Of a stretch of 36,107 bases of DNA, positions 1-36,107 are shown in pieces. The stretch is taken from the NCBI RefSeq assembly GCF_001679925.1, contig NZ_LYUZ01000013.1, positions 1-36,107 on the forward strand, read 5' to 3'. The first letter of the stretch is position 1; each line of letters begins with the position of its first letter. Source of the stretch: Leisingera sp. JC1 (lineage in GTDB: Bacteria; Pseudomonadota; Alphaproteobacteria; Rhodobacterales; Rhodobacteraceae). A program made the position numbers and the translations under genes. Under the pieces are notes generated by a model. The model searched no databases. It was given only the letters and a program-made list of their open reading frames with translations, and was not told where the DNA came from.

Positions 1-1789
1 GTATCAGACCTTTGACGTGACCGCCCGCCCGGACCAGGGCCCGCCCCGTCTGGCTGCCCTGCGCAAGGAACTGGCGGCGGAAGGTCTCGACGGCTTTCTG
101 GTGCCGCGTGCCGATGCCCACCAGGGCGAATATGTGGCACCGCATGATGAGCGGCTCAGCTGGCTCACAGGCTTCACCGGCTCCGCGGGCTTTTGCGCGG
201 TGCTGCAGGAGATTGCCGGCGTCTTCATCGACGGCCGCTACCGCACCCAGGTGAAACGGCAGGTTGCCGCGGAATATACCCCTGTGCCCTGGCCCGATGT
301 GCAGCTGGCGGACTGGCTTAAGGAACAGCTGCCCAGCGGCGGCAAGGTGGGCTTTGACCCCTGGCTGCATGCAGCGGGGCAGATCACCTCGCTGGAAAGG
401 GAGCTGAAGGGCAGCGGCATCACCCTGGCGCAATGCGAAAACCTGGTGGACCGGATCTGGGAGGACCAGCCGGCGCCGCCGATGAACCCGGTGGCCGCGC
501 ATCCGCTGGATTATGCTGGCGAAAGCGCGGCTGACAAATGCGCGCGGCTGGCCAAGGGCCTGCGCGAGGCGGGCCAGGCGGCGGCGGTCATCACCCTGCC
601 CGACAGCATCATGTGGCTCTTGAACATCCGCGGCGCTGATGTTGCCCGAAACCCGGTGGCGCATGGCTTTGCCATCCTGCACGATGACGCGCGGGTGGAT
701 CTGTTCATGGCGGCAGAGAAGCTGGAAGGCCTGCAGGGCCACTTTGACAGCTCCGTCACTGTCCATGCGCCGGAAGACTTCCTCAAGGCCACCGCGGCGC
801 TCAACGGCTCGGTCGCTGCCGATTCCGGCACCGTGCCGCAGATCGTGGCGGACAAGCTGGGCGAACGGCTGGTGCCCGCAGGCGACCCCTGCGCCCTGCC
901 GAAGGCGCGCAAGAACGCCGCCGAGATCGCAGGCAGCGCCGCCGCCCACCTGCGCGACGGCGCCGCCATCGTGGAGATGCTGGCCTGGCTGGATGCGCAA
1001 GCCCCCGGCACCATCACCGAAATCGACGTGGTGAAGAAGCTGGAAGCCTTGCGCCGCGAGGACCCGGCCCTGCGCGACATCAGCTTTGAAACCATCGCAG
1101 GCACCGGCGAGAACGGCGCCGTCATGCATTACCGTGTGACCGAAGAAACCGACACTCGGCTGGAGGACGGCCATCTGCTGGTGATGGATAGCGGCGGCCA
1201 GTATCTGGACGGCACCACCGACATCACCCGCACCATCGCCATCGGCACGCCGGGCGAGGAGGAGCGCGCCGCCTTTACCCGCGTGCTGCAGGGCATGATC
1301 GCCATGTCCCGCCTGCGCTGGCCCAAGGGGCTGGCGGGCCGTGACATCGAATGCATCGGCCGGATGCCGCTGTGGCTGGCAGGCCAGGACTTCAACCACG
1401 GGCTTGGCCACGGCGTTGGCGCCTACCTGAGTGTGCACGAGGGGCCGCAGCGGCTGGCGCGCACCAGCCATGTGCCGTTTGAGCCGGGCATGATCCTGTC
1501 GAATGAGCCGGGATACTACCGCGAAGGCGCCTTTGGCATCCGGATCGAGAACCTTCTGGTTGTTGAAACCGCCCCGGCCCTTGACACCAGCGACCCGGAG
1601 CGCGACATGCTGTGCTGGCGCACGCTCACCTTTGCCCCGGTTGACCGGCGGCTGGTGAATGCCTCCATGCTGACAGCAGACGAGAAAGACTGGCTCGACA
1701 GCTATCACCAGGAGGTTCTGGCAAAAATCGGCCCGCAGCTCAGCCCCGCCGCAAAGGCGTGGCTTGATGCCGCAACCGCCCCCTTGTGA
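1..1789 (+). CDS. pepP: Xaa-Pro aminopeptidase (aminopeptidase P, M24B), missing first two bases of start codon
   Basis: Metallopeptidase that removes an N-terminal residue preceding proline; cytoplasmic. The two N-terminal creatinase-like domains are followed by a C-terminal pita-bread M24 domain. The dinuclear metal ligands are visible: two Asp in the MDSGGQYLDGTTDITRT segment (near residue 390), His in the FNHGLGHGVGAY segment, Glu in SNEPGYY and Glu in RIEN. About 595 residues, normal for the long eukaryote-like aminopeptidase P class. A GTG at position 17 is the first start codon fully inside the window. However, the frame stays open to the edge and reads YQTFD before it, and base 1 is a G in the third codon position. 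This fits an ATG whose A and T lie just outside, giving MYQTFDVTARP as in relatives. No linked operon partner is visible. Family assignment is firm; the exact start is inferred. Confidence 0.93.
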   Translation, partial: YQTFDVTARPDQGPPRLAALRKELAAEGLDGFLVPRADAHQGEYVAPHDERLSWLTGFTGSAGFCAVLQEIAGVFIDGRYRTQVKRQVAAEYTPVPWPDVQLADWLKEQLPSGGKVGFDPWLHAAGQITSLERELKGSGITLAQCENLVDRIWEDQPAPPMNPVAAHPLDYAGESAADKCARLAKGLREAGQAAAVITLPDSIMWLLNIRGADVARNPVAHGFAILHDDARVDLFMAAEKLEGLQGHFDSSVTVHAPEDFLKATAALNGSVAADSGTVPQIVADKLGERLVPAGDPCALPKARKNAAEIAGSAAAHLRDGAAIVEMLAWLDAQAPGTITEIDVVKKLEALRREDPALRDISFETIAGTGENGAVMHYRVTEETDTRLEDGHLLVMDSGGQYLDGTTDITRTIAIGTPGEEERAAFTRVLQGMIAMSRLRWPKGLAGRDIECIGRMPLWLAGQDFNHGLGHGVGAYLSVHEGPQRLARTSHVPFEPGMILSNEPGYYREGAFGIRIENLLVVETAPALDTSDPERDMLCWRTLTFAPVDRRLVNASMLTADEKDWLDSYHQEVLAKIGPQLSPAAKAWLDAATAPL

Positions 1790-1851
1790 CACGGCTGTGT
1801 TACATAGGCTGAACACAAGACGACACGAACGAAGAGAATGGGAAAACACAC

Positions 1852-2193
1852 ATGACCACTATCCGAATCCGCAAGGCCGAAGGCACCTGGACCGTCCGCT
1901 CCGGCGGCGCCGTTTTGGGGGAAACCTCCAATGCACTGGAGCTGTCGGAGGGCGATCTGGATCCGGTCATCTATTTCCCGCGCGAAGATATTGCGATGGC
2001 GTTCCTGGACCGCACCAGCAAGACCACCCACTGCCCGCACAAGGGTGACGCCAGCTATTTCTCGATCGCCAACAAATCCTCGGTGACGGAGAATGCAGCC
2101 TGGAGCTATGAGGATCCCAAGGAAGACGTGGCGCAGATCAAGGGCCATCTGGCCTTTGTGCTGAGCGACTCTGTCAAGGTGGAGCAGGTCTGA
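1852..2193 (+). CDS. DUF427 family protein
   Basis: A 113-residue soluble protein with the DUF427 signature: the segment VIYFPREDIAMAFLDRT followed by THCPHKGDASYFSI and a late AWSYEDPKEDVAQIKGHLAF. The family adopts a small beta-rich fold and has no established biochemical role, so none is given here. It lies 62 bp after the aminopeptidase gene on the same strand and is followed by a clear hairpin terminator, so it is either the last gene of that transcript or a short unit of its own. The ATG is preceded only by a weak purine stretch (GAATGGGAAAA). No signal peptide or membrane segment is seen. Length matches the family. Confidence 0.9.
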   Translation: MTTIRIRKAEGTWTVRSGGAVLGETSNALELSEGDLDPVIYFPREDIAMAFLDRTSKTTHCPHKGDASYFSIANKSSVTENAAWSYEDPKEDVAQIKGHLAFVLSDSVKVEQV

Positions 2194-2250
2194 GCCAGAC
2201 TGCCGGCCGCAATGCCGTCCTGCCTGACGGCAAAAGTTTGAAAAACCACG

Positions 2251-2276
2251 CACCGGTGCCTTGGCGCCGGTGTTTT
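2251..2276 (+). terminator. Rho-independent terminator after the DUF427 gene
   Basis: Inverted repeat CACCGGTGCC / GGCGCCGGTG (2251-2260 and 2263-2272, one G-T wobble, 2-nt gap) followed by TTTT at 2273-2276. An A-run at 2241-2245 on the other side could let it act in both directions. It lies 57 bp beyond the DUF427 stop codon. Confidence 0.7.
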
Positions 2277-2358
2277 CATATTCGCGGGAATGAGGCCAGC
2301 CTTACCCCGCCGCAGCCGCGCACAGCATCTGTCTGCCTGACAGCTCAGAGGGAGGGGT

Positions 2359-2610
2359 TCAGGTCAGGACGGCCCGGCTGAGATTCTGCCTGGCTTGTTC
2401 CAGAGAGTCGCCTGCGCCCAGGATATCCGTCTCGCGCGCGCATTGGATCGCATAGTTGATCACTGCTTCCAGTGCTGCCCGTTCGTTTTCCCGCTCGTTC
2501 GCCTTGTTTTTCGTACCGGCCTCTTGCGGGCCAGTTTCGAATTTTCGCATTTTGGTGCCTGCCAATGTGAGTGTTTTTGCGATTTTCTCACGTAATGGTG
2601 AGCCAGACAT
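2359..2610 (-). CDS. small hypothetical protein, candidate CtrA-regulated gene
   Basis: Unrecognised basic/polar protein of 83 residues from the ATG chosen here (MSGSPLREKIAKTLTLAG...). There is no membrane segment and no signal peptide. The middle is charged and probably helical (TKNKANERENERAALEAVINYAIQCARE), suggesting a small helical protein. Start is uncertain: a GTG at 2628 would add six residues and has AAGG 12 bases away; an ATG at 2550 (MRKFETG...) has the best ribosome site (AGG seven bases upstream) and would give 63 residues. A perfect TTAA-N7-TTAAC site at 2632-2647 lies directly upstream, pointing to CtrA control. The gene stands alone, convergent with the DUF427 gene and downstream of the ClC gene on the same strand. 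It could be non-coding, but the intact frame beside a dedicated regulatory site argues for a gene. Confidence 0.55.
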   Translation of the reverse strand: MSGSPLREKIAKTLTLAGTKMRKFETGPQEAGTKNKANERENERAALEAVINYAIQCARETDILGAGDSLEQARQNLSRAVLT

Positions 2611-2631
2611 TGTCGCAGGGCAATGCACAGA

Positions 2632-2647
2632 TTAATTAAACCTTAAC
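2632..2647 (-). promoter_or_regulatory. Candidate CtrA box (TTAA-N7-TTAAC) upstream of the small ORF
   Basis: The plus strand reads TTAATTAAACCTTAAC: TTAA at 2632-2635, seven bases, TTAA at 2643-2646, then C. This is a perfect match to the alphaproteobacterial CtrA consensus TTAA-N7-TTAA. Its centre is about 29 bp upstream of the ATG at 2610, a normal place for a promoter-proximal activator site. Binding is inferred. Confidence 0.55.
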
Positions 2648-2671
2648 CTGTATCCAAAATCTCACATATCC

Positions 2672-2696
2672 GGGGAACAAGGGGGAATGTTTCCCC
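2672..2696 (-). terminator. Possible weak hairpin downstream of the ClC gene
   Basis: GGGGAA (2672-2677) can pair with TTCCCC (2691-2696) around a 13-nt loop, with partial CA/TG extension. There is no clear T-run on the minus strand beyond it, so terminator function is doubtful. It is the only hairpin seen between the ClC stop and the small ORF. Confidence 0.3.
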
Positions 2697-2744
2697 TAAA
2701 CCGCCACGGGTTGATGCGGGCAGCACTGCAACTCTTGCGCCGGC

Positions 2745-4427
2745 CTACCTGTGCTCCTCGGCGGCTGTGGCTGCGAGGGCACGGTTATAGGCCTTCAGCG
2801 CATCCACATGATAGAGCGCACCGATGACCTGCTCCCGGCCGTCCTCCTCCATCACAACTGGCAGATAGGCCGCGTCGGCCCGTTCAAACACCGGCATCGC
2901 CGCCTCCAGCGAGGCGGCAGCGCGGATGCACAGCCCCTCCTCTGCCAAGGCCTCGCAATCCTCCAGGCTGGCGCAGCGGCTGTCGCCCATCGGCCGCATC
3001 ACCGCGCCGGCCCGGATCATGCCCAGCAGATAGGCCTGCGGGCCTGCCGCGCAGTGGATGTCGCGCCGCTCCAGCTGGGTCAGGAAGAACGATCTGTCCA
3101 CCAGCCGCGAGGCCAGTGCGGTGGACATCGAGACCGACACCATCACCGCCAGGCCGATCTGCCAGTCGCCGGTCAGTTCGAACACAATGAGTGTGGTGGA
3201 AATCGGCGCGCCCAGCACCGCGGCGGCCACCGCCCCCATGCCGGCAAAGGCATAAAGCGTGTGGGTGCCGGACACATCCGGCAGCACCGAGGTGGCAATC
3301 AGCCCGAAGGCCAGCCCGGTCAGCGCCCCGATCATCAGCGAGGGCGAGAACACCCCGCCGCCCATGCGCCCGCCCATGGTGATGGCCACGGCGGCAGTCT
3401 TGACCACGGTATATATCACCGCCTGCCCCAGCAGCAGACCTCCGGTCAGCGCCAGAACCGTGGTTTCATAGCCCACCCCGATAATATGCGGAAACCACAC
3501 CGCAATCACGCCCAGCATCGCCCCGGACACGGCTGGGCGCAGCCAGCGCGGCAGCATCAGGCGCTGCTGCACCGTATTGCCCACCTTCTCGGCAAAGAAG
3601 ATCGCCCGCATCTGCGCCACGGCCACCAAGCCGCAGATCAGTCCGAGGATCAGAAAGGCGGGCAGCTCCACATAGAACTGCAGCGCGCCGGGCGTGTTGA
3701 GGGTAAACTCAGTCACGTCACCGTATTCCAGCCGGTTGATCACGGTTCCGGCAACCGAGGCTACGACGATCGGTGCAAAGGCGTTGACGGAGAAATGCCG
3801 CAGCACCACCTCCATCGCAAACAGCGCCCCCGCAATCGGCGCGTTGAAGCTGGCAGAGACACCCGCGGCCACTGCACAGCCCAAGAGGTCACGCCCGGTG
3901 ATGCCATCGGCGTTGATGCGGTTGCTGACCCAGGTGGAAATCACCCCGGCAAGATGCACCACCGGCCCTTCCCGGCCCGTGGAGCCGCCGGTCGAGAGCG
4001 TGATGAAGGACGCCAGCGCCGAGGCCAGGCCCTCCTTGTGCTCAACCCGTCCGTCATGCAGTGCCGCGCCCTCGATAACGTCGGCAACAGACCGCACCCG
4101 GGCATCCGGGGTGAAACGGTCCAGGATCAGTCCCACCACCAGCCCGCCGCCTGCAGCAATGCTGACCAGCACATACCAGGGCAGCCCCATCGCATAGGAA
4201 TGCAGGTAATCGAGATCCGGCGCGCCATAGACCCAGGCCTGCAGCGCCCTGATCCCCTTGCGGAAGAACAGCGCGGCAAAACCCGCGGCGATGCCAATCA
4301 TGAGCGCGATCAGCCAGAACTGGAACTGGCTGGGGCCGCGATGCCGCAGCACCCGCCAGATGTCCTTGAGGCCAGCAAGCCATTGCAGGAGAATTGCGGA
4401 AAGGGATCTGCGGATTTCTTCTACCAT
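2745..4427 (-). CDS. ClC family chloride channel/transporter with C-terminal CBS region
   Basis: Integral inner-membrane anion channel or transporter of 560 residues. The ClC core spans about residues 35-450 with around a dozen hydrophobic segments. The anion-pathway motif GSTGREGP is at 148-155 with the gating Glu at 153, and GGGVFSP is at 356-362. The usual GSGIP motif is degenerate (RSVADVIEGA near 111-120), keeping only the Ser. At the internal proton-glutamate position the sequence is LFAMEVV, so Val stands where H+/Cl- exchangers such as ClC-ec1 have Glu203. This is a channel-like feature. Residues about 476-548 resemble a CBS pair that may sense nucleotides. It sits 89 bp downstream of recN on the same strand. 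No strong ribosome site precedes the ATG. Ion specificity cannot be decided from sequence. Confidence 0.92.
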   Translation of the reverse strand: MVEEIRRSLSAILLQWLAGLKDIWRVLRHRGPSQFQFWLIALMIGIAAGFAALFFRKGIRALQAWVYGAPDLDYLHSYAMGLPWYVLVSIAAGGGLVVGLILDRFTPDARVRSVADVIEGAALHDGRVEHKEGLASALASFITLSTGGSTGREGPVVHLAGVISTWVSNRINADGITGRDLLGCAVAAGVSASFNAPIAGALFAMEVVLRHFSVNAFAPIVVASVAGTVINRLEYGDVTEFTLNTPGALQFYVELPAFLILGLICGLVAVAQMRAIFFAEKVGNTVQQRLMLPRWLRPAVSGAMLGVIAVWFPHIIGVGYETTVLALTGGLLLGQAVIYTVVKTAAVAITMGGRMGGGVFSPSLMIGALTGLAFGLIATSVLPDVSGTHTLYAFAGMGAVAAAVLGAPISTTLIVFELTGDWQIGLAVMVSVSMSTALASRLVDRSFFLTQLERRDIHCAAGPQAYLLGMIRAGAVMRPMGDSRCASLEDCEALAEEGLCIRAAASLEAAMPVFERADAAYLPVVMEEDGREQVIGALYHVDALKAYNRALAATAAEEHR

Positions 4428-4516
4428 AACCTGTCAGCGGGTCTTTTTGTTTTCTGTGGTCCCTAGCTGCCACAGTCCGGTTAAAGAACCCTCACCCAGT
4501 CTTTGGCGCCGGCGGG

Positions 4517-6166
4517 TCATCCCGCCAGCAAAGCGCGGGCCGCGGCGCGGGCCTCCTCGGTGATGGTATCACCGGACACCATCCGGGCAAGCTCATCCAC
4601 CCGCTCAGACTCGGCCAGCGGCACCACCTGCGACAGGGTCATGCCGTCGACCACCTGCTTGCGCACCTGCCAGTGATGGCCGCCAAGGGCCGCAACTTGC
4701 GGCGAGTGGGTGACCACCAGCACCTGCCCGCTGCCCGCAAGGCTGCGCAGTCGCCGGCCCACGGCATCTGCCGTTGCCCCGCCTACACCGCGGTCGATCT
4801 CGTCAAAAATCAGCGTCTTGCTGGAATCCTCGCCGCGCAGGCAGACTTTCAGCGCCAGCAGAAACCGGCTCAGCTCGCCGCCGGAGGCGATCTTGTTCAG
4901 CGGGCCTGCCGGTGCACCGGGGTTGGTGGCCACGGTAAAGGCCACTGCATCCATGCCTTCCGGCCCCGGCTCTGCGGTGGTGATGCGGGTCTCGAACACC
5001 GCGCGTTCCATTTTGAGCGGCGCCAGTTCCGCCATCACCGCCTGATCCAGAGCTGCCGCGCTTTGGCGGCGCACTGCGCCCAGTTGCTTGGCGGCCTCGG
5101 TATAGGCCCCCTCCGCGGCTTTCAGCGCGGCTTCCTGATCGGCCAGATCCTGATCGCCCGCATCCAGTGCCGCCAGCTTGGTGCGCAGGGTTACGGCATA
5201 GCCTGCCAGCTCATCCGGCTGCACATCATGCTTGCGCGCGAGGCCGCGGATCGCAAACAGGCGCTCTTCGCAGTCCTCCAGCTCACCGGGATTGAAATCC
5301 AGGCTGTCCAGCACCCGTTCGACCCCGTCCTGGGCGTCGCCCAGTTCAATCATCGCCCGGCTGAGCGCCGCCAGCGGCTCATCCAATCCGCCCTCAGCCT
5401 CTTGCCCCGCAACGCCCTCCAGCCAGCGCTGCGCTTCGCTCATGGCACTTTCAGCGCCTTCGCTCAGCAGCGCATGGGCGCGGGCAATGTCGCCGCGGAT
5501 GCGCTCCGCCGCCTGCATCTGGCGGCGGCGGGTATCCAGCGCCACATCCTCGCCCGGCTGCGGATCCAGCTTGTCCAGTTCGCCCACTGCGTGGCGCAGG
5601 AACTCTTCCTCGGCCCGCACGGCGTCCAGTGCAGCGCGGGTGGCTGCCACTGTCTTGCGCGCCTTCGCAGCCGCGCTCCAGGCGCTGCGCACCTGTGCCA
5701 GCAGGTCCTGCACACCGGCGTACTGATCCAGCAGCGCCATGTGGCCGCGCGGGTTCAAGAGCCCGCGGTCGTCATGCTGGCCGTGCAGTTCCACCAATGT
5801 CTCCGACAGCGCCCGCAGCACCTCGCCCGAGCAGCGGCGGTCGTTGACCCAGGCGGTCTTGCGCCCCTCGGCGGTGTTCACCCGGCGCAGGATCAGCTCA
5901 TTGCCGCCCGGCAGCCCGGCCTCTTCCAGAATGGCATGCGCGGGATGGCCCGCGCCCAGCTCAAACTCCGCCAGAACTTCACCCTGGGACGCCCCCTGGC
6001 GCACCAGTTCAGCACGGCCGCGCCAGCCCAGCACAAAGCCGAGGCTGTCCAGCAGGATGGACTTGCCTGCCCCGGTCTCGCCGGTCAGCACATTCAGCCC
6101 GGGCTGAAAATTCAGCTCCAGATGATCGATGATCAGGATATCCCGGATATCAAGCGCGCGCAGCAT
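4517..6166 (-). CDS. recN: DNA repair protein RecN
   Basis: SMC-like ATPase of double-strand break repair, 549 residues against about 553 in E. coli. The N-terminal ATPase half carries the Walker A GETGAGKS at 29-36. A long, charged, Ala/Glu-rich stretch (roughly 150-370) forms the coiled-coil arms. The C-terminal half carries the ABC signature region (ASGGELSRFLLALK), the Walker B segment KTLIFDEIDRGVGG and the switch His in VVTHSPQVAALG. It lies 27 bp downstream of bamD on the same strand and is probably cotranscribed with it. That order is common in alphaproteobacteria. No LexA-type operator was recognised upstream, and none is expected if it is read from the bamD promoter. The ATG is preceded by GGGGCGGGG. 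Confidence 0.97.
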   Translation of the reverse strand: MLRALDIRDILIIDHLELNFQPGLNVLTGETGAGKSILLDSLGFVLGWRGRAELVRQGASQGEVLAEFELGAGHPAHAILEEAGLPGGNELILRRVNTAEGRKTAWVNDRRCSGEVLRALSETLVELHGQHDDRGLLNPRGHMALLDQYAGVQDLLAQVRSAWSAAAKARKTVAATRAALDAVRAEEEFLRHAVGELDKLDPQPGEDVALDTRRRQMQAAERIRGDIARAHALLSEGAESAMSEAQRWLEGVAGQEAEGGLDEPLAALSRAMIELGDAQDGVERVLDSLDFNPGELEDCEERLFAIRGLARKHDVQPDELAGYAVTLRTKLAALDAGDQDLADQEAALKAAEGAYTEAAKQLGAVRRQSAAALDQAVMAELAPLKMERAVFETRITTAEPGPEGMDAVAFTVATNPGAPAGPLNKIASGGELSRFLLALKVCLRGEDSSKTLIFDEIDRGVGGATADAVGRRLRSLAGSGQVLVVTHSPQVAALGGHHWQVRKQVVDGMTLSQVVPLAESERVDELARMVSGDTITEEARAAARALLAG

Positions 6167-6193
6167 TGCCCCGCCCCATTGCCGCGGCGGCCG

Positions 6194-7042
6194 TTACAGC
6201 CACCGCCCCTTGATCGTCTGACGGTAAATCTGGCTCAGCCAGTTGTTGCCGCGGTCCTTGGGCTTGAGCCCGTTTGCGGTCAGCAGCCTGTAGCTGTCCT
6301 CATACCAGTCGGTGGACTGGAAGTTGTGGCCCAGAATAGCCGCCGCGGTCTGCGCCTCGGCAGTCAGTCCCAGCGAAAGGTAAGACTCGACCAAACGGTG
6401 CAGCGCCTCAGGCGTGTGGCTGGTGGTCTGGAAATCCTCCACAACCACCCGGAAGCGGTTGATCGCAGAGGTGTAATGGCCGCGGCGCAGGTAATAGCGG
6501 CCGATCTCCATCTCCTTGCCCGCCAGATGGTCAAAGGCCAGGTCGAATTTCAGGATCGCCGAGTTTGCATATTCGCTGTCCGGATAGACCTCAATCACGG
6601 TGCGCAGCGCCTGCAGCGCCTGGAAGGTCAGCCCCTGATCGCGGCCAACTTCGTCGATCTGGTCGTAATAGCTCAGCGCCAGCAGATACTGGGCATAGGC
6701 CGCATCTTCATCCGCCGGGTAGAAGTCGATGAACCGCTGCGCGGCAGCGCGGCTGTTCTCGTAGTCCTTGATCCGGTGATAGGCAAAGGCCTGCATGATC
6801 ACCGCCTGCTTGGCCCATTCGGAATAGGGGTACAGGCGCTCAATCTCGGAGAAGTAATAAACGGCATCCTTGGGGCGTCGGTTGGCCAGTTCGAACTCAC
6901 CGCGCTCATAAATCTGATCGGGAGAGAATGCCTCGACCGACTCGCCGCGCTTCACCGCGCCGCCATCGCCGCCGCAGCCAGCAAGGGCTGCCACCAACAG
7001 AACCGCGCCGAGGGTTTTGGCTCCCGCCCAGATGCCGTTCAT
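6194..7042 (-). CDS. bamD: Outer membrane protein assembly factor BamD (lipoprotein)
   Basis: Essential lipoprotein of the BAM complex, which inserts beta-barrel proteins in the outer membrane. It has 282 residues. The N-terminal signal is hydrophobic (GAVLLVAALAGC) with a lipobox LAGC and acylated Cys23. TPR-type repeats follow, starting at DQIYERGEFELANRRPKDAVYYFSEIERLYPYSEWAKQAVIMQAFAYHR, the typical BamD/ComL opening. The start ATG has GAGG five to six bases upstream. The gene lies after the lpxC terminator and just before recN, so it should have its own promoter in the 7043-7220 gap; no convincing -35/-10 pair was found there. Placement next to lpxC groups two outer-membrane biogenesis genes at the end of the dcw cluster. 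Confidence 0.96.
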   Translation of the reverse strand: MNGIWAGAKTLGAVLLVAALAGCGGDGGAVKRGESVEAFSPDQIYERGEFELANRRPKDAVYYFSEIERLYPYSEWAKQAVIMQAFAYHRIKDYENSRAAAQRFIDFYPADEDAAYAQYLLALSYYDQIDEVGRDQGLTFQALQALRTVIEVYPDSEYANSAILKFDLAFDHLAGKEMEIGRYYLRRGHYTSAINRFRVVVEDFQTTSHTPEALHRLVESYLSLGLTAEAQTAAAILGHNFQSTDWYEDSYRLLTANGLKPKDRGNNWLSQIYRQTIKGRWL

Positions 7043-7220
7043 AATGCCTCACCTCACCGTCTTTGCCTTACGGGTGTCCGCCCCGGTTATGCCGTCTCTA
7101 GCATATTCAAATGGCGCGCAAAACGCCTTTCGCCACTTCCGCCCTCACTTGGCAGAGAAAGCCGGCGATGGTCAAGGCCGGCCGGCCGCGCGGGACCGAA
7201 TCTGCGGGCACGCCTGCAGT

Positions 7221-7250
7221 AAAAGACCCGGGACTATTACGCCCCGGGTC
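7221..7250 (-). terminator. Rho-independent terminator after lpxC
   Basis: Perfect 8-bp stem GACCCGGG (7225-7232) / CCCGGGTC (7243-7250) with a 10-nt loop. On the minus strand it is followed by TTTT (7224-7221). It starts 32 bp after the lpxC stop codon and separates the dcw cluster from bamD-recN. Confidence 0.85.
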
Positions 7251-7281
7251 AGTCTGTCCGCTCGTTCTTTGGTCTTTTGCC

Positions 7282-8217
7282 TTATGCCACGCGGCGCTGC
7301 TCGGCCGGGATTTCCGACCAGATCAGCCCCTGCCCCGGCAGCCGTGCGGTCATCGCTGCATCGCAGGCGACGGCCCGGACCGCACCCGGCTCCGCAAACA
7401 GGGCCCGCAGCAAGGTGTTGGTCAGCGCGTGCCCCGCGCGCTCGCCAACATAGCGCCCCAAGATCGGCCCCCCGGCCAGCGCCAGATCGCCCAGCGCATC
7501 CAGCATCTTGTGGCGTACAGGCTCGTCCGAGTGGCGCAGGCCCGCGCCGCTCTCGACCCGTTCTCCGTCAAACACAACAGCGTTCTCACCGGGCACACCG
7601 CCCAGGGCGAGGCCGTTGGCCTGCATTGCTTCGACATCTGCCTGGCGGCAGAAGGTGCGGCTGTCGCACAGTTCACGCGCAAAGCTGCCGTTGCGCATGT
7701 CCAGGGACTTGCTCTGGCGGCCGATGGCGGCCTCGGCAAAGTCGATGTGGAATTCGATGGTCAGCCGGTCGCTGGGCAGCAGGGTGGCGCGGGCGCCATC
7801 CTTCTCGACCGTTACCGGCTTCAGGATTTCATAGGCGACGATCGGCGCGTTCTGGCGCTGCACGCCCTGGCTCATGATGCCGCGCACGAACGGCGCCGAG
7901 GAGCCATCGACGATCGGCACTTCCGGGCCGTCGATTTCGATCAGCGCATTGTGCACGCCGCAGCCGGCCAGCGCCGCCATGATGTGTTCGACGGTGGAGA
8001 CGCTGACGCCGGAGCCATTGACCAGGCGGGTGCAAAGCGGGCTGCGCTCAACCAGATCCCAGCGGGCCGGAACCAGGGTATTGCCCAAGGCGATGTCGGT
8101 GCGTTTGAACACGATGCCATGACCCGCCGGAGCCGGGATCAGGATCATGCGTGCGGGTTTGCCGGAATGCAGGCCGGCCCCTTCGAATGCCACCGATGCT
8201 TTGAGCGTGTTCTGCAC
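7282..8217 (-). CDS. lpxC: UDP-3-O-acyl-N-acetylglucosamine deacetylase LpxC
   Basis: Zinc deacetylase for the committed step of lipid A synthesis; cytoplasmic. The frame is open well upstream, into the end of ftsZ, but the protein begins at the GTG giving VQNTLKASVAFEGAGLHSGK. This matches the LpxC N-terminus, has GAGG about eight bases upstream and yields 311 residues, the usual length. Zinc ligands are visible: His78 in VEHIMAAL, with catalytic Glu77, and His236 and Asp240 in HKMLDALGDL. The catalytic His263 is in AGHALTN. It follows ftsZ, as in E. coli, but the strong ftsZ terminator between them implies either its own promoter or read-through. A direct repeat of TTGTAAC lies about 90-115 bp upstream of the start. 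Confidence 0.97.
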   Translation of the reverse strand: MQNTLKASVAFEGAGLHSGKPARMILIPAPAGHGIVFKRTDIALGNTLVPARWDLVERSPLCTRLVNGSGVSVSTVEHIMAALAGCGVHNALIEIDGPEVPIVDGSSAPFVRGIMSQGVQRQNAPIVAYEILKPVTVEKDGARATLLPSDRLTIEFHIDFAEAAIGRQSKSLDMRNGSFARELCDSRTFCRQADVEAMQANGLALGGVPGENAVVFDGERVESGAGLRHSDEPVRHKMLDALGDLALAGGPILGRYVGERAGHALTNTLLRALFAEPGAVRAVACDAAMTARLPGQGLIWSEIPAEQRRVA

Positions 8218-8304
8218 TTTGCGCCTCGTCTCACTGTTTCCGGCCTCGGGGGCCGTGTTGCGGATGAGAGTTAAGGTTTTGCTCAAAAACGCACAACTCA
8301 ATCT

Positions 8305-8332
8305 TTGTAACGGTTTGAAACATGCTTGTAAC
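8305..8332. promoter_or_regulatory. Direct repeat TTGTAAC x2 in the lpxC upstream region
   Basis: TTGTAAC at 8305-8311 and again at 8326-8332 on the plus strand. The start-to-start spacing is 21 bp, two helical turns. It lies between the ftsZ terminator and the lpxC start, where an lpxC promoter must be if lpxC is read independently. No factor is assigned; it may be chance. Confidence 0.3.
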
Positions 8333-8376
8333 AGCTCGGCAAAACACCGCTCAGAACACACTAAGCCATTGCGAAC

Positions 8377-8407
8377 AAAAAAGAAAAAGCCGCCCGAAGG
8401 CGGCTTT
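8377..8407 (-). terminator. Strong Rho-independent terminator after ftsZ
   Basis: Perfect 9-bp stem AAAGCCGCC (8386-8394) / GGCGGCTTT (8399-8407) closed by a CGAA tetraloop. On the minus strand it is followed by a long T-rich run (8388-8377, interrupted by one C). The stem begins 21 bp after the ftsZ stop codon. This is the clearest terminator in the window. Confidence 0.92.
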
Positions 8408-8428
8408 CGAAGCGCGATATGTGATGCG

Positions 8429-10165
8429 TCAGTTGGCTTGGCGGCGCAAGAAAGCGGGGATTTCGATGCGTTCCTGGTCCGGATCCGCCTGCTGCTGCGC
8501 CTGCTGCGGCTGGGCCGCCGGTGCATGCGCGTGCATGGAGGGCTGCTGGCGTACCGCCTGCGGCTGCTGCTTGGCAGCCGGGGCGTCGTTGCTGCCGGTC
8601 ATCCGGTGGATCAGCGAGTTGAGGCCGAAGCGGCGCTGCCCTTCGGGCTGCTGCTGGGCTTGCTGCTGCTGATGTTGCTGCTGCGGAGCCGGGGCCGCCG
8701 GGCGCATTGGCTGCTGAGCCTGCGGCTGCTGAGCTTGGGGTTGCTGCACCCGCTGGGCCGCGGCCTGCAAACGCTCCAGCGCTTGCGGCGACGGGGTGCC
8801 CGGTGCCGGCGCCTTGGGGGCCACAAAGGCAGCTTGCGGGGTTTCCGCGACATCTGCCTGCGGACGGAACTCCGGCACCTGCGGCTGGTACGCGGGGGGC
8901 GGCAGGCCATCGTCGGCCATCTGCTCCACGGTTTCCACGACGTCTTCCACCAGGTCCTGATCAGCAGCCTGCTGCGTGTTCATTTCTTCGAACAGCGACG
9001 GCTCTTCCAGGGCCGCGGCGGCGGCAGGCGCCTCTGGTGCGGCGGCAGGAGCCGCAACCGGCGCGGCCTCAGCGGCTGCGGGCTGCTGAACCGGGGTTTC
9101 CAGCTCCAGCGGCGCAGCGCGGTTTTCCTCGACGCTGACAGTCTGGCGCAGCGGCGCCGACATCGGGCGGCGCGGCACCGGCATGTCGGTGTTCACGTCG
9201 GTTGCGTCGATGCCTGTGGCCACAACGGAGACCCGCATCTTGCCTTCCATTCCGGTATCCAGGGTCGAGCCGACGATGATGTTGGCATCCGGGTCCACTT
9301 CCTCGCGGATGCGGTTGGCGGCTTCGTCCAGTTCGAACAGGGTCAGGTCGTGGCTGCCGGTGATGTTGATCAGCACGCCCTTGGCGCCCTTGAGGCTGAT
9401 TTCGTCCAGCAGCGGGTTGGCAATCGCCTTCTCGGCGGCCTGAACCGCGCGGTCCTCGCCCTCGCCCTCGCCGGTGCCCATCATCGCCTTGCCCATCTCG
9501 TCCATCACGGCGCGGACGTCGGCAAAGTCGAGGTTGATCAGGCCCGGGCGGACCATCAGGTCGGTCACGCCTTTGACGCCCTGGTACAGCACGTCATCCG
9601 CCATCGAGAACGCCTCGGTGAAAGTGGTCTTCTCGTTGGCGAGGCGGAACAGGTTCTGGTTCGGGATGATGATCAGGGTGTCGACCACCTTCTGCAGCGC
9701 TTCGACACCGGCCTCCGCCTGGCGCATCCGCTTCAGGCCCTCGAACTGGAACGGCTTGGTGACAACACCCACGGTCAGCACCCCCAGTTCGCGGGCGGCC
9801 TGCGCGATGATCGGCGCGGCGCCGGTGCCGGTGCCGCCGCCCATGCCCGCGGTGATGAAGCACATATGCGCGCCCGCCAGATGATCGACGATCTGCTCGA
9901 TGCTTTCCTCAGCCGCGGCAGAGCCCACCTGCGGGCGGGCGCCTGCGCCCAGGCCTTCAGTGACCTTGATGCCCAGCTGCACCCGGCTCTTGGCCGAGCT
10001 TTGCTGCAGCGCCTGCGCGTCGGTGTTGGCCACGACGAATTCGACGCCATCCAATTCCTTGGCGATCATGTTGTTGACGGCATTGCCGCCAGCGCCGCCG
10101 ACACCAAACACGGTGATCTTCGGCTTCAACTCTTCATTCCCGGGCATCGAAAGGTTCAACGTCAT
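8429..10165 (-). CDS. ftsZ: Cell division protein FtsZ with a long C-terminal linker
   Basis: Tubulin-like GTPase that forms the Z ring. The start used is the second ATG (MTLNLSMPG), because GGCGG lies seven bases before it; the ATG two codons upstream is too close. About 578 residues, far longer than the roughly 380 of E. coli. The GTPase core runs to about residue 320, with [11 protein letters not shown], the tubulin signature [10 protein letters not shown] (about 109-118) and the T7 loop [11 protein letters not shown]. About 240 residues of low-complexity linker follow, rich in Q, A and P, and end in the conserved C-terminal peptide [14 protein letters not shown] that binds FtsA and other partners. 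Within the linker, [14 protein letters not shown] (about 511-524) stands out as ordered. The gene is last in the ftsQ-ftsA-ftsZ order but is separated from ftsA by 386 bp that contains a CtrA-type site, so it probably has its own promoter. Confidence 0.98.
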
Positions 10166-10551
10166 GCTCATACCGCCTGTGTTACCTGCCCTTCCCGCAA
10201 AGGGCTTATTCCTGTCCTATTCACCATAATCTACCGCGGAGAGGGGGTTTCGTCATCCCCAAAAGCACGACGAGCCACAAAATAAGGCCTCATTCTAAGG
10301 CAAAAACCGCGGTATTTCGCCGTCCCTAGCAGATATTGCGGATTGAGCACAAGCCACACACAACAAAACCTCTCCAGCCGCAAAATCGCTTTGCAGAGGA
10401 GGTCGGTTCCGAAACTTGGCTGGCCACTGCCCGGCCTGCTGAATCGCCGCGTTTGCCGCGGACGTTAAGCACAACTTAACGGGTGACCGGGGCGCTGTCA
10501 CGCCCTCTTTGCCCGTTCCGGCTGAATTGATTTGCGGCGCTCGTCCCGGCT
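10166..10551 (-). promoter_or_regulatory. ftsA-ftsZ intergenic region, likely ftsZ promoter region
   Basis: 386 bp without a credible gene; the short frame at 10295-10501 has no ribosome site or protein-like composition. It contains a perfect CtrA-type site at 10465-10480 and a GAATC (CcrM GANTC) site at 10441-10445. No convincing -35/-10 hexamers were found by eye. Its length contrasts with the 1-bp gap between ftsQ and ftsA, which supports a separate ftsZ promoter. Confidence 0.6.
10465..10480 (-). promoter_or_regulatory. Candidate CtrA box (TTAA-N7-TTAAC) upstream of ftsZ
   Basis: The plus strand reads TTAAGCACAACTTAAC, flanked by G, so it also forms the inverted repeat GTTAAG-N5-CTTAAC (10464-10480). 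It is a perfect match to the CtrA consensus. It lies 300 bp upstream of the ftsZ start and 71 bp past the ftsA stop. CtrA control of ftsZ is established in Caulobacter; its operation here is inferred. Confidence 0.6.
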
Positions 10552-11886
10552 TTACCAGTTATCGCGGAACCAGCGCACCGCACGGCCCAGGGTGCCTGCC
10601 GGATGGCGGCCTGCAGGCATCTCGAAATCCCACCATTCATCCTGCGGATGGGCGGCAAACAGGCACAGTCCCACGGCTGAGGCAAAACCCGGCCCGGTGG
10701 CCGACTGCGGCAGGCCGTGGACGCGCAGCGGGCGGCCCAGTCGCACCTGCTGGCCGAGAATGCGGCTGGCCAAGCCGTCCAGCCCCATAATCTGGCTGGA
10801 GCCGCCGGTCAGCACGATCTGCTGGCTGGGCAGGTATTCGAACCCGGCCGCATCCAGCCGTGCCCGCACCTCTTCCAGGATTTCCTCGACGCGGGGGCGC
10901 ATGATGCCGATCAGCTCCGCCCGGCTGACGGTGCGCCGGTCGTGTTCCCAGTCGCCGGTGTCGCCGCCGATGTCGATGATTTCGCGGTCGTCGGCGCCGG
11001 TGGCATGCACCCCGCCGTTGAAGGTCTTGATCCGCTCCGCATTGGCCATCGGGATCCCCAGACCCATCGAGATGTCGCTGGTGATATGGTCGCCGCCCAG
11101 ACGCACCGCATCGGCATAGATCATGTGCTTCTTCATGAAAATCGAGATCGAAGTGGCGCCGCCGCCCATGTCGATACAGGCCGCACCCAGTTCCTGCTCA
11201 TCCTCGACCAGCGCCGAGAAGCCGGAGGCATAGGCCGAGGAGGCAATCCCCGCCAGCTCCAGGTCGCAGCGCTGGATGCAGCGCACCAGGTTCTGCACCG
11301 CGATGGCGTCCACCGTCAGCATGTGCATATCGACCGCCAGGGTCTGACCCATCTGGCCGCGCGGATCGCCCAGGCCGGAGCGGTTGTCGAGCGCGAAGTT
11401 CACCGGCTGCGCATGCAGCACCTCGCGCCCCGCCCCGTATTCCGGCACCTCGCAGGAGGCCAGCACCTGCGCCACCTCATGCTCGGAGACTACCTGCCCC
11501 TCAAGGTCCAGCTTGGCATCCAGCCCATAGGAGCGCGGATTGGCGCCGGAGAAACAGGCGATCACGTGATCGACCCGCACCTCTGCCATCTTCTGCGCCG
11601 CCTGCACCGCGGTGCGGATCGCACGCTCGGTCTCCTGCATGGCGTTGATCTCGCCGAACTGCACGCCGCGCGAACGGGTTGTTGCGGCGCCGATCACCCG
11701 GAACCCGGACTGCCCGGCCAGGGCCCCGATGGAGCCGTCTTCGCTGAGCCGCCCGGTGCCGTCAAAGCGCAGCACCAGGCAGGCGATCTTGGAACTGCCC
11801 ACGTCCAGAATGGCCACCACGCCGCGCTGCATCGCCTGACGCCGCATCTGCCGCATCGCCCGTTGCGATTGATAAAGATCTGTCAT
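10552..11886 (-). CDS. ftsA: Cell division protein FtsA
   Basis: Actin-like ATPase that anchors FtsZ filaments to the membrane; 444 residues. The N-terminal nucleotide-binding segment is VVAILDVGSSKIACLVL, with later phosphate and adenosine motifs (CIDMGGGATSISIF, then IVLTGGSSQIMGL). The C-terminus ends in GTLGRAVRWFRDNW, an amphipathic helix of the type FtsA uses as its membrane-targeting sequence. The start ATG lies one base after the ftsQ stop codon, so the two are surely cotranscribed and probably translationally coupled. Upstream neighbours are ftsQ and ddl. No internal oddity was seen. Confidence 0.97.
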   Translation of the reverse strand: MTDLYQSQRAMRQMRRQAMQRGVVAILDVGSSKIACLVLRFDGTGRLSEDGSIGALAGQSGFRVIGAATTRSRGVQFGEINAMQETERAIRTAVQAAQKMAEVRVDHVIACFSGANPRSYGLDAKLDLEGQVVSEHEVAQVLASCEVPEYGAGREVLHAQPVNFALDNRSGLGDPRGQMGQTLAVDMHMLTVDAIAVQNLVRCIQRCDLELAGIASSAYASGFSALVEDEQELGAACIDMGGGATSISIFMKKHMIYADAVRLGGDHITSDISMGLGIPMANAERIKTFNGGVHATGADDREIIDIGGDTGDWEHDRRTVSRAELIGIMRPRVEEILEEVRARLDAAGFEYLPSQQIVLTGGSSQIMGLDGLASRILGQQVRLGRPLRVHGLPQSATGPGFASAVGLCLFAAHPQDEWWDFEMPAGRHPAGTLGRAVRWFRDNW

Positions 11887-11887
11887 G

Positions 11888-12781
11888 TTACTGCCCGCCC
11901 CCGTTCAACTGCCGGATCCGCCACCAGTTTTCCACTGAGTTTTCGGTCATCCGCACGGTGGGGCGCCCAGCCAGACGCATATCCACCGCTGCCACATCGC
12001 GTTCCAGCAAATCCTGCACTTCACTGACCGCCAGCACCCGCTCCAGCGCCCGGACCGGGTTCTTGGCCGGCAGCATGATGCGCTGCTTGCGGTCCAGCAC
12101 CACGTCCCAGCGGCGTTCACCGACACGCACCAGCCCGCGCAGCCGCGGCCCCAGCGGTTTTGCAGCCGCAAACAGCCGCAGCGCCTGCGCCGCATGGCCG
12201 GCAGCCCCCTTGCCCGCAATCAGCGGCAGGTCCGGATGCAGGCTGCGGCGGCCCAGTTCGGCCACGTGAATACCGTTTTCGTCCAGCAGCGCCAGCCCCT
12301 CGCGGCTGCGCCAGATCAGCGCCGGCTCGCGCTCCTCGACATCGACCTGCAGGATGCCGCCGGGGCGGATCCTGACGCTGGCGGTCTTCACCGGATCCAG
12401 GCCGATGATCACATCGCGGATCTGTTCCAGGTCCAGATCAAAGGAGCTGACCGGAAAATCCAGCGGCACCACCTCGCGGATGTCGCGCGCCACACTGGCG
12501 CCGGCCCCGTCAACCGCCATCACCTTGACCATGAACTCCGGACGTTCCTGGATTGCGGCACGGGCGTCATTATAAAGCCCCACCAGCGTGTCGCGCCGGG
12601 CCTCATCCGCCAGATAGGCGCTGCCTGCCGCAAACACCAGGCAGAACGGCACCCCGAAACGCAGGCCGAACCGGATGCCTGGCGTCAGCATCCAGCGCTG
12701 CAGGCGGTACTTCAGCCGCGACGGCGCAGGATCGCAGCGCCCGTCCTCCGGCTTGCGGAACCAGCTTTTCAGCGGTTGCAT
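11888..12781 (-). CDS. ftsQ: Cell division protein FtsQ
   Basis: Bitopic inner-membrane divisome protein of about 297 residues. The start used is the ATG giving MQPLKSWFRKPEDG, with GGAGG six bases upstream; the frame is open further but only inside ddl. A cytoplasmic basic tail is followed by one membrane helix (FGLRFGVPFCLVFAAGSAYLA, near 40-60). The POTRA domain follows (VKVMAVDGAGASVARDIREVV through VKTASVRIRPGGILQVDVEEREPALIW), then the FtsQ beta domain. The start overlaps the end of ddl by 13 bp, indicating translational coupling, and ftsA starts one base after its stop. Order ddl-ftsQ-ftsA-ftsZ is the classic dcw arrangement. Confidence 0.96.
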   Translation of the reverse strand: MQPLKSWFRKPEDGRCDPAPSRLKYRLQRWMLTPGIRFGLRFGVPFCLVFAAGSAYLADEARRDTLVGLYNDARAAIQERPEFMVKVMAVDGAGASVARDIREVVPLDFPVSSFDLDLEQIRDVIIGLDPVKTASVRIRPGGILQVDVEEREPALIWRSREGLALLDENGIHVAELGRRSLHPDLPLIAGKGAAGHAAQALRLFAAAKPLGPRLRGLVRVGERRWDVVLDRKQRIMLPAKNPVRALERVLAVSEVQDLLERDVAAVDMRLAGRPTVRMTENSVENWWRIRQLNGGGQ

Positions 12782-13692
12782 GAGGCATCCTCCACCATCC
12801 AGGCGCAAAGCTGGCCGAAGGTCATGCCGCAATGGGCCGCCTGCTCCGGTGCCAGCGATGTTGGCGTCATGCCGGGCTGGGTGTTTGTTTCAAGCAGAAC
12901 AAGCCCGCTGGCGCCGCGCGCCTCATCCCAGCGGAAATCGGTGCGGCTGACACCGCGGCAGCCCAGCACCTCATGCGCCTTCAGCGCGTATTCCAGGCAC
13001 AGGTCGAAAATTTCACGCGGCAGGTCGGCGGGCAGCACATGGCGCGAGCCGCCGGGCTTGTACTTGGCGTCATAGTCATACCAGCCGTCGGTGAGGATAT
13101 CGGTGACGGTCAGCGCCCGGTCCCCGACCACGGTGGTGGTCAGCTCACGCCCCGGCGCATAGGTCTCGACCATCACCTCGGCCGGCATTTCCTCCGACAG
13201 CTGCGGCGGGCCGTTGGCGGCCTCATGGACGATATAGATGCCGACGCTGGAGCCTTCGTTATTGGGCTTCACCACATAGGGCGGCGCCATCACATGGCCC
13301 GCGCTCACGTCGTCCTTGGCAAACAGCCCGCTTTCGACCACCGGCAGCCCGGCGGCGCGGTAGACCTCCTTGGAGCGCTGCTTGTCCATTGCCAGCGCCG
13401 AGGCCAGCACACCGGAATGGGTATAGGGGATCTGCAGCCATTCCAGCACGCCCTGGACACAGCCGTCCTCGCCCCAGCGCCCGTGCAGCGCGTTGAAAAC
13501 CACATCGGGCTTCACATCCAAAAGGCGCGCGTGCAGGTCGGCGCCCGCATCCACCTCGACAACCTCGAACCCCTCACCGCGCAAAGCGGCCGCGCATTCG
13601 CGGCCGCTGGACAGCGATACCTCGCGTTCGGCTGACGGTCCGCCCATCAGCACCGCGACTTTCGGGAGTGCCCTGCTCGACTTACTCACCAC
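12769..13692 (-). CDS. ddl: D-alanine--D-alanine ligase
   Basis: ATP-grasp ligase that makes D-Ala-D-Ala for the pentapeptide; cytoplasmic. Features seen: KVAVLMGGPSAEREVSLSSG with the catalytic Glu, the ATP-grasp lysine segment YVVKPNNEGSSVGIYIV, the RTDFRWDE strand and the metal/ATP site LLETNTQPGMTPTSLAPEQA. The GTG start (VVSKSSRALPKVAV) was chosen because GAGG lies six bases upstream. It gives 307 residues, the DdlB length. A TTG four codons upstream and a GTG one codon downstream are alternatives. It is the first gene of the ddl-ftsQ-ftsA run and follows a 289-bp gap after murB, so a promoter there is likely. Confidence 0.96.
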   Translation of the reverse strand: MVSKSSRALPKVAVLMGGPSAEREVSLSSGRECAAALRGEGFEVVEVDAGADLHARLLDVKPDVVFNALHGRWGEDGCVQGVLEWLQIPYTHSGVLASALAMDKQRSKEVYRAAGLPVVESGLFAKDDVSAGHVMAPPYVVKPNNEGSSVGIYIVHEAANGPPQLSEEMPAEVMVETYAPGRELTTTVVGDRALTVTDILTDGWYDYDAKYKPGGSRHVLPADLPREIFDLCLEYALKAHEVLGCRGVSRTDFRWDEARGASGLVLLETNTQPGMTPTSLAPEQAAHCGMTFGQLCAWMVEDASCNR

Positions 13693-13981
13693 GAAACGCC
13701 TCAATATACGCGGGGCTTTTTGCCCCTGTTTCTTGGGACCCGTTGCAGGCCCGCCTTATAATTTTGCGCCGGATTTCTCCCGGCTGATCCTTGCAGGGCT
13801 GGACGCCCCTGAAACCGGCGGTGCCTTGCCGCCTGTGCGGCACCGTAACGCCCAAAATCTTACCGGCGCATTAACAGTGCCTTTACCACGGTTAAGATTT
13901 CAGCTTCCCGGACCCGCTCCAGGCCCTGTTCCTTCTCCAGCTGCCGGTGCAGAAGCCTTTGCCGGCGCTCAAGATTTCCGG
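13693..13981 (-). promoter_or_regulatory. murB-ddl intergenic region with a near-CtrA site
   Basis: 289 bp with no credible gene. At 13871-13886 it reads TTAACAGTGCCTTTAC, one mismatch (T for A) from TTAA-N7-TTAAC, and a further TTAA lies at 13892-13895. The site is about 180 bp upstream of ddl. It may hold the promoter for ddl-ftsQ-ftsA; no clear hexamers were seen. Confidence 0.35.
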
Positions 13982-14923
13982 TTATTCGGGAAGCGGATCA
14001 CCTATCCGCATGATTTCCCACTCTAGCGTGATGCCGGAATCTTCGTAAACCTTTTTCCGCACATCTTCGCCCAGCCCCTCCAAATCTGCGGCAGTTGCGC
14101 CACCCGTATTGATCAGGAAGTTGGAATGTTTCTCGCTCATCTGCGCGCCGCCGCGCCGCGCACCGCGCATGCCGGCGTTGTCGATCACCTTCCAGGCCTT
14201 GAGGTCATGCACGTCGTCGGCGCGCCCGGTAGAGGAGAACCCCACCGGATTTCGGAAGGTGGAGCCGGCCGAGCGGTCGCGCGTCGGCTGGGTTTCGTCC
14301 CGCTTCTGCAACTGCGCCGCCATCCGGGCGTGCAGTTCCTCCGGGTCGCGTTTGGGACCGCGCAGGGTGGCGGAGACCAGCACAGCCCCCTCGGGAAACG
14401 CGGTCTGGCGGTACTGGAACTGAAGCTCCTCCGCGGTGATCTCGCGGACCTCGCCCTGGCGGGTCACGATGGTGGCCGACACGAACACATCTGCCGTATA
14501 GCTGCCGTAGCAGCCTGCGTTCATCCGCACCGCGCCGCCGATGGAGCCGGGAATGGTGCGCAGGAAAGTGAGGTCGATGCCCGCATCCGCGGCGCGTTTC
14601 GCCACATGCGCATCCAGCGCCGCAGCCCCCGCGGTCACCGTATCGCCGTCAGTTTCAATGCCGTTGAATCCGCGGCCCAGACGGATCACCACCGCCCGCA
14701 TGCCGCCGTCGCGCACGATCAGGTTGGAGCCGACCCCCATCGGGAAAACCCGCACGCCCGGATCCAGCTGACGCAGGAAACCAGCCAGGTCGTCGACATC
14801 CGCAGGCTGAAACAGGTGGTCTGCCGGACCGCCGACCCGCAGCCAGGTCAGTTCCGCAAGCGGTTTTTGCCCGGTAAGGCGGCCACGCACCGCCGGAAGA
14901 ATATTTTCGCCTTGCGCCGCCAT
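13982..14923 (-). CDS. murB: UDP-N-acetylenolpyruvoylglucosamine reductase MurB
   Basis: FAD enzyme that reduces UDP-GlcNAc-enolpyruvate to UDP-MurNAc; cytoplasmic. The FAD-binding core is seen in [16 protein letters not shown] and [19 protein letters not shown]. The substrate domain carries SAGSTFRNP with the proton-donor Ser, and the C-terminal catalytic Glu is in [11 protein letters not shown]. The start is uncertain: the ATG giving [10 protein letters not shown] (313 residues) has GGGACGGA ahead of it, while an ATG eight codons upstream (14947) and a GTG at 14962 are also open. It lies downstream of murC, DUF2484 and a small membrane ORF, whose 3' end overlaps the murB start. Type I MurB by the Ser-containing motif. 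Confidence 0.96.
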
Positions 14924-15216
14924 CGCCGTTTCCGTCCCAAGTTCCATCCTGCAAGCGAGCACAGTCCGTAGACCAGATGGCCATAGAAATAAAGGGAGAA
15001 CCCGGCTCCGTGATCATGGTTTTCGTGCAGCAGGCCGGGCGCAAGCCAAACCAGAACCGCAAACCAGATTGCAGCAACCACTGCGGCAGCTTGCCACTGC
15101 CCTTCCCGCGCCAGCTTGTAATTGGCGATCAGCCAGACAAAACCAAATACCAGCCAAAGAGCGGCAACAGCAGCCAAGAACAACCTCCAGCGCCAGCAGC
15201 AACAGCACGCAGGCAT
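14848..15216 (-). CDS. Small putative membrane protein between DUF2484 gene and murB
   Basis: Unrecognised 122-residue frame starting [40 protein letters not shown]. Two or three hydrophobic helices are seen (about 10-32, 42-58 and 72-90), and a strongly basic tail ([16 protein letters not shown]) follows. The tail is encoded where the frame overlaps the 5' end of murB by 76 bp or more, so its composition may be a by-product of that overlap. The Cys run at the N-terminus is odd. No good ribosome site precedes the ATG, and a 7-bp hairpin (15223-15241) sits just upstream. In favour of a real gene: the long hydrophobic pattern, and the fact that it fills an otherwise empty 390 bp inside a compact operon. 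Could be spurious. Confidence 0.45.
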
Positions 15217-15222
15217 CAAACA

Positions 15223-15241
15223 GGGAACACAAGATGTTCCC
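15223..15241. repeat. Inverted repeat GGGAACA-N5-TGTTCCC
   Basis: Perfect 7-bp inverted repeat at 15223-15229 and 15235-15241 with a 5-nt loop. It lies between the DUF2484 gene and the small membrane ORF, about 7 bp before that ORF's ATG. There is no T-run, so it is not a typical terminator. It could be an RNA hairpin affecting translation or a regulator site; no assignment. Confidence 0.4.
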
Positions 15242-15310
15242 GTGTGAATACCAGGCGATCCGGAAGAAAAGATTAACTTTCCTTCACGACCAGCCTTTTT
15301 TTGCGGAGAT

Positions 15311-15559
15311 TTACAGTCCCAGTCTGCGCCTCACCCAGCGCCCGAAATACAGCGCCGGCCAGCGCAGCACCGACATTCCTGCCAGCAGCACGGCGAGCCC
15401 CCACCAAGGGCCGTTCTCATAGGTGACATACCCCAACAGCGGAATGCCCAGCGCAATCAGCACATAGGCGCGCCGCCAGTGATTGTCGCGGCTGGGGATC
15501 ATCGCCAGGATGTTGGCTGCCAGCGCCCAGACGGCGGCGAGGGTCAATGACAGCGTCAT
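15311..15559 (-). CDS. DUF2484 family small membrane protein
   Basis: 82-residue protein starting MTLSLTLAAVWALAANILAMIPS. It has three predicted hydrophobic helices (about 2-19, 30-45 and 50-68) and a basic C-terminus (YFGRWVRRRLGL). It resembles the DUF2484 family, which to my knowledge sits between murC and murB in Rhodobacterales; no function is established. The ATG lies 4 bp after the murC stop, with AAGAGA as ribosome site, so it is cotranscribed with murC. Its fixed position suggests a link to wall synthesis or division, but that is inference only. Confidence 0.8.
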   Translation of the reverse strand: MTLSLTLAAVWALAANILAMIPSRDNHWRRAYVLIALGIPLLGYVTYENGPWWGLAVLLAGMSVLRWPALYFGRWVRRRLGL

Positions 15560-15563
15560 TCTC

Positions 15564-16961
15564 TTAGCGCTCCAGCCGTTCCGGCAGGCCGTTGGCCCAG
15601 GTGCTGATGGTGCCGGCGCCGAGGCAGACAACCATGTCGCCGGGCCTTGCCTGCTCGCGCACCAGGCGCTCCAGGTCTTCCTCGTTCAGGATGGCACGGG
15701 CGTGGCGGTGGCCGTGGCGGATCAGCCCCTCCACCAGGTCATCGCGGCTGGCGCCCTCGATCGGGTCTTCGCCGGCAGCAAAGACTTCAGCGATTGCCAC
15801 CACGTCGGCCTCGTTGAAGCAGGCGCAGAAATCGTCGAACAGGTTCGAAAGGCGCGAATAGCGGTGCGGCTGGTGCACCGCGATCACCCGGCCCTCGCAG
15901 GCCTGGCGCGCGGCCTTCAGCACGGCGGCGATCTCCACCGGGTGGTGGCCGTAATCGTCAATGATGGTGACGCCGTTCACTTCGCCGACCTTGGTGAAGC
16001 GGCGATTGACGCCGCCAAAGGCCGCCAGCGCCTCGCGGATCTCGGTGCTGTTCATGCCCAGGTGCCGCGCCACCGCAACCGCAGACAAGGCGTTAGAGAC
16101 ATTGTGATCCCCCGGCATCGGCAGGGTACAGCCCTCGATCACCCGGTCCTCGGCCTGCAGCACCACGTCGAAATGCGCGACACCGGCCTTGTAGGTCAGG
16201 TTCACCGCCCGCACATCGGCCTGCGCGTTGAAGCCATAGGTCACCACCCGGCGGTCGGAAATCCGGCCCACCAGCGCCTGAACTTCAGCGTGATCGGTGC
16301 AGCAGACGGCGATGCCATAGAACGGAATATTGGAGACAAACTCCAGGAAGCCGTCGCGAAGCCGGTCAAAGTCGCCCCAGTGCTCCATATGCTCGGGGTC
16401 GATATTGGTCACCACGGCGATGGTTGCAGGCAGCCGGTTGAAGGAGCCGTCGCTCTCATCCGCCTCGACCACCATCCACTCGCCCTGCCCCATCCGCGCG
16501 TTGGAGCCATAGGCGTGAATGATGCCGCCGTTGACGATGGTCGGGTCGAAGCCGCCGGCCACCATCAGCTCTGCCATCATGGTGGTGGTTGTGGTCTTGC
16601 CGTGGGTGCCGGCAATGGCAACGTTGGATTTCAGCCGCATCAGCTCAGCCAGCATGTCGGCGCGCCGCACCACCGGCAGGCCTCGCAAACGGGCCTCGTC
16701 CAGCTCCGGGTTGCCCGGCTTGATCGCGGAGGAGATCACCACAACCGCGGCCTCCTCCAGGTTCTCTGCCTTCTGGCCCACAAAAATCCGCGCGCCCAGC
16801 TCTTCCAGGCGGCCGGTGATCTTGGAGGATTTCAGATCCGAGCCCTGCACCATGTAGCCGAGGTTCAAGAGCACCTCGGCGATGCCCGACATGCCGATGC
16901 CTCCGATACCCACGAAATGGATCGGGCCGACGTCGCCAGGCAGTTTGGTTGCAGGGTTCAT
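15564..16961 (-). CDS. murC: UDP-N-acetylmuramate--L-alanine ligase MurC
   Basis: Cytoplasmic Mur ligase that adds L-Ala to UDP-MurNAc; 465 residues. Domain 1 opens with [23 protein letters not shown] (UDP-binding). The central ATPase domain has [19 protein letters not shown] (P-loop) and the [15 protein letters not shown] metal segment. [25 protein letters not shown] and the C-terminal [16 protein letters not shown] are all classic MurC. The start has AAGGA eight bases upstream and lies 5 bp after the murG stop. It is in the run ftsW-murG-murC-DUF2484-murB. Confidence 0.98.
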
Positions 16962-16966
16962 AACGT

Positions 16967-18058
16967 TTATCCTTCCTCGGCCAGTTGCTCCACCAATGCC
17001 GCCAGACGTTCGGCGGCATCGGGGACTCCGGCGCTCAGTGCAGCGGTTGCCATCTGTGCGGCAGCCTGCGGGTTACTCAGAATCGCGCCCATATGCTCTG
17101 CCAGCACCGGGATATCAAGGGCGCTTTCCGGAATCATCACGGCGGCATTGGCGTCAACCAGCCCGCGGGCGTTTGCAGTCTGGTGGTCGCCTGCGGCGGC
17201 AGCAAAGGGGATCAGGATCGAGGGCCGCCCGATGATCGAGATATCCGCAACCGAGGACGCGCCCGAACGCGAAATCACCAGTTGCGCCTCCGACATGCGG
17301 GCGGGCACATCGGTGAAAAAGGTCTGCACATCGGCGTTAATGCCGCGCTCGGCATAAAAGGAGCTGACCCGCTGCAGGTCCTCCTCGCGCGCCTGATGCG
17401 ACACGCGCAGATGCCGGCGGATTGGCTCAGGCAATGCCGCCACTGCGGCGGGGACCACGTCGGACAGGATCCGAGCACCCTGGCTGCCGCCCATCACCAG
17501 CAGCGACATCGGGTAATCCCCCGGCGGAATATAGCCGGCACCGGCCCGCTCCTTCACAGCACTGCGCACCGGATTGCCCACATGCTCATGCGCGACACCC
17601 TCCGGCAGCGTGGTCGGCCAGGTGCCGCAGGCAATGCCCGCGACGCGGGTGGCAAAGATCTGATTGACGCGCCCCAGCACGCCGTTCTGCTCATGGATCA
17701 TGCGCGGCAGTTTCAGCAGCGTCGCCGCCCCCAGGGCCGGGATCGACGGATACCCGCCGAACCCGATCACCGCATCGGGGCGGTCGCTTCGCATCTGCAT
17801 CGCCATCGACAGGACCCCGCCGGCAATCTTCGGCGCCACCAGCGCCTTGGCCATCAGCCCGCCGCGGGCAAAGGTGGCAGAGGACACCTGCGAAATTTCA
17901 ACCGCGCTGGGGAAAGAAGCTGTGTAGCGCGCGCCGCGCGCATCCGTCGACAGCTTCACCCGCCAGCCGCGCGCCAGCATTAACTCTGCCAGCGCCTGTG
18001 CAGGAAACATATGGCCGCCGGTTCCCCCGGCAGCCATCAAGAGCATTTTCTGTGCCAT
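16967..18058 (-). CDS. murG: UDP-GlcNAc--lipid I GlcNAc transferase MurG
   Basis: Peripheral inner-membrane glycosyltransferase that converts lipid I to lipid II; 363 residues. The N-terminal Rossmann half has the glycine-rich [20 protein letters not shown] and [19 protein letters not shown] with the [12 protein letters not shown] segment. The C-terminal half has [19 protein letters not shown] and the UDP-GlcNAc site [51 protein letters not shown]. It lies 26 bp after the ftsW stop and 5 bp before the murC start. No anomaly seen. Confidence 0.98.
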
Positions 18059-18084
18059 CGCAGCTGGTCTCTTTTCTTATCTCG

Positions 18085-19251
18085 TCAGCGGCCGCGGCCG
18101 TTCAGGTAATCGGCAATCCCGCCCTGCGGGCGCGTCCGGGTAAAGGCCAGGAGCATACCCACCGCGATCCCGGTGGCAATCAGCGAAGATCCGCCATAGC
18201 TGACAAACGGCAAAGTCATGCCTTTGGCGGGCAGCAGCCGCACCGCAACCCCCATGTTGATCATCGCCTGCACGCCGAACATGCACACCAGCCCGGTGCC
18301 TGCGAGGCGGATAAAGGTATCGCGCTCACGCATCAGGCGGAACAGCGACCGCACCACGATGGAGGCGTAAAGCGCAATCAGAACTGCCACCAGAACGAGT
18401 CCGTATTCCTCTGCCGCGACCGCCACGATGAAATCTGTATGGGCATCCGGCAGCGACCATTTCACCTGCCCCTCGCCGACGCCGACCCCGAACAGCCCGC
18501 CCTCGCGGATGGCGTTGGTGGCATAGCCCAGCTGGGTGGTAGGATCGACATCCGGGTTCAGGAAGCCGTCGATGCGGCGGGCGAAGTGTTCAGAGCTGTT
18601 ATAAGCAAAGATGCCGCCCATCACGACCACCGCGGCCATGAAAACAAGCAGCAGCATCGGCGCCCCGGCGACAAAATACATCACCCCCCAGCCGAACAGG
18701 ATCAGGCTTGCCTGGCCGAAATCCGGCTGCAGGACCAGCATCATCACCACCATCATGCACAGCGCGAACGACATCAGCGTGCCCGGCGGGCCGTTGATCT
18801 GCTGGCTGGCGGCAATCATCCAGGCGGCCACCACGATGAAACCGGGTTTCAGGAACTCCGACGGCTGCAGCGAGGCGAAGCCAAGCGAGTACCAGCGCAC
18901 CGCGCCCTTGCCGAAATCGGTGCCGAAGATCGGCAGGAACGCCAACGCCACAAAGGCGACCGCAAAGCCGACCACCGCCAGCCGCCGCACCAGTGTCGGC
19001 GACATCACCGAGGTGACCAGCATCGCCATCAGCGCCGTCAGGCCGAAAACCGCCTGCCGCTGCACATAGTGGAAATTGCCGAACCCGTTTCTTTCCGCCA
19101 GCGGCACCGAGGCGGCAAGCCCCAGCAGCAGCCCGATCACGAACAGCATCAGGATGCAGGACATCGTCCATTTATCCAGCGTCCGCCACCACTTGGGAAG
19201 AATCGGCTCACCAGCCTGCACGGGAACCGCGCCATAGACCATCTCAGTCAT
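18085..19251 (-). CDS. ftsW: Septal peptidoglycan glycosyltransferase FtsW (SEDS family)
   Basis: Polytopic SEDS transglycosylase that polymerises lipid II at the septum with FtsI. The start used (MTEMVYGAVPVQAGEPILPKWW) gives 388 residues; the frame is open upstream, but that part is low-complexity and not conserved. About ten membrane helices are seen, the first at MSCILMLFVIGLLLGLAASV. SEDS hallmarks include GKGAVRWYSLGFASLQPSEFLKPGF and a C-terminal LLPAKGMTLPFVSYGGSSLIATGIAVGMLLAFTR. It is the first gene of the second dcw block, divergent from the HI0933-type flavoprotein gene, with 235 bp between them for promoters. Confidence 0.97.
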   Translation of the reverse strand: MTEMVYGAVPVQAGEPILPKWWRTLDKWTMSCILMLFVIGLLLGLAASVPLAERNGFGNFHYVQRQAVFGLTALMAMLVTSVMSPTLVRRLAVVGFAVAFVALAFLPIFGTDFGKGAVRWYSLGFASLQPSEFLKPGFIVVAAWMIAASQQINGPPGTLMSFALCMMVVMMLVLQPDFGQASLILFGWGVMYFVAGAPMLLLVFMAAVVVMGGIFAYNSSEHFARRIDGFLNPDVDPTTQLGYATNAIREGGLFGVGVGEGQVKWSLPDAHTDFIVAVAAEEYGLVLVAVLIALYASIVVRSLFRLMRERDTFIRLAGTGLVCMFGVQAMINMGVAVRLLPAKGMTLPFVSYGGSSLIATGIAVGMLLAFTRTRPQGGIADYLNGRGR

Positions 19252-19486
19252 GGGAATACCGCCACTATATGCCTCGTTCCGCCCCATTTTTCGGGGTCTC
19301 ACAGAAACTGTAACGATTCGTGAGCCGCGGCGCCAGAAAAAGAACACAGTTCGGCAAGAATCCACCGCCCGCGCAGCGGCCCGTCTTGACAGGCAGGAAG
19401 CTGCCCGTCCGCCAGCGCCAATCCGCCGGGCCGCGGCTGGCGGCCCGCCCCTTGCGCCGCCGCCGGTTCCGTGGTGGATGCGCGCC
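19252..19486. promoter_or_regulatory. Divergent intergenic region between ftsW and the flavoprotein gene
   Basis: 235 bp that must carry both promoters. A loose inverted repeat CTCAC (19298-19302) / GTGAG (19320-19324) flanks a CTGTAACG segment about 50-70 bp upstream of ftsW. No clear promoter hexamers were recognised. Confidence 0.35.
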
Positions 19487-20668
19487 ATGCGGATAAACAC
19501 CCTGATTCTCGGCGCCGGCGCGGCTGGCATGATGTGCGCGCGCCATGCGGGCGGCAGCACTTTGGTGATCGACCACGCCAAGGCGCCGGGTGAAAAGATC
19601 CGCATTTCCGGCGGCGGCCGCTGCAACTTCACCAACATGTATGCAGAGGCGAAGAACTACCTCTCTGCCAACCCGCATTTCTGCAAGTCGGCGCTGGCGC
19701 GCTATACCCAGTGGGATTTCATCGAGCTGGTGGACCGCCACGGCATCGCCTGGCATGAGAAAACCCTGGGCCAGCTGTTCTGCGACGGCTCCGCCAAGCA
19801 GATCATCGCCATGCTGGTGGAGGAGATGCGGGAGGCCGGCGCGGACCTGTGGCTGCACACCTCTGTTGAGGCCGTGGAACAGACAGCGGACGGCTATACG
19901 GTGAAACTCCTGCGCGAGGGCAAGGCGCACACCGTCACCTGCCGCAATCTGGTGCTGGCCACCGGCGGCAAGTCGATCCCCAAGATGGGAGCGACAGGCC
20001 TCGCCTATGATCTCGCCCGCCAGTTCGGGCTGGAGGTTACCGAAACCCGCGCTGGCCTGGTGCCCTTCACCTTCCCCGACGGGCGTTTCCAGCCGCTGGC
20101 CGGTGTCTCCCTGCCCGCGCGTCTCAGCAATGCGCGCACTTCCTTTGACGAGGCGCTGCTGTTCACGCACCGCGGCCTCTCCGGCCCTTCCGTCCTGCAG
20201 CTCTCCTCCTACTGGCGCGAGGGAGAGGAGATCACCGTGAACCTGATCCCGGAAACTCCGCTCTATGACCTGTTGCGCGAACAGCGCCAGGCCGAGGGCC
20301 GCCGCGACCTGACCACCGAGCTGTCCCGCCACCTGCCGGGCAAACTGGTGGAGTTCCTAAAACCGCAACTGGAGCTCAAGGGCCGCCTCGCCGACCAATC
20401 CGACGCCGCGCTATCCGCCCTTTGCGAGGCGCTGCAAAGCTGGCGCCTGCTGCCCGCGGGCACCGAGGGCTACCGCACCGCCGAAGTCACCTTGGGCGGC
20501 ATCTGCACCGATGGCCTGTCCTCCAAGACCATGGAAGCCAAAGCCGCCCCCGGCCTTTATGTGATCGGCGAAGCAGTGGATGTGACCGGCTGGCTCGGCG
20601 GCTACAATTTCCAATGGGCCTGGGCGTCGGGCCATGCCGCAGGCACCGCCATCGCCGCCAAGGCGTAG
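19487..20668 (+). CDS. HI0933/YhiN family FAD-dependent oxidoreductase
   Basis: Flavoprotein of 393 residues; cytoplasmic. The N-terminal Rossmann motif INTLILGAGAAGMMCARHAG is followed by the family hallmark GEKIRISGGGRCNFTN (the K-SGGGRCN-TN stretch next to the FAD). A second dinucleotide segment is LVLATGGKSIPKMGATGLAYDLARQFG. The C-terminus GLYVIGEAVDVTGWLGGYNFQWAWASGHAAG closes the FAD site. The physiological substrate of this family is not established. An ATG at 19478 would add three residues and is closer to the GGTGG ribosome site; 19487 gives the usual N-terminus. It is divergent from ftsW. It belongs to the accessory block that interrupts the dcw cluster. Confidence 0.9.
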   Translation: MRINTLILGAGAAGMMCARHAGGSTLVIDHAKAPGEKIRISGGGRCNFTNMYAEAKNYLSANPHFCKSALARYTQWDFIELVDRHGIAWHEKTLGQLFCDGSAKQIIAMLVEEMREAGADLWLHTSVEAVEQTADGYTVKLLREGKAHTVTCRNLVLATGGKSIPKMGATGLAYDLARQFGLEVTETRAGLVPFTFPDGRFQPLAGVSLPARLSNARTSFDEALLFTHRGLSGPSVLQLSSYWREGEEITVNLIPETPLYDLLREQRQAEGRRDLTTELSRHLPGKLVEFLKPQLELKGRLADQSDAALSALCEALQSWRLLPAGTEGYRTAEVTLGGICTDGLSSKTMEAKAAPGLYVIGEAVDVTGWLGGYNFQWAWASGHAAGTAIAAKA

Positions 20669-20674
20669 CGCATC

Positions 20675-20717
20675 TTTACAATTCGGCGCGCTCCGGTTAT
20701 TTGGTTATCATGATAAC
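20675..20717 (+). promoter_or_regulatory. Putative promoter and MarR-type operator of the ABM-marR operon
   Basis: A perfect 14-bp palindrome GTTATCATGATAAC lies at 20704-20717, 17 bp upstream of the ABM gene start. A TTTACA at 20675-20680 with TATTTG 17 bp later (20698-20703) could be the -35/-10 pair, although the -10 match is weak. The palindrome would then cover the transcription start. A MarR regulator is encoded by the second gene, so autorepression through this site is the simple reading. Confidence 0.6.
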
Positions 20718-20733
20718 ATAATTGGAGTTTCCC

Positions 20734-21027
20734 ATGACAAAACCTTTTCAACTGATTGCCAAAATCACCCCGAAACCGGAGTACATGGAGGACGTTCGCC
20801 AAAACATCCTCGGCATTCTCGACCGGACGCGCGCCGAGCCGGGCTGCCTGAAATTCAAGCTGCTCCAAGGCCGCGACGGCAGCTGTTTCTACCTGGATGA
20901 GGAATGGGCCAGCGACGAAGCGCTGGCGGAGCACTATGCCGCGCCGTATATCGCCCCCGTCTTTGCCAAATACGAGGACTGGCTGGCAGCACCGGTAGAG
21001 ATCCACAAGATGACACCGCTGGCCTGA
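20734..21027 (+). CDS. ABM-domain (putative quinol) monooxygenase
   Basis: 97-residue protein of the antibiotic biosynthesis monooxygenase fold, YgiN-like. The pattern is typical: FQLIAKITPKPEYMEDVRQNILGILDRTRAEPGCLKFKLLQGRDGSCFYLDEEWASDEALAEHYAAPYIAPVFAKYEDWLAAPVEIHKMTPL. The family includes quinol monooxygenases and heme-degrading enzymes; the substrate here is not known. The ATG at 20734 has GGAG seven bases upstream, which decides it over a TTG at 20722. It is followed 5 bp later by a MarR regulator, and the two form an operon behind a palindromic operator. This suggests induction by a small phenolic, quinone or electrophile ligand (inference from MarR family behaviour). Confidence 0.85.
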   Translation: MTKPFQLIAKITPKPEYMEDVRQNILGILDRTRAEPGCLKFKLLQGRDGSCFYLDEEWASDEALAEHYAAPYIAPVFAKYEDWLAAPVEIHKMTPLA

Positions 21028-21032
21028 CCGCG

Positions 21033-21467
21033 ATGTTCTTCCTCAAGGAACTTCCCTCCCGGCAGATGGTTGAGACCTACGCCGCGCCTTACGGCGCCAA
21101 TCCGGCGCATGTTATCGGGGCCCTTCGGATGATGCGCAGCGCCAGCCTCCTGATCCGCAAGATTGAGGCTTACTTTGCAGCGCACGGCCTGTCGCAGCTG
21201 CGGTTTCTGGTCCTGATTGTGATCGACAGGGAACCGGAGCGCAGATCACTGACCCCGAATGAGATTGCCCTGCGTATCGATGTGTCCAAACCGGTCATGA
21301 CGCGCACCCTGCAATCCCTTCAAAAGGACGCGCTGATCACCATTCTGGCCAGCCCGTCCGACAAGCGTTCAAAGGAGGTCTCGCTTACCCCGCAGGGCCT
21401 GCAGCGCCTGCAAGACACCCTTCCAGGATACTACAAAATTTTGTCTGAGGAGATGGAGAACAATTAG
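21033..21467 (+). CDS. MarR family transcriptional regulator
   Basis: 144-residue winged-helix repressor. The N-terminal helices (HVIGALRMMRSASLLIRKIEAYFAAHGLSQLRFLVLIVI) supply dimerisation. The DNA-binding part is LTPNEIALRIDVSKPVMTRTLQSLQKDALITILASPSDKRSKEVSLTPQGLQRL, with the DKR wing typical of MarR. The ATG 5 bp after the ABM stop was chosen; the frame is open further upstream, but only inside the ABM gene. No good ribosome site is seen, consistent with translational coupling. It probably represses its own operon through the palindrome at 20704-20717. It is convergent with the LysR gene downstream. Confidence 0.88.
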   Translation: MFFLKELPSRQMVETYAAPYGANPAHVIGALRMMRSASLLIRKIEAYFAAHGLSQLRFLVLIVIDREPERRSLTPNEIALRIDVSKPVMTRTLQSLQKDALITILASPSDKRSKEVSLTPQGLQRLQDTLPGYYKILSEEMENN

Positions 21468-21545
21468 CCGAGGCAGACGCGGCCAGTCCGCACAGGCTGG
21501 CTGCCCCCGCGCCAGTTGAAGCCCTCCGCCCTCGCCCGCCGGACT

Positions 21546-22439
21546 TTACCCGGCCAGTTCCGCCACCTCCGCCAGCAGCCAGCTGCGGAAGGCGGCTATG
21601 GCCGGCGCGTCGCGGCGCGCCTCCGGGTAGACCAGCCAGACCGAGATATCATCCTCCGTCACCAGATCGAACGGCTGCACCAGCGCGCCGCTGGCAATCA
21701 GGCCGCGGGCATAGGCTGGTGTCAGCAGGCAGGCGCCTTGTCCAGCCAGCGCCGCCTGCACCTCCAGCATCTGGGTGCCAAGGCTGTGCTGCTCCGCCGG
21801 TTTTGGCGGCTCCACGCCGGCAGCCCGGAACCACAGGGCCCAGGCCGGGTCGCCCGCATCCACCCGCGGCACCCGCAGCAGGTCGGCCGGTTCCCTGATG
21901 GGGCCGTAAGCCTCCATCAGCGCCGGTGTCAGCAGCGGCGTGTAGCTGCCGCGGATCAGCAGGTCCGCCGCCAGCCCCGGCCAGCTGCCGCGCCCGGCCC
22001 GGATCGCCACGGTGGCCTCCCCCGCCAGCAGATCCGCCACCCGCGGGTTGACATCGACCCGGGTGGTGATGCCCGGATGCGCGACCTGAAACTGCCCCAG
22101 CCGGGGCGCCAGGATGAAGGCCGCAAAACTGGTGAGGGTGCTGATCACCAGTTCCTCGCCACCGCCGCGCAGGTCCGCCCAGCCTTGGCGCAGCAGATCC
22201 AGCGCCTCGGCAGCATGCCGCTGCAACAGCTTGCCCGCGGCCGTGGGCTCCACCCCGCGCGGCAGCCGTTTGAACAGGGGCTGCCCGGCCCGGTCCTCCA
22301 GCAGCTTGATCTGATAGCTGACGGCGGCCTGCGTCATCGCAAGCTCCTCCGCCGCGCGGCTGAAACTGCCCAGCCGGGCCGCGGCCTCAAAGACGCGCAC
22401 CGCCTGCAGCGGCGGCAAGGGGTTTATAGAGCGATCCAT
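21546..22439 (-). CDS. LysR family transcriptional regulator (GcvA-like)
   Basis: 297-residue LysR-type regulator. The N-terminal winged helix-turn-helix is LPPLQAVRVFEAAARLGSFSRAAEELAMTQAAVSYQIKLLEDRAGQPLFKRLPRGVEPTAAGKLL, which is closest to the GcvA/AmpR subgroup. The effector domain starts near residue 95 (ELVISTLTSFAAFILAPRLGQF). It is divergent from a DUF1127 gene, with 92 bp between the starts. That gap carries ACCAA-N16-TTGGT, a plausible LysR binding dyad, so the DUF1127 gene is its likely target. The ligand is unknown. Confidence 0.92.
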   Translation of the reverse strand: MDRSINPLPPLQAVRVFEAAARLGSFSRAAEELAMTQAAVSYQIKLLEDRAGQPLFKRLPRGVEPTAAGKLLQRHAAEALDLLRQGWADLRGGGEELVISTLTSFAAFILAPRLGQFQVAHPGITTRVDVNPRVADLLAGEATVAIRAGRGSWPGLAADLLIRGSYTPLLTPALMEAYGPIREPADLLRVPRVDAGDPAWALWFRAAGVEPPKPAEQHSLGTQMLEVQAALAGQGACLLTPAYARGLIASGALVQPFDLVTEDDISVWLVYPEARRDAPAIAAFRSWLLAEVAELAG

Positions 22440-22453
22440 AAACAGAGCTTATA

Positions 22454-22479
22454 CCAAGACTACTGAGATTCAATTGGTC
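22454..22479. promoter_or_regulatory. Candidate LysR operator (ACCAA-N16-TTGGT)
   Basis: Inverted arms ACCAA at 22454-22458 and TTGGT at 22475-22479 lie in the divergent gap between the LysR gene (start 22439) and the DUF1127 gene (start 22532). Position and dyad form fit LysR practice, but five-base arms can arise by chance. Confidence 0.35.
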
Positions 22480-22531
22480 ATTGACGCGGCAAACGCCCAC
22501 ATCTTGTTCACACAGAACAAGGATCACCCCC

Positions 22532-22696
22532 ATGACTGAAATGCTTTCGCAGATGAACCTCTGGCACGCTATCAACGGAATTTTTACCTCTCCCCACCGC
22601 CGGGGCGATCGGGTCAGCCAAGCCGCCAGTCAGCAGCTGGCCCGCAGGCGGCTGAGCCACCTGCCAGAGCACCTGCTGCGGGACATCGGCCTGTGA
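22532..22696 (+). CDS. DUF1127 small protein
   Basis: 54-residue protein ending LARRRLSHLPEHLLRDIGL, the standard DUF1127 C-terminal motif with its Arg-rich run. Proteins of this family in alphaproteobacteria are small and basic, and several have been tied to RNA turnover, phosphate or stress responses. No specific role is claimed here. The ATG at 22532 has AAGGA nine bases upstream; an in-frame ATG at 22481 adds residues without family resemblance. It is divergent from the LysR gene and followed by a GC-rich hairpin. Confidence 0.8.
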   Translation: MTEMLSQMNLWHAINGIFTSPHRRGDRVSQAASQQLARRRLSHLPEHLLRDIGL

Positions 22697-22726
22697 GCCG
22701 GCTTGTGAGAAAGGCTCAGGAAATCA

Positions 22727-22748
22727 GCCGGGGCATCCTGCCCCCGGC
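22727..22748. terminator. Possible bidirectional terminator between DUF1127 and thiamine-binding genes
   Basis: Stem GCCGGGG (22727-22733) / CCCCGGC (22742-22748) with an 8-nt loop, placed between two converging genes. There is only a short T-rich stretch on the minus side (complement of 22720-22724), so efficiency is uncertain. Confidence 0.4.
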
Positions 22749-22756
22749 CGCTTCGC

Positions 22757-23098
22757 TCATTCCCCGATGAACACCTTGTTGTTCGGCGTCACGCCGCGGG
22801 TATAGGTGCAGAAGGTATCATGCGCCTCAGGCGTGGTGGTGTGGATCTTGATATTGGTGATCACCTCCACCGCGCCGAACTCCAGGCAGGCTTTCTCTGC
22901 CTGTTTGACGACCTCCAGCAGGTGATCCAGCTCCCCCTTCATGGTGGTTTCCATCGCCCCCACCTGAAACGGCACGCCCGCGGATTTCACCTCCGCAATC
23001 GCCGCGTCCACCGCCTCGAAGTTGTTGCCTTCGCGCAGGCGCGGAATGACCTGAAAGGCCAGCATAACGGTGTTTCCTGTTGCAGTGCCTGCAGTCAT
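22757..23098 (-). CDS. MTH1187 family thiamine-binding protein (formerly DUF77)
   Basis: 113-residue protein of the MTH1187/YkoF-like thiamine-binding family. It shows the ferredoxin-like repeat MLAFQVIPRLREGNNFEAVDAAIAEVKSAGVPFQVGAMETTMKGELDHLLEVVKQAEKACLEFGAVEVITNIKIHTTT, including the conserved G..ETT..GE segment. Ligand binding is inferred from family membership. The ATG has GGAGG eight bases upstream. It starts 19 bp after the murD stop on the same strand, so it is probably the last gene of the murD transcript. Its place in the wall cluster has no obvious biochemical reason. Confidence 0.82.
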   Translation of the reverse strand: MTAGTATGNTVMLAFQVIPRLREGNNFEAVDAAIAEVKSAGVPFQVGAMETTMKGELDHLLEVVKQAEKACLEFGAVEVITNIKIHTTTPEAHDTFCTYTRGVTPNNKVFIGE

Positions 23099-23117
23099 GC
23101 CTGTCTCCTCCTGCGGC

Positions 23118-24515
23118 TTAGCCCAGCCGTTTCTTCACCTCGGCCACGAAATCATCGCCGCGCTGCTCGAAGTTGTCGTACTGGTCAAAGCTTGCGGCGG
23201 CGGGTGCCAGCAGCACCGTGTCACCGGCCTCAGCCTCCGCCATGGCGCGCTGCACCGCTGCGGCCATGGTGGTGCAGACCTCGGCCTCCACGTCCAGCTG
23301 CAGCGCGAACCCTGCCGCCTCGCGGCCGATCACATAGGCCTTTTGCACATTGCCGGTCTGACCCTTCAGCGCATCCAGCCCGCCGTCCTTTTCCAACCCG
23401 CCGCAAATCCAGCGGATGTTCTTGAAGGCGCTCAGCGCCTTTACCGCGCTGTCCAGGTTGGTGGCCTTGCTGTCATTCACATAGCGCACGCCATCTGCCT
23501 CGGCGATGGTCTGGCTGCGGTGCGGCAGGCCGGGGAAGCTGGCCATCGCCTCGCCGATCAGCCGCGGTGCCAGCCCCAGGGTGCGCGCCGCCGCATAGGC
23601 CGCGCAGGCGTTCTGGTGGTTATGCGCGCCCGGCAGGCCCATCATCTCCCGCAGGTCGATCGAGGCCGCCTGCCGCCCCTTGCGGTACTCGCTCAGGAAG
23701 CCCTTTTTTGCGAAGACCTGCCAACCCGGTCCGGTCAGCTTGCGCGCGGCGGACACCCGGATCACCCGGTCGTCCCCCAGCCCCTCTGACAGCTGGCCCG
23801 CCAGGAACAGCCCCTCATCCTCGTCGATGCCAATGACAGCCCGGTCCGGCCCGCCCTCGGCGAACAGGCGGCGCTTGGCCGCGAAATAGCCGCCGATGCC
23901 GCCGTGCCGGTCCAGATGGTCGGGAGACAGGTTGGTGAACACCGCCACATCCGGGGTCAGCGCGCGCGCCAGCTCGGTCTGATAGCTCGACAGCTCCAGC
24001 ACCACCACGCCGCCCTCGCCGGGCGGGTCTATGTCCAGCACGCCGCGGCCGATATTGCCCGCCAGCTGGCTGTCGCGGCCGGCCTCCTGCAGGATATGAT
24101 GCAAGAGCGCCACTGTGGTCGATTTGCCGTTGGAGCCAGTGACCGCCACCACCCGCGGCGGCTGGTCGTACATCTGCCATTCGGCATCGGCGAAGGAGCG
24201 GAAAAACAGCCCGATGTCATTGTCCACCGGCACCCCGGCCTCGATCGCGGCGCGGATCACCGGGTTCGGCTTGGGATAGAGATGCGGAATGCCGGGCGAG
24301 GTGATCAGTGCCGCCACATCGTCAAAGGCACCGGCTTTATGCAGGTCGCGGCAGGTGAAGCCCTCGGCCTCCGCGCCCCCCCGCGCGGCCGGGTTGTCGT
24401 CCCAGCACAGCGCCTCAGCGCCGCCTGCGCGCAGGGCCCGTGCCGTCGCCAGGCCCGAGCGCCCCAGACCCAGCACAGCGACCTTGGCGCCTTCATAACC
24501 TTTGACCGGGATCAT
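23118..24515 (-). CDS. murD: UDP-N-acetylmuramoyl-L-alanine--D-glutamate ligase MurD
   Basis: Cytoplasmic Mur ligase adding D-Glu; 465 residues. Features: N-terminal [22 protein letters not shown], the ATP loop [84 protein letters not shown] and the C-terminal [35 protein letters not shown]. The ATG has GGAGG eight bases upstream. It is separated from mraY by about 1.6 kb holding glsA on the opposite strand. It therefore needs its own promoter, most likely in the 124-bp gap shared with glsA. Confidence 0.98.
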
Positions 24516-24586
24516 CCTCTGCCCTCCCTTAGACCTGCTGGCAGAACCGCTAACCGATCCCGCCGGCCTTTGCCAGAGCCGTCAGA

Positions 24587-24615
24587 TTGACAAGCCCCGG
24601 CCCTTGCCCGAGATT
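24587..24615 (+). promoter_or_regulatory. Possible glsA promoter
   Basis: Perfect -35 TTGACA at 24587-24592, with GAGATT 17 bp downstream at 24610-24615 as a poor -10. It is located 25-53 bp before the glsA ATG in the murD-glsA divergent gap. Only the -35 is convincing. Confidence 0.35.
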
Positions 24616-24639
24616 CCGCGCAAATCAGGAAGGAAGGAT

Positions 24640-25560
24640 ATGCGCGTGGCCACGGACTTACAGGCTTTGCTCGACCGGATCAGTGCTGAGATGCAAGGCC
24701 GCACCGACCGCGGCGCCGTGGCGAGCTACATCCCGGAACTGGGGCAGATTGATCCCAACCAGTTCGCCATCGCAGTGGCCACTGCCGATGGCAGCCTGTT
24801 CCACGCGGGCGATGCGCTGACCCGGTTTTCCGCGCAGAGCATCACCAAGGTGTTCACCCTGGCCATCGCGCTTGGCCGCGCCGGCGACCAGCTGTGGCAG
24901 CGGGTGGGGCGCGAGCCCTCGGGCACCGCGTTCAACTCCATTGTCCAGTTGGAGCATGAGCGCGGCCGCCCCCGCAATCCCTTCGTCAATGCAGGCGCCA
25001 TCGTCACCACGGATGAGCTGCTGGCCGGCCGCGCCCCCAAGGAGGCGCTGGCGGAAATCCTCGCCTTCATCCGCGCCGCGGCAGGGGATGAGGACATCCA
25101 CATCAACAAGGCCGTGGCCAGCTCGGAGACCCGCCACGGGCACCGTAACTTTGCCCACGCCAATTTCCTCGCCTCCTTCGGCAACCTCAAGAACCCGCCG
25201 GAGAAAACGCTCGGCACCTATTTCCACCAATGCGCCACCGAACTGACCACGGTGCAGCTGGCCAAGGCGGGCCGCTTCCTGATCGGCGGCGGCGCCAAGC
25301 CTGCCCTGGTGTCGCAGGACCGGGTGCGGCGGCTGAATGCGCTGATGCTGACTTGCGGCCATTACGACGGGTCGGGCGAATTCGCCTACCGCGTCGGCCT
25401 GCCCGCCAAAAGCGGCGTCGGCGGCGGCATCCTGGCGATAGTGCCGGGCAAGGCCAGCATCGCGGTCTGGTCGCCGGGGCTGGATCACAACGGCAATTCC
25501 AAGCTGGGCACAGAAGCGATGGAGGTTTTGGCGCGCGAGATGGACTGGTCGGTGTTCTGA
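24640..25560 (+). CDS. glsA: Glutaminase (serine-dependent beta-lactamase fold)
   Basis: Hydrolyses glutamine to glutamate and ammonia; 306 residues, the bacterial glutaminase length. The SxxK catalytic pair is in [12 protein letters not shown] (Ser67, Lys70). [51 protein letters not shown] and [18 protein letters not shown] are all family hallmarks. The ATG at 24640 has AGGA five bases upstream and gives the normal N-terminus; the longer frame is rejected. It lies on the plus strand between mraY and murD, convergent with mraY and divergent from murD, so it interrupts the dcw run. It may supply glutamate for nearby wall synthesis, but that is speculation. Confidence 0.95.
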
Positions 25561-25720
25561 AAACCGGTGCACCGCACCTCTGGCACGGCATCTCTGGAGC
25601 GGCGGCGGGAGTGCGCCAACAACGTCCTTGATACCTACCTTCTTTGACCCGGTCTAAGTCCACAGCAGGCTCGGACGCAATCAAACCTCTTAGAATTGAA
25701 AGCCTCATGTTCTCTACTTA

Positions 25721-25805
25721 GGGCAGCGCCCGGCCCGGCGGGGCAGGAAGCGAAGCGCCCGCCCCGTGGGGGGGCGGGACGGGCGCTGCCCGGCCTTTCG
25801 GCCGG
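25721..25805. repeat. GC-rich nested inverted repeat (candidate extragenic palindromic element)
   Basis: Outer perfect 12-bp arms GGGCAGCGCCCG (25721-25732) and CGGGCGCTGCCC (25780-25791) enclose an inner perfect 8-bp stem CCCGCCCC / GGGGCGGG (25758-25765 and 25771-25778). A third stem CCGGCC/GGCCGG (25790-25805, loop TTTC) adjoins. No T-run follows, so it is not a canonical terminator. The shape resembles dispersed extragenic palindromes; copy number cannot be judged from one window. Confidence 0.65.
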
Positions 25806-26035
25806 ACGTTAGGCTGCAGTTGGCAGGGTGTTGCGTACCCTGCGTACGCTGCCCTCACCACATTTTCACTCTGCCGGGTTACGGTCGAACCGTTGCAACA
25901 AGAAGACCAGGAGACCGGCCCCCTCAGACCACCTCTTCATTGGGTGCAGGGCGGGCCCGCATAGGCCGATAGACGGGCACAGCCCCTTGGCAAGGGCTGT
26001 CCGATGCTCCGCCCCTCCGGCGGCGCCGCCTTCTT

Positions 26036-26076
26036 CTTCAAAGACAAACCGCCCGCAGCAGCAGCCCCGGGCGGTT
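26036..26076 (-). terminator. Rho-independent terminator after mraY
   Basis: Perfect 9-bp stem AACCGCCCG (26047-26055) / CGGGCGGTT (26068-26076) with a 12-nt loop. On the minus strand it is followed by TGTCTTTG. It lies 64 bp past the mraY stop and would end the mraZ-mraY transcript. Confidence 0.65.
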
Positions 26077-26139
26077 CCATGGAAAAGAGAGTTCAAACTG
26101 CCCCGCCGAAGATACGGCGCGGCGGCCAAACGGCGTGTC

Positions 26140-27222
26140 TTACCGTACTTTCAGCGTCGCGAGGCCAATCATCGCCAGGATCAGCGAGATGATCCAGAAG
26201 CGGATCACGATCTGCGGCTCGGCCCAGCCCTTTTTCTCGTAGTGGTGGTGGATCGGCGCCATCAGGAACACCCGCCGTCCGGTACGCTTGAAGTACAGGA
26301 CCTGAATGATCACCGACAGCGCCTCCACCACAAACAGGCCGCCGACGATGGCCAGCACCAGCTCGTGCTTGGTGGCGATGGCGATGGCGCCCAGCGCGCC
26401 GCCCAGGGCCAGCGAGCCGGTGTCGCCCATGAACACTGCCGCAGGCGGCGCGTTGTACCACAGGAAGCCCAGGCCCGCGCCGAACAGCGCCGAGCAGAAG
26501 ATCAGGATCTCGCCAGTGCCAGGCACGTAATGCACGTCCAGATACTCGGTGAAGTCGACGCGGCCCACCGCATAGGCGATGACGCCCAGGGTGCCTGCCG
26601 CGATCATCACCGGCATGATCGCCAATCCGTCCAGGCCATCTGTCAGGTTCACCGCATTGGCAGCACCGACGATGACGCAGATCGAGAACGGCACGTAAAA
26701 GATCCCGAGATTGATCAGCGTGTCCTTGAACACCGGCAGCGCCAGATGGTTCTGCAAGGGCGCCGGGTGATAGGCCGCGGCCCAGACTGCCGCTATCACC
26801 GCAATCATGATCCCCAGTGCCAGCCGGACCTTGCCCGGCACGCCCTTGGTGTTCTGCTTGGAGACCTTGGCGTAATCATCGGCAAAGCCGATCAGGCCGT
26901 AGGCCAGCGTCACAAACAGCACCAGCCAGACAAAAGGGTTGTCCCATCGCGCCCACATCAGGGTTGCGGTCAGCAGCGCGCCCACCACCAGCAGGCCGCC
27001 CATGGTCGGGGTGCCTGCCTTGGAGAAATGCCCCTCCGGCCCGTCGTCGCGGATCGGCTGGCCTTTGCCCTGGCGCTTGCGCAGCACGTTGATCAGCGGC
27101 TTGCCGAACAGGAAGCCGAAGATCAGCGCGGTCATGAAGGCGCCGCCTGCACGGAATGTGATGTAGCGGAAGAGGTTGAAAACATCCCCCCCGTCCGACA
27201 AAGCGGTCAGCCAATAGAGCAT
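26140..27222 (-). CDS. mraY: Phospho-N-acetylmuramoyl-pentapeptide transferase MraY
   Basis: Polytopic inner-membrane enzyme that transfers phospho-MurNAc-pentapeptide to undecaprenyl phosphate (lipid I); 360 residues, the standard length, with about ten membrane helices. Signature segments: [25 protein letters not shown], the Asp pair in [30 protein letters not shown] and the catalytic Asp in [14 protein letters not shown] with [24 protein letters not shown]. The ATG has AAGGG six bases upstream and lies 21 bp after the murF stop. It is the last gene of the first dcw block; glsA converges on it from the left. Confidence 0.98.
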
Positions 27223-27243
27223 CTGGGCCCTTCCCTCGTTCTC

Positions 27244-28644
27244 TTACGCGTTTTCTTGTGTGGGGGTGGAGTGACCCATTTCGCGGATGCCGTCAACAAT
27301 CCTGGCCAGCGCCATGCTGAGCGAGCCCTTGGCCAGCACGATGTCGCCGCCTTGGATTTCATCTGCGAGGCCGGGCACTGCCTCGGCACTGGTTGCAAAC
27401 CATCCGCCGCGCTTTTCCTTGGGCAAGGCATCATACAGCGCCTGCATCAGAGGGCCTATGCAATGAATTTTGTCGATGCCCCGCACCGCGTCCAGATCCG
27501 CCAGGCCGGCGTGCAAGCCCACTTCCTGCGGGCCAAGCTCCTTCATGTCGCCCAGATAGGCGATCCTGCGCCCCTGCCCCGGCGTGGCCGCCAGCACCGC
27601 CAGCGCTGCCGCCATTGAGGTCGGGTTGGCATTGTAGCTGTCGTCCAGCAGGGTGATGGCGCCGCTCTCCAGTTGGATACTCTCACGCACGCCGCGGCCC
27701 TTGACCGGCGACCACAGGGCGAGGCTTTCGACCGCTTTGACAGGATCAGCACCCAAGGCTTCAACACAGGCCAAAGCGCCCAACGCATTCATTGCGAAAT
27801 GGGCGCCAAGCGATTGAATATGCAACTCAACCTCGCGGCCATTGGCGGTGGCGCGGGCGACGGTTTCCTCACCCTCAATCCCGGCGGACTGCAGAGTGTA
27901 GTCTGCCGCGCTTTCGCCAAACCAGCGGGCGGTTGCACCCAGGTCCGCGGCCACATCCCGCAGCACATGCGCTTCTGCGACATCGGCGTTCAGCACCGCG
28001 ACGCCGCCGGGCTCCAGCCCTTCCATGATCGCGGCCTTTTCGCGGGCGATGCCCTCGACGTTTTCAAACGCCTCCAGATGCACTGCAGCGACCGTGGTCA
28101 CCATCGCCACATGCGGACGCGCCTGTTTTGCCAGCGGTGCGATTTCACCAGGGTGGTTCATGCCGATCTCGATCACCGCAAACTCGGTATCGCGCGGCAT
28201 GCGTGCCAGCGTCAGCGGCACGCCCCAGTGGTTGTTGTAGCTGGCAACCGCCGCATGAGTGCGGCCCTGATCGGACAGCATCCGCGCCAGCATTTCCTTG
28301 GTCGAGGTCTTGCCGACCGAGCCGGTCACCGCAACGACCTTGGCCTGCGCCCGCGCCCGCGACGCGCGGCCCAGGGCCTCCAGCCCCGCCTGCACGTCGT
28401 CAACAATCAGCAGCGGCGCATCCGCAGGCACTCCATCCGGAACGCGGGAAACTAGCGCCGCGCCTGCGCCCTTTTCCAGCGCCTGCGCTACGAAGTCATG
28501 GCCGTCGCGCGCGGCTTTCAGCGCCACGAACATGTCGCCGGGTTCGATGGTGCGGGTGTCGATCGACAGGCCGGAAACAGACCAGTCCCCCTGCGCCTTG
28601 CCGCCGGTGGCTGCAGCGGCCTCAGATGCGGTCCAAAGGCTCAT
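27244..28644 (-). CDS. murF: UDP-MurNAc-tripeptide--D-Ala-D-Ala ligase MurF
   Basis: Cytoplasmic Mur ligase that adds D-Ala-D-Ala; 466 residues. The N-terminal domain is GLSIDTRTIEPGDMFVALKAARDGHDFVAQALEKGA. The ATP loop is VVAVTGSVGKTSTKEMLARML. NNHWGVPLTLARMP, IGMNHPGEIAPLAKQARPHVAMVTTV and a later LLDDSYNANPTSMAAAL are MurF signatures. The start overlaps the murE stop in an ATGA arrangement and has GGAGG five to six bases upstream. It lies between murE and mraY as in the canonical cluster. Confidence 0.98.
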   Translation of the reverse strand: MSLWTASEAAAATGGKAQGDWSVSGLSIDTRTIEPGDMFVALKAARDGHDFVAQALEKGAGAALVSRVPDGVPADAPLLIVDDVQAGLEALGRASRARAQAKVVAVTGSVGKTSTKEMLARMLSDQGRTHAAVASYNNHWGVPLTLARMPRDTEFAVIEIGMNHPGEIAPLAKQARPHVAMVTTVAAVHLEAFENVEGIAREKAAIMEGLEPGGVAVLNADVAEAHVLRDVAADLGATARWFGESAADYTLQSAGIEGEETVARATANGREVELHIQSLGAHFAMNALGALACVEALGADPVKAVESLALWSPVKGRGVRESIQLESGAITLLDDSYNANPTSMAAALAVLAATPGQGRRIAYLGDMKELGPQEVGLHAGLADLDAVRGIDKIHCIGPLMQALYDALPKEKRGGWFATSAEAVPGLADEIQGGDIVLAKGSLSMALARIVDGIREMGHSTPTQENA

Positions 28645-30128
28645 GCGATCCTCCCGTCCAAAGCTGCCACAGCAATGCTGGCCTGCTCCACATCGTCAAA
28701 CGGCAGCACCGTGTCGCCCACGGTCTGGCCGGTCTCATGGCCCTTGCCGCAGACGATCAGCGCGTCACCCGCCTGCAGCATGTCGGCGCCGCGCAGGATC
28801 GCCTCGGCACGGTCGCCGATCTCGATACAGTCCGGCGCGCCGCCCTTGACCGCGGCGCGGATGATGGCCGGGTCCTCGCTGCGGGGGTTGTCGTCGGTGA
28901 CGATCACCACATCGGCGTTCTCATGCGCCGCCTGCCCCATCAACGGGCGTTTGGTGGTGTCGCGGTCGCCGCCGGCGCCAACGATGGCAATCAGCCGGCC
29001 CAGCACATGCGGGCGCAGCGCCTTGATGGCGCTGGCAACGGCATCGGGCGTATGGGCGTAATCCACAAACACGGCTGAGCCATTGTCGCGCGACGCCGCC
29101 AGCTGCATCCGGCCGCGCACTGTGGTCAGATGCGGCAGGGTTTCAAACACCCGCTCCGGGTCCTCGCCGCCGGCAATCACCAGCCCGCAGGCCAGCAGAA
29201 CGTTTTCCGCCTGGAAGCCACCGATAAGGTTCAGCCGCACCTGATACGGTTTGTCATGCCAGGAGAACCGCACGTCCTGTCCGGTGCCGTCATAGCGCAT
29301 CCCCATCAGGTTCAGATCGCCGAGGCCCCGGCCGACAGAAATCACCTCCTGCCCGCGGGCGGCGGCGACGGCGCGCATCTCGGCCCCGCGGGGGTCGTTC
29401 ATGTTGATGACGGCAACGCCCTCATCCGGCAGCACCCGGCGGAACAACCCCGCCTTGGCGGCGAAATAGGCGTCAAAGGTCTCGTGATAGTCCAGGTGGT
29501 CCTGGGTGAAATTGGTAAAGCCGGCGGCGGCCAGCTGCACCCCGTCCAGACGGCGCTGGTCCAGCCCGTGAGAGGAGGCTTCCATTGCCGCGTGAGTGAC
29601 GCCTGCCTCTGCCGCAGCGGCCAGCGCGCGGTGCAGGGTGATGGGTTCCGGCGTGGTGTGGGCCAGCGGGTAGCTCCAGGCGCCTTCGATGCCGGTGGTT
29701 CCCATGTTGACGGCCTCATGGCCCAGCTCGGACCAGATCTGGCGCACAAAGGTCGCCACGGAGGTCTTGCCGTTGGTGCCGGTGACCGCCACCACGGTCT
29801 GCGGCTGGCCGCCGAACCACAGGGCGGCGGCATAGGCCAGCGTCTGGCGCGGGTCCTCAACCACCACCAGCGCGGCGTGGCTTTCATCCAGCACCTTGGC
29901 GGCGATTTCCGCCCCTGCGGCATCGGTCAGGATGGCTGTCGCACCTTTTTCCAGCGCGCCGGGAATGAACTTGGCGCCATGCACCTGGCTGCCCGGCAGG
30001 GCGGCAAACAGGAACCCGTCGCGCACCTCGCGGCTGTCCACCGCCAAGCCGGAAATCTGCGGATCAGCGCCGCCGCGGGCAGTGAGCCCCAATTGGCTCA
30101 GAGGCTGGTCTGGTCTGCTGCTGCTCAT
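28641..30128 (-). CDS. murE: UDP-MurNAc-L-Ala-D-Glu--meso-DAP ligase MurE
   Basis: Cytoplasmic Mur ligase adding the third residue; about 495 residues. SGLAVDSREVRDGFLFAALPGSQVHGAKF opens domain 1. The ATP loop is VVAVTGTNGKTSVATFVRQIW, and MEASSHGLDQRRLDGV and FTNFTQDHLDYHETFDAYFAAK follow. DDNPRSEDPAII contains the DNPR motif of the meso-diaminopimelate-specific enzymes, so the wall is the Gram-negative m-DAP type. The ATG at 30128 was chosen with GAGGG upstream; a GTG at 30140 is also possible. It lies 17 bp after ftsI and overlaps murF by 4 bp. Confidence 0.98.
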   Translation of the reverse strand: MSSSRPDQPLSQLGLTARGGADPQISGLAVDSREVRDGFLFAALPGSQVHGAKFIPGALEKGATAILTDAAGAEIAAKVLDESHAALVVVEDPRQTLAYAAALWFGGQPQTVVAVTGTNGKTSVATFVRQIWSELGHEAVNMGTTGIEGAWSYPLAHTTPEPITLHRALAAAAEAGVTHAAMEASSHGLDQRRLDGVQLAAAGFTNFTQDHLDYHETFDAYFAAKAGLFRRVLPDEGVAVINMNDPRGAEMRAVAAARGQEVISVGRGLGDLNLMGMRYDGTGQDVRFSWHDKPYQVRLNLIGGFQAENVLLACGLVIAGGEDPERVFETLPHLTTVRGRMQLAASRDNGSAVFVDYAHTPDAVASAIKALRPHVLGRLIAIVGAGGDRDTTKRPLMGQAAHENADVVIVTDDNPRSEDPAIIRAAVKGGAPDCIEIGDRAEAILRGADMLQAGDALIVCGKGHETGQTVGDTVLPFDDVEQASIAVAALDGRIA

Positions 30129-30145
30129 GGCGGCCCTCACCTGTG

Positions 30146-31930
30146 TCAGTTCGAGGTGAGGGTTATACCAGTCACCTCTGCGGGTTCAACTTGCGGACGC
30201 AGCCCCAGCAGAGGCGCGACACGTCCGATCATTTCGGCGGCCACCGGGGTGGCGGTCCAGCCGGCGGTGCGGCGCTCCTCGCCGTGGGCGATAATAGACG
30301 GTTCGTCCAGCGTCACGATCAGCACGTATTTCGGGTCATGTGCCGGGAAAATAGAGGCAAAAGTGGCGATCACCTTGTCATCATAGTAGCCGCCGCGGGG
30401 CTTGGGCTTGTCGGCGGTGCCGGTCTTGCCGCCCACCTGATAGCCCTCGACCTCGGCAAAAGAGGCGGTGCCCTCGCTCACCACCTTGCGCAACATCTTG
30501 CGCGCGGCGGCGGCGGAGGCCTCGCTCATCACGCGCTGGCCCAGCTGCGGGCTGGTCTGTTTCAGAATCGTCGGTGCCACGTAACGGCCGCCATTGGCCA
30601 CCGCCGCATAGCCCGCCGCCAGATGCATCGGCGTGGTGGAGATGCCGTGGCCGTAAGAGATGGTCATCGCCGACAGCTCCGACCAGTTGGCGGGCAGCAG
30701 CGGCTTGCCGCCTGCGGCCTCGGAAATCTCGAACGGCGTCGGGTCCAGCATCCCCAGCGTGTCGAGGAACGATTTCTGCCGCTCCACCCCGATCTGCTGC
30801 GCCAGCCGCGCGGTGCCGATGTTGGAGGATTTGACGATGATCTTGGTCACCGACATCTCGTTGCCGTAGTTGCGGAAATCGCGGATCGCAAAACGGCCCC
30901 AGCGCAGCGGGCCGCGGGTGTCGATCACGGTATCCGCGTTGACCAGCCCCAGGTCCATCGCCTGCGCGGCTGTGAAGATCTTGAAGGTGGAGCCGAGTTC
31001 ATACACGCCCTGCACCGCGCGGTTGAACAGCGGGCTGTCGGAGGGGTCAAAGCCGGAGGTCGGCGGGCGCGGCCGGTCATTGGGGTCGAAGTCCGGGAAG
31101 GAGACCACCGAGATCACCTCGCCCGTATGGGCGTCCATCAGGATCGAAGTGGCGCCCTTGGCGTTCATCAGCTTCATGCCGCCATAGAGCACCTGCTCAG
31201 CCGCCGCCTGCACGGTGAGGTCCAGCGACAGCTGCAGCGGCTTGCCCGCGTTGGCCGGGTCGCGCAGGTAGTCGTCGAACTGGCGTTCAACACCGGCAAC
31301 GCCGATCACCTCAGCCGCGTTGACACCCTCCTTGCCGAAACCAGCACCGCCCAGCACATGGGCGGCCAGGCTGCCGTTCGGGTAGAGCCGCATTTCGCGC
31401 GGGCCGAACATCAGGCCCGGATCGCCGATGTCATGCACCGCCTGGAGCTGCTCAGGGCTGATTTTCTTCTTCACCCACAGGAACTTGCGCTTTCCTGTGA
31501 AGTCCTTGATCAGGCGCTCCCGGTCCAGGTCGGGGAAGATCTCCACCAGCTTTTCCGCAGCACCGACGGGGTCGATCATCTGCGGCGGCTGGGCATAGAG
31601 GGAATGGGTTTCGAAATTAGTGGCCAGCAGGCTGCCGTTGCGGTCGACGATATCGGCACGCTGCGCGGCGATGGCGGCGCCGGGCACGCTGGCCACGGGT
31701 TCGGCCGGTTCCGACACAGCGGTCATGCCCATGCGGGCGATAATCGCGCCAAAGGCGCAGACAAAGAACAGGCCGAGCACCAGAAGCCGTCCCTCGGCGC
31801 GCTGGCGGGCCTGCACCTGCATCTCATGGTGGCGCAGGCTGATGTTTTCCTCTTCGATCACATCCGGGTTTTCCCCGCTTGCGCGGGCGTGGAGGATGCG
31901 GGCCAGCGGGCGGAGCGGCGTGCGGATCAT
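30146..31930 (-). CDS. ftsI: Septal peptidoglycan transpeptidase FtsI (PBP3)
   Basis: Class B penicillin-binding protein, the septal cross-linking enzyme and partner of FtsW; 594 residues. A cytoplasmic tail is followed by one membrane helix (LLVLGLFFVCAFGAIIARMG, near 50-70), then the PBP dimerisation domain. The transpeptidase domain carries ELGSTFKIFTAAQ (SxxK), VKSSNIGTARL (SxN) and VGGKTGTADKP (KTGT). The ATG overlaps the ftsL stop by 4 bp and has AGGGAG seven bases upstream. All three catalytic motifs are intact. Confidence 0.98.
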   Translation of the reverse strand: MIRTPLRPLARILHARASGENPDVIEEENISLRHHEMQVQARQRAEGRLLVLGLFFVCAFGAIIARMGMTAVSEPAEPVASVPGAAIAAQRADIVDRNGSLLATNFETHSLYAQPPQMIDPVGAAEKLVEIFPDLDRERLIKDFTGKRKFLWVKKKISPEQLQAVHDIGDPGLMFGPREMRLYPNGSLAAHVLGGAGFGKEGVNAAEVIGVAGVERQFDDYLRDPANAGKPLQLSLDLTVQAAAEQVLYGGMKLMNAKGATSILMDAHTGEVISVVSFPDFDPNDRPRPPTSGFDPSDSPLFNRAVQGVYELGSTFKIFTAAQAMDLGLVNADTVIDTRGPLRWGRFAIRDFRNYGNEMSVTKIIVKSSNIGTARLAQQIGVERQKSFLDTLGMLDPTPFEISEAAGGKPLLPANWSELSAMTISYGHGISTTPMHLAAGYAAVANGGRYVAPTILKQTSPQLGQRVMSEASAAAARKMLRKVVSEGTASFAEVEGYQVGGKTGTADKPKPRGGYYDDKVIATFASIFPAHDPKYVLIVTLDEPSIIAHGEERRTAGWTATPVAAEMIGRVAPLLGLRPQVEPAEVTGITLTSN

Positions 31931-32277
31931 GGCTGGCTCCCTGCGTTCAGGCCGGAGACCTCAACCTCGTTTTCGATCTCCAGCTCCGGCGGTGCCGGGT
32001 AGGAGACCTCATCGACGCGGCCGAACTGGTCCGGGCGCAGCGGCAAGAGGCCGAGGTTGTCGAAGTTGATCTCTGCCAGCTCGCGCAGGCGCTGCGGGCG
32101 GTTGAGGTAGGCCCATTCGGCGCGCAGGACGCTGAGGCGCACCTGGGCGGCGCCGATTTCGCGCTGCAGCGCGCGGGTGTCTTTCAGCACCTGCTGGGTG
32201 GCGTAGTTTTCGCGGTAGGCCCAGAAGGCGAGGCCGAAGACGGCCAGGCAGGTAGCGGCATACAGCAAAGTCTTCAT
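31927..32277 (-). CDS. ftsL: Cell division protein FtsL
   Basis: Small bitopic divisome protein of 116 residues. One N-terminal membrane helix ([21 protein letters not shown]) is followed by a heptad-like helical region ([42 protein letters not shown]), the FtsL coiled coil that binds FtsB and FtsQ in model species. Similarity in this family is low, so the call relies on size, topology and the place between rsmH and ftsI. Start and stop both overlap the neighbours by 4 bp (ATGA), so coupling is tight. GAGG lies eight bases before the ATG. Confidence 0.9.
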
Positions 32278-33266
32278 TTGCGCGCCTCTTTCAGCTGCGG
32301 CATTCCAAGTTCCTTGGCCGAGATCGGCCCCGGCGCGGCACCGGTGCGGCGCCCGACCCGCAGGCGGGCAGAGCGGGAGCGCGGGTTTTCGGCCAGTTCC
32401 TGATCATCCGGCCCCACCGCCTTGCGGGTGACCAGTTCGAACTGTGACGGCGCCTCTTCCTGCTCCGGCGCCCAGCGGTTTGCACGGCCGGTCTTGCCCG
32501 CGCGGTGCTGGAAGAAGCGTTTGACCATGCGGTCCTCGACCGAATGGAAGGTGACCACGGCCAGCAGGCCGCCGGGCTTCAGCGCCCGTTCGGCGGCCAG
32601 AAGCCCTTCGAACAGCTCGTCATATTCGGCGTTCACCGCGATGCGCAGGCCCTGGAAGCTGCGGGTCGCGGGGTGCGACTGGCCGGGCTTGGGGCGCGGC
32701 AGGCAGCTCTCGATGATGCCCGCGAGGCGCAGGGTGGTGGTGATCGGCTCGATTGCGCGTTCCCGGACAATCGCCTTGGCAATGCGGCGGCTGGCACGTT
32801 CCTCGCCGTAGTGGAACAGGATGTCGGCGATCTGCGCCTCTGTCAGTTCCGCGATCAGATCGGCGGCGGAAGGGCCGGACTGCGACATACGCATGTCCAG
32901 CGGGCCGTCCTTCATGAAGGAGAAGCCGCGTTCGGCCAGGTCCAGCTGCATCGAGGAGACGCCAAGGTCCAGCACCACGCCATCGAGGTCCTGGGCGTAT
33001 TCATCCATGCGGGAAAAGACACCGGGCTGCAGGATCAGGCGGTCGCCGTACTCTCCTGCCCAGGGTTTTGCGAGTTCAAAGGCCAGCGGATCGCGGTCAA
33101 CGCCGGTGACCTGCTCCGCACCGGCCTCCAAGAGGCCGCGGGTATAGCCGCCTGCCCCGAAGGTGCCATCCAGCCAGCGGCCCGAAACCGGCGCCACGGC
33201 TGCAAGCAGCGGGCGGAGGAGAACCGGGATGTGGGGACCATTGGCAGCTGTTTGGTCCTGGGTCAT
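32274..33266 (-). CDS. rsmH: 16S rRNA (cytosine1402-N4)-methyltransferase RsmH (MraW)
   Basis: SAM-dependent methyltransferase for C1402 of 16S rRNA; 330 residues. [49 protein letters not shown] contains the SAM-binding start. [35 protein letters not shown] and the C-terminal [21 protein letters not shown] are RsmH hallmarks. The gene starts 3 bp after the mraZ stop and overlaps ftsL by 4 bp. It is the normal second gene of the dcw cluster. Confidence 0.98.
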
Positions 33267-33269
33267 GTC

Positions 33270-33773
33270 TTAAGCGCCCCCGGCGCCGTCTAGGAATTCC
33301 ATTGGATCGAAACCTTCTGGCAGGTCGTCCATCCACTCTTCGGCCTGGGCCAGTTCTTCCTGCTCGTAGGTTTCCGGCTTCCAGATCTGGAAGGTGTCGC
33401 CTGCGGCAATGAAGAAGGCCTCTGCCTCAAGGTCGATTTTCTGGCGCAGCTTGGCCGGCAGCACCAGGCGGCCGGTCTCGTCCACGTTGGTCGGGAACGA
33501 CTGGCCGTGGAACATGCGCTGCAGCATCTTGCGCTGCATCGAGCCGCGCGGGAGCTGGTCGATCTTGGCGTCGACCTCCTCGATCGCCTCTATAGTATAG
33601 CATTCCAGGAAGTTGCGGCGCTGGTCGCCGTAGACGATCACCAGTTCGGGGTTCTGGCCGGGCTGCCAACTGGGATCGGCGGCCTCCAGCACACGGCGAA
33701 AGGAGGCCGGTATCGACACCCGCCCCTTTGTATCCACCTTGTGGTGGCTTTCGCCTCTGAACCTGCGGCCCAA
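33270..33773 (-). CDS. mraZ: Transcriptional regulator MraZ
   Basis: DNA-binding regulator with two AbrB-like swapped-hairpin domains; in E. coli it represses its own dcw operon by binding tandem TGGGN boxes. The duplicated DxxGR motifs are clear: SHHKVDTKGRVSIPASFRRVL near residues 10-30 and NVDETGRLVLPAKLRQKI in the second half. The frame is open to 33896, but the conserved N-terminus GRRFRGESHHKV begins just after a TTG at 33773 with AGGA about eight bases upstream. That gives 167 residues, so TTG is the start chosen; the upstream part is probably leader RNA. It heads the mraZ-rsmH-ftsL-ftsI-murE-murF-mraY transcript. An expanded array of TGGGA boxes lies 615-750 bp upstream. Confidence 0.94.
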   Translation of the reverse strand: MGRRFRGESHHKVDTKGRVSIPASFRRVLEAADPSWQPGQNPELVIVYGDQRRNFLECYTIEAIEEVDAKIDQLPRGSMQRKMLQRMFHGQSFPTNVDETGRLVLPAKLRQKIDLEAEAFFIAAGDTFQIWKPETYEQEELAQAEEWMDDLPEGFDPMEFLDGAGGA

Positions 33774-34036
33774 TTTCCCGTCCTTTTCGCGCGTCCCTCG
33801 CGTTAATCCGTCCCCCAGAATGAAAAGGGGCGGGTTGATCTGCTGCCACTGATCAACCCGCCGCCTTGGCCCGCTTTGCGGGATGTCCGACTGCACGCGC
33901 CACCTGGGGGGATGTCTGCTCGCCCGCGCGCCGGATCTCTTGTTCGATGAAAGCGAAGGCCTGTATGAAACCTGCTTGTTTTGTTTTTGGCTCTGGGGTC
34001 GTTTGGCGCCCCGTCCCTCGTCTCATCTGATGAACT

Positions 34037-34061
34037 AGGGATACTATGGGAATTGATGGGC
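34037..34061 (+). promoter_or_regulatory. Triplet of TGGGN-like boxes at exact 10-bp steps (opposite strand to mraZ)
   Basis: The plus strand reads AGGGA at 34037, TGGGA at 34047 and TGGGC at 34057, each separated by five bases. This is the box number and spacing described for the E. coli MraZ operator. It sits about 265-290 bp upstream of the mraZ start codon and reads away from mraZ. Confidence 0.45.
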
Positions 34062-34219
34062 TCGCAACTGTTTTCTGCGGGAAAGCGTCGAATCCTTGAC
34101 AAGGCTTCCATGGAATTTCTTAGGATTCGCGGCACATTTAGGGTTAATCCGGGAACTTGTAGTGAATAAACCCAGCGCAAACACTAGATATAGATGCGAG
34201 TTGCAGGGGCAATTTTTTT

Positions 34220-34232
34220 CCCATAGTTTCCC
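34220..34232 (-). promoter_or_regulatory. Pair of TGGGA/CGGGA boxes 10 bp apart
   Basis: CCC cores at 34220-34222 and 34230-34232 read as TGGGA and CGGGA on the mraZ strand, 10 bp apart, with a degenerate third (TTCCA) 9 bp further. Same orientation as the main array and separated from it by about 155 bp. Confidence 0.35.
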
Positions 34233-34382
34233 GCGATTCCACAGATACGGCGATCAGATTTCAGAAAGTTCCCGTTACGTTCACAACCTGGAGCGAGAAA
34301 CGCCTCTGAAATCGCCCCGCAAAAGCGTTTCAACACGCAGTGATTCGCAACTTCAAGGGGTGTTTTGCGGAAAGAGGGCCAT

Positions 34383-34525
34383 GATTTCCCATACCGCCCA
34401 TGATTTCCCAGCCGTCCCGTGAATTCCCAGCCATCCCACGCTTTCCCAGCCGTCCCATAAGTTCCCGCCCGGAGCAGCAAGTGCCATGCGGTCCCATTTC
34501 TGGCGGGCAATCCCATCTGCGCCCG
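34383..34525 (-). repeat. Tandem 19-bp repeat carrying 9-12 TGGGA boxes, candidate MraZ operator array
   Basis: On the mraZ strand the unit is close to ATGGGACGGCTGGGAAATC. Four near-identical units lie at 34383-34401, 34402-34420, 34421-34439 and 34440-34458. A half unit and at least two decayed units continue to about 34525. Each unit has two boxes, so CCC cores (plus strand) fall at 34388, 34397, 34407, 34416, 34426, 34435, 34445, 34454 and 34464, in steps of 9 and 10 alternately. Further cores at 34493, 34512 and 34522 stay close to that rhythm. MraZ is known to bind repeated TGGGN boxes near its own gene, and mraZ is the next gene downstream. Binding is inferred. Confidence 0.7.
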
Positions 34526-34560
34526 TTTGGCTGCACGCAACCGGTCCGCCGTCCTGTCAA

Positions 34561-34589
34561 ACAGAAATGGCCCGCCAGAACGGCAGGCC
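34561..34589 (-). terminator. Rho-independent terminator after mrp
   Basis: On the minus strand GGCCTGCC-GTTCT-GGCGGGCC (stem 34582-34589 / 34569-34576, one T-G wobble) is followed by ATTTCTGTTTG. It lies 33 bp past the mrp stop codon. It would insulate mraZ from mrp transcription. Confidence 0.55.
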
Positions 34590-34622
34590 AGTCAGGGCGC
34601 GTCATTTCCGTATGTGAATGCC

Positions 34623-35687
34623 TCAGGCCATGCCGCCGCCGATCAGGCCCTCGGCAATGCGGGCATAGGCCTGGGCCATCGGCCCCTCGCCCGCCGCTAT
34701 GGGCGTGCCGCTGTCGCCGGCCAGGCGGGTCTCCAGATCAATCGGCAGGGCACCCAAAAGCGGCAGGCCCAGGGTCTCTGCTTCAGCCGCGACGCCGCCA
34801 TGGCCGAAGATGTGATGCTCCCCGCCGCAATCGGGACAGGTGAAGAAGGACATATTCTCAATCAGCCCCAGCACCGGGGTTTTCAGCGTGTTGAACATGT
34901 CCAGCGCCTTGCGCGCATCCAGCAGCGCCACGTCCTGCGGGGTGGAGACGACGATGGCGCCGGACAGTTCCGCCTTGGTGCAGAGAGTCAGCTGCACGTC
35001 GCCGGTGCCGGGCGGCAGGTCGACGATCAGCACGTCCAGTTCGCCCCAGTTCACCTGCCCCAGCATCTGCTGCAGCGCGCCCATCAGCATCGGGCCGCGC
35101 CAGACCACGGCCTTGGCGTCATCCACCATGAAGCCGATCGACATCAGGGTGACACCATGGGCGTGCAGCGGCTCGATGATTTTTCCGTCCGGACTGGCGG
35201 GCCGCCCCTTGGCGCCCATCATCCGGGGCTGGGACGGGCCGTATATATCTGCGTCCAAGAGGCCGACCTTCCTCCCCTGTTTGGCCAGTGCCACCGCAAG
35301 GTTCGAGGACACGGTGGATTTCCCCACCCCGCCCTTGCCGGAGGCGATGGCCAGGATGCGTTTGACGCCGGCAGGTTTCAGAGGTTCAGCCTGCGGCTTC
35401 GGGTGGCCGCCGACCTTGAGGCTGGGCGCGGGCTGCTGCGGCGCATGGGCGGTCAGCGCGGCGGAGACGGTTTCGACGCCGTCCAGCGACAGCACCGCGG
35501 CCTCGGCAGCCTTGCGCAAGGGCTCCATCAGTTTGGCGATCTCAGGGCTTGGCGCCTCGATTACAAAGCTCACCTTGCTGCCCTCGATGCGCAGCGCGCG
35601 CAGCATGTCGCGTGAGACCAGCGTGCCGCCGTCCGGCAGCGCCAGCCGTTCCAGCACCGCGCGAATCTGTTCCTGTGTGACACTCAT
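34623..35687 (-). CDS. mrp: Mrp/NBP35 family iron-sulfur cluster carrier protein (ApbC)
   Basis: Cytoplasmic P-loop ATPase that binds and delivers Fe-S clusters; 354 residues. An N-terminal MIP18/DUF59-like domain (about 1-80, [48 protein letters not shown]) and a linker precede the ATPase domain. The deviant Walker A GKGGVGKS is at 117-124, followed by [17 protein letters not shown] and [17 protein letters not shown]. The cluster-binding CPDCG motif is in [17 protein letters not shown]. The ATG has GGAG eight bases upstream. It is a single-gene unit with its own terminator upstream of the dcw cluster on the same strand. Confidence 0.97.
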
Positions 35688-36029
35688 TGCTGCTCTCCTG
35701 CGTCAAATCCGGCCCATATATATGTGCGCCCCGGCGCGCAGGAAACCCGGCCTGCACGTTTGCCGCATCCATAGGGTGGCGGATATGTCAATCCGCAGCT
35801 GCGGGAGCCATGCCCTGAGCGCGGGGCATGCCTGAAAATTATACAGGTGCTTAAGAGGCCGCCGAAAATCTTGGCCAATTACAAAGACCTACCCTGCGTC
35901 ACCCATGCATATGCCGCATAGCAGCAATGACGAAGTGCGGGATTGTGCATCCGCAGCATTTCCTTAAATTGTCATTCAAGAAACGCCACAGCGGCACATG
36001 ACGAGACGGTTAGACGAAGGAACAGAACG
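35688..36029. other. Divergent intergenic region between mrp and the right-edge gene
   Basis: 342 bp with no credible gene. It holds small hairpins, CGGAT/ATCCG near 35780-35795 and CATGCCC/GGGCATG (35809-35815 and 35824-35830). At 35964-35978 TTAA-N7-TTCA is one mismatch from a CtrA box. Promoters for mrp and for the partial gene must lie here; none was recognised with confidence. Confidence 0.4.
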
Positions 36030-36107
36030 ATGGCAGCAGCACAACAGATCTCCGCGGTGAGCTTTGCATCCCCGCTCGGCTTCCTGGATGCCCTGCTGGT
36101 CAAGTTC
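36030..36107 (+). CDS. Unidentified gene, 5' end only (runs off the window)
   Basis: An ATG at 36030, preceded by AAGGAAC about eight to nine bases upstream, opens a frame that continues to the window edge and encodes 26 residues (MAAAQQISAVSFASPLGFLDALLVKF). The segment is mildly hydrophobic. Too short to assign; it could be a small regulatory or DUF1127-like protein, but the diagnostic part is missing. Divergent from mrp. Confidence 0.5.
   Translation, partial: MAAAQQISAVSFASPLGFLDALLVKF

Follow-up and report, generated by a model that had tools for sequence, protein, structure and literature searches.

Few bacterial transcription factors are as conserved as MraZ, which is encoded by the first gene of the division operon; to our knowledge, there is no accepted answer to why it is a ring. 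In Leisingera sp. JC1, a stretch of 36,107 nucleotides (contig NZ_LYUZ01000013.1, hereafter the window) contains an array of TGGGA-type boxes in the gap of about 850 bp between mrp and mraZ. This raises the question of which protein reads the array and what it could do at such a distance from mraZ. According to the list of open reading frames, every gene in this terminal part of the window is encoded on the minus strand. The products of mrp, mraZ and rsmH were compared with Pfam, and that of mraZ also with NCBIfam; ftsL, ftsI and murE were named from gene order and translation. No RNA family or tRNA was detected across the window at gathering thresholds. The locus is organised as follows.

34623-35687, minus strand: mrp (Pfam match), with its stop at 34623.
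34568-34590, minus strand: terminator-like hairpin after mrp (one found versus 1.1 expected in shuffles).
33270-33773, minus strand: mraZ, with a likely TTG start at 33773 (NF001476, 224.8 bits for a cut-off of 162; PF02381).
Downstream of mraZ, minus strand: rsmH, ftsL, ftsI and murE, in that order.

Since the hairpin lies past the mrp stop, the array is located outside the mrp gene. The mraZ product is the presumed binder of the array (site A) and of the two further box clusters described below (sites B and C).

34377-34525, minus strand: site A, seven box pairs P1 to P7 ([T/C]GGGA-N5-[T/C]GGG, 15 bp each).
First bases of the boxes of each pair, minus strand: P1 34525/34515, P2 34496/34486, P3 34467/34457, P4 34448/34438, P5 34429/34419, P6 34410/34400, P7 34391/34381.

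As the initial annotation had claimed, nine consecutive [T/C]GGG boxes follow each other on the minus strand with steps of 10, 9, 10, 9, 10, 9, 10 and 9 bp. Boxes further upstream keep the register of this chain, giving seven pairs in all, and two boxes are decayed (P2b, TGGCA; P7b, TGGCC). The 19-bp unit proposed at the same time is correct insofar as the pairs mostly recur every 19 bp, but the repeating unit is the box pair with its 10-bp step. Linkers of mostly 4 nt then produce a 19-bp lattice, and the successive spacings from P1 to P7 are 29, 29, 19, 19, 19 and 19 bp, the intervals P1-P2 and P2-P3 being the longer ones. Tandem Repeats Finder reported site A with a period of 19, 4.6 copies and a score of 90, the top score of the window. 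When the intergenic region was shuffled 5000 times with dinucleotides preserved, chains of 9/10-bp steps grew no longer than 4 versus 9 observed, and the box density reached a maximum of 9 per 155 bp versus 13 observed; 5000 shuffles of the array alone likewise gave a longest chain of 4. Site A is real and lies far beyond chance.

Within the 5.19-Mb assembly, the strict pattern TGGGA-N4/5-TGGGA-N4/5-TGGGA was found in a single place, which is site A, and both exact pairs of the genome lie within the array. As triple pattern and as exact pair, the motif is thus restricted to the genome's own dcw locus. Pairs with one mismatch occur in 22 more places, 19 of them on other contigs and three in the window (P7, C and one other site). 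On another contig (G000:C79:68893-68907), the sequence TGGGAAATGATGGGC shows one mismatch to the pair consensus and is possibly a further MraZ site. A coding reading of the array was also considered: frames are open on both strands, but the period of 19 bp is not divisible by three and the linkers drift, and this reading was rejected.

The conservation of the array was investigated in a sample of 21 genomes of the genus, 20 of which gave an MraZ match, with one MraZ gene per genome. Each of these 20 genomes has retained the array. Per genome, [T/C]GGG is present in 9-13 of 16 lattice slots; the slots P4b to P7a are occupied in 19 or 20 of the 20 genomes, P7b is TGGCC or TGGTC in all of them and P2b is intact in five. 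The alignment contains 1.92 bits per column in GGG, 1.39 in the N5 inside the pair, 0.90 in the N4 linker and 0.63 in the next ten nucleotides. The alignment of the mrp-mraZ gap among relatives proposed in the initial annotation gives fixed box positions and drifting 4-nt linkers across the genus. As GGG and N5 are more conserved than the N4 linker, the selected unit is the pair and not the bare 19-bp repeat; the pair also has its own spacer (AAATCA or AATTCA type). The array also accompanies an mraZ of Leisingera type (89% identity) in JAHVJD010000007.1 (L180), labelled Nocardioides marinus, a label which is probably wrong.

The question of distance is answered downstream of the array, where the following features were identified.

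34219-34233, minus strand: site B, box pair CGGGAaactaTGGGA, in the same orientation as A; present in 20/20 genus genomes at 173-174 bp from C.
34037-34061, plus strand: site C, three-box operator AGGGA-N5-TGGGA-N5-TGGGC, steps 10 and 10, in opposite orientation to A and B.
34038-34067, minus strand: deduced dcw/UpsM promoter TTGCGA-N18-TATCCC, from the sequence and the family logo.
33829-34031, minus strand: UpsM-like leader with a deduced start at about 34031, its length being near the 206 nt of UpsM.

The array had been regarded as standing in place of a proximal operator; however, a canonical operator overlooked at that stage exists at site C, which reads AGGGAtactaTGGGAattgaTGGGC with exact 10-bp steps. 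The site C pair TGGGAATTGATGGGC and the array pair TGGGAAATCATGGGC share all box bases and differ in two spacer bases. Both sites consist of TGGGN direct repeats with a 10-bp step, continuous in C and, in A, as 10-bp pairs linked by 9-bp steps. The element is alignable in 106 of 117 Rhodobacteraceae genomes (one per genus), and two of the 11 others had less than 200 bases of upstream sequence. In these 106 genomes, it covers the -35 and -10 elements as well as the stretch that separates them. A scan with the sigma-70 consensus gave no promoter-like site in 33700-34640, and the promoter call therefore rests on the family logo, which reads TTGATT-N17 (boxes inside)-CATCCC, followed by CA about seven bases on. 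Site C thus lies upstream of mraZ at the deduced dcw promoter, and A and B lie 158-332 bp from C. In two genomes (L108, G066; L114, G052), seemingly extra or shifted reverse-strand boxes were observed at C, about -360 to -280 before mraZ, and site C itself may vary in length among family members.

About 258 nt separate the deduced transcription start from mraZ. The predicted leader ends in a terminator-like hairpin of 12 bp at 33829-33862, which precedes CCTTTT and is conserved in the genus; a minimum free energy of -94.6 kcal/mol was calculated for the leader (z -3.6; none of 200 shuffles was equally stable). The locus thus shows the UpsM-type arrangement, in which a long putative leader contains an intrinsic terminator-like hairpin ahead of mraZ. 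In the available text of Weber et al. (PMC5089854), the dcw 5' leader of R. sphaeroides measures 268 nt, mraZ has no transcription start of its own, and the 206-nt sRNA UpsM ends at a terminator inside this leader. The deduced promoter of the window is located where a leader of this length would place it. The statement that the array is more than 600 bp from mraZ is correct, with P7 at 618 bp from the likely TTG start at 33773. This distance is due to the long leader; from site C, the array is only 332 bp away.

Distal box pairs were then counted across the Rhodobacteraceae with one strict pattern throughout. Excluded from the counts on 112 genomes were short upstream stretches (L042, L052, L059, L092, L118, L069) and G037 (L037), which has no upstream sequence. 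Between -800 and -380, 131 pairs with a 5-nt spacer were found in forward orientation in 71 of the 112 genomes and none in reverse, and every other spacer of 2-13 nt gave just 2-8 distal pairs each. With all family sets pooled, 332 forward distal pairs were detected in 173 of 244 genomes, again with none reversed. They fall into two zones, A and B. Outside the family, distal pairs are rare and without such orientation (two forward and seven reverse in 24 genomes). With the strict pattern, both A and B pairs are missing in 56 of the 222 genomes with C, which surely reflects divergence in some of them and perhaps true absence in others.

The array itself appears as the end of a series. Box density rises to 13-14 per 155 bp in the genus, whereas none of the other 111 family genomes exceeds 8. 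Among named relatives, many Ruegeria have one pair and Tropicibacter has two; Roseobacter SK209-2-6 and Roseovarius nubinhibens each have three, and Leisingera has up to seven. A Phaeobacter sp. MAG (L186) displays five regular pairs with 4-nt linkers; its ten consecutive boxes exceed the chain of the window by one. Outside Leisingera, the commonest pair-to-pair distance is 19 bp (20 times, versus 7 for 22 bp and 4 for 23 bp), and the 19-bp geometry is thus a family trait. The initial annotation had named an array absent in close relatives and present elsewhere in the genome as an ordinary repeat as evidence against an operator; the array is instead kept in the genus and shorter in related genera.

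Other motifs were observed between A and C. A GAAC-N7-GAAC sequence, which we take to be the alphaproteobacterial form of the LexA box, is located between A and B (34268-34282, minus strand); its place is fixed in 16 of 20 genus genomes, and it occurs in 13 of 112 family genomes versus 0.85 expected from shuffles. Just downstream of B, the palindrome-like CTATATCTAGTGT (34181-34196, minus strand) resembles an NrdR box, as judged with a consensus that we assume for NrdR; a score of at least 12/16 was reached in 56 of 112 family genomes versus 16 of 560 shuffled segments, and the sequence could be a promoter element instead. GANTC sites, presumably the CcrM methylation motif, are enriched in 34110-34350 (e.g. 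34342-34346), with 2.42 per 370 bp in the family versus 1.60 in shuffles, and 4.55 in the genus. One of them lies inside a block CTTG...GCGAATC conserved directly after the array.

The helical phasing of the three clusters was analysed using the distances between the 3'-most pair of A, the 3'-most pair of B, and C. In the genus (20/20 genomes), these were 157-159 bp for A-B, 173-174 bp for B-C and 330-333 bp for A-C. The corresponding values of the window, measured from P7, are 158, 174 and 332 bp, all on the modes of the family. Family distances are multimodal, with A-B near 124, 135, 146, 156 and 167 bp and B-C near 152, 162, 173 and 183 bp. A first set of 177 dissimilar genomes, from whose named relatives L180 and L212 (both close to Leisingera) and three near-duplicates had been removed, gave R values of 0.75 for A-B (n=69), 0.78 for B-C (n=96) and 0.47 for A-C (n=100) at 10.70-10.90 bp; for each of the three, all 2000 jittered sets stayed below the observed R. 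For the distances to mraZ, R was 0.10-0.14, and 605 to 1374 of the 2000 jittered sets gave at least the observed value. In the pooled set (245 dissimilar loci, 222 with C, segments deduplicated by 10-mers), R was 0.74 at 10.85 bp for A-B (n=85; bootstrap 10.7-11.0), 0.78 at 10.80 bp for B-C (n=125) and 0.48 at 10.75 bp for A-C (n=126); at 10.0 bp, the values were 0.41, 0.69 and 0.14, respectively. A period slightly above 10.5 bp tends to result from looping in living, negatively supercoiled DNA. The phasing held with isolated pairs only, with strict C only or with single-pair genomes only. An artefact of the lattice as source of the phasing was rejected on these grounds and because the pooled R is lower at 10.0 than at 10.8 bp.

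A prediction fixed beforehand was then applied to 69 loci from genera not previously sampled, taken from among the matches listed; L296, which repeats L187 of the first set, was removed, and G300 as well as three new loci from the genus of G119 (four genomes) were left out. R reached 0.67 for A-B (n=16) and 0.77 for B-C (n=29), both above the pre-set thresholds. The mraZ-distance controls gave 0.03, 0.26 and 0.09, of which the 0.26 for B-mraZ is over the pre-set limit of 0.25. The A-B phase was 3.8, compared with 4.6 predicted by eye and 3.67 when recomputed for the first set. Taken alone, the new genera do not separate the periods for A-B (R 0.66 at 10.0 bp versus 0.67 at 10.9 bp), whereas the pooled data do. 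In the genus of G108, B-C is 172-173 bp in six of six loci; the A-B value (R=0.39, n=6, with one outlier) derives partly from a spurious pair near B. Further searches for relatives added no family members beyond those sampled before.

Shared ancestry inflates these statistics, as the distances of related genera are not independent. In Ruegeria (26 loci), B-C is mostly 160-164 bp, indicating that much of the distance clustering follows descent. The B-C class of 170-176 bp makes up 68 of the 125 pooled loci, and R is still 0.75 without it. The distal sites thus keep a constant helical phase relative to site C at the promoter, with a contribution of shared ancestry remaining. The initial annotation had expected the mean step of 9.5 bp to place the boxes on one face of the helix. 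The lattice however precesses at 10.5-10.9 bp per turn, and it is the clusters A, B and C that are phased instead. By arithmetic, the 19-bp repeat lags about 2.8 bp per pair at about 10.9 bp per turn, so that only P7, P6 and P3 match the family phase to B to within about 2 bp, in contrast to P5, P4 and P1. Being out of step with the helix, the array does not lie on one face; the lattice may supply pairs on all faces, or may reflect contacts of neighbouring subunits or rings on wrapped DNA. The boxes, their pair unit, conservation, orientation and phasing are all shown by the sequence itself.

Several observations point to MraZ as the binder. In E. coli (NC_000913.3), TGGGA, TGGGG and TGGGA are located at -43, -33 and -23 of mraZ. 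Among other Alphaproteobacteria, 28 loci were collected, of which 24 with at least 3000 bases were used for pair counts and 26 for TGGG distances (two without the motif were dropped). On the reverse strand upstream of mraZ, TGGG-TGGG distances of 10, 20 and 30 bp occur 56, 38 and 24 times in the 26 loci, and the 10-bp distance occurs twice on the forward strand; a proximal reverse-strand pair was found in 19 of the 24 genomes. The D-x-K-G-R and D-x-x-G-R motifs of MraZ are invariant in 22 aligned sequences including that of E. coli. According to the accessible part of the report, the B. cenocepacia protein binds close to the dcw start site, at a series of four repeats of 7 nt that are separated by 3 nt and thus have a 10-bp period (PMC7761207). 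The same box and step in E. coli and in Alphaproteobacteria, together with the 10-bp period in B. cenocepacia, suggest that site C is the ancestral operator. The initial idea of an enlarged MraZ-type operator seems largely right, given the same box and 10-bp step in E. coli, in 19 of 24 Alphaproteobacteria and in 106 of 117 family genomes.

From the above, we infer that MraZ is the binder, that a loop is formed and that repression is the effect. It is reasonably probable, judging from sequence, that MraZ binds all three clusters in a phased and looped complex for repression, of which A is amplified in Leisingera. The three sites would be bound by MraZ, a ring-forming repressor encoded just downstream. 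Site C would be the ancestral operator, overlapping the core promoter of the UpsM-type leader and the dcw genes, and because of this overlap MraZ on C is proposed to block RNA polymerase. The role of auxiliary operators, in the opposite orientation to C, would fall to B, which lies 174 bp upstream of C, and to A, another 158 bp away. As a multivalent ring, MraZ could hold the three sites together, one ring or several touching rings joining them in a stereospecific complex, and such a loop would require a near-constant helical phase of the clusters. In Leisingera, the distal operator would have been amplified to seven pairs on a 19-bp lattice, which may provide higher local MraZ occupancy, more cooperative repression or different pairs serving the loop. 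A bolder version, about which we are doubtful, considers MraZ as a small DNA-wrapping ring: the array would be wound round one or more rings with one box pair per neighbouring subunit pair, and the wrapped array would dock via B onto C, the dcw promoter being switched by a phased particle with one to seven pairs tuned by genus.

Other explanations have to be weighed against the looped complex. MraZ could bind A, B and C independently, with A mainly serving as a sink or local reservoir that sets free MraZ and with no loop formed. The high box density of the genus, 13-14 per 155 bp when the other 111 family genomes have no more than 8 and the E. coli operator has three boxes, would suit such a role, but a sink requires no fixed place, orientation or phase, and A and B hold both their orientation (332 to 0) and their phase to C, making this explanation unlikely. 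A lower probability still is assigned to a neutral tandem repeat produced by slippage from one pair and functionless beyond that pair. Array length does vary among genera and the boxes of the upstream end decay. An ordinary repeat would however drift regardless of the box core and have copies at unrelated loci, and site A shows neither: GGG is fixed in the genus (1.92 bits) as N4 drifts (0.90 bits), the 19-bp pair spacing recurs 20 times outside Leisingera, and the array occupies a single locus in the genome. It is thus highly improbable.

Another regulator reading TGGGA pairs could also bind A and B, which together with C would form an upstream activating or architectural element. Nearby motifs that we take to be of the CtrA, GcrA, LexA and NrdR types suggest a crowded control region, and in the parts of the reports available, NtrX binds upstream of mraZ in R. 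sphaeroides (PMC7240162), where CenR enrichment is described as well (PMC9275681). Against this stands the sharing of all box bases between the A and C pairs, with two spacer bases differing, and the match of one MraZ gene per genus genome; moreover, the NtrX motif given in the accessible text, GCA-N9-TGC, is unlike the box (PMC7240162). A regulator other than MraZ appears about as improbable as the sink, and these two are the chief competitors of the looped complex.

If the looped complex is true, the distal, oriented and phased boxes present family-wide give a concrete reason for the ring, namely that it bridges operators. The main division and cell-wall operon of the Rhodobacteraceae would then be under looping control, with a natural array series of one to seven pairs.

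Several known systems resemble parts of this arrangement. The window has a leader of similar length to that of UpsM in R. sphaeroides, likewise with a terminator-like hairpin (compared by reported lengths); in the available text of that account, operator boxes are not described, and the terms TGGG, repeat and binding site are absent (PMC5089854). The repeats of Burkholderia cenocepacia have a 10-bp period like the Leisingera boxes but form one proximal cluster, a long leader and distal phased clusters not being described in the accessible part of the report (PMC7761207). The solved MraZ structures (1n0e/1n0f/1n0g, 9qlg, 9r4j, 9qlr, 9sx6, 9sz7) are of homologues of the Leisingera protein. No account of MraZ looping or of distal MraZ arrays was found among the literature matches listed (open-licence PubMed Central). 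The MraZ operator of E. coli, which was reportedly described by Eraso and colleagues in 2014, is like site C composed of direct-repeat TGGGN boxes with 10-bp steps just upstream of mraZ, but has only three boxes in one cluster, 23-43 bp from the start codon (304 bp upstream examined), and we know of no distal MraZ box clusters in this organism. Auxiliary operators are familiar from looping repressors of the lac, gal and ara type, where distal sites for one multivalent protein are phased with the promoter operator, as proposed here for A, B and C. In contrast to these systems, the protein in Leisingera would be the ring-shaped, AbrB-like MraZ, acting through a putative loop on boxes that are direct repeats and not palindromes and that extend into a long distal array.
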